Shown here in pieces: positions 1-36,429 of a stretch of 36,429 nt of DNA (within the stretch, counting starts at the first letter, position 1; every line of letters begins with the position of its first letter). A program made the position numbers and the translations under genes. The stretch is from Patescibacteria group bacterium (GTDB taxonomy: Bacteria > Patescibacteriota > Patescibacteriia > Patescibacteriales > UBA12465). Below the pieces are notes generated by a model. That model did no database searches and was not told the origin of the DNA. It was given only the letters and a program-made list of their open reading frames with translations. The stretch covers positions 1 through 36,429 of the forward strand of contig JARRBY010000006.1 in NCBI GenBank assembly GCA_029982795.1, read 5' to 3'.

Positions 1-2142
1 GGCACTAATAATGAATTTGGTTTTGATTATCTGCGCGATAATATGGTTTATTCTCTTAGCCAAATGGTGCAAAGGTCACTGCATTATGCCATTGTTGATG
101 AAATTGATTCAATTTTAATTGATGAAGCGCGAACCCCGCTTATCATCTCCGCCCCGGCGGAAGAATCAGGTGATAGATATGCTCGTTTTGCCCGCATTGT
201 TGAAATGCTAAAAGAAGATGAGGATTATAATATTGATGAGAAAATGAAGGCGGCCACGTTAACTGACGCGGGTATTTCCAAGGTGGAGAAGATATTGGGT
301 ATGGGTAATATTTATGTAGAAGGAGGCGTGAAAGAAGTTCATCACTTAGAACAGGCGTTAAAGGCAAAAGTATTGTTTAAGCGTGATCGTGATTACGTGG
401 TAAAAGATGGCGAGATTTTAATTGTTGATGAGTTCACCGGTCGTTTGATGCCCGGTCGTCGTTATAGTGAGGGGTTGCATCAGGCAATAGAAGCAAAAGA
501 GGGAGTGGAAGTGAAGAAAGAATCACAAACCATGGCTACCATTACCTTTCAAAATCTTTTTCGCATGTACAAAAAATTATCCGGTATGACGGGAACCGCC
601 GCTACGGAAGCGGAAGAGTTTCATAAAATCTATAACTTAGATACGATTGTTATTCCGACCAATAAACCAAATATAAGGAAAGATTTAAATGATTTAATCT
701 ATCGGACTGAGGATGATAAGTTTAGAGCGGTTATCGCTGATGTGAAACGTCGCCATGAAAAAGGGCAACCGGTTTTAATCGGAACAATTTCTATTGAAAA
801 AAATGAAAAGTTAACTGAAATGATGGCGCGCGAAGGTTTGCATCCGGAAATGTTAAACGCAAAAAATCATCTTAAAGAAGCACAAATTATTGCTCAAGCT
901 GGGCGCAAAGGGGCAATTACACTAGCGACTAATATGGCCGGTCGGGGAGTTGATATTATTTTAGGCGGTAATCCTCCCGACAAGGCAGAGCAAGAGGAGG
1001 TAAAGGCTTTGGGCGGACTTCATGTGATTGGGACCGAACGGCACGAATCAAGAAGAATTGATAATCAGTTGCGAGGTCGAGCCGGTCGTCAGGGTGATCC
1101 GGGTTCATCTCAATTCTATGTTTCAACCGAAGATGACCTGATGCGTATTTTTGGGGGTGACCGCATGAAAAATCTAATGAATACTCTCAAAGTTCCCGCT
1201 GATATGCCCATTGAAAACAAAATCATTTCCAATTCCATTGAAAGTGCTCAGAAAAAAGTGGAGGGCAATAACTTTGACATGAGAAAACACTTGGTGGAGT
1301 ATGATGATGTTATCAATAAACAGAGAATGGCTATTTATGCCCGTCGCCGGGAGATTATAGAAATAAGTGAAACGGAAGAAGAGGCCGGAAAGCGAACTTT
1401 ATCAGATATTATTTTAGAGATGGTCCAAGACGAGATTGAAGCGGTGGTTAATTTTCACACAACAGCGGAAAATACTAAGGATTGGAATATTGCTGAAATT
1501 TATGAGACAATGTGTACGGTTTTTGCCTTTGGGACTGAGTTAAAGACCAGTTTGGAAGAAATTGCGGCCGCTGCTTATAAACCGGAAGAGCTCAGAGCCA
1601 AACTTATCACTTTTTTGCAAACAGAAATTAAGGAACGCTATAAAAATCTAAAAGATTTGTTTCAGGCGGCTAATTTAAATTTCAAAGACGTTGAGAAGGG
1701 AATACTAATTCGCAGTATTGATCAACTTTGGGTAGAACACTTGGAAACTATTGATTATTTACGTCGCGGTATCGGTTTACGCGGTTATGGTCAAAGAGAT
1801 CCGTTGGTTGAATACAAAAAAGAATCATATCGCTTGTATCAGGAATTATTGGGTTTGATTAAAAAAAATGTTGCTTATTCAATCTTTAAAACCGGTGAAG
1901 GTTTAGCGGAAGCGACCAAACGTCAAGAACAGATTAATGCGCTTCAGGCCTTTGCTAATAAACAAACAAAGAATTTGCAATTTAGTGGAGCCCAAAAGGA
2001 AATGCAAAAACAGGCAGAAGCACGTAATACGATTGATTTGGTAAGGGATAAAGTGAAAAATGAAGCGGGGGAAAAGGTGGGACGTAATGATCCCTGTCCT
2101 TGCGGTAGTGGCAAGAAATTTAAGAAGTGCCACGGGCAATAG
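1..2142 (+). CDS. secA: SecA preprotein translocase ATPase (5' end missing)
   Basis: SecA is the cytoplasmic ATPase that drives preproteins through the SecYEG channel. The reading frame is open from base 1, and the first visible residues, GTNNEFGFDYLRDNM, are the conserved SecA segment near residue 170-180 of full-length proteins. About 170 residues, including Walker A, therefore lie outside the window. Visible are the DEAD-like Walker B region (VDEIDSILIDEARTPL), the preprotein cross-linking domain (FTGRLMPGRR), helicase motifs (LATNMAGRGVDI, QLRGRAGRQGDPGSS) and the C-terminal zinc site CPCGSGKKFKKCHG, which binds SecB or ribosomes in other bacteria. The 713 visible residues fit a normal SecA of about 880. 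The first in-frame ATG at 43 is internal and is not the start. The gene is followed by tyrS after a 56-base gap with a possible promoter. Confidence 0.97.
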   Translation, partial: GTNNEFGFDYLRDNMVYSLSQMVQRSLHYAIVDEIDSILIDEARTPLIISAPAEESGDRYARFARIVEMLKEDEDYNIDEKMKAATLTDAGISKVEKILGMGNIYVEGGVKEVHHLEQALKAKVLFKRDRDYVVKDGEILIVDEFTGRLMPGRRYSEGLHQAIEAKEGVEVKKESQTMATITFQNLFRMYKKLSGMTGTAATEAEEFHKIYNLDTIVIPTNKPNIRKDLNDLIYRTEDDKFRAVIADVKRRHEKGQPVLIGTISIEKNEKLTEMMAREGLHPEMLNAKNHLKEAQIIAQAGRKGAITLATNMAGRGVDIILGGNPPDKAEQEEVKALGGLHVIGTERHESRRIDNQLRGRAGRQGDPGSSQFYVSTEDDLMRIFGGDRMKNLMNTLKVPADMPIENKIISNSIESAQKKVEGNNFDMRKHLVEYDDVINKQRMAIYARRREIIEISETEEEAGKRTLSDIILEMVQDEIEAVVNFHTTAENTKDWNIAEIYETMCTVFAFGTELKTSLEEIAAAAYKPEELRAKLITFLQTEIKERYKNLKDLFQAANLNFKDVEKGILIRSIDQLWVEHLETIDYLRRGIGLRGYGQRDPLVEYKKESYRLYQELLGLIKKNVAYSIFKTGEGLAEATKRQEQINALQAFANKQTKNLQFSGAQKEMQKQAEARNTIDLVRDKVKNEAGEKVGRNDPCPCGSGKKFKKCHGQ

Positions 2143-2152
2143 AAAATTTAAT

Positions 2153-2182
2153 TTTACGTTAAAAGGTAAATTAACTTATAAT
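2153..2182 (+). promoter_or_regulatory. Candidate sigma-70 promoter for tyrS
   Basis: A perfect -10 TATAAT lies at 2177-2182. A weak -35-like TTTACG at 2153-2158 is 18 bases upstream. Transcription would begin around 2189, leaving a leader of only about 10 bases before the tyrS ATG at 2199. The -35 match is poor, so the call rests mostly on the -10 box and its position. Confidence 0.45.
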
Positions 2183-2198
2183 AAAAATAAAATTTTAT

Positions 2199-3407
2199 AT
2201 GACGATTGCGGAAAAAACAAAAAAAGTTGACGAAATATTGCATCGTGGTGTAATTAAACAAATTTTACCGACTGAAGAAGAGTTTAGAGAGAAGTTAATA
2301 AATAGTACTCTGCGTTTTTATATCGGAGCTGACCCCACTTCAACGGCGCTTCATCTAAGCCATGCTAAAAATTATCTGTTACTGGAAGAGTTTCGTCAGT
2401 TAGGGCATGAGGTGATTGTTTTAATTGGTGATTTTACCGCTCGGATTGGTGATCCAACCGGCAAAGAGACAGCCAGACAGCAATTAACCCGAGCTTTGGT
2501 AGAAAAGAATGTTGCTGGTTGGGTTGAGCAAATTAAACCTTTGTTGGATTTTAACGCTAAAGAAAATCCTCCCCTTATTAAATATAATCACGATTGGTTA
2601 TCACAGTTGACGATGGAAGATGTGGTTAGTTTGGCGGCCAACGTTACCGTGCAACAGATGTTAGAGCGTGACATGTTTGAGAAAAGAATGCGGGCATCTA
2701 AACCAATTTATCTTCATGAATTTCTCTATCCTCTGATGCAGGGTTATGATAGCGTCGCTTTAGACGTTGATGTTGAGCTTTGCGGAACGGATCAAACTTT
2801 TAACGCCTTAATGGGGAGAACTTTGTTGAAAAAAATGAAGAATAAGGAGAAATTCGTGGTAGCGGTTAATTTAATGGAGAATCCGGAAACCGGCGAGTTA
2901 ATGTCCAAGAGTCGGGGAACTGGGATCTTTTTAGATTTTTCCGCCGCTAATATGTATGGCGCTATTATGGCACAACCTGATGTGATGTCAGAAGTTTTTT
3001 TGGTTAATAATACCAGGTTGCCTCTGGGGGAAATAGTGCGTTTAGAAAAAGATTTAAGCCCGAAGGATTTTAAAATGAGAGCTGCTTATGAAGTGGTGAA
3101 GATATTAAAGGGAGAAAAGGCGGCGCAGGCGGCTCAAGCTGATTTTGTCAGTAAGTTTCAAAAGAAAGAGATTCCTGTTAAAATGGCTGAAATTAGTTTA
3201 GGTGATAGTAAAACGGATTTGCTTTCTATTTTAAAGCAGTGTTTGCCTACTTTAAGTAACAGTGAACTTCGTCGTTTGGTAGAGCAAGGAGGCGTGAAGA
3301 TAGACGGCAAGGAAGCAAAACTTGATGTTAAGGAAGAAATTGATATTCCGGTAACAGGGTTGGTGTTAAAGGTGGGGAAACTTAATTGGTTTCGTTTGAA
3401 AAGATAA
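2199..3407 (+). CDS. tyrS: Tyrosyl-tRNA synthetase
   Basis: This class I synthetase attaches tyrosine to tRNA-Tyr in the cytoplasm. The class I HIGH signature appears as HLSH (residues 52-55) after GADPTS, and the second signature as MSKS (235-238). The KMSKS form resembles the TyrZ-type bacterial enzymes rather than the KFGKT form of the classical TyrS. The tyrosine-pocket region includes CGTDQTFNALMGR near residue 195-207. The C-terminal 60 residues form an S4 RNA-binding domain (LSNSELRRLVEQGGVKIDG). The length of 402 residues is normal. No Shine-Dalgarno sequence precedes the ATG. The gene ends 27 bases before ileS, so the two may be cotranscribed. Confidence 0.95.
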   Translation: MTIAEKTKKVDEILHRGVIKQILPTEEEFREKLINSTLRFYIGADPTSTALHLSHAKNYLLLEEFRQLGHEVIVLIGDFTARIGDPTGKETARQQLTRALVEKNVAGWVEQIKPLLDFNAKENPPLIKYNHDWLSQLTMEDVVSLAANVTVQQMLERDMFEKRMRASKPIYLHEFLYPLMQGYDSVALDVDVELCGTDQTFNALMGRTLLKKMKNKEKFVVAVNLMENPETGELMSKSRGTGIFLDFSAANMYGAIMAQPDVMSEVFLVNNTRLPLGEIVRLEKDLSPKDFKMRAAYEVVKILKGEKAAQAAQADFVSKFQKKEIPVKMAEISLGDSKTDLLSILKQCLPTLSNSELRRLVEQGGVKIDGKEAKLDVKEEIDIPVTGLVLKVGKLNWFRLKR

Positions 3408-3434
3408 ATTTTTTTAAATAAAGAATGTTTAATT

Positions 3435-6368
3435 ATGTTGCCACAACAAAAAAATCAAGATATTAAAAATCAAATTTCTAGGCAAGAGGAAATAACTTTG
3501 TCTTTTTGGCAAAGAAATAAAATTTTTGAAAAATCAGTTGCTAAGGAAGCGCCACAAGGAAACTATTCTTTTTACGATGGTCCTCCTTTTGCTACTGGCA
3601 CGCCTCATTATGGACACTTGGTTTCAAGTATTATGAAAGATGTGGTCCCCCGCTACTTTACCATGCAGGGCTATAGGGTCAAACGTCGTTGGGGTTGGGA
3701 TTGTCACGGTTTACCCATTGAAAATATCGTTGAGAAAGAAATGGGTATTGAGCGCAAGAAAGAAATTGAAGAGATTGGCGTGGGAAAATTTAATGATATT
3801 TGTCGCAGTAAAGTTATGACCTATGCTGCTGACTGGGAGCGGATTATCGCTCGTTTGGGTCGTTTTGTTGATATGAAAAATCCTTATCGCACCATGGATC
3901 TAGATTTTATGGAATCAATTTGGTGGGTTTTTAAAACACTCTGGGACAAAGATTTAATTTATCAAGATTACCGTTCCATGCATATTTGTCCGCGTTGCGA
4001 GACTACTTTGTCGCAGTCGGAAGTTTCCGAAGGATATCGGGATATTAAAGATTTAAGCGCTACGGTGGAGTTTGAATTAGAAGCTGAACCGGGTACCTAT
4101 ATTTTAGCTTGGACTACTACCCCTTGGACTTTAATTGGTAATGTTGCTTTAGCGGTAGGGGTAAATATAGATTATATAAAAGTGAGACAGGCGGGAAAAA
4201 ATTATATTGTAGCCAAAGAAAGACTGGCTGATGTTTTTAAAGATAAAGAATATGAAGTGTTATCTGAATTTCAGGGCGAAGTTTTAGTTGGTCAAAAATA
4301 TAAACCTCTTTTTGATTATTATGCCCGTCAGACTGATTTGGAAAATAAGGAGAATGGTTGGCAGGTATACGCGGCCGATTTTGTGACAACCGAAGAGGGA
4401 ACGGGGGTGGTTCATATCGCACCTGCCTTTGGTGAGGATGATATGAGTTTAGGCAAGGAAAAGAACTTGCCTTTTGTGCAACACGTGGCTCTTGATGGTC
4501 ATTTTAAAGAGGAGGTCGTTGATTTTAAAGGTTTGAATGTTAAACCCCTGGGTGATCATATGGCGACCGATATTGAGATTATAAAATATTTAGCCACTAA
4601 GGAATTGCTTTTTTCTAAAGCAAAATACGAACATAGTTACCCGCATTGTTGGCGCTGTGATACCCCCCTTATTAACTACGCTACTTCATCTTGGTTTGTT
4701 AGTGTTTTAAAATTAAAGGAAAGATTGTTAGCAACCGCTCAGGAAATTAATTGGTTTCCTCGTCATATTAAAGAGGGGCGCTTTGGCAATTGGTTAGAGG
4801 GAGCACGTGATTGGTCAATTTCACGTCAGCGTTTTTGGGCGAGTGTGATTCCGATTTGGGTTTGTGATAAATGTGAACATCATCAGGTGGTTGGTAGTGT
4901 GGCTGAGCTTGAGGCTTTAAGTGGTGTTTCCGGTATTTCTGATATTCATAAGGATAAAGTTGATCCAATTACTTTTGCTTGTTCTCAGTGTGGGGGGACT
5001 ATGCATCGCGTTCCCGATGTTTTAGATTGTTGGTTTGAGTCTGGTTCCATGCCCTATGCGCAGATGCATTATCCGTTTGCTAATCAGGAGCAAATGGAAA
5101 CTAGTTTTCCCGCCCAGTTTATCGCTGAAGGGGTTGATCAGACACGAACGTGGTTTTATTATCTTCAGGTTATTGCTGCCGGTGTAAAAGATAGCCGGGC
5201 TTTTGAAAATGTGATTGTAAATGGCATTGTTTTAGCGGAAGATGGCAAGAAAATGTCAAAGAAGTTAAAGAATTATCCTGATCCAAGTTTAGTTTTGGAC
5301 AAATATGGAGCGGATGCGTTACGGATGTATTTATTAGCTTCACCGGTGATGGCCGCGGAGAATATTAATTTTAGTGAAAAGGGAGTAGAGGAATCACTGC
5401 GCAAAAATGTCATGTTATTACAAAATATTTATAAGTTCTATGAACTTTATGCGTCGACAGAAGAAAAGATAGATGATTATAAAGCTAGAGCCCAGGCAAG
5501 TGAAAATATTTTGGATAAGTGGTTATTAGCTAAGTTTTCAGTTTTGGTTGCTGAAGTTGAAAGTGCGATGCAATCATATAATTTAGCAAAAGCGGTCCGT
5601 CCGATTACGGAGTTTATTGATGAATTTTCTACTTGGTATTTGCGCCGTAGCCGTGATCGCTTTAAAGCGGAAGAACGGGAAGAACGTCTTCTTGTTTTAG
5701 CGGTAACAAAATATTTATTAATTGAATTAGCTAAGGTTATTGCTCCGTTTATGCCTTTTTTAGGGGAGTATCTGTGGCAAGTAGTTTCGGGGTATGATTA
5801 TAAGGAGGAAAATAGGAGTGTGCATTTAGAAAATTGGGTTAAATTAGATTATCAAAAAAATGAGGAAGTCTTAGCGGCGATGGAACAAGTTCGGAAAATA
5901 GTGGAAAGTGGTTTGGCGGCTCGAGATAGTGCGGGGATTAAAATTAGGCAGATGTTAGCCGGCGCGAAAGTACAAATACCAAAAAAGTTAGAACAAAGTT
6001 ATCAAGCTTTAATTAAAGATGAGTTAAATTTAGCTAGTTTAGATATAGAAATTAAAGAGGGAAGTGATATTACCGTCAGTTTGGATACTAATATTACTCC
6101 CGAGTTAAAGGCCGAAGGAATAAAGCGAGAGTTAGTTAGATTTATCAATCGTTTGCGTAAGAATTCGGGACTTAGTTTGCAGGATAAGACGCTGACTATT
6201 ATTTCTGGCAACGAAGCAATTTCTGCACTTGTTTCCAAGTTTGCCTCTTCTATTGCGCTTGATACTTCCAGTCGTGAAGTTAGATTTAGGGTTGAGAAAC
6301 CGGAGGCTGATTTTAGTGATACTGTTAAAATTGACGGGGAAGAAGTGGTAATTTCTTTGCAGAAATAA
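3435..6368 (+). CDS. ileS: Isoleucyl-tRNA synthetase, eukaryote-like (type 2)
   Basis: This class I synthetase charges tRNA-Ile with isoleucine and proofreads valine. The HIGH signature is PHYGH (57-61) and the KMSKS signature is KMSKK (606-610). The CP1 editing domain lies between them and includes TTPWTL and the region around GTGVVHIAPAFGEDD. Several CxxC pairs occur (CPRC, CWRC, CDKC, CSQC), in the arrangement seen in the Thermus / eukaryote-like type 2 enzymes. Type 2 enzymes in other bacteria are often naturally tolerant of mupirocin; that is family knowledge, not seen here. The anticodon-binding domain follows the KMSKK loop, and the protein ends without an obvious C-terminal zinc finger. 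Its 977 residues are normal for type 2. Confidence 0.95.
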   Translation: MLPQQKNQDIKNQISRQEEITLSFWQRNKIFEKSVAKEAPQGNYSFYDGPPFATGTPHYGHLVSSIMKDVVPRYFTMQGYRVKRRWGWDCHGLPIENIVEKEMGIERKKEIEEIGVGKFNDICRSKVMTYAADWERIIARLGRFVDMKNPYRTMDLDFMESIWWVFKTLWDKDLIYQDYRSMHICPRCETTLSQSEVSEGYRDIKDLSATVEFELEAEPGTYILAWTTTPWTLIGNVALAVGVNIDYIKVRQAGKNYIVAKERLADVFKDKEYEVLSEFQGEVLVGQKYKPLFDYYARQTDLENKENGWQVYAADFVTTEEGTGVVHIAPAFGEDDMSLGKEKNLPFVQHVALDGHFKEEVVDFKGLNVKPLGDHMATDIEIIKYLATKELLFSKAKYEHSYPHCWRCDTPLINYATSSWFVSVLKLKERLLATAQEINWFPRHIKEGRFGNWLEGARDWSISRQRFWASVIPIWVCDKCEHHQVVGSVAELEALSGVSGISDIHKDKVDPITFACSQCGGTMHRVPDVLDCWFESGSMPYAQMHYPFANQEQMETSFPAQFIAEGVDQTRTWFYYLQVIAAGVKDSRAFENVIVNGIVLAEDGKKMSKKLKNYPDPSLVLDKYGADALRMYLLASPVMAAENINFSEKGVEESLRKNVMLLQNIYKFYELYASTEEKIDDYKARAQASENILDKWLLAKFSVLVAEVESAMQSYNLAKAVRPITEFIDEFSTWYLRRSRDRFKAEEREERLLVLAVTKYLLIELAKVIAPFMPFLGEYLWQVVSGYDYKEENRSVHLENWVKLDYQKNEEVLAAMEQVRKIVESGLAARDSAGIKIRQMLAGAKVQIPKKLEQSYQALIKDELNLASLDIEIKEGSDITVSLDTNITPELKAEGIKRELVRFINRLRKNSGLSLQDKTLTIISGNEAISALVSKFASSIALDTSSREVRFRVEKPEADFSDTVKIDGEEVVISLQK

Positions 6369-6385
6369 GGAATTTATTGTATAAT
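6357..6385 (+). promoter_or_regulatory. Sigma-70-type promoter for the lemA-slipin-htpX unit
   Basis: TTGCAG (6357-6362) and a perfect TATAAT (6380-6385) are separated by 17 bases, the optimal spacing. The -35 box overlaps the end of ileS. Transcription would start near 6392, giving a leader of about 40 AT-rich bases before lemA. This supports a separate transcription unit starting at lemA. Confidence 0.65.
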
Positions 6386-6432
6386 TTGGTTAAGAAAAGG
6401 GTTAATTATAAAAAAATAATAATTAAAAAACT

Positions 6433-6996
6433 ATGAATGGATTATACATTGCCTTGGGCATTATTGTAATTATAGCAATTGCAGTTATTGCTCTTTATAA
6501 TGGCTTAATTAAATTAAAAAATCGCGTTGATGAAGCGTGGAGCGATATCGACGTGCAGCTTAAAAGACGTTATGATTTAATTCCTAATTTAGTGGAAACC
6601 GTGAAAGGTTATGCTGCTCATGAGAAAGAAACTTTAGAGAAGGTTATAACCGCTCGTAATGCGGCAATGAGTGCGCACAGTGCGGGAGATGCTAAAGCGC
6701 AAGGTGAGGCGGAAAATGCCTTAAGCGGAACTCTAAAATCAATTTTTGCGTTAGCGGAAAATTATCCGGATTTAAAGGCAAACCAGAACTTTTTAGAATT
6801 ACAAAGAGAGTTATCTGACACGGAGAATAAGATTCAAGCGGCAAGACGATTCTATAACGGTAATGTTCGTGATTTTAACACTAAGATTCAAACTTTCCCC
6901 AATAATATAATTGCCGGTTGGCTTAAATTCAGTGAACGTAAATTTTTTGAAATTGAAGATGAAGTAGAAAAGCAAAAGGTTGATGTGAAATTTTAA
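6433..6996 (+). CDS. lemA: LemA family membrane-anchored protein
   Basis: LemA proteins are small bacterial membrane proteins of uncertain biochemical role, often encoded next to HtpX proteases. An N-terminal membrane segment occupies roughly residues 4-24 ([18 protein letters not shown]). It is followed by the family hallmark [32 protein letters not shown] and a long helical domain with the [17 protein letters not shown] signature near residue 130. The length of 187 residues is typical. The N terminus is probably short and periplasmic with a cytoplasmic helical bundle, although topology is inferred. It is the first gene after a clear promoter, followed by a slipin and htpX, which suggests a shared envelope-quality function. 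Confidence 0.93.
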
Positions 6997-7028
6997 TTGA
7001 GGGCTTATTAATTTTTAATTATAAATAT

Positions 7029-7790
7029 ATGGGATGGCTGGTTTATTTAATTGTTTTAGTGTCTATTTTTTTTCTTTCTAGTCTAAAACAAATTAATCAA
7101 TACGAAAGAGGAGTGCGGTTTACCATGGGAAAATACAGTGGAATTATGGAACCGGGTTGGCGTTTTCTCTGGCCTGTTTTCCAAAGTTTTAAAAAAGTTG
7201 ATATGCGTGTTAAGGCGGTTGATGTACCTGATCAAAAAGCAATTACTCGTGATAATGTACCGGTTATGGTAAACGCGGTAATTTATTATAAAGTGGCGGA
7301 TGCTAATAAGGCGGTAATTGAAGTGGAGAATTTCTTTTATGCCATTTCTCAGTATGCGCAAACTACCATGCGTAATATAGTCGGGGAAGTTACTCTTGAT
7401 GAATTATTAACGCAAAGAGAAAATATTGCCGATAGAATCAGAGAAATTGTTGATAAGGAAACTGATGAGTGGGGGTTAAAGGTAAATAACGTAGAACTTA
7501 AAGATGTGTCTTTGCCATCTTCTATGGAGCGCACGATTGCTAAGCAGGCAGAAGCGGAAAGAGAGAAGCGGGCAGTAATTATTAATTCTGAGGGAGAAGT
7601 GGCGGCAGCGGCTAATATTTCAAAAGCGGCGGCAATGTTAGCTTCTTCTCAAGGGGCCCTTCATCTTAGAACTTTACAAGCGATGAATGATTTGTCATCA
7701 GATCAATCAAACACCGTTATCTTTATGACACCAATTGAAGTTTTAAAGGCCTTTGAGGGGTTTTCTAATCATTTAAAAAAATCGGAGTAA
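7029..7790 (+). CDS. SPFH/band 7 protein, slipin (stomatin-like)
   Basis: Slipins are membrane-bound SPFH-domain scaffolds that oligomerise and are often encoded with membrane proteases. The N-terminal hydrophobic segment (residues 2-18) is followed by the SPFH domain with YERGVRFTMGKY and GIMEPGWRFLWPVF, where the family typically has similar ERGVV and GPG motifs. The conserved stomatin stretch after the domain (ERTIAKQAEAEREKRAVIIN) is followed by an Ala-rich helical region (SEGEVAAAANISKAAAMLA) expected to mediate oligomerisation. The length of 253 residues is normal for slipins, and there is no NfeD partner gene next to it. An HflC-like role is an alternative, but the sequence matches slipins better. 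It sits between lemA and htpX on the same strand. Confidence 0.88.
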   Translation: MGWLVYLIVLVSIFFLSSLKQINQYERGVRFTMGKYSGIMEPGWRFLWPVFQSFKKVDMRVKAVDVPDQKAITRDNVPVMVNAVIYYKVADANKAVIEVENFFYAISQYAQTTMRNIVGEVTLDELLTQRENIADRIREIVDKETDEWGLKVNNVELKDVSLPSSMERTIAKQAEAEREKRAVIINSEGEVAAAANISKAAAMLASSQGALHLRTLQAMNDLSSDQSNTVIFMTPIEVLKAFEGFSNHLKKSE

Positions 7791-7822
7791 TTAAAAAATG
7801 TTTAATTAAGATTTTATAGACT

Positions 7823-8713
7823 ATGGCAACTTTGTATACGCATAGTGATAATAATCGTCGCAAAACCTGGGCTCTTTTGGCAGGGTTTTTTGTCTTTGTG
7901 ATTTTAGTCGGATATGTTTTCAGTGTTGCTTTGGAAAATACAACAATTTTATACATTGCGGTTATTATTAGTATTTTTTCCACTTTTTTTAGTTATTGGC
8001 AGAGTGATAAATTAGTTTTGTCTTTAAGTGGCGCTAAGGAACTGAAAACAGAAGATAATTTGGAATTATATCGCTTAGTAGAAAATCTTTGTATTGCCGC
8101 GGGTCTGCCATTACCAAGAATATATATTATCAGTGACCCTTCGCCGAACGCCTTTGCGACGGGAAGAGACAAGGAGCACGCTGTAATTGCCGTTACCACC
8201 GGTTTATTGACTCGTTTAGACAGGTCAGAGCTGGAAGGGGTGATTGCTCATGAATTATCACATATTGGAAATCGGGATATTTTATTAGCGACTTTAGTGA
8301 CGGTCTTGGTGGGTATGGTGGTATTACTGGCTGATTGGTTTAGGCGAATTTCTTTTTTTGGGCGTCATGATAGTGATAGCAAAAAAAATAATGTGCAACT
8401 TATTATGATGATAATTGCCATCGTGTTAGCAATTTTAGCTCCTTTTTTTGCTTATATGATGCAGTTTGCGATTTCTCGAAAACGGGAATATTTAGCTGAC
8501 GCTGATGCCGCTCTTTTAACTCGTTACCCCGAAGGTTTAGCCCGGGCGTTAGAAAAAATATCAACGGCGGAACCGTTAAAGTCGGCTAATCGAGCAACTG
8601 CTCATTTATATATCGCCTCTCCTTTGCAAAACAAAAAACAATTATTCGCTAACGCCTTGGCGACTCACCCGCCAATTAGCGAGAGAATTAAACGCTTAAG
8701 AGAAATGAATTAA
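7823..8713 (+). CDS. htpX: HtpX-like membrane zinc metalloprotease (M48)
   Basis: HtpX is an inner-membrane protease that cleaves misfolded membrane proteins on the cytoplasmic side. Two N-terminal membrane segments (about 15-35 and 42-58) are followed by the metalloprotease domain with HELSH at 143-147 (His143, Glu144, His147). A hydrophobic pair (about 153-171 and 191-215) precedes the third zinc ligand Glu222 in REYLADADAA. The length of 296 residues matches the family. It lies 32 bases downstream of the slipin gene. The operon partners suggest that LemA and the slipin assist or organise the protease, which is an inference from gene order. Confidence 0.95.
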   Translation: MATLYTHSDNNRRKTWALLAGFFVFVILVGYVFSVALENTTILYIAVIISIFSTFFSYWQSDKLVLSLSGAKELKTEDNLELYRLVENLCIAAGLPLPRIYIISDPSPNAFATGRDKEHAVIAVTTGLLTRLDRSELEGVIAHELSHIGNRDILLATLVTVLVGMVVLLADWFRRISFFGRHDSDSKKNNVQLIMMIIAIVLAILAPFFAYMMQFAISRKREYLADADAALLTRYPEGLARALEKISTAEPLKSANRATAHLYIASPLQNKKQLFANALATHPPISERIKRLREMN

Positions 8714-8724
8714 AAAAGAAAAAA

Positions 8725-10029
8725 ATGATTACAATGGTAGAGAAAAAAAAGCTTGCTTCGAATTTAGAATTATTGGCACCGGCCGGAAATATGTTAAAGC
8801 TTAAAACCGCTTTTGCTTATGGGGCAGATGCGGTTTATTTAGGTATACCTGATTTTTCGTTACGAGTACGGATTAATGATTTTGATTTAGCGGGGATTAA
8901 GGAGGGTATTTTATATGCCAGAGAAAAAGGGAAAAAGGTTTATTTAACAGTTAATATTTTTGCTCATAATCAACATTTACCGGCGTTAATAAAGTTTTTA
9001 AAGAAAATAGAAAAGTTTTTGCCTGATGCTTTCATTGCTTCTGACCCGGGTATTATTAATTTACTGCGAGAGTATTATCCGCAAGTAGAGATTCATCTTT
9101 CCACCCAAGCTAATTGCACTAATTTGGAAGCCGCCCGTTTTTGGCAAAAACAAGGGATTTCGCGTATTGTTTTGGGCAGAGAAGTAACATTGCAACAAAT
9201 AAAAAAAATTCATCAAGCTTTACCCGATTTAGAATTGGAATATTTTGTGCACGGGGCAATGTGTATGGCTTATTCCGGTCGTTGTTTTCTCTCTTCTTTG
9301 TTTACTTCTCGCAGTGCTAATTTAGGAGATTGCGTTCAGCCTTGTCGTTGGCAGTATGATGTTGGGCGTTATATGATAAAAGCTCGTGGTCAGGAACCGG
9401 AATTAGAATTAGTTCAAGAAAAACATGGCACTTATCTTCTAAACTCGCTTGATTTATGTTTGGTGCGGCAAATTCCGGATTTAATTAAAGCGGGGGTGGT
9501 GAGTTTCAAAATCGAGGGACGAGCGAAAAGCGTTTATTACCAAGCAACGGTTGTAGCAATTTATAAGCGGGCGCTTGAAATTGCCCGAAGTAAATTATCG
9601 GTGGCGAAAAAAGAAAAGGAATTACAATTTTTATACCAAGAATTGGAGACAAAATTAGTGCACCGGGGTTTTACCAGTGGCTTTTTAGAAGGAGCTAAAG
9701 CCGGCCAAAATGTTAAAGTTGCCAAGCAATTGAGTAAGTTTGAATTTTGTGGTCAGGTTGTAACGGATTTAAAGGCGGTGCTAAAAAAGCGATTACCTGC
9801 CGGGGCGGTTGTTTTTATGGTTCACAATACCATAAAACAGGGTGATAAAGTTGAAATTGTTTTACCCGGTTATAAGGTAATAAAATTAAAGGTAGATTAT
9901 TTATACGATTTAACCAAGGGAGAGAAGTTAAAAGAAGCTCATGGTGGGGGCGGTTCCAAGATGATTTATATTATTGTTCCCGGAAAGACGGTACCGGCCT
10001 ATAGTGTTTTACGACGAAAATTAAAATAA
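8725..10029 (+). CDS. trhP: U32 family protein, TrhP/YegQ-like tRNA hydroxylation factor
   Basis: U32 proteins were first named peptidases, but the TrhP (YegQ) branch is required for 5-hydroxylation of U34 in some tRNAs. The U32 signature is present at residues 172-190 (EYFVHGAMCMAYSGRCFLS). Cys180, Cys187, Cys203 and Cys207 are spaced like the residues that hold a 4Fe-4S cluster in U32 relatives UbiU and UbiV. The N-terminal TIM-barrel part begins LELLAPAGNMLKLKTAFAYGADAVYLG, and the KIEGRAKSVYYQ-type motif occurs near residue 260 as FKIEGRAKSVYYQ. At 434 residues it is close to E. coli TrhP. An alternative start at 8734 (Met4) is equally possible because no Shine-Dalgarno sequence guides the choice. 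It lies 11 bases after htpX and 6 bases before ruvA. Confidence 0.82.
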   Translation: MITMVEKKKLASNLELLAPAGNMLKLKTAFAYGADAVYLGIPDFSLRVRINDFDLAGIKEGILYAREKGKKVYLTVNIFAHNQHLPALIKFLKKIEKFLPDAFIASDPGIINLLREYYPQVEIHLSTQANCTNLEAARFWQKQGISRIVLGREVTLQQIKKIHQALPDLELEYFVHGAMCMAYSGRCFLSSLFTSRSANLGDCVQPCRWQYDVGRYMIKARGQEPELELVQEKHGTYLLNSLDLCLVRQIPDLIKAGVVSFKIEGRAKSVYYQATVVAIYKRALEIARSKLSVAKKEKELQFLYQELETKLVHRGFTSGFLEGAKAGQNVKVAKQLSKFEFCGQVVTDLKAVLKKRLPAGAVVFMVHNTIKQGDKVEIVLPGYKVIKLKVDYLYDLTKGEKLKEAHGGGGSKMIYIIVPGKTVPAYSVLRRKLK

Positions 10030-10035
10030 AAATTT

Positions 10036-10620
10036 ATGATTGCTTTTTTAAAGGGAGAAATCATGATAAAAAATTTAAATTCAGTTATTTTGTTAACTAA
10101 TAATATTGGTTACCATATTTTTTGTGGAGAAAAATTGTTAGCTACATTAAGTGTGGGCGCTCCCGCTGAATTTTATATTTATCATTATTTAAAAGAAGAC
10201 GCTTCTGATTTATATGGTTTTAGTTCGTTGGTTGAGTGGGAGATTTTTTCTCTTTTGTTATCAGTCTCGGGGGTGGGACCTAAATCGGCTTTAGGTGTGC
10301 TTAGTATCAGTAGCGCCGGTGATGTTAGCCAGGCAATTTTGCAAGGTGACCCTAATCTATTAACTAAAGTGTCAGGGATAGGCAAGAAAACGGCGGAGCG
10401 AATTGTTTTGGAATTGAAAACAAAGATTGGACGTTTAGCTTTAGCTAATGATGATTTTAAACAGGGGGCTAATAATTTAAATAGTGATGAAATTGATGCC
10501 TTAATGAGCCTGGGGTATTCGCTGGGTGAGGCGCGAAGCGCTTTGTCCGATTTACCCGCAAATTTGTCAGATAGTGGCGCTAGAGTCAAGGCAGCTTTAC
10601 AAAAAATGAAAAAAATTTAA
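10036..10620 (+). CDS. ruvA: Holliday junction branch migration protein RuvA
   Basis: RuvA binds Holliday junctions as a tetramer and loads the RuvB motor. The N-terminal OB-fold begins MIAFLKGEI, close to the usual MIGxLxG. Two helix-hairpin-helix motifs follow, VSGVGPKSALGVLS (about residues 76-89) and VSGIGKKTAERIVLELK (about 113-129). A flexible acidic linker leads to domain III (EIDALMSLGYSLGEARSAL), which contacts RuvB. The length of 194 residues is normal. Neither ruvB nor ruvC is adjacent. The stop codon lies inside the first copy of a 10-base tandem repeat. Confidence 0.95.
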   Translation: MIAFLKGEIMIKNLNSVILLTNNIGYHIFCGEKLLATLSVGAPAEFYIYHYLKEDASDLYGFSSLVEWEIFSLLLSVSGVGPKSALGVLSISSAGDVSQAILQGDPNLLTKVSGIGKKTAERIVLELKTKIGRLALANDDFKQGANNLNSDEIDALMSLGYSLGEARSALSDLPANLSDSGARVKAALQKMKKI

Positions 10621-10640
10621 AAAAATTTAAAAAAATTTAA
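10611..10640 (+). repeat. Three tandem copies of a 10-base A/T repeat across the ruvA stop
   Basis: AAAAATTTAA is repeated perfectly at 10611-10620, 10621-10630 and 10631-10640. The first copy contains the ruvA TAA stop, and each further copy carries another TAA. The 10-base period is close to one helical turn, so the A-tracts are in phase and should bend the DNA just upstream of the possible proS promoter. Confidence 0.9.
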
Positions 10641-10641
10641 C

Positions 10642-10670
10642 TTTACTTTTCCTCTTTTTTTCGTTAGGAT
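10642..10670 (+). promoter_or_regulatory. Possible proS promoter or ribosome binding site region
   Basis: TTTACT (10642-10647) and TAGGAT (10665-10670) are 17 bases apart and each match 4 of 6 consensus positions. The phased A-tracts end two bases upstream, where an UP element would sit. Transcription would then begin almost at the proS ATG (10680). Alternatively AGGA at 10666-10669 is a Shine-Dalgarno sequence with 10-base spacing, the only reasonable one in the window. The two readings compete. Confidence 0.35.
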
Positions 10671-10679
10671 GAAAGACAT

Positions 10680-11912
10680 ATGAAACAAACAAAACTTTTT
10701 ACTAAAACTCTAAAAGAAGTTCCAAAAGATGAAACTAGTTATAATGCGACAACGTTAATTAGGGCCGGTTTTATTGATAAAACAACTGCCGGTGTTTATT
10801 CCTTTTTACCCTTAGGTTGGCGTGTTTTAACGAAAATAGAGATGATTATTAGAGAGGAAATGTTGGCGTTAGGGGGGCAGGAAATTAATATGCCGGCGCT
10901 GGCTTCTAAGGAAAATTGGCAAATTACCGGTCGGTGGGATAATTTTGATGTTTTGTTTAAAATTAAAGCTAGTGATAATAAGGATTATGCCTTAAATCCG
11001 ACGCACGAAGAGATAGTGACGCCACTGGTAAAAAAGTTTGTTTCTTCTTATCGAGAATTACCCTTTGCTGTTTTTCAAATTCAAACTAAGTTTAGAAATG
11101 AAAAACGAGCTAAGGCGGGATTACTGCGCGGAAGAGAATTTTTAATGAAAGATCTTTATTCCTTTCATTCCAGTCAAGAAGATTTAGCCGCTTATTACGA
11201 GAAAGTGATAGAGGCTTATTTTAATATTTTTACTCGTTGCGGTCTTAGAGAAAATATTTTTTTAACTTACGCCTCTGGCGGTAGTTTCACAAAGTATTCC
11301 CATGAGTTTCAAGCTTTAAGTCCGGTCGGCGAAGATGTGATTTATATCTGTCCCCGGTGTCAATTGGCGGTGAATCAGGAAATTATCAAAGATCAGGATA
11401 GTTGTCCACAGTGTGGTAATAAAGATTTACGCGCAGAAAAGGCAATTGAGGTAGGCAATATTTTTAACCTGGGAACTAAATTTTCCGAAGCTTTTGCTTT
11501 AAATTTTCAAGAACAAACGGGAGAAAAGAAGCCGGTTGTTATGGGTTGTTATGGCTTGGGAATAAGTCGTCTTTTGGGAACGATTGTGGAACTTTGTCAT
11601 GATGAAAAAGGGATAATTTGGCCGAAAAATATTGCTCCCTATCAAATTCATCTTCTTTCTTTAAATAAAAATGAGGAAGCGGAGAAATTATATCAAGAAT
11701 TAATTGCCAATCGGGTAGAGGTTTTATATGATGATAGGAATATCTCGGCGGGTGAAAAATTTGCCGCCGCTGATTTAATCGGTTGCCCATATCGCTTGGT
11801 AATCAGTGAAAAATCAATAAAAGCCGGTGGCGTGGAGGTAAAACAACGTCAGAATAAGGAAGGTGAGATTTTAAGTTTAGAACAAGTAGTCGCCACTTTT
11901 ATTAAAAAATAG
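10680..11912 (+). CDS. proS: Prolyl-tRNA synthetase, short form without editing insertion
   Basis: This class II synthetase charges tRNA-Pro. Class II motifs are present: the TxE-like NPTHE (106-110), motif 2 around FRNEKRAKAGLLRGREF (138-154) and motif 3 with GCYGLGISRLLG. The C-terminal anticodon-binding domain spans roughly residues 315-410. The bacterial editing insertion (INS, about 180 residues) between motifs 2 and 3 is absent. In its place is a small putative zinc ribbon with Cys224, Cys227, Cys242 and Cys245. The length of 410 residues compares with 572 in E. coli. Misacylated Ala-tRNA-Pro would have to be cleared by a separate protein or tolerated. It is 11 bases upstream of mreB and may be cotranscribed with the shape genes. 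Confidence 0.94.
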   Translation: MKQTKLFTKTLKEVPKDETSYNATTLIRAGFIDKTTAGVYSFLPLGWRVLTKIEMIIREEMLALGGQEINMPALASKENWQITGRWDNFDVLFKIKASDNKDYALNPTHEEIVTPLVKKFVSSYRELPFAVFQIQTKFRNEKRAKAGLLRGREFLMKDLYSFHSSQEDLAAYYEKVIEAYFNIFTRCGLRENIFLTYASGGSFTKYSHEFQALSPVGEDVIYICPRCQLAVNQEIIKDQDSCPQCGNKDLRAEKAIEVGNIFNLGTKFSEAFALNFQEQTGEKKPVVMGCYGLGISRLLGTIVELCHDEKGIIWPKNIAPYQIHLLSLNKNEEAEKLYQELIANRVEVLYDDRNISAGEKFAAADLIGCPYRLVISEKSIKAGGVEVKQRQNKEGEILSLEQVVATFIKK

Positions 11913-11923
11913 TAATAAAATCT

Positions 11924-12964
11924 ATGTTTAATAAGATGTTAGGAAAATTTAGTCATGATTTAGGAATTGATTTAGGAACAAGAAACACACTGGTTTTTTT
12001 AAATGATAAAGGCATTGTAATTAATGAACCCAGCGTTGTGGCTATTAACAAAAGGACTAATGAAATTTTAGAAGTGGGAGAAGCGGCTAAAAAAATGGTA
12101 GGGAAAACTCCGGGACATATTGAAGCGATCAAACCTTTGGTTGATGGTGTTATTTCTGATTTTGAGGTAACGGAAAAAATGCTTAAATATTTTATTTCTA
12201 AAGTGCAAAAAGAAAATTTTTCTTTATTTTCTCGACCGCGAGTGGTAATTGGCATTCCGCTTGATTTAACTGAGGTTGAAAAGAAGGCGGTTGAAGATGC
12301 CGCCAAATCAGCGGGAGCACGTAAAGTATATCTGATAGAAGAGGCGATGGCGGCTGCCATTGGGGCTCGCTTGCCGGTCATTGACGCTACCGCAACGATG
12401 ATTGTTGATATTGGTGGAGGAACAACTGAAATTGCGGTCATTTCTTTAGGGGGTGTTGTCACTTGGAAATCATTAAAGGCGGCCGGGAATGAATTTGATA
12501 ATAATATAATTGAATACATCCGAGAGGAATTTAACATTTTAATCGGGGAACAATTGGCGGAGAGTATAAAAATTGCGATTGGTTCGGCGGTTCCTTTACC
12601 GGAGTTACAGGAAATTGAAGTCCGCGGGCGAGATCTTTTAACCGGATTACCAAAGGCAATTATGGTTAATGATAAACAGATTCGAGAAGCCTTAATGAAA
12701 ACAGTTTCAAAAATTATTGATAATATCAAAACAATCTTGGAAACAACGCCTCCGGAGTTGGTATCGGATATTTACGAGCGAGGCTTGTTTTTATCAGGTG
12801 GCGGCGCCTTATTGCGCGGCTTAGATGAAGCGATTGCCGCGGCGGCTAAAATTCCGGTGAAAATTGTTGATGATCCGCTTTCTTGCGTTGCCAGGGGAAC
12901 AGGCTTATTGCTCAGTAACAAGGATTTATTGGAAAAAGTGGTACTGCCAACCGCTTATGATTAG
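11924..12964 (+). CDS. mreB: Rod shape-determining actin homologue MreB (first copy)
   Basis: MreB forms membrane-associated filaments that guide lateral cell-wall synthesis. Actin-fold ATP-binding motifs are visible: phosphate 1 (GIDLGTRNTLVF), phosphate 2 (VDIGGGTTEIAVISLGG) and the adenosine motif (LSGGGALLRGLDE). The N terminus MFNKMLGKFSHD could form the short amphipathic membrane anchor common in MreB. The length of 346 residues is normal. It leads mreC (18-base gap) and mreD (3-base gap), the conserved mreBCD order, so this is the canonical copy. A second copy lies at 17672. Confidence 0.96.
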   Translation: MFNKMLGKFSHDLGIDLGTRNTLVFLNDKGIVINEPSVVAINKRTNEILEVGEAAKKMVGKTPGHIEAIKPLVDGVISDFEVTEKMLKYFISKVQKENFSLFSRPRVVIGIPLDLTEVEKKAVEDAAKSAGARKVYLIEEAMAAAIGARLPVIDATATMIVDIGGGTTEIAVISLGGVVTWKSLKAAGNEFDNNIIEYIREEFNILIGEQLAESIKIAIGSAVPLPELQEIEVRGRDLLTGLPKAIMVNDKQIREALMKTVSKIIDNIKTILETTPPELVSDIYERGLFLSGGGALLRGLDEAIAAAAKIPVKIVDDPLSCVARGTGLLLSNKDLLEKVVLPTAYD

Positions 12965-12982
12965 AAATAATAAGTAGCGCTT

Positions 12983-13792
12983 ATGGTGAAATTAAAAAGA
13001 AAAAATCCCTTTTTAATTTTATTAGCAATTTTTTTGCTAATTATTATTTTACATTGGGGAGGAGTACTTCAACCTGTAGAGCGTTTAATTTTTAAAGCCA
13101 TCAGACCGTTGAGTAATGATTTATATTTATGGGGAAATAATATTAGCGCTTCTTATGAAGAGCGAACAGAAAAAGAGGAATTATTGGCAAGGATAGAAAA
13201 GCTGGAAGCGGAAGTAAAGACTTTAGCGATTGATAGGGCGGCTTATTATGAAGTGTTATCTGAGAATGAAAAGTTGAGAAAGCAGTTAGATTTTGTTGAT
13301 AATCATAATTTTTCTACCGTTTTAGCGCACGTTATTGCCCAAGAAGGTTTATTTACCACCGCTCAAAGACGAGATTTAATAATTGACAAAGGGCGTCAGG
13401 CCGGTTTAAGAGAAGGGCTAGCGGTTATCAGTGATGGTGGGATAGTGATTGGTAAAATTGTTGCGGTTGAAGAGGAAAGTGCGCGCGTTTGTTTGACTAC
13501 CACACCGGGTTGTCAGTTAGCTGTTTCTTTGCAAAATGAAGCCCGGACTCAAGGTTTAAGTGATGGTCGTTTGGGCCTGACAATTGCCATGGATTATATT
13601 CCGCAGTTAGAAAAAATTGCGGTTTCTGATATAGTAATCACTTCGGGTTTAAGTTCGGAAATTCCGCGGGGTTTGGTGGTGGGAAAAGTAGCTGAAGTGA
13701 AAAGTGAAAGTAATGAAGTTTGGCAGTCGGCGCTTATTGAACCGCTGCTTAATTTTAATAATTTAACAATAGTTTCGGTAGTATTACCCTAG
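12983..13792 (+). CDS. mreC: Rod shape-determining protein MreC
   Basis: MreC is a single-pass membrane protein whose extracytoplasmic domain organises the elongation machinery. A basic N terminus (KLKRKNPF) leads into a membrane segment at about residues 9-25 (LILLAIFLLIIILHWGG). A coiled coil follows at roughly 57-95 (ERTEKEELLARIEKLEAEVKTL), then the beta-rich domain with DKGRQAGLREGLAVISDGGIVIGKI, where the family typically has DKGxxxGVxxGMxV. The length of 269 residues is usual. It is placed between mreB and mreD with minimal gaps, which makes the assignment firm. Confidence 0.93.
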   Translation: MVKLKRKNPFLILLAIFLLIIILHWGGVLQPVERLIFKAIRPLSNDLYLWGNNISASYEERTEKEELLARIEKLEAEVKTLAIDRAAYYEVLSENEKLRKQLDFVDNHNFSTVLAHVIAQEGLFTTAQRRDLIIDKGRQAGLREGLAVISDGGIVIGKIVAVEEESARVCLTTTPGCQLAVSLQNEARTQGLSDGRLGLTIAMDYIPQLEKIAVSDIVITSGLSSEIPRGLVVGKVAEVKSESNEVWQSALIEPLLNFNNLTIVSVVLP

Positions 13793-13795
13793 CTT

Positions 13796-14332
13796 ATGTT
13801 TAAGACTTTTGGTCAATTTTTATTTTTATTGCTTGGTAGCTTGTTGTTAGCTGTTTTTCAGTTTTCTTTTTTTAGCGCTTTACCGCTTTGGGGGCAATAT
13901 TTATATCCCGGTATCATTGTGGTTGTTTTTATTCTTTTTTTTGTTGACCTTTTGCCCGCCCTTTATTTTATTTTAGCTTTTGGTTTTTTTCTTGATATTT
14001 TATCATTTCAATTTTTTGGAGTTTATTCTTTAGTTTTAGCTTCTTCCGCCCTGATAGCTAATTTTGTTTTAAAGAACTTTTTAACTAATCGTTCTTTATA
14101 CTCTTTACTGGCGGTGATGTTTCTTTTTATTTTTTCCTATAATATTTTATTAGTGATGGCAAACTTTATTCTATTAAACGGGAGTTTTAAATTAGGTGAT
14201 ATTTCTTTTTGGTTAAGTTTGGGCGGGCAATTTTTTTGGGGAGGATTAAGTGCGGTTTTATTTTTTTCACCTTTAATTTTTTGGTTTAAGAAATTTAAAC
14301 CTTTTTTTCTGGAAAAGAAGCAACTAGTGTGA
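13796..14332 (+). CDS. mreD: Rod shape-determining membrane protein MreD
   Basis: MreD is a multi-pass inner-membrane component of the elongation complex. The sequence is very hydrophobic, with about five membrane segments through its 178 residues and many Phe residues. Sequence motifs in this family are weak, so the call rests on length, hydropathy and position directly after mreC. The frame ends in TGA at 14330-14332, which supports the standard code. Neither rodA nor a PBP2 gene follows, although they often do in other bacteria. Confidence 0.85.
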   Translation: MFKTFGQFLFLLLGSLLLAVFQFSFFSALPLWGQYLYPGIIVVVFILFFVDLLPALYFILAFGFFLDILSFQFFGVYSLVLASSALIANFVLKNFLTNRSLYSLLAVMFLFIFSYNILLVMANFILLNGSFKLGDISFWLSLGGQFFWGGLSAVLFFSPLIFWFKKFKPFFLEKKQLV

Positions 14333-14338
14333 TATATT
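14330..14338 (+). promoter_or_regulatory. Possible extended -10 promoter for the PfkB gene
   Basis: TGATATATT at 14330-14338 has the TGn extension followed by TATATT. It overlaps the mreD stop codon. The leader to the ATG at 14362 would be about 17 bases. There is no convincing -35 box. Confidence 0.35.
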
Positions 14339-14361
14339 AAGAATAATTAAATTTATATTTT

Positions 14362-15342
14362 ATGGTTTATGATTTTATTACGATAGGTGGCGTTACTCGG
14401 GATATCAGTTTTTTTACTAACGACGGAATTTTATTAGATAATAGTCATGACTTGTTGCGCCAAAAGTTACTTGCCTTTGAACACGGGGCTAAGATTAAGG
14501 TTGATAAGTTTTACTTTACCTATGGTGGCGGTGGGGCCAATGCGGCCGTTAATTTTGCCAACTTTGGTTTTAAGACAGCTTGTTTAGCGGCGGTAGGGAA
14601 GGATGTTAACGGCAGTGAGATTATTAAAAATTTAAAACAAAAAAAAGTGGCAACGGAATTGATAACCAAATTGTCCGGTGATAGCGGTTTCTCTTTTATT
14701 TTAATTGATCAGGGGGAAAGAATTATTTTCACCCAAAGAGGAGTCAACAGTGATTTGTTTATCACCGCGCCAATGGAGAAAGTTTTGGCGAGAACAAAAA
14801 ATATTTATCTCTCGTCTTTATCCGGTAAATGGCTCAGTAATTTAAAAAAAATATTCACCCTCGCGGAGATGAAAAAAATAGCTGTTGCTTGGAATCCAAG
14901 TCAATCACAGTATCAGGTGGGTTTAAAAAAATTGGCTCCTTTTTTGGAAAAGACTCATGTCTTTGCGGTTAATAAAGATGAGGCGATTGAATTAGCCATT
15001 ATGTCCAGTCAAAAAAAATTATCCCCCACTTTTTTGCAAAAGGAAAAAAATCTTTTGCAAATTATAAAATCTTTTGGTCCGAAAATTGTGCTGATAACAG
15101 CCGGTAACAAGGGGGCTTTTGTTTATGATGGGGCAAACTTCTATTACCAGGGGATTTTGCCAGAAAAAAAACATGTTGATATGACCGGGGTGGGAGATAT
15201 TTTTAACTCCACCTTTGTGGCCGGACTAAGTCTTTATAAAGGTGATATAAAAAAGGCATTATATTTAGCGGCGCGTAATACAGCGTCTAAAATTTCACAT
15301 TTGGGCGCGCAAAACGGTCTTTTGAAATTTAAGAAAAAATAA
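14362..15342 (+). CDS. PfkB family carbohydrate/nucleoside kinase
   Basis: PfkB (ribokinase) enzymes phosphorylate sugars or nucleosides with ATP. The substrate-side glycine motif is GGGGANAAVNFANFGF (55-70), and the ATP/anion-hole motif is TGVGDIFNSTFVAG (275-288) with the catalytic base Asp279. The family more often has GAGD, so Val277 is a mild variation. The length of 326 residues is typical. The substrate cannot be told from sequence. It is the first of a run of genes (cupin, HIT, rmlB, response regulator, second mreB) after mreD. Relation to ADP-heptose or ribokinase branches was considered, but there is no decisive motif. Confidence 0.85.
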   Translation: MVYDFITIGGVTRDISFFTNDGILLDNSHDLLRQKLLAFEHGAKIKVDKFYFTYGGGGANAAVNFANFGFKTACLAAVGKDVNGSEIIKNLKQKKVATELITKLSGDSGFSFILIDQGERIIFTQRGVNSDLFITAPMEKVLARTKNIYLSSLSGKWLSNLKKIFTLAEMKKIAVAWNPSQSQYQVGLKKLAPFLEKTHVFAVNKDEAIELAIMSSQKKLSPTFLQKEKNLLQIIKSFGPKIVLITAGNKGAFVYDGANFYYQGILPEKKHVDMTGVGDIFNSTFVAGLSLYKGDIKKALYLAARNTASKISHLGAQNGLLKFKKK

Positions 15343-15343
15343 T

Positions 15344-15796
15344 ATGATAGCGGGAGTAAAAATTAAAAAATTAAATAAATACACTGACAATAGAGGTTAT
15401 CTTACAGAACTATTCCGTAGTGATGAGGATAATTATTCTCCAGTTATGGCCTATGCCAGTATGACAAATCCGGGCGTGGTGCGCGGACCGCATGAGCATG
15501 TTTACCAAAGTGATGGCTTTGCCTTTTTTGGACCAGGAAACTTCAGACTATATCTTTGGGATAGAAGGGAAGAGTCAGAAACAAAAGGAGAAAAAATTGA
15601 GATTGAAGTCGGAGAAGATAACCCTAGTTTTGTAATCGTTCCCCCCGGTGTTGTGCACGGTTATAAATGTATTTCAGATAAGGCGGCACTAAGTGTTAAT
15701 TTGCCCGATAAATTATATAAGGGGAAAAATAAAGCTGAAGAGATCGATGAAATTAGATGGGAAGAGGATAAAAATAGTCCTTATCAAATAAAATAA
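15344..15796 (+). CDS. RmlC-like cupin, dTDP-4-dehydrorhamnose 3,5-epimerase related
   Basis: RmlC epimerises the 4-keto sugar made by RmlB during dTDP-rhamnose synthesis. The start resembles the family (DNRGYLTELFR for the usual DxRGxFxE), and VRGPHEHVYQ (46-55) occupies the place of the RGLHYQ segment with the catalytic His. His50, His52 and His105 (PPGVVHGY) fit a cupin metal or catalytic arrangement. At 150 residues it is shorter than typical RmlC (about 180) and divergent, so it may be a related sugar epimerase or isomerase. It begins one base after the kinase stop and lies 410 bases upstream of rmlB, with a HIT gene between, supporting a nucleotide-sugar role. Confidence 0.72.
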   Translation: MIAGVKIKKLNKYTDNRGYLTELFRSDEDNYSPVMAYASMTNPGVVRGPHEHVYQSDGFAFFGPGNFRLYLWDRREESETKGEKIEIEVGEDNPSFVIVPPGVVHGYKCISDKAALSVNLPDKLYKGKNKAEEIDEIRWEEDKNSPYQIK

Positions 15797-15804
15797 TTTT
15801 TTTT

Positions 15805-16200
15805 ATGTGTATTTTTTGTCAAATAATAGAAAAAACAATTCCGGCAAGTATTTTTTATGAAGATGAAGCCACTCTGGCTTTTTTAGATATAAAGCCGGTT
15901 AATCCGGGGCACGCTTTGGTTATCCCTAAAAAACACGTGGCTAATTTGGAAGAAATTTCTGCTGCTGATTTAGCAACTTTGATTAAGGTTGTTAAGAAAG
16001 TGGGGAAGTTGTTGGAAACTAAACTAGGGGTTGCCGGGTATAATTTGGTGGTTAATAACGGATCGGTTGCCGGTCAGGAAATTGCTCATCTTCATTTTCA
16101 TTTAATTCCTCGTCAAGCAAATGATGGTTTTAAATTTTTTCCCACTCAGGGGTATAAGACGGGAGAAAAAGAAGAAATTTTAAAGAAATTATTAAGTTAA
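15805..16200 (+). CDS. HIT family nucleotide hydrolase
   Basis: HIT proteins hydrolyse or transfer nucleoside monophosphates from substrates such as adenosine 5'-phosphoramidate or dinucleoside polyphosphates. The histidine triad is HLHFHL at 95-100 (His95, His97, His99), with His99 the expected nucleophile. The N terminus CIFC with later His residues matches the zinc site of Hint-type proteins, and NPGHALVIPKKH (33-44) is conserved in the family. The length of 131 residues is normal. The gene has 8 bases upstream of it and 5 downstream, so it is cotranscribed with the sugar genes. Its physiological substrate is unknown. Confidence 0.92.
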   Translation: MCIFCQIIEKTIPASIFYEDEATLAFLDIKPVNPGHALVIPKKHVANLEEISAADLATLIKVVKKVGKLLETKLGVAGYNLVVNNGSVAGQEIAHLHFHLIPRQANDGFKFFPTQGYKTGEKEEILKKLLS

Positions 16201-16205
16201 AAGAC

Positions 16206-17174
16206 ATGAAGCTTTTAGTTACCGGCGGGGCCGGTTTTATTGGTTCCAATTTTATTCATTACTGGCTTAATAAGTATCAGGCTGATGAGATTATAAATCT
16301 TGATTTGTTAACTTATGCTGGTAATTTAGATAATTTAAAGGGGGTGGAAAATAATCCCCGTTATCATTTTGTCCAAGGTGATATTGCTGACTTTGATTTG
16401 GTTAATAAATTGGTAAAGGGAGTAGATTTGATTGTGCATTTTGCAGCGGAGAGTCATGTTGATCGTTCAATTGCCGATAGTGGAATTTTTATTAAAACAA
16501 ATGTTGTTGGTACCGGGGTTTTACTTGAAGCCGCCCGTTTAAACGGTAATGTTCGTTTTCATCATGTTTCCACCGATGAAGTGTTTGGTTCGCTCGCTTA
16601 TAATGAAGCCCGCTTTAATGAAAAAACGGCATATAATCCTCACTCTCCCTACAGCGCTTCCAAGGCTGGTTCTGATCATTTGGTACGGGCCTATTTTTAT
16701 ACCTATAAGCTACCGGTTACAATTTCAAATTGTTCTAATAATTATGGACCTTATCAATATCCGGAAAAATTAATTCCCCTTTTTATCACTAATCTTTTAA
16801 TGGGAAAAAAGGTGCCGGTTTATGGTCAGGGAAAAAATATCAGAGATTGGATTCAGGTGGCTGATCATAATCGGGGAATTGATTTGATAATTAAGCAAGG
16901 AAAAATTGGGGAAACATATTGTTTGGGCGGAAATAGCGAGGTTACTAATTTAGAGATTACGAAAAAGATTTTAACTTTGCTTGGTAAGGACGAAAGTCAG
17001 ATTGAATATGTGCCTGATCGCTTGGGTCACGACTGGCGCTATGGTATTGATTTTAGTAAAGCCCAACGTGAGCTGGGATTTATGCCTGAATATACACTGG
17101 ATACAGGTTTGGCGGAAACAGTGAATTGGTATAAAGATAATCAAAGTTGGTGGAAAAAGTTAAAGAATAATTAA
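16206..17174 (+). CDS. rmlB: dTDP-glucose 4,6-dehydratase
   Basis: RmlB converts dTDP-glucose into dTDP-4-keto-6-deoxyglucose, the branch point to rhamnose and other deoxysugars. The NAD-binding glycine motif is TGGAGFIGSN (6-15). The catalytic residues are visible as STDEVFG (Thr123, Asp124, Glu125) and Tyr149/Lys153 in YSASK. NNYGPYQYPEKLIPLFI, typical of RmlB, follows. The length of 322 residues is slightly short but complete. No rmlA or rmlD is in the window, so the final sugar is not known. It is the only annotated plus-strand gene here with C at position -1. Confidence 0.93.
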   Translation: MKLLVTGGAGFIGSNFIHYWLNKYQADEIINLDLLTYAGNLDNLKGVENNPRYHFVQGDIADFDLVNKLVKGVDLIVHFAAESHVDRSIADSGIFIKTNVVGTGVLLEAARLNGNVRFHHVSTDEVFGSLAYNEARFNEKTAYNPHSPYSASKAGSDHLVRAYFYTYKLPVTISNCSNNYGPYQYPEKLIPLFITNLLMGKKVPVYGQGKNIRDWIQVADHNRGIDLIIKQGKIGETYCLGGNSEVTNLEITKKILTLLGKDESQIEYVPDRLGHDWRYGIDFSKAQRELGFMPEYTLDTGLAETVNWYKDNQSWWKKLKNN

Positions 17175-17179
17175 AATAT

Positions 17180-17623
17180 ATGAAAGACAAAAAGATTTTT
17201 ATCATCGAAGATGATGTTAATTTACTCTATGGTCTTGAGGCTCAGTTTAATAACGCCGGTTTTCGGGTGGAGATAAATGAAGCCGATAATGATGATGATG
17301 AAATTATTAATCACTTACGTAAGTTTAAACCGGATTTTATTATTTTAGATTTAATCCTACCGAAAGTAGAAGGTTTTGAATTGTTGCAAAGAATTAAAGC
17401 TGATGATGAGTTGGGAGAAAAGGAAATTTTTATCTTCACTGATTTAAGTCATGAAGACAGTCGGGAGAGAAGTTTGGAAATGGGAGCTGATTATGTGTTT
17501 TTTAAAGAGGACTTTGATACTTTTTCTTTTGCCGAAAAGGTAATTAAAATTATAAAGAATAAAAATAAGAGGGAACTGGAACCAACTGATGATGAGGGGG
17601 AATTTGATTTAGTGATTGACTAA
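17180..17623 (+). CDS. Single-domain response regulator (CheY-like receiver)
   Basis: The protein is a stand-alone receiver domain. The acidic cluster is Glu10-Asp11-Asp12, the phospho-acceptor is Asp57 (IILDLILP), and the switch residues are Thr88 and Lys109. There is no DNA-binding or enzymatic output domain, so the signal must pass through a protein partner. After the domain (about 120 residues), a short acidic tail ends the protein at 147. No histidine kinase is adjacent. It sits 5 bases after rmlB and 48 bases before the second mreB, which makes the MreB copy or the sugar pathway conceivable targets, by position only. Confidence 0.9.
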   Translation: MKDKKIFIIEDDVNLLYGLEAQFNNAGFRVEINEADNDDDEIINHLRKFKPDFIILDLILPKVEGFELLQRIKADDELGEKEIFIFTDLSHEDSRERSLEMGADYVFFKEDFDTFSFAEKVIKIIKNKNKRELEPTDDEGEFDLVID

Positions 17624-17671
17624 AGGCGTGAAAATGAGTAGAATAAATAGTCGTAGTTATTTTATAATATT

Positions 17672-18679
17672 ATGTTTATCAAACAGATTGGAATTGATTT
17701 GGGAACAACTTATACTCTTGTTTATCTGCCTCGGCGCGGTATTGTTGTTAATGAGCCCAGTGTGGTCGCCGTTTCGATTGCCGATAAAAAGATTTTAGCG
17801 GTTGGCAATGAAGCTAAAGATATGTTAGGTCGAACACCGGATACAATAATGGCGGTAAAACCTTTAAAAGAAGGGGTCATTGCCGATTATCGAGCCACTG
17901 AGGCAATGATACGTTATTTTATCAATAAAACCTTAGGAGGGTTGCGTCTTTTTCGTCCAGAAGTAATGGTGGCTGTTCCGGCCGGTATTTCTTCTACCGA
18001 AAGAAGAGCTGTTATTGAAGCGACGATTGCCGCCGGCGCCAGAGCCGCTTATATTATTAAAGAACCGGTAGCAGCCGCAATTGGCGCTGATATTCCCATT
18101 GGTTCAGCAACCGGACATATGGTTATCGATATAGGAGGAGGAACAGCAGAAATGGCCGTTATTTCTTTAGGTGGAGTGGTAGCTTCAACCTCGGTACGGG
18201 TAGGGGGGAATAAATTAGATGATGCCATTTTGGAATTTATTCGTAAAAAATATAATTTAGCGATTGGAGAAAGAACGGCGGAAGAAGTAAAGATTAATAT
18301 TGGTTCGGCTTTGTATATTGAAGATAAGTTATATATGGAAGTACGGGGACGGGATATTGTCACCGGCTTGCCCCGAAGTATTACTGTTTCCAGCGATGAT
18401 GTGACCGAAGCGATTCAACATGAATTGGAAGCTATTATTACCGCTGCGAAAAAGGTTTTGCATAAAACTCCGCCGGAATTATCGGCTGATATTATTGACA
18501 AGGGAATAGTAATTACTGGTGGGACCGCCCTGTTGCGTAATATGGATCAATTGATATCACGAACTACCGGTGTGCCGGTTTATATCGCTGATGATGCGAT
18601 GTTGTGTGTTGCCAAGGGGACAGGGATTGCGCTGGATAACTTAGATTCCTATAAGCGTAGTATTTTAGCAACTAAATAA
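17672..18679 (+). CDS. MreB-like actin homologue (second copy)
   Basis: This is a second, full-length MreB family protein of 335 residues. It keeps phosphate 1 (GIDLGTTYTLVYL), phosphate 2 (IDIGGGTAEMAVISLGG) and the adenosine motif in the form ITGGTALLRNMDQ, where the first copy has GGG. The N terminus (MFIKQ) is shorter than in the first copy and lacks an obvious amphipathic anchor. It has no mreC or mreD behind it. Immediately upstream is a receiver-domain gene, and a terminator follows. It probably forms its own filaments or copolymerises with the first MreB; both are inference. Confidence 0.92.
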   Translation: MFIKQIGIDLGTTYTLVYLPRRGIVVNEPSVVAVSIADKKILAVGNEAKDMLGRTPDTIMAVKPLKEGVIADYRATEAMIRYFINKTLGGLRLFRPEVMVAVPAGISSTERRAVIEATIAAGARAAYIIKEPVAAAIGADIPIGSATGHMVIDIGGGTAEMAVISLGGVVASTSVRVGGNKLDDAILEFIRKKYNLAIGERTAEEVKINIGSALYIEDKLYMEVRGRDIVTGLPRSITVSSDDVTEAIQHELEAIITAAKKVLHKTPPELSADIIDKGIVITGGTALLRNMDQLISRTTGVPVYIADDAMLCVAKGTGIALDNLDSYKRSILATK

Positions 18680-18685
18680 AGTAGT

Positions 18686-18716
18686 AAAGCAGAGCTTTAA
18701 AAGGTCTGCTTTGTTT
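18686..18716 (+). terminator. Rho-independent terminator after the second mreB
   Basis: AAAGCAGA (18686-18693) pairs perfectly with TCTGCTTT (18705-18712). After one mismatch the stem can continue for three more pairs. The T-rich tail (TTTGTTT, 18710-18716) is imperfect. It ends the operon that begins near 14362, and the next gene starts at 18721, within a few bases of the tail. Confidence 0.75.
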
Positions 18717-18720
18717 ATAT

Positions 18721-19935
18721 ATGATAATAGGTATTGATGCTTCACGCGCCAATTTAAAACGAAAAACCGGTACCGAGTGGTACTCTTTTTATCTAATTAA
18801 AAATTTAGCTCGTTTGGATAGGGAAAATAAGTATTGGCTTTATTTAAATGAAGAACCCTCCGAAGAGTTAAAGGCGGCGGTTATAGATAATCCTAATTTT
18901 ATTTTTAAAGTTTTGACGTGGCCCTTATATTCTTTTTGGACTTTGGGACGTTTAAGTTGGGAAATGATTTGGCATCGGCCCGATGTTTTATTTATCCCCG
19001 CTCACACTATGCCTTTAATTTATCCTAAAAAAACTGTTAACACAATTCATGACATTGCCTTTATGCGTGATAGTAGTTTATATCGCTCGGCTAAAGCAAA
19101 AACGGAAGGACCATTCTTTCGTAAATTAATAGAATTAATGGTTATTATTGTCACCCGAGGAAAATATCATTCCGAGTCAATTGATTATTTATACTGGTCA
19201 ACTGAGTTTGCTCTTAATCGGGCTAAAAAAATAATTACAGTTTCTCAGTTTACCAAGGATGAAATTATAAATGTTTATCCGCAGGTAAAAAAAGAAAAAA
19301 TAAAGGTGGTGCACAATGGATACAATAATGAGAATTACAGGCAAATTAAAGATAAGGCAAAAATAGCGGAGATAAAGGAAAAATACGAGTTAGAATTTCC
19401 TTATTTCCTTTATATTGGTCGCATTGAAAAGAAAAAAAATATTCCCGCTTTAATTGAAGCTCTTTCTATTTTAAAAGAAAACAATCCCGAAGTAAAAGAA
19501 AAAATGGTTTTAATTGGTGATGCTAGTTTTGGTTATGATGAGGTAAAGTATATTATTGAAGAGTATAATCTAAACGAAGAGGTGATTATGCCGGGTTGGA
19601 TAGAAGAGGATGATTTACCCTATATTTTAAGTGGCGCTTCCGCTTTTATTTTCCCCTCCAAGCATGAGGGTTTTGGCATCCCTTTATTACAAGCCATGGC
19701 TTGTGGTGTACCGGTAGCCGCTTCCGATATTCCGGTTTTTAGGGAAGTGGGAGCCGATGCTTTTTTGGGCTTTGACCAGCAAGATAAGGAAGCGATGGCG
19801 AAGGCGATGGTGACTTTAGTAAAAGATCAATCATTACGGGAAAAATTAATTAGTCGGGGCTATAAACGAGCCGCAGAATTTAGTTGGGAAAAATGCGCAC
19901 GGGAAACCTGGCAAGAAATAACTAACTTTGATTAA
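18721..19935 (+). CDS. GT4 family glycosyltransferase
   Basis: This is a GT-B fold glycosyltransferase that would transfer a sugar from a nucleotide donor to a glycan or lipid acceptor at the cytoplasmic face. The N terminus MIIGIDASRANLKRKTGTEWYS matches the usual start of this subgroup. The C-terminal domain has FLYIGRIEKKKNIPALIEAL and the donor-binding EGFGIPLLQAMACGVPVAAS. In the EX7E motif the second Glu is replaced by Gln. About 35 residues (near 130-165) separate the HDIAFMRD and KKIITVSQFTKDEI segments. The gene stands between a terminator and a hairpin, so it may be transcribed alone. Confidence 0.9.
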   Translation: MIIGIDASRANLKRKTGTEWYSFYLIKNLARLDRENKYWLYLNEEPSEELKAAVIDNPNFIFKVLTWPLYSFWTLGRLSWEMIWHRPDVLFIPAHTMPLIYPKKTVNTIHDIAFMRDSSLYRSAKAKTEGPFFRKLIELMVIIVTRGKYHSESIDYLYWSTEFALNRAKKIITVSQFTKDEIINVYPQVKKEKIKVVHNGYNNENYRQIKDKAKIAEIKEKYELEFPYFLYIGRIEKKKNIPALIEALSILKENNPEVKEKMVLIGDASFGYDEVKYIIEEYNLNEEVIMPGWIEEDDLPYILSGASAFIFPSKHEGFGIPLLQAMACGVPVAASDIPVFREVGADAFLGFDQQDKEAMAKAMVTLVKDQSLREKLISRGYKRAAEFSWEKCARETWQEITNFD

Positions 19936-19940
19936 TAGTC

Positions 19941-19968
19941 TTGTAAAATAGGCCTTTTGTGTTATTAT
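19941..19968 (+). promoter_or_regulatory. Promoter for the S8 protease gene
   Basis: TTGTAA (19941-19946) and TATTAT (19963-19968) are 16 bases apart, and TGT directly before the -10 (19960-19962) gives an extended -10. Transcription would begin about 5 bases before the ATG at 19980, so the message would be nearly leaderless. Confidence 0.5.
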
Positions 19969-20006
19969 AAAGATGTTATATGAAAAAAATCATAACATCT
20001 TTTTTT
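19969..20006 (+). terminator. Terminator-like hairpin enclosing the S8 protease start codon
   Basis: AAAGATGTTAT (19969-19979) and ATAACATCTTT (19992-20002) are perfect 11-base inverted repeats. The 12-base loop begins with the ATG start codon at 19980, and a run of seven T residues (20000-20006) overlaps the end of the right arm. The stem is AT-rich, so its strength as a terminator is uncertain. It would form only in RNA that reads through from upstream, not in RNA started at the nearby promoter. Confidence 0.55.
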
Positions 20007-22004
20007 ATTCTATCCTGTCTAATTGCCGGGCCGGTTTCAGCTGCCTTTTCTCCTAATGATCCTTTCTATCAAAATCAATGGTATCTGCACCGGATAGCGG
20101 CGGAAAAAGCTTGGAATAAAGTAACTGCCAGTCCTCATACGGTTATTGCTGTAATTGACTCCGGGATACAAATTGATCACCCTGATTTAAAAGATAATAT
20201 CTGGCGTAATCAGGCAGAAATAGCGGCAGACGGAAAAGATAATGATCATAATGGTTTTATTGATGATATTTACGGTTGGGATTTTACTGATAATACTAAT
20301 GATCCTAATCCGAAGTTAAAAGAAGGTTGGACCAAGATGGGAATTTCTCACGGCACTTTAGTGGCGGGGGTTATTGCCGCTTCCGGAAATAATAAAAAGG
20401 GGGTGACCGGTCTTACTTGGAAGGCGCAAATTATGCCCCTTAAAGCTTTAAATGATAAAGGGGAGGGACGTGTCAGTGATGTTATTCGGGCGATTGATTA
20501 TGCTATTGAAAATGGAGCCCATATTATTAATTTAAGTTTTAGTTCTTTAAATTATAGTGAAGACTTGCAAGAAGCTATATACAGAGCACACCGAGCGGGG
20601 ATAATGATAGTGGCGGCGGCTGGAAATGAACAGGCTTCAGGACAGGGATATAATATTGATGAAACCAGGCTTTATCCGGCTTGTTATGATGGTAAATTGA
20701 TTGGAGAAAATATGGTTATTGGAGTGGCGGCGACTGATGCCTTGGATCAAAAAGCCGGCTTTTCCAGTTATGGTTCCAATTGTGTGGATATTAGCGCTCC
20801 GGGAATTAGTTTTTTTAACACCGTGACCAATAAAAATGTGGTGGGAGCTGATGTGTATTATGACGGTTATTTTTCCGGCACGTCTTTGGCGGCGCCTTTA
20901 GTGAGTGCAAGTTTAGCTTTAATTAGCGAGGCGAATCCCGAACTTTCACGTCGAGAGATTGTTAATATTTTATTTGCTTCAACTGATAAAATTGATGCTT
21001 TAAATCCAAATTATGTTGGGCTTTTAGGCAATGGTCGCTTAAATGTGGATAAGGCGATTTCTCTGGCGAAAGAGATTTTATATAAACAGGTTAGTCGTTT
21101 GGTTATCGTGCCAACCGGAGAAGGGGAAACTCCAAAATTAACGGCGGTAAATGGTGACATTGTTGCTCCTTTGGAACATGATATTTTTAACTTCCAAGCT
21201 GATTTTAGCGCCTTTGATATTGATGGTGACGGAAATCAAGAGTTAATTGTTGCGGCTCCTTCGGGGCAAGAGCCAACAGTATCGGTTTATGACGCTGTTG
21301 GTAAATTTAAATTTAGTTTTTTAGCCTTTGAAAAAAGTTATCGGGGCGGTATTAATGTTACCGTGGCTGATATCGATGATAATGGTCAGGGGGAAATAAT
21401 AGTAACCCCTCAAGGAGGGCGTTTGGCGGAGGTAAAGATTTTTGATAATCGGGGTAATTTGCAAAGAACTTTTGCAGGTGTTAATAGCAGCTGGCAAGGA
21501 GGATTACAAGTAGCGGCTGGTAATATAGATGGCAGTGGTGATTTAGAAATAGTGGTTGCCATGCAAGCGGGAGCGGAACCACAGGTGCGAATTTTTTCCG
21601 CGAGGGGCAAATTGCAAGGAATATTTTTAGCTTATGAGAAAGATTTTCGTGGCGGGGTAAACTTAACAGTTGCTAATATTGACGGACGTTTAGATCGCGA
21701 TAAGGCGGAAATTATTGTTAGTCCCGGACCGGGACGGAAGGCGCAGGTAAAAATATTTACCAATCGGGGTTTAGTTAAAAAAAGTTTTCAAGCTTATAAT
21801 GATAATTGGCGACAAGGCGCTTATATTGCCAGTGGTGATTTAAACAATGACGGCTTTAATGATATTATTCTTAGCGCTTATCCGGGAGGGGCGCCTCATG
21901 TTCGCGGTTTTAATGCCAATGGGAATTTATTAGAATCATTTTATGCTTATTCTGAGGACTTTATTAAAGGGGTGAAGGCTGGTATAATAAAGATAAATAA
22001 TTAG
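19980..22004 (+). CDS. Secreted subtilisin-like (S8) serine protease with FG-GAP repeat region
   Basis: The protein starts with a Sec signal peptide (MKKIITSFFILSCLIAGPVSA, cleavage likely after residue 21). The S8 peptidase domain spans about 25-365, with the catalytic triad Asp60 (AVIDSG), His124 (SHGTLVAG) and Ser302 (SGTSLAAP) and the oxyanion Asn216 (AAGNE). The segment DGKDNDHNGFIDD (84-96) looks like a calcium-binding insertion. From about 400 to 670 there are roughly five FG-GAP/VCBS-type repeats, each resembling DIDGDGxxEIVVAxxxGxxPxVRIF and ending in FxAYxxxFxGG, which would fold as a beta-propeller. No sortase or C-terminal anchor is visible. It is likely a surface or exported enzyme, possibly acting on host or neighbour proteins, which is an inference. 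Confidence 0.93.
   Translation: MKKIITSFFILSCLIAGPVSAAFSPNDPFYQNQWYLHRIAAEKAWNKVTASPHTVIAVIDSGIQIDHPDLKDNIWRNQAEIAADGKDNDHNGFIDDIYGWDFTDNTNDPNPKLKEGWTKMGISHGTLVAGVIAASGNNKKGVTGLTWKAQIMPLKALNDKGEGRVSDVIRAIDYAIENGAHIINLSFSSLNYSEDLQEAIYRAHRAGIMIVAAAGNEQASGQGYNIDETRLYPACYDGKLIGENMVIGVAATDALDQKAGFSSYGSNCVDISAPGISFFNTVTNKNVVGADVYYDGYFSGTSLAAPLVSASLALISEANPELSRREIVNILFASTDKIDALNPNYVGLLGNGRLNVDKAISLAKEILYKQVSRLVIVPTGEGETPKLTAVNGDIVAPLEHDIFNFQADFSAFDIDGDGNQELIVAAPSGQEPTVSVYDAVGKFKFSFLAFEKSYRGGINVTVADIDDNGQGEIIVTPQGGRLAEVKIFDNRGNLQRTFAGVNSSWQGGLQVAAGNIDGSGDLEIVVAMQAGAEPQVRIFSARGKLQGIFLAYEKDFRGGVNLTVANIDGRLDRDKAEIIVSPGPGRKAQVKIFTNRGLVKKSFQAYNDNWRQGAYIASGDLNNDGFNDIILSAYPGGAPHVRGFNANGNLLESFYAYSEDFIKGVKAGIIKINN
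21980..21988 (+). promoter_or_regulatory. Extended -10 promoter for the UXS-like gene
   Basis: TGGTATAAT at 21980-21988 is a perfect extended -10 (TGnTATAAT) within the end of the S8 protease gene. The -35 region is unconvincing. The leader to the ATG at 22013 would be about 17 bases. Confidence 0.5.
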
Positions 22005-22012
22005 TTAAAAAT

Positions 22013-23035
22013 ATGGCAAAGAAAATAATATTTGATAAAAAAAATGTAATTGTGGCCGGCGGCGCGGGTTTTATTGGTTCTCATTTGTGCGATTTGCTAC
22101 TAAAAACTTCTAAGGTAATCTGTATTGATAATTTTATTTCCGGTTCGGAGCGCAATATTGATCACCTTCTTTCTAATCCGGACTTTATTTTTATTAATCA
22201 TGATTTGGCTCAGCCTTTTGATTTTGCCGCTTTTCCAGAATTAAAACGTTTTAAGATAGAGTTTCAAGGAATACAAGAGGTGTATAATTTAGCTTGTCCG
22301 ATGTCACCTCGTTATTTTTTGGAAAATCGGTTGGCAATTTTAGAGGCTAATTCTTATGTGGTTAAGAATTTATTGGATATTGCACTTGCTTATGAAGCTA
22401 AGTTTTTACAATTTTCTTCTTCAGTCGTTTATGGTTTACGTCATAAAGATGACCCTAACTTTAAAGCTCGCGAATCAGATTTAGGGGCGGTTGATCATTT
22501 AACTGATCGTGGTTCCTATGATGAGGGTAAACGTTTCGCCGAGACCATGGTGGCTAATTATCGTTATATTTATAATTTAGATACAAAAATTATTCGTCTT
22601 TTTCGTGTTTATGGTCCTCGGATGCAATCAGAAGATGGACAAATGATTCCCGACTTTATCAATAATGCTTTAGAAAACAAGGATATTATTATCAATGGCG
22701 ATGAAAATTTTTCTTCCTCTTTCTGTTATATTGATGATATTTTAGATGCCGTGGAAAAAGTAATGGCTTCTAATTTGGCGGGGCCTTTTAATATTGGATC
22801 GGATGTTAATTTTAAATTAACCGATTTGGTAAAAATTATTCTGCAAGAAACAGGGTCACAATCGAAAATAGTTTATGCCAATAATCTCTTATTCATGACA
22901 GAGCTGATTTTGCCTGATACTTATTTGGCACGTAATGAGTTAGGGTGGATGCCGGTTGTCACTTTAGAAAATGGTTTGAAAAAAACCATCTTTGATATTA
23001 AGGCTAACAAAAAACTTCATCGTTTTGAACATTAG
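22013..23035 (+). CDS. NAD-dependent epimerase/dehydratase, UDP-glucuronate decarboxylase-like
   Basis: This extended short-chain dehydrogenase acts on a nucleotide sugar. The Rossmann motif is GGAGFIGSH (16-24). The catalytic pair is Tyr169/Lys173 in YDEGKRFAE, the pattern typical of UDP-xylose synthase (UXS). Other UXS-like marks are NLACPMSPRYF and RVYGPRMQSEDGQMIPDFI. These favour decarboxylation of UDP-glucuronate to UDP-xylose, although a 4-epimerase or dehydratase cannot be excluded. The length of 340 residues is normal. It lies 8 bases after the S8 protease gene and ends at a bidirectional terminator. With RmlB upstream, it suggests surface glycans with xylose or deoxysugars. Confidence 0.85.
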   Translation: MAKKIIFDKKNVIVAGGAGFIGSHLCDLLLKTSKVICIDNFISGSERNIDHLLSNPDFIFINHDLAQPFDFAAFPELKRFKIEFQGIQEVYNLACPMSPRYFLENRLAILEANSYVVKNLLDIALAYEAKFLQFSSSVVYGLRHKDDPNFKARESDLGAVDHLTDRGSYDEGKRFAETMVANYRYIYNLDTKIIRLFRVYGPRMQSEDGQMIPDFINNALENKDIIINGDENFSSSFCYIDDILDAVEKVMASNLAGPFNIGSDVNFKLTDLVKIILQETGSQSKIVYANNLLFMTELILPDTYLARNELGWMPVVTLENGLKKTIFDIKANKKLHRFEH

Positions 23036-23043
23036 TGATAAAT

Positions 23044-23075
23044 AAAAATAGCGTTAAAAAGACGCTATTTTTTTT
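23044..23075. terminator. Bidirectional rho-independent terminator between convergent genes
   Basis: AAAAATAGCGT (23044-23054) and ACGCTATTTTT (23062-23072) are perfect 11-base inverted repeats with a 7-base loop. A T run follows on the plus strand (23068-23075), and five A residues at the left arm give a T run on the minus strand. It can terminate both the UXS-like gene and the minus-strand glycosyltransferase operon ending at 23087. Confidence 0.9.
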
Positions 23076-23086
23076 ATGGTTTTAGC

Positions 23087-24136
23087 CTATTGATTAAATT
23101 CCTGAATTTTAGCGAACAAATCGTTTTTAGATAACGGGGTAAATAGTTTATCATTTGTTCCGATAGCTTCGGGGATACCCCCGATACGACTGGCTACAAC
23201 GGGGAGGTTAAGAGCTCTGGCTTCACTGATAATTAAGGGAGAGTTTTCATAGCAGGAGGAGGGAACTATTAAAAGGTCGCTGTTGGCCATTTCTATTTTT
23301 AAAGTCTTTTTATCAAGCTTGCCAAGGAAGGTGATACGTTTATCATTATTTGCTATTTTTTGGGCGGTTTTTAGTAAGTGGCCGGTACCGGCAATTTTTA
23401 AAGTAAAGTCGGGTGGGGCCAGTTCAAGAAAGGCGTTGATAAGAAAGATGATGCCCTTGTGTTTTTCAATTTGTCCGGCAAAAAATAAATGTTTTTTGGG
23501 ACCGCTTTTTTGTTTAGTTTTTTCCCCTTCAATTACCGGGGTAAAGGGACGAATTTCGGTTTTAGAAAGAGGAAAGAAGCCTCGCTTTAAATGTTCCTGT
23601 AGTAGCCAATTGGAGGGAGAGATAATTAAATCGGGGGAACCAAGAAATTTTCGACTTAATTTTTGGTATATTTTAGCGGGCAAAGAATTCAGTTTTTTTT
23701 CTTGATTATAAAACATTAATCCGGATGGATGGAGTAATTGAATATCATGAAGAAAGTGATGATGCTTTATGGAAAATTGATTAATGGCAAGTACGGTCAT
23801 TAAACCAAGGCCCATAAGATTATGGGTAATTACCAAGTCAGGTTTTTCTGTTTTCAAAATATTAAGAATTTCTTGGTATTGTCGGAAGGAATAAATATTG
23901 GAAATTTGCCAGAATAAACGGTAGATTATATTTTTTTGGGGAAGATTAAAATAGTTGGATTTTAGATAAAAAGTTTTAAAATCATTATTTATTTCTAAGT
24001 TTGGTTTTGTCGGACGAGTGGTGATAAAAAAAACCTCATTTGTCGCTTTTAAATCAGTCGCCATTGCCATTACCACTTTTTCGGCGCCACCGCGATTATA
24101 AGGAGGAAGAAGATTATTTATTAAACAAATTTTCAT
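23087..24136 (-). CDS. GT4 family glycosyltransferase
   Basis: This is the last gene of the minus-strand operon. The GT-B fold is shown by the N-terminal acceptor loop (NNLLPPYNRGGAEKVV) and the C-terminal donor domain with FFAGQIEKHKGIIFLINAF and ENSPLIISEARALNLPVVAS, which retains the EX7E motif. The length of 349 residues is normal for the family. The ATG overlaps the end of the upstream glycosyltransferase gene by 23 bases, implying coupled translation. Donor and acceptor are unknown. It ends just before the bidirectional terminator. Confidence 0.9.
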   Translation of the reverse strand: MKICLINNLLPPYNRGGAEKVVMAMATDLKATNEVFFITTRPTKPNLEINNDFKTFYLKSNYFNLPQKNIIYRLFWQISNIYSFRQYQEILNILKTEKPDLVITHNLMGLGLMTVLAINQFSIKHHHFLHDIQLLHPSGLMFYNQEKKLNSLPAKIYQKLSRKFLGSPDLIISPSNWLLQEHLKRGFFPLSKTEIRPFTPVIEGEKTKQKSGPKKHLFFAGQIEKHKGIIFLINAFLELAPPDFTLKIAGTGHLLKTAQKIANNDKRITFLGKLDKKTLKIEMANSDLLIVPSSCYENSPLIISEARALNLPVVASRIGGIPEAIGTNDKLFTPLSKNDLFAKIQEFNQ

Positions 24137-25244
24137 AAAGTTTGAGACTGTTTTTCTGGCTGTATCTACTTTCGGCTAAAGCACGAGCCTTCTTTCCCAT
24201 TTCTATTCTTATATCCTCATGATTCATTAAAAATTCTATTTTCTCTCTTAAATCATTTTGGTCCCCCGCTTTTATTAACAAACCTTCTTTTTTGTCAGTA
24301 AAGACTTGTCTGACACCGGGTAAATTGGAAGCGATAACCGGAATGCCGCAAGCTAACGCTTCAATTAGAACTATTCCAAAAGCTTCGTTATTATTAATTG
24401 AAGGGAGTACTAAAACATCGGCTTTTTGCAAGTTTTTAATTAAATCAAGTTCCGGCAGTTTTCCTAAAAAATTAACTTGTTTTTCAATACCAAGGGACTT
24501 GGTTAAATTTTGATAAACTTCTTCCTGATCACCACTGCCGATAATTTTCAGACGCCAGTTGTTTGTTTCAAGTGAAGCTAAGGTTTTAAGCAAAAGGGGC
24601 ACTCCTTTAAAGTAGTGAGCTTTATCTAAACCGCCAATAAAGATTAAATCAAATCTTTCTTTTTTAATAAAAAGACGATTGACTTGTTTTATTAAATTCT
24701 TGGTTTTGGCAATAATTTTATTTTGGCTGGGAAGATTTACTTCCTGGGGTTTAAATTTAGCAGTGTCAAGAAAGAAAGGAATTTCACGAAATTTTTCAGG
24801 ATAGCGGTGGTAAAAGTTTTTAATTTTACTACTTTGAACATAATCAAGTGAAGCGGTGACTATTGTTTCCGCTTTTTTTAACAAGGAATTTCGGATTAGC
24901 TTACTGGGTAAACTCAAAATGCGGTTTAAAAAAGAGCTGTTTTTTACATCCATGTGGTAGTGAATGATAAGGCGAGTGCGGGGATGGAGTATTTTAAAAA
25001 GCCAGACTATTTCCGCGGTGCCAAAAAAGGGATAATGCAGGTAAATCAAATCAAATTTTTTTAACTCCCGCAGTAAAGAAAACAACACTGCGCCGTGGCC
25101 TCTTTTTAACCAAGTTTTAGTAGTTTCCGGACTGAAATTAGTTAGGTTGTAATTATCTTTTAATAATTCCGATAATTTATAGGCGCTGCTTCCGATACCG
25201 CCGGCATAAGGGGGGTAGGCGCAGACTATTTGCGCAATTTTCAT
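24114..25244 (-). CDS. GT4 family glycosyltransferase
   Basis: This GT-B glycosyltransferase has 376 residues. The N terminus shows QIVCAYPPYAGGIGSSAYKLSE, a typical acceptor-side loop. The donor side has FIGGLDKAHYFKGVPLLLKTL and NEAFGIVLIEALACGIPVIAS, with an intact EX7E motif. It overlaps the DUF2304 gene upstream by 4 bases and the next glycosyltransferase gene by 23, so all are one operon. No membrane segments are evident, so it is probably a peripheral enzyme at the cytoplasmic face of the membrane. Confidence 0.91.
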   Translation of the reverse strand: MKIAQIVCAYPPYAGGIGSSAYKLSELLKDNYNLTNFSPETTKTWLKRGHGAVLFSLLRELKKFDLIYLHYPFFGTAEIVWLFKILHPRTRLIIHYHMDVKNSSFLNRILSLPSKLIRNSLLKKAETIVTASLDYVQSSKIKNFYHRYPEKFREIPFFLDTAKFKPQEVNLPSQNKIIAKTKNLIKQVNRLFIKKERFDLIFIGGLDKAHYFKGVPLLLKTLASLETNNWRLKIIGSGDQEEVYQNLTKSLGIEKQVNFLGKLPELDLIKNLQKADVLVLPSINNNEAFGIVLIEALACGIPVIASNLPGVRQVFTDKKEGLLIKAGDQNDLREKIEFLMNHEDIRIEMGKKARALAESRYSQKNSLKLYENLFNK

Positions 25245-25591
25245 TGTTGTAGTTTGTTTTTATTTTCTTTTTCCTGATTTAGGGCTATTAGCCGTGTAAT
25301 TTTAGTTAGGTTGGTGTCCATTTTGGCCAAGTCAAGACGAAGTTTGAAAATGAGATAAAAAAGAGCCAGTACAGCTAGATAAAGGAGAAAATTAATCCCG
25401 GAACCAGAGAAGCCAAGGAAAATAAGGAGACTGTCAATTTGACGAATAAAAATAATAGCAACAATACCAAGTAACCAGAAGGTAAGCCAAAATAAAAATT
25501 CATTTCTATTTATTTTTTGTTTTTTCTTTTGCAATATTAGTCGCCAGATAAAAAGGGCAATAATGAAAATAGCAATAATTTGTTGCAACAT
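25241..25591 (-). CDS. DUF2304 small membrane protein
   Basis: This protein of 116 residues has about three hydrophobic segments (roughly 2-20, 32-50 and 66-103) and a charged C-terminal tail with a possible short coiled coil. The pattern matches DUF2304 proteins, which in many genomes lie directly beside a dolichol-phosphate mannosyltransferase-like GT2 gene. That is the arrangement here, with a 2-base gap. The family has no established biochemical function; a role as membrane partner or anchor for the GT2 is an inference. The stop overlaps the next GT4 start by 4 bases. Confidence 0.8.
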   Translation of the reverse strand: MLQQIIAIFIIALFIWRLILQKKKQKINRNEFLFWLTFWLLGIVAIIFIRQIDSLLIFLGFSGSGINFLLYLAVLALFYLIFKLRLDLAKMDTNLTKITRLIALNQEKENKNKLQQ

Positions 25592-25593
25592 AT

Positions 25594-26256
25594 TTATTTT
25601 ATTATTTTTTTTATAATAATATCTTTAACTATTTTAAAGCCACCGGAAAATTTTTGTCCAAATTCGTGATAAACGACGGTAATTGGAACCTCGCTAACTC
25701 GCAATTTATTAGTGAATAATTGGTGCATGATTTCGCTGCAGTGAGCCATACCATCTTGTTGAATCTTTATTGTTTGGGCGGCGTGACGGTTAAGAGCCCG
25801 AAAGCCGCTTTGGGGATCACTTAATTTAATATTGAAAAAAAGACGATTAACAGTTCGGGCTAAAGGCATGATAAGATTTTTCTTTAAAGCCGGTAGATTA
25901 GATTGTTTGCCCAAAAAGCGTGAACCTAAAACCGCATCGGCCCGATTTGCTAAAAGAGGGGCAATTACTTCAGGAATTTCTTCGGCTTGAAATTGGTTAT
26001 CAGCATCAAAGTGAATAATAATATCAGCCCCCTGAGCAAGAGCATACTCATTGCCGGTTTGCAGGGCGGCTCCTTGGCCACGATTAAGGGGGTGAGAGAT
26101 TAGAGTAACATCATAATCTTGCACGATTTTAGCGGTGTTATCGCTAGAACAATCATTAACCACGACAATTCTATCAACAAAAGGTTTAACGCGGGTAATA
26201 ACAGCAGCAATGCTTTTTTCTTCATTATAGGCGGGTATGACGCAAAATATCTTCAT
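25594..26256 (-). CDS. GT2 family glycosyltransferase, polyprenyl-phosphate sugar transferase-like
   Basis: This GT-A enzyme resembles DPM1-like proteins that move a sugar from a nucleotide onto polyprenyl phosphate. The start ATG at 26256 gives MKIFCVIPAYNEEKSI, the normal N terminus of the family. A longer frame up to 26298 would run into the end of the upstream gene. Motifs include VVVNDCSSDNT, HPLNRGQGAALQTG, the DXD-like HFDADNQ, GSRFLG and DPQSGFRALNR. There is no C-terminal membrane domain in its 220 residues, so the adjacent DUF2304 protein may help it at the membrane. It begins 4 bases after the stop of the PilB-like gene. Confidence 0.92.
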   Translation of the reverse strand: MKIFCVIPAYNEEKSIAAVITRVKPFVDRIVVVNDCSSDNTAKIVQDYDVTLISHPLNRGQGAALQTGNEYALAQGADIIIHFDADNQFQAEEIPEVIAPLLANRADAVLGSRFLGKQSNLPALKKNLIMPLARTVNRLFFNIKLSDPQSGFRALNRHAAQTIKIQQDGMAHCSEIMHQLFTNKLRVSEVPITVVYHEFGQKFSGGFKIVKDIIIKKIIK

Positions 26257-26260
26257 TTCT

Positions 26261-27262
26261 TTAAATAATGCCCGCTTTTTCTTTGAGCTTAGCGTCATTG
26301 ATTAAGGGGCTATAATCATTTCTTTTTGCCAGCTGCAAGACATCTTCCCAAAAAGTCTTGGTATTAATTCTCGCCTGATGATCTTTAAGATAATTTATTA
26401 GTTCTTTATTTGGCTTTAGGACTTCAAATAAGCCGATTTGTTTTCGTCCTTTATTACTAGTATTTCTTTTTAGGTTGGTTAAAGACTGGGCAGTAATTAA
26501 TTTTAAATTATCAAGTAATAAATTTAAAGGCAAGTTTAACTTTAATAGTTTATAAAGAGCTTCAAGGCAGTTAATGGCGGGTAAGGTGGCAATAACGAGA
26601 CGACCGGTATCAGCGGCGATAAAAGCTTGTTCTAAATCTTCGTCCCGACAATCATCAATGGCAATAATATCGGAATCATGATGAAGAGCAATTTCCCAGT
26701 TGGTGGGATTATTTTTTAGAGATAAAATTCCTTTGAGATCAAATTCAGGGTATAGTCCCATAAAATAAACTGATTTATCATCACGATTAATGGAATTAAG
26801 ACAGGAAAATAAGGTGGTACTTCGTCCACCATGTTCCGGTGAAGTGATAAGGATTAGACCGCTTTTATGTTTTAGACCGGCTTCTAGTAGTTGCTTTTCC
26901 TTAGGTTGTAATCCAAGTTGGTTTAAACGGAACAGAGAAGATTTGTCTTTAATTAAGCTAATAACAATTTTTTCGCCAAATTTATCAGGGATAATGCTCA
27001 CCCGAAAATTAAGGTTAAATTTAGAAGAGCGAAGTTTGCAATATTTACCCCGGGTTAAATCATCCGGAGCTATTTTAAGCAGTTTTCGTAAATTTTCAAT
27101 TAAATCGGATTCTAATTTTTTAGGTAATTTGAAATAAGTTTCTTCTTTATCAGGCAATTCGAAACAACAAGAAAAATCATTTTCTTGTTTAGTAATGGTA
27201 ATTCTGTTGGCTTGTTCTCTATCAGCGAGGGTAAATATTTTTTCTAGAGTTTTAATCGGCAT
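26261..27262 (-). CDS. Degenerate GspE/PilB-like ATPase
   Basis: This protein is related to the secretion/type IV pilus assembly ATPases but has altered catalytic motifs. Residues 10-105 resemble the N2 domain (NFRVSIIPDKFGEKIVISLI for the usual LRVSTLPTVHGEKVVLRLL). The Walker A motif reads SPEHGGRST (141-149) instead of GPTGSGKST, with Arg147 replacing the nucleotide-binding Lys. Walker B reads DIIAIDDCRD (198-207), where the family has GEIRD, so the catalytic Glu is Asp204. The His box TLHTN is TLPAIN (226-231). At 333 residues it is much shorter than PilB (about 560), lacking the N1 domain and the CxxC zinc site. It leads the glycosyltransferase operon with a 4-base gap to the GT2. Confidence 0.83.
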   Translation of the reverse strand: MPIKTLEKIFTLADREQANRITITKQENDFSCCFELPDKEETYFKLPKKLESDLIENLRKLLKIAPDDLTRGKYCKLRSSKFNLNFRVSIIPDKFGEKIVISLIKDKSSLFRLNQLGLQPKEKQLLEAGLKHKSGLILITSPEHGGRSTTLFSCLNSINRDDKSVYFMGLYPEFDLKGILSLKNNPTNWEIALHHDSDIIAIDDCRDEDLEQAFIAADTGRLVIATLPAINCLEALYKLLKLNLPLNLLLDNLKLITAQSLTNLKRNTSNKGRKQIGLFEVLKPNKELINYLKDHQARINTKTFWEDVLQLAKRNDYSPLINDAKLKEKAGII

Positions 27263-27343
27263 AGTATTATTTCTTTTTCTTCATTTTAGCATATTTTATA
27301 TAATTTTAAAAATATGTTAAGCTAATAGCAGAAAATAATATTT
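27263..27343. promoter_or_regulatory. Divergent promoter region
   Basis: For the minus-strand operon, TTAACA (27315-27320 on the complement) and TAAAAT (27293-27298) are 16 bases apart, each 5 of 6 to consensus. A second box, TGCTAAAAT (27283-27291 on the complement), is an extended -10 closer to the ATG at 27262. On the plus strand TATAAT at 27299-27304 could serve the gene at 27344, but its -35 is poor. The elements overlap, so the two directions may compete. Confidence 0.5.
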
Positions 27344-27757
27344 ATGGCATACTCCGGTTTATACGCACGCTTTTATGATAGCTTGCAAAAAATTGGTCAT
27401 TTTTTTGCTCGAGCAGTTAAATTTGCACCGGCTAAGTTTTACTTGGGAGGGATTTTTCTTTTGCAAATTTTAGCTTGGTGGCAGGCAATTAATATTAAGC
27501 ATAAATCCGCAAGCGATTGGTTGGTATTACATTATAATATTGATTTTGGCGTTGATCTTTTGGGAACAGAGCAAAAAATATTTTTATTTCCGCTTTTTGG
27601 TTTGCTTATTTTTATTCTTAATTTTTTAATTACCACCCTTACTTTACACCGTCAGGAGTCTAAGGTTTTAGCGCACTTACTCTATGCCAGTGGTTTATTT
27701 TTTAATGTGTTTTTAAATTTAGCTTTATTTTCTCTTTTTTTGTTTAATTTTCAATAA
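27344..27757 (+). CDS. Small membrane protein upstream of mraY, unknown function
   Basis: This protein of 137 residues has three probable membrane segments (about 31-49, 79-100 and 107-135). The first is preceded by a basic stretch (FFARAVKFAPAKFYLG). A conserved-looking loop SDWLVLHYNIDFGVDLLGTEQKIFLFPL lies between the first and second. I do not recognise a functional family. I recall similar small proteins in Patescibacteria genomes but cannot verify this without a search. It lies 11 bases upstream of mraY on the same strand, so it is probably part of the cell-wall operon. Confidence 0.75.
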   Translation: MAYSGLYARFYDSLQKIGHFFARAVKFAPAKFYLGGIFLLQILAWWQAINIKHKSASDWLVLHYNIDFGVDLLGTEQKIFLFPLFGLLIFILNFLITTLTLHRQESKVLAHLLYASGLFFNVFLNLALFSLFLFNFQ

Positions 27758-27768
27758 ATTCAAACAAT

Positions 27769-28815
27769 ATGGAATTTCAAATTATTAGAATTTTATTTTT
27801 TGCCACGCTTTCTTTTATTTTTGCAATTTTATCGGCCCCGCTTTTGACAAATTTTTTGTATAAATATAAGTTAGGCAAAAAAATTAGAAATAGTGGGATG
27901 ACCCCTATTTTTAGTAAGTTGCACGCTCATAAGGCGGGAACGCCGACAATGGGAGGGATTTTAATTTGGGGAACGGTTTTAATTTTAATTTTATTTTTTT
28001 ATCTTATTGGAAAATTTTTACCCGGTGATGTTCTGTCTTATTTTAATTTCTTATCAAGAGCAGAAACACTTTTGCCCTTAGGAGCTTTAATCGCCAGTGC
28101 GGTGATTGGTTTATTTGACGATTGGCTAGATGTGCGGGAGAAGGGAGTTTTTGGCGGGGGCGGTTTAAAGCTACGTCATCGTCTTATAATTTACACCTTG
28201 ATTGCTTTAATTGGTGCCCTGTGGTTTTATTTTAAGCTTAATTGGACCATCATTCATGTTCCTTTTTTTGGTAATTTTGAAATTGGCGCTTGGTACATTC
28301 CGATTTTTATCTTTATCATTGTGGCCACTTCTTTTTCAGTTAATGAAACCGATGGACTTGATGGTTTAGCGGGCGGAACTTTGTTGATTGCTTTTGCTTC
28401 TTATGGCGTTATCTCTTTTATGGAAGGACGGTATGATTTGGCAGTTTTTTGCGCGGTTATAATTGGCGCTTTGTTGGCGTTTTTATGGTTTAATATTCCC
28501 CCGGCCCGTTTTTATATGGGCGATACCGGCGCTATGAGTTTAGGGGTAACCTTGGGTATTATTGCCATGTTAACTAACAATGTTTTTCTTTTAGTCTTTA
28601 TCGGTTGCATTTTTTTAGGAGAGTCATTATCGGTTATTTTGCAGGTTTTATCTAAAAAAATACGAGGCAAGAAATTATTTCTTTCCAGTCCCATACATCA
28701 TCACTTTCAAGCAATAGGTTGGCCGGAAACAAAAGTGGTCATGCGTTTTTGGGTGATAGCGGGCATGGGGGCGGTGGTGGGAATTATCATTTTTCTTCTG
28801 GATAAACAAATATGA
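27769..28815 (+). CDS. mraY: Phospho-N-acetylmuramoyl-pentapeptide transferase
   Basis: MraY makes lipid I by transferring phospho-MurNAc-pentapeptide to undecaprenyl phosphate at the inner membrane. Catalytic and signature motifs are clear: GTPTMGGIL near residue 45, LFDDWLDVREK, VNETDGLDGLAGG, FYMGDTGAMSLG and PIHHHFQAIGWPETKVVMRFW. About ten membrane segments span its 348 residues, a normal length. The TGA stop overlaps the ftsW ATG in an ATGA junction (28812-28815), which couples translation. murD, which usually lies between mraY and ftsW, is missing here. Confidence 0.97.
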   Translation: MEFQIIRILFFATLSFIFAILSAPLLTNFLYKYKLGKKIRNSGMTPIFSKLHAHKAGTPTMGGILIWGTVLILILFFYLIGKFLPGDVLSYFNFLSRAETLLPLGALIASAVIGLFDDWLDVREKGVFGGGGLKLRHRLIIYTLIALIGALWFYFKLNWTIIHVPFFGNFEIGAWYIPIFIFIIVATSFSVNETDGLDGLAGGTLLIAFASYGVISFMEGRYDLAVFCAVIIGALLAFLWFNIPPARFYMGDTGAMSLGVTLGIIAMLTNNVFLLVFIGCIFLGESLSVILQVLSKKIRGKKLFLSSPIHHHFQAIGWPETKVVMRFWVIAGMGAVVGIIIFLLDKQI

Positions 28816-29951
28816 GTTCAGTTTTGTTTTTAAAAAAGAAGAAAGCTAAAGTTGCTGAAAAGCGACAACCGGATAAAAGCTTAATCAGCGCTCTTTTTGT
28901 TTTGTTAGTTACCGGTTTAGTTTTATTGTTTTCCGCTTCTTCGGTTATTTCTTATGATAAATTTGGTAATACTTATCATTATTTTCAAAATCAATTAATT
29001 GCTGTTGCTATTGGTTTAGTCGCTTTTTTTATTGTTTCCAAAATTGATTATCATTTTTGGAAAAAGTATGCTCTTTTTTTCTTGCTGGCGACCATCGTTC
29101 TTTTAGTTTTAGTATTTATTCCCGGTTTAAGATCGGAGTACGGAACGGCGCGTAGTTGGATTAATATTTTTGGTTATTCTTTACAACCTTCAGAGTTAGT
29201 GAAGCTGTCTTTTTTGATATATTTAGCTACTTGGCTGGAGGTCAAAAAAGAAGAGTTAGGGCACTGGGAGAGCGGGACCATTCCTTTTTTAGTGGTACTG
29301 AGTATTATTGGTGGTTTAATGTTGGCTCAACCTGATTTAGGGACTCTTTTTATCATTGTTTTTTCGGCGGTCATGGTCTTTATTGTTGGTGGTGGCAAGT
29401 TTAGACACTTATTGATACTAGGAGGATTTTTTGCTGTTGTGTTAGTTGTTGCTATTCAAATGAACAGCTTTGATGCTTATCAGCTTGATCGTTTTAAATG
29501 TTTAAAAGATCCCAGTTTTAGTGCTCAAGACAAGTGTTATCAAATTAATCAATCGTTAATTGCTGTTGGTTCTGGCGGTATTTTTGGTCGTGGTTTGGGG
29601 CAAAGTCGGCAGAAGTTTATGTATCTGCCGGAAGTGTGGGGGGATTCCATTTTTTCGATTGCGGCTGAAGAAATCGGTTTTGTTTTCAGTACACTTTTAA
29701 TTTTATTGTATTTATTTATTTTCTATCGCGGACTTTTGATAGCGCGACAAGCACCGGATATTTACGGGCGTTCGCTTGCAACCGGAATAGTTGCTTGGTT
29801 AGCGGTCCAGACTTTTTTAAATATCGGTGGGATGATAAATTTAATTCCGATGACAGGTGTTCCTTTGCCTTTTGTTTCAGCCGGTGGTTCTTCAATGTTA
29901 GCGGCTTTAATTGGAATGGGATTGCTGGTTAATATTAGTAAACATACTTAA
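28812..29951 (+). CDS. ftsW: Cell division SEDS glycosyltransferase FtsW
   Basis: FtsW polymerises lipid II glycan strands at the division septum. The SEDS fold is shown by about ten membrane segments and the conserved motifs ARSWINIFGYSLQPSELVKL, QPDLGT, GRGLGQSRQKFMYLPEVWGDSIFS and MTGVPLPFVSAGGSSM. The usual YLPEAHTDFIFA is YLPEVWGDSIFS, retaining the Asp. The length of 379 residues is normal. RodA is a close relative. Assignment to FtsW rests on the position between mraY and murG. A cytoplasmic N terminus rich in Lys (residues 8-23) precedes the first membrane segment. Confidence 0.94.
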   Translation: MSSVLFLKKKKAKVAEKRQPDKSLISALFVLLVTGLVLLFSASSVISYDKFGNTYHYFQNQLIAVAIGLVAFFIVSKIDYHFWKKYALFFLLATIVLLVLVFIPGLRSEYGTARSWINIFGYSLQPSELVKLSFLIYLATWLEVKKEELGHWESGTIPFLVVLSIIGGLMLAQPDLGTLFIIVFSAVMVFIVGGGKFRHLLILGGFFAVVLVVAIQMNSFDAYQLDRFKCLKDPSFSAQDKCYQINQSLIAVGSGGIFGRGLGQSRQKFMYLPEVWGDSIFSIAAEEIGFVFSTLLILLYLFIFYRGLLIARQAPDIYGRSLATGIVAWLAVQTFLNIGGMINLIPMTGVPLPFVSAGGSSMLAALIGMGLLVNISKHT

Positions 29952-29956
29952 GTTTT

Positions 29957-31075
29957 ATGTCGACAAAGCAAGAAACAATAAAAATTATGTTTTCCGGCGG
30001 TGGTACCGGTGGTTCGGTCACACCACTGTTGGTGGTTGCCAAGGAATTACGAATGAAGCTGGCTGAGATTGATTTGTTATTTGTGGGCACTAAAAATGGT
30101 CCGGAAAAAAAATTAGTTTCAACTTATAATTTACCCGGAGCACCGCTTAGATTTAAAACAATTATGGCCGGGAAGTGGCGTCGTTATTTTTCCTGGCAAA
30201 ACTTTTTTGATATTTTTAAAATTATTTTTGCCTTTTTTCAATCTTTTATTCTACTGAGCAAAGAACGGCCTAAGGTTGTGGTTAGTGCTGGTGGGTTTGT
30301 TAGTGTACCTTTAGCTTGGGCGGCTTATCTTCAAAGAATTCCGGTTTTAATTCATCAGCAGGACGTCAGGCCCGGATTAGCTAATCGTTTGATGGCAAAA
30401 ACGGCTTGTGTCATTAGTGTCACTTTTGCTAAATCACTTAGTGATTACGGAAATCGAGCGCAGTGGATTGGAAATCCCGCCCCTTTAAAACCTAGTGATG
30501 TTTATATAAAACAGATAAGAGCACAATATGATCTTACCGGGGATAAACCTTTGGTTGTTATTACCGGCGGTGGTACCGGTTCGGCAGTCATTAATCAATT
30601 AACGTGGGAGAAGGCAGACCTTCTTAGTCAATCGGCCCAAATTTTTCATTTAACGGGGACAGGGAAAGCGCCTTCGCGACAAAGACAAGAAAAATTAGCT
30701 CGTCTTCCTGATTTCAAGTGGCGCGAAATTATTGATAATGAAGAATTATTAGCTTTAATCGCGGCGGCTGATTTAGTTGTATCACGTTCCGGTTTAGCGA
30801 CTTTAACTGAATTGTGCGCTTTTGAAAAAGTTGCTATTTTAATTCCGATACCGGCTTCTCATCAAGAAGATAATGCGGCCGTTTTAGCGAAGCAGCAAGC
30901 AGCTTTAGTTTTAGATCAGCGAAAACTTCAGGCTGATACATATTGTGAAAATATTATAACTTTACTTAAAGAAGAGAAAAGACGTCGGGTTTTTAAAAAA
31001 AATATAGCGCAAGTAATGAAAAAAGACGCAAGAGTTAAAATGGCCGAGCAAATTTTACAACTAGCTCAAAAATAA
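29957..31075 (+). CDS. murG: UDP-GlcNAc transferase MurG, divergent
   Basis: MurG adds GlcNAc to lipid I, giving lipid II. The GT-B fold and the position between ftsW and murC support the call. Family motifs are modified: the N-terminal loop is SGGGTGGSVTPLL with Ser20 where GGTGGH has His, and the C-domain loop GGSQGA is GGGTGSAVIN (204-213). The donor-binding region SRSGLATLTELCAFEKVAILIPIPASHQEDNA keeps the Glu and the hydrophobic pattern. At 372 residues the length is normal. Similar replacements are, to my recollection, usual in Patescibacteria. It begins 5 bases after ftsW and ends 2 bases before murC. Confidence 0.93.
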   Translation: MSTKQETIKIMFSGGGTGGSVTPLLVVAKELRMKLAEIDLLFVGTKNGPEKKLVSTYNLPGAPLRFKTIMAGKWRRYFSWQNFFDIFKIIFAFFQSFILLSKERPKVVVSAGGFVSVPLAWAAYLQRIPVLIHQQDVRPGLANRLMAKTACVISVTFAKSLSDYGNRAQWIGNPAPLKPSDVYIKQIRAQYDLTGDKPLVVITGGGTGSAVINQLTWEKADLLSQSAQIFHLTGTGKAPSRQRQEKLARLPDFKWREIIDNEELLALIAAADLVVSRSGLATLTELCAFEKVAILIPIPASHQEDNAAVLAKQQAALVLDQRKLQADTYCENIITLLKEEKRRRVFKKNIAQVMKKDARVKMAEQILQLAQK

Positions 31076-31077
31076 TT

Positions 31078-32493
31078 ATGAAAAAAATAGGCACGATTTA
31101 TATGATAGGGATAAAGGGGGTTGGCATGACAATGCTCGCTCAATTTTTAGTGGCGGCGGGGAATAAAGTGATCGGGTCTGATGTGTCGGAAACATTTCTA
31201 ACCGATGCGGTTTTGAAAAAAAGTGGAATTAAAGTAAAAACTCCTTTTGCTTCTTCTAATATCCCCCCTCAGGTTGATTTAGTAATTTATTCTAGCGCTT
31301 TTAATGTTCAAAACAATGTTGAACTTAAATTTTTAGAAAGTAAAAAAAATCACGAAAAGAATTGGCCGATTATTTCCTATGCTCAGGCTTTAGGTAATTT
31401 ATTTAACAGTTATAAGGGGATAGCGGTTTGCGGTAGTCACGGGAAGACGACGACGACCGCTTGGCTGGCCTATGTTTTATATAAGGCAGGCAAAGATCCT
31501 AAAGCTTTAGTTGGTTCACGTGTTCCACAATTGGGAGGCAGTGCTTTAAACGGAAAGTCTAAACTTTTAGTGGCGGAAGTTGATGAATATCAAAATAAGC
31601 TTCAATATTTTCAGCCTTTTGGTGTTTTGTTAAATAATATTGACTATGATCATCCCGATTTTTTTCCGAATGAGAAAGCGTATAATCAAGTCTTTATTGA
31701 GTTTGTAAAAAAAATTCCCGCTGCCGGTTTTTTAATAATTAATGGATATGATAAAAAAAGTGTTTCGGTGGCTAAACATAGTCAGGGTCAGGTGATAAGT
31801 TATGGTTTAGTGACAAAGGCGCCGGCTTGGACTAAAACGACAGTTAATTATCAGGCTTATGATGTTAAAATAAAGGGGGCTTATCAATATTTTTCTCTTA
31901 ATAATTTAGGTGAGTTCAAAATTAAATTATGGGGTGAGCATAATATTAAAAATGCGCTTGCGGTTATAGCGGCAGCGCGAAAGTTGGGAGTAGCGCTTTC
32001 TAATATTAAAAAATATCTGGCTCAATTTCAGGGAACGGCGAGACGAGGTCAAGTTTTGGGAAGATATCAAGGGGCAATTATTATCGATGACTACGCTCAC
32101 CATCCAACGGAAATTAAGGCAACCTTAGAGGGGATAGCGGCGCACTATCCTAAAAAAACAATTAGAGTTATTTTTCATCCTCATACTTTTACTCGAACCA
32201 AGGCTTTATTTTCCGATTTTGTTACTAGTTTTGGCCAAGCGCATGAGTTGGCAATTTTAAATATCTACGGCTCCGCTCGCGAGAAGCAAGGAGGTATTTC
32301 CAGCCAAATTTTAGTCAAAGCGATTAAAGAAGAAAACAAAAAAAGAAAATTAGAACAGAAGGTAATAAATCTTAAAGATATTAACGCCGCTACTTCTTAT
32401 CTTCGGCAAACAGCGCGGCCAGGAGAGATTGTGGTTTTAATGGGAGCCGGTGATGTTTTTCGAGTGGCAGATAATTTGTTTACTAAAAAATAA
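31078..32493 (+). CDS. murC: UDP-N-acetylmuramate-L-alanine ligase
   Basis: MurC joins L-alanine to UDP-MurNAc using ATP. The N-terminal Rossmann-like domain has MIGIKGVGMTMLA. The ATP-binding P-loop is GSHGKTTTT (119-127, Lys123) in place of the more common GTHGKTTTT. Later Mur ligase motifs include EVDEYQNKLQYF, NNIDYDHPDFF, GEHNIKNALAVIAA, DDYAHHPTEIKATL and FHPHTFTRTKAL. The length of 471 residues is normal. The gene lies 4 bases before the murB start chosen here. Confidence 0.96.
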   Translation: MKKIGTIYMIGIKGVGMTMLAQFLVAAGNKVIGSDVSETFLTDAVLKKSGIKVKTPFASSNIPPQVDLVIYSSAFNVQNNVELKFLESKKNHEKNWPIISYAQALGNLFNSYKGIAVCGSHGKTTTTAWLAYVLYKAGKDPKALVGSRVPQLGGSALNGKSKLLVAEVDEYQNKLQYFQPFGVLLNNIDYDHPDFFPNEKAYNQVFIEFVKKIPAAGFLIINGYDKKSVSVAKHSQGQVISYGLVTKAPAWTKTTVNYQAYDVKIKGAYQYFSLNNLGEFKIKLWGEHNIKNALAVIAAARKLGVALSNIKKYLAQFQGTARRGQVLGRYQGAIIIDDYAHHPTEIKATLEGIAAHYPKKTIRVIFHPHTFTRTKALFSDFVTSFGQAHELAILNIYGSAREKQGGISSQILVKAIKEENKKRKLEQKVINLKDINAATSYLRQTARPGEIVVLMGAGDVFRVADNLFTKK

Positions 32494-32497
32494 TGAT

Positions 32498-33511
32498 ATG
32501 TTTAAAGTAGAGCGCAATAAAGATATTACAAATTTTACAACCATTAAAGTGCCTGTTCGGGCACAGTATTTTGCCGTTTTAAAAGAAAAGGCTGATGTTT
32601 ACTCAGCAATTTCTTTTGCGCAACAAAAGAACTTGACTATTTATATTTTAGGAGGGGGTTCTAATCTTGTTTTTACCAAAAAAATCAAAGGTTTGGTGGT
32701 AAAGAATGAAATTAAGGGGATTGATATTCTAAAAAAGACTAAAACCAAAGTTGTAATTCGTGCCAATTCCGGTGAAAATTGGTCACACTTTGTTTCCTAT
32801 ACCATAAATCACGGATTTTATGGTCTGGAAAATTTATTTTTAATTTATGGAACGGTGGGGGCGGCCCCGGTACAAAATATTGGGGCTTACGGAGTGGAGT
32901 TAAAGGATGTTTTTCTCAGTTTAACGGCGATTGATCTTCAAACCGGCAAGGAAAAAGAATTTTCTTCAAAAGCTTGTCACTTTGCTTATCGAGACAGCGT
33001 GTTTAAGAATAAATATAAAGGGCGCTATTTTATTACCGACGTAACAGTCCAATTGGATTTAAAGCCACATTATAAATTAGATTATGGTCCGATTAAAATG
33101 AAACTGGAAGAACAGGGAATATGTAAACCAACTTTAAAGCAAATGATTGCTATTATAAGTGAGATTAGGAATAGTAAATTACCTAATCCACATTTAATAC
33201 CAAACGCCGGTTCTTTTTTCAAAAATCCGGAAGTAACTCCCGGTGTTTATAAAAAATTACAGAAAAAATATCCGGATCTGCCCGCTTTTAAATTAAACAA
33301 AAAAGTAAAAATACCGGCCGGTTGGTTGATAGAGAAGGCGGGTTTTAAAGGTAAAAAATTTGGGCCCGTGGCGATGTATGAAAAACAAGCTTTAATTTTA
33401 ACCAATCAGGGTGGCAGTGCTCGTCAGGTTTTAGCGCTGGTAAAGCGGGTTAAAAAGAAAGTCAAGCTTCTCTTTGGACTTGATTTAGAAGAGGAAGTTA
33501 ATATAATATAA
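32498..33511 (+). CDS. murB: UDP-N-acetylenolpyruvoylglucosamine reductase
   Basis: MurB reduces UDP-GlcNAc-enolpyruvate to UDP-MurNAc with NADPH through FAD. FAD-binding motifs are LGGGSNLVFTKK and YGTVGAAPVQNIGAYGVEL. The proton donor is Ser239 in NAGSFFKNP. YRDSVFK and the long C-terminal part resemble E. coli type I MurB. The start at 32498 gives 337 residues beginning MFKVERNKDITNFTTIKV, which matches the family N terminus. An in-frame ATG at 32450 would overlap murC by 44 bases and add a non-conserved stretch, so it was not used. It is the last gene of the mur cluster. Confidence 0.95.
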   Translation: MFKVERNKDITNFTTIKVPVRAQYFAVLKEKADVYSAISFAQQKNLTIYILGGGSNLVFTKKIKGLVVKNEIKGIDILKKTKTKVVIRANSGENWSHFVSYTINHGFYGLENLFLIYGTVGAAPVQNIGAYGVELKDVFLSLTAIDLQTGKEKEFSSKACHFAYRDSVFKNKYKGRYFITDVTVQLDLKPHYKLDYGPIKMKLEEQGICKPTLKQMIAIISEIRNSKLPNPHLIPNAGSFFKNPEVTPGVYKKLQKKYPDLPAFKLNKKVKIPAGWLIEKAGFKGKKFGPVAMYEKQALILTNQGGSARQVLALVKRVKKKVKLLFGLDLEEEVNII

Positions 33512-33534
33512 AAGTAAAAATTATTTATATCTCT

Positions 33535-35346
33535 ATGACAGCAAAGGAATTAAGAACTAAATATTTAGAATTTTTCCAAACGAAGGGACACACAGTTATT
33601 TCCAGCGCCTCTTTAATTCCCGAAAATGATCCAACCGTTTTATTCACCACTGCTGGTATGCACCCATTGGTACCCTATCTTTTAGGAGAAAGTCATCCTG
33701 CTGGAACGCGTTTAGTTAGTGTTCAGAAATGTATCAGAACTGATGATATTGATGAGGTGGGAGATAAGACGCATCACACTTTTTTTGAAATGATGGGGAA
33801 TTGGTCGTTGGGTGATTATTTTAAAAAAGAATCAATTTTATACAGTTGGGAATTTTTAACTAGTCCTGATTATTTAGGGCTGGCTAAAGAATGTTTAGCG
33901 GTCTCCGTTTTTGCCGGTGATAGTGATGCCCCTTTTGATCAGGCGGCCGATGACATTTGGGCGGAAATTTTTAGGGCTAATAATTTACCCTTAACCAGAA
34001 TTGCTAAATTACCAAAGAAAAATAATTGGTGGGGTCCGGCGGGTTTAACCGGTCCTTGTGGTCCCGATACAGAAATATTTTATTGGACTGATTTTCAAAA
34101 AGCGGCTCCTTTAAGTTTTAACGATGATAACGAGTCTTGGGTGGAAATTTGGAATAATGTTTTCATGCAATACAATAAGCAGGCTGATGGTAGTTATCAA
34201 CCACTGGCGCAAAAAAATGTTGATACCGGTTTAGGTTTGGAGAGAACTCTCGCCGTTTTAAATGGTTTAGATGACAATTATCAGACGGAATTATTTGTTC
34301 CTTTAATTTCTAAAATTGAAGAATTAAGTAATCAGACTTATTTAAGTCAAATTGAAGTTACCAGGGCGATGCGTATTATTGCCGATCATGTAAAAGCGGC
34401 GACTTTTATTAGTGCGGATGATAAAAATATTAAACCCGCTAACACTGATCAGGGTTATGTTCTAAGACGTTTAATCCGCCGCGCTCTTCGTTATGGACGA
34501 CAACTGGGGATAGAAAAAACAAATTGGTTAGCTGATATTGCTCAAGAGGTTATTAATCTTTATAGTGATTTCTATTCAGAATTGGAGCGTAATCAGAATT
34601 TTATCATAAACGCTTTAAATGAAGAGGAGAAAAAATTTACCCGAACTTTGGAAAAGGGGATGTTGGAATTTGAAAAATTGGCGAGGGGTGATATTAGTGG
34701 GCGTGATGCTTTTAACCTTTATCAAAGTTATGGTTTTCCGTGGGAGATGACAGCAGAATTAGCTAAAGAAAGAGGTTTGTCGGTAGATCAGGCAGGTTTT
34801 GCGGCAGAATTGAAAAAACATCAGGATTTATCTCGAACAGCAACCGCCGGAAAATTCAAAGGTGGTTTAGCTGATAGCAGTGAGAAAACAACCAAGTTGC
34901 ATACGGCCGCTCATCTATTATTAGCAGCGTTGCGTCAAGTTTTGGGTGAACATGTAGCGCAAAAGGGAAGTAATATTACGGCGGAACGACTTCGTTTTGA
35001 TTTTTCTCATCCGGAAAAAATGACGGTTGAACAAATTAACGCTGTCGAGAAAATAGTAAATGATGTTATTGCGGCTGATTTGCCGGTAACTTGCGAAGAA
35101 TTAAGTTTAAAAGAAGCTAAAGAAAGAAAGGCAATGGGAGTATTTGAGTCAAAATATAATGAAAGGGTGAAAGTTTATTCCGTCGCGCCGGTAGTTGCTG
35201 GTAAACCTAATCTAGCGTTAGCTTTTTCACAAGAAATTTGTGGTGGTCCCCACGTGAAGCATACCGGTGTTTTGGGGACATTTAAAATTAAAAAAGAGAG
35301 TTCATCAAGTGCGGGAGTGAGAAGAATTAAGGCGATTTTAGAATAA
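33535..35346 (+). CDS. alaS: Alanyl-tRNA synthetase, short form without C-Ala domain
   Basis: AlaRS charges tRNA-Ala and edits Ser and Gly errors. The class II catalytic core begins LRTKYLEFFQTKGHT and includes KCIRTDDIDEVGDKTHHTFFEMMGNWSLGDYF. The C-terminal part has the editing domain zinc site, with HTAAH (456-460) and CGGPH (569-573), where other bacteria have CGGTH. The protein ends at GVRRIKAILE, exactly where the C-Ala domain of about 250 residues would begin. At 603 residues it is far shorter than the 876 of E. coli. The following 177 bases contain no continuation in any frame, so the short length is real. Confidence 0.95.
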   Translation: MTAKELRTKYLEFFQTKGHTVISSASLIPENDPTVLFTTAGMHPLVPYLLGESHPAGTRLVSVQKCIRTDDIDEVGDKTHHTFFEMMGNWSLGDYFKKESILYSWEFLTSPDYLGLAKECLAVSVFAGDSDAPFDQAADDIWAEIFRANNLPLTRIAKLPKKNNWWGPAGLTGPCGPDTEIFYWTDFQKAAPLSFNDDNESWVEIWNNVFMQYNKQADGSYQPLAQKNVDTGLGLERTLAVLNGLDDNYQTELFVPLISKIEELSNQTYLSQIEVTRAMRIIADHVKAATFISADDKNIKPANTDQGYVLRRLIRRALRYGRQLGIEKTNWLADIAQEVINLYSDFYSELERNQNFIINALNEEEKKFTRTLEKGMLEFEKLARGDISGRDAFNLYQSYGFPWEMTAELAKERGLSVDQAGFAAELKKHQDLSRTATAGKFKGGLADSSEKTTKLHTAAHLLLAALRQVLGEHVAQKGSNITAERLRFDFSHPEKMTVEQINAVEKIVNDVIAADLPVTCEELSLKEAKERKAMGVFESKYNERVKVYSVAPVVAGKPNLALAFSQEICGGPHVKHTGVLGTFKIKKESSSSAGVRRIKAILE

Positions 35347-35393
35347 ACAGTTGAGTCTTTGGTAAGTTGAATTAAATTATTGCTAAATTACTA

Positions 35394-35422
35394 TTGACAA
35401 GGATAAACTTTCCATTTATAAT
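35394..35422 (+). promoter_or_regulatory. Consensus sigma-70 promoter of the infA operon
   Basis: TTGACA (35394-35399) and TATAAT (35417-35422) are both perfect and are separated by exactly 17 bases. This is the strongest promoter in the window. Transcription should start near 35429, leaving a leader of about 95 bases before infA that contains a terminator-like hairpin. Confidence 0.88.
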
Positions 35423-35464
35423 GGCTTTATTAAGAATATTAAATTAAATAAAATAAATATTTTT

Positions 35465-35508
35465 AAAAACTTTGATAAGACAAGCTTGTCTTTATCAAAC
35501 TTTTTTTT
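35465..35508 (+). terminator. Terminator-like hairpin in the infA leader
   Basis: TTTGATAAGACAAG (35471-35484) pairs with CTTGTCTTTATCAAA (35485-35499) with a single bulged A. After a C-C mismatch the stem can extend by five A-T pairs. Eight T residues follow (35501-35508). It has the form of a rho-independent terminator, but it lies between the strong promoter and infA. It could act as an attenuator or end a short RNA of about 80 bases. Confidence 0.8.
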
Positions 35509-35523
35509 GTTAAGATTAAAAAA

Positions 35524-35769
35524 ATGGGAAAAAACAGCAATAACTCTGACAACTTAAACGCTAAGGATTTTATTGAAATGCAAGGCGAAGTAGTCGAGTT
35601 GATGCCGGCCGCCAGTTTCCGTGTTACTCTTGAAAACGGTCACGAAATTTTGGCGCATTTATCAGGCAAAATGAGAATGAATCGAATCCGTCTTTTGCCG
35701 GGCGATAAGGTGAAATTACAGATTAGTCCCTATGATTTGACTAAGGGGAGAATCACCTATCGTCTCTAA
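35524..35769 (+). CDS. infA: Translation initiation factor IF-1
   Basis: IF-1 occupies the A site of the 30S subunit during initiation. The single S1-like OB domain is clear: [42 protein letters not shown] and [13 protein letters not shown]. The length of 81 residues is about nine longer than the usual 72 because of an Asn/Ser-rich N-terminal extension ([10 protein letters not shown]), and the end lacks the usual basic tail. No Shine-Dalgarno sequence is visible. A later start at Met19 would remove part of the OB domain and is rejected. Confidence 0.95.
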
Positions 35770-35786
35770 AATTTAGAAAGAATTGC

Positions 35787-35814
35787 TTTAATATAACCTC
35801 GCAGTTAAATTAAA
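35787..35814 (+). other. AT-rich hairpin between infA and rpmJ
   Basis: TTTAATATAAC (35787-35797) pairs with GTTAAATTAAA (35804-35814) with one mismatch in 11 positions and a 6-base loop. No T run follows, so it is not a terminator. It may stabilise the RNA or serve as a binding site, or it may be chance in AT-rich sequence. Confidence 0.4.
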
Positions 35815-35837
35815 AGTGAGCTTAATATTGTGAAATT

Positions 35838-35951
35838 ATGAAAGTGAGAGCCAGCGCGAAAAAAATTTGTAAAGATTGCAAAATTGTGCGACGCAAAGGT
35901 CGGGTCCACGTGATTTGCAAAAACCCTAAACACAAACAAAGACAAGGGTAA
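35838..35951 (+). CDS. rpmJ: Ribosomal protein L36 (bL36)
   Basis: This 37-residue protein of the large subunit starts [20 protein letters not shown]. The zinc-ribbon ligands Cys11, Cys14, Cys27 and His32 are all present, so this is the zinc-binding (C+) form. It is highly basic and ends KHKQRQG as expected. It lies between infA and rpsM, in the standard order of this operon. Confidence 0.96.
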
Positions 35952-35962
35952 TTTTTTATTTT

Positions 35963-36358
35963 ATGGCAGTAAGAATAGCGGGAATAAACATTCCTAATGA
36001 AAAAAGAATAGAAATCGCTTTAACTTATATTTACGGTATTGGCCGAACTCGTGCCAATAAAATTTTAGCGGAAGCTAAGGTCAACGCTGATATAAGAGTA
36101 AAAGATTTAAAAGAGGAGGACGTTAATCGTCTTCGTGAGATTGTGGAGAAAAAATTCATTGTTGAGGGTGATTTAAGACGAGAGATTCAGAGTAATATTA
36201 AACGTTTAAAAGAAATTAACTCTTGGCGGGGTTTAAGACATAGCCGGCATTTGCCAGTCAGAGGCCAGCGAACTAAAACTAACAGCCGCACTGTTCGTGG
36301 TAATAAACGTCTGACCATGGGAAGTGGTAAAAGCAAGGCAGGCTTGCAAAAGACCTAA
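35963..36358 (+). CDS. rpsM: Ribosomal protein S13 (uS13)
   Basis: S13 sits in the head of the 30S subunit and contacts the 50S subunit and P-site tRNA. The N terminus ARIAGVNIP-like ([20 protein letters not shown]) and the helix-hairpin-helix [12 protein letters not shown] are typical. The C-terminal tail has [19 protein letters not shown], which contacts tRNA and 16S rRNA in other bacteria. The length of 131 residues is normal to slightly long, with the extra residues at the C terminus ([21 protein letters not shown]). It follows rpmJ by 11 bases. Confidence 0.96.
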
Positions 36359-36381
36359 TAAACTAAGAAAGTTCATATAAT

Positions 36382-36429
36382 ATGTCTGACAAAGAAAAAA
36401 AAGAACAAGGAGCTGAATTAGAGGCTGAA
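36382..36429 (+). CDS. rpsK: Start of the next gene, probably ribosomal protein S11 (partial)
   Basis: Only 16 codons are visible (MSDKEKKEQGAELEAE), running off the end of the window. The charged, low-complexity stretch shows no domain. In the infA-rpmJ-rpsM order, rpsK normally follows, and S11 proteins can carry a charged N-terminal extension, so rpsK is the best guess from position alone. The ATG is directly preceded by TATAAT, which is too close to be its promoter. Confidence 0.5.
   Translation, partial: MSDKEKKEQGAELEAE

Follow-up and report, generated by a model that had tools for sequence, protein, structure and literature searches.

In the rimP-leader, a bare intrinsic terminator with conserved stem letters precedes the rimP-nusA-infB genes at a distance of 4-130 nt; an antiterminator is not visible in most species, and some carry a tandem upstream copy that bears the inverse motif (Naville and Gautheret 2010, PMC2965389). 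Attenuation at an intrinsic leader terminator is also known from the bL20-dependent infC and L10(L12)4-dependent rplJL leaders of Bacillus subtilis, and the alpha operon of Escherichia coli is controlled at the translational level by ribosomal protein S4, at rpsM; how the alpha-operon genes are regulated has been called unknown even in Bacilli (PMC10931766). A literature search on leaders or terminators in Patescibacteria yielded nothing relevant.

Here we examine the leader of infA in a Patescibacteria group bacterium of the order Patescibacteriales (assembly GCA_029982795.1), one of a group of uncultured bacteria with very small genomes. The leader lies near the end of a stretch of 36,429 nt of contig JARRBY010000006.1, hereafter the window. 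Its closest known counterpart appears to be the rimP-leader. In both, a bare terminator sits in the leader of a translation/transcription operon, the stem letters are conserved and the gap to the gene varies. An antiterminator is not visible in most species with the rimP-leader or in the family of the window, and some cases of each have a tandem copy with an inverse motif. They differ in lineage, in the genes (here infA and the alpha-operon genes) and in the stem, which is UUUGRU..AYCAAA as opposed to GGGC..GCCC. When membership of the rimP-leader family was considered, the stem read UUUGAUAAG.. versus GGGc(...)gCCC, and a comparison of the leader with Rfam gave no family at the gathering score and none at E-values up to 10. 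Because both the gene and the stem sequence differ, the infA leader was placed outside this family.

As in the L20/infC and L10/rplJL leaders, an intrinsic leader terminator would attenuate an operon that encodes an initiation factor, ribosomal proteins or both, but the B. subtilis leaders have larger protein-binding folds and alternative structures, whereas the infA leader in the family of the window is about 80 nt long and has no such domain. The S4 control of the E. coli alpha operon works through a pseudoknot. The genes under this control overlap with those of the infA operon (rpsM, rpsK, rpsD, rpoA and rplQ), but the S4 system is translational and acts at rpsM, whereas the Patescibacteria element is a terminator before infA that lacks an Rfam match. 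Assignment to a ribosomal-protein leader of the L20, L10 or S4 alpha-operon types was rejected, as the known protein-binding folds were not found and no Rfam family matched. The infA leader is probably a further case of a known kind of attenuator.

Promoter and hairpin upstream of infA

The assembly of this genome comprises 668,587 bases in 35 contigs and is 98.8% complete; genome-wide counts drew on 594,632 of these bases. The gene run alaS-infA-rpmJ-rpsM forms the end of the window, and the contig stops past rpsM (Table 1). The ATG taken as the start of infA agrees with the Pfam match to IF-1. In G006, a relative from the same genus, the genes run infA-rpmJ-rpsM-rpsK-rpsD-rpoA-rplQ-rplM-rpsI and then a prfB-like gene, an order with Pfam support, so that the ten products are IF-1, L36, S13, S11, S4, RNA polymerase alpha, L17, L13, S9 and a peptide chain release factor. 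In 70 of the 99 loci examined in the order, alaS precedes infA and has the same orientation. The alaS of the window is short (603 aa) and terminates just past the tRNA_SAD domain, with no Pfam domain beyond.

Table 1. Features at the infA locus, in positions of the window.
Feature	Position	Strand	Basis or remark
alaS	33535..35346	+	same strand, 5' of infA; stop at 35346
Consensus sigma-70-type promoter, TTGACA-17-TATAAT	35394..35422	+	TTGACA 35394-35399, TATAAT 35417-35422; expected start ~35429
Predicted terminated leader RNA, ~80 nt	35429..35508	+	inferred from promoter and terminator
Weak A+U-only 5' hairpin	35430..35466 (35430-35440 with 35456-35466)	+	fold; absent from some relatives
Terminator hairpin, 12 pairs, one bulged U (35491)	35471..35499	+	fold; conserved and covarying
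U8 tract of terminator	35501..35508	+	sequence
infA, translation initiation factor IF-1	35524..35769	+	Pfam PF01176
rpmJ, ribosomal protein L36, 37 codons	35838..35951	+	sequence; orthologue Pfam-confirmed in G006
rpsM, ribosomal protein S13	35963..36358	+	Pfam PF00416

An initial annotation of this DNA had proposed a perfect promoter with a start at about 35429, and our data confirm the promoter sequence. The infA promoter is the single site with a 12/12 match and a 17-nt spacer within positions 30000-36429, and sites of 11-12/12 with the same spacer were identified at 34 of 36 loci in the family of the window and at 58 of 63 loci in the remaining families, that is, at 92 of 99 loci across the order. 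The exact pattern occurred 10 times on both strands of the 594,632 bases, as compared to 0.56 occurrences expected from the base composition (0.034 per 36-kb window), which indicates that the infA promoter is no chance match. The same annotation had suggested a secondary box, TTGTCT at 35486 and TAAGAT at 35511, as the promoter of a leaderless infA start. This suggestion was not borne out: the two boxes match the consensus at 4/6 positions each (8/12), are separated by a 19-nt spacer and lack conservation, TAAGAT being confined to this genome and its closest relative while the remaining members of the genus have GTGTTAATGTC at that place. Elsewhere in the genome (contig C2, 15661-15745), a second 12/12 promoter is followed by a hairpin and a T-rich stretch 18 nt 5' of a gene for a typA-like translational GTPase, in a layout that resembles the one at infA.

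The hairpin pairs the 5' arm UUUGAUAAGACA (35471-35482) with UGUC-u-UUAUCAAA (35487-35499) across a loop of 4 nt and is separated from the U8 tract by C35500. The bulge and the U8 tract were as first described, but the 14 pairs originally counted are reduced to a realistic 12, since the extra pairs fall inside a palindromic loop of insufficient size. The stem is A+U-rich, with G-C pairs at 3 of 12 positions, a point against attenuation. Folding of 35425-35530 yielded a z-score of -2.24 relative to shuffled sequences, and the dG of -9.5 and T-score of 5.6 for the hairpin are similar to or better than those of 148 hairpin/U-tract sites that closely follow genes in the same genome (medians -9.7 and 4.4). 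A stable hairpin with an immediate U-run is one hallmark of a Rho-independent terminator, and by the standard of its own genome the leader hairpin is an ordinary one. A simple terminator scan did not list it. The terminated RNA predicted in relatives has a median length of 79-80 nt. Among other RNA elements in this genome, a very stable hairpin (dG -25.5) with a T6 tract is located near 3751 on the minus strand of contig C12, 35 nt 5' of an ORF that by eye resembles threonyl-tRNA synthetase; the contig had no Rfam match and the first 90 residues of the ORF no Pfam match. A Group I intron (Rfam RF00028, 93.5 bits) is situated amid several tRNA genes on contig C23 (L165:2270-2512).

Conservation and covariation among relatives

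To examine conservation, we gathered the DNA upstream of infA in 99 genomes belonging to the order and derived expectations for hairpins from dinucleotide shuffles. A hairpin with a U-tract between the promoter and the coding sequence was present at 35 of 36 loci in the family of the window (4.8 expected) and at 55 of 62 loci in the other families (9.4 expected). A hairpin not conserved in relatives with the same promoter would speak against attenuation; the opposite was found. In the other families of the order, about one locus in ten has no clear terminator, which counts against an attenuator. In the class outside the order the arrangement was still common (28/39 versus 6.4 expected), and it was less frequent in a named sample of Patescibacteria from beyond the order, some members of which are also in the class sample (14/29 versus 4.6 expected), and rare in the other classes of the phylum (6/25 versus 2.2 expected). 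As controls we used two genes from the same family. The groES gene had a promoter of 10-11/12 in 22 of 22 genomes and a terminator-like leader in 5 of these 22, with no sequence in common; for rpsT, such a leader was seen in 8 of 30 cases and a good promoter was mostly missing. A terminator placed between promoter and gene start and retained in relatives, as expected of an attenuator, is thus found at infA when groES is taken as the control. The proposal of an attenuated leader governing infA-rpmJ-rpsM is well supported by this joint conservation of promoter and hairpin across the order.

In the genus, the whole unit is recognisable on inspection, with the promoter followed by AATTTTGATAAAG-loop-CTTTATCAAATTTTTTTGTGTTAATG. 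The pattern TTTGATAA-N{3,16}-TTTATCAAATTTTTTTG occurred once per genome in 17 genomes of the family and not at all in the reversed control. A covariance model of the hairpin gave matches in 55 of 111 whole genomes, all of them at infA with the exception of G052, where the model match and the infA match are on separate contigs and the infA match starts at a contig end. The occurrence of the hairpin is specific to infA. Other apparent copies of the leader, in this genome or in relatives (L003, L020 and L021), were discarded as short A+T-rich matches in or beside unrelated genes. Upstream of the terminator, conservation of the leader sequence ends at close relatives and does not extend from one genus to another. 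Family f20 has, in place of this stem, unrelated ones with a T run, one of which is GC-rich with a T8 tract. Many infA leaders from other orders of the class (L258-L297) have at the same place a hairpin with a different stem motif, closed by ATTCT/AGAAT and followed by a T-rich stretch.

The initial annotation had also asked for covariation of the leader in related genomes. For this analysis, we aligned 44 hairpins, drawn from 12 families, by sequence alone; a count over the outer 8 pairs was discarded in its favour, as the stem had there been picked for its pairing. The stem was paired in 97.2% of cells and covaries, with a score above all of 500 shuffles, while shifting the partner by one column reduced the pairing to 47-60%. 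The signal leans mainly on the pair of columns 9 and 31 (G-C in 23, A-U in 20 and G-U in 1 of the hairpins), since both sides change in just 2 of 8 stem pairs, and the distribution of this pair tracks the families. The apical part of the hairpin varies almost freely in sequence and length.

Probable transcription attenuation and competing explanations

Taken together, these features suggest that the infA leader is a promoter-proximal transcription attenuator, to which we assign a probability of about 0.68. RNA polymerase would initiate at the near-consensus promoter about 100 nt 5' of infA and reach the intrinsic terminator after some 70-80 nt, where a fraction of the complexes would terminate and release an RNA of about 80 nt while the remainder continue into the infA operon. 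Because the near-perfect promoter leads almost directly into a conserved terminator, the output of the operon is probably set by the frequency at which polymerase passes it. In such a design the terminator would trim a very strong promoter to the required output and offer a place at which the supply of translation genes' products, ribosomal proteins and RNA polymerase alpha could be controlled. That termination takes place in the cell, and is only partial, we infer from the DNA. The infA gene is essential in the bacteria studied, which requires substantial read-through, so that the hairpin would act as a brake or valve.

Another explanation, which we consider unlikely, is that the hairpin and U-rich tract aid or control ribosome binding on the infA mRNA or shield its 5' end, with termination being incidental. 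Such a translation or stability element would fit with the absence of an apparent Shine-Dalgarno sequence before the infA start codon, and with the situation in the family of the window, where the hairpin, U7 and GUGUUAAUGUC are near-invariant as far as the first codons and the distance to the AUG is 9-24 nt, with a median of 13 nt and 12-14 nt in most genomes. Outside the family, however, the distance to the ATG spans 9 to 137 nt while the join of stem and U-tract stays fixed, and in G090, G092 and G095 the hairpin and TTTTTTTG(T/C)GTTT are retained with the start codon farther off. In the genome of the window itself, the ancestral start GTGTTAATG has mutated and the infA start has moved about 10 nt in the 3' direction, yet the hairpin was kept, together with a U-tract that is longer still. 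We favour termination because the distance to the start codon varies, albeit being near-constant within the family, whereas the join of hairpin and U-tract is fixed. It is considerably less probable that the hairpin is a plain alaS terminator that happens to be located 3' of the infA promoter and insulates infA from read-through with no regulatory role. The position of alaS in 70 of the 99 loci agrees with this, and in the window the DNA from the alaS stop to the infA promoter showed no other terminator, but a terminator at this site would also halt the transcripts of the infA promoter. Moreover, the leader hairpin persists where alaS was not found upstream, as in G019, G036, G093 and G095, and it must be more than an alaS terminator since some relatives, including G013, G017, G039, G073, G087 and G100, have a separate terminator 5' of the promoter and nevertheless retain the one in the leader.

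The inverted repeat (TTTGATAA/TTATCAAA, or TTTGGTAA/TTACCAAA) could in principle be a DNA operator for a repressor, and the conservation of the stem letters beyond the needs of a terminator, along with a third alternating copy in other families, is what such a site might show. We regard this as highly improbable given the strict join of stem to U-tract, the G-U pairs that preserve pairing in RNA but not in DNA and the unrelated stems in f20; moreover, the repeat is present once per genome and hence has no regulon. The initial annotation had also raised the possibility of a short RNA of about 80 bases, and a terminated RNA of this size is predicted in most relatives. It stands as a by-product, since an attenuator necessarily yields one, but a separate small RNA acting in trans is scarcely credible: the leader outside the terminator is not conserved across genera and the hairpin unit is tied to infA.

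Candidate modes of control

Termination at the infA leader may respond to a protein that recognises the stem or to a general elongation factor, or may be set to a fixed ratio with nothing beyond it. No alternative partner for the 5' arm was found above shuffles in the family of the window, in line with the lack of an antiterminator noted from the outset, and no leader ORF was apparent, as had also been remarked. There was likewise no consistent 5' sensor fold, the 5' hairpin being weak and overall inconsistent (mean z-score of -0.96 over 77 leaders). The competing antiterminator that characterises riboswitches and T-boxes is thus not seen in this family, and a candidate third segment occurs only in other families. 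Since neither an antiterminator partner nor a recognisable RNA-switch domain was found in the family of the window, a factor that recognises the stem is favoured; the most likely control would be a NusA-type elongation factor or an operon product that alters read-through via the conserved stem. As no regulator or sensor was found, the terminator may be a fixed brake only.

An extra TTTACCAA is located directly 5' of the 5' arm TTGGTAAA, which also pairs with TTTRCCAA, in families f11, f12, f14, f15, f18 and some others. Two overlapping and mutually exclusive hairpins result, each often with U residues after it. This pairing rose above shuffles at p 0.05 in just 11 of all 80 leaders, concentrated in families with the extra TTTACCAA.

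A tentative and rather doubtful extension is that the infA/alpha operon of these Patescibacteria is attenuated autogenously, with an operon product (S4, S13, IF-1, RNA polymerase alpha or another) or NusA recognising the conserved UUUGRU..AYCAAA stem and setting the level of termination. In the families with a third segment (TTTACCAA - TTGGTAAA - TTTRCCAA), the two hairpins sharing one strand would then form a tandem or switching version. If true, this would be a new mode of alpha operon control. A short, single, conserved terminator is easily tested, and it would provide a simple control point for the supply of ribosomes and polymerase in reduced genomes. In one infA leader of family f14 (L079, genome G085), TTATCGCG near the RNA start could pair with CGCGATAA 3' of the terminator and thereby close the whole leader.
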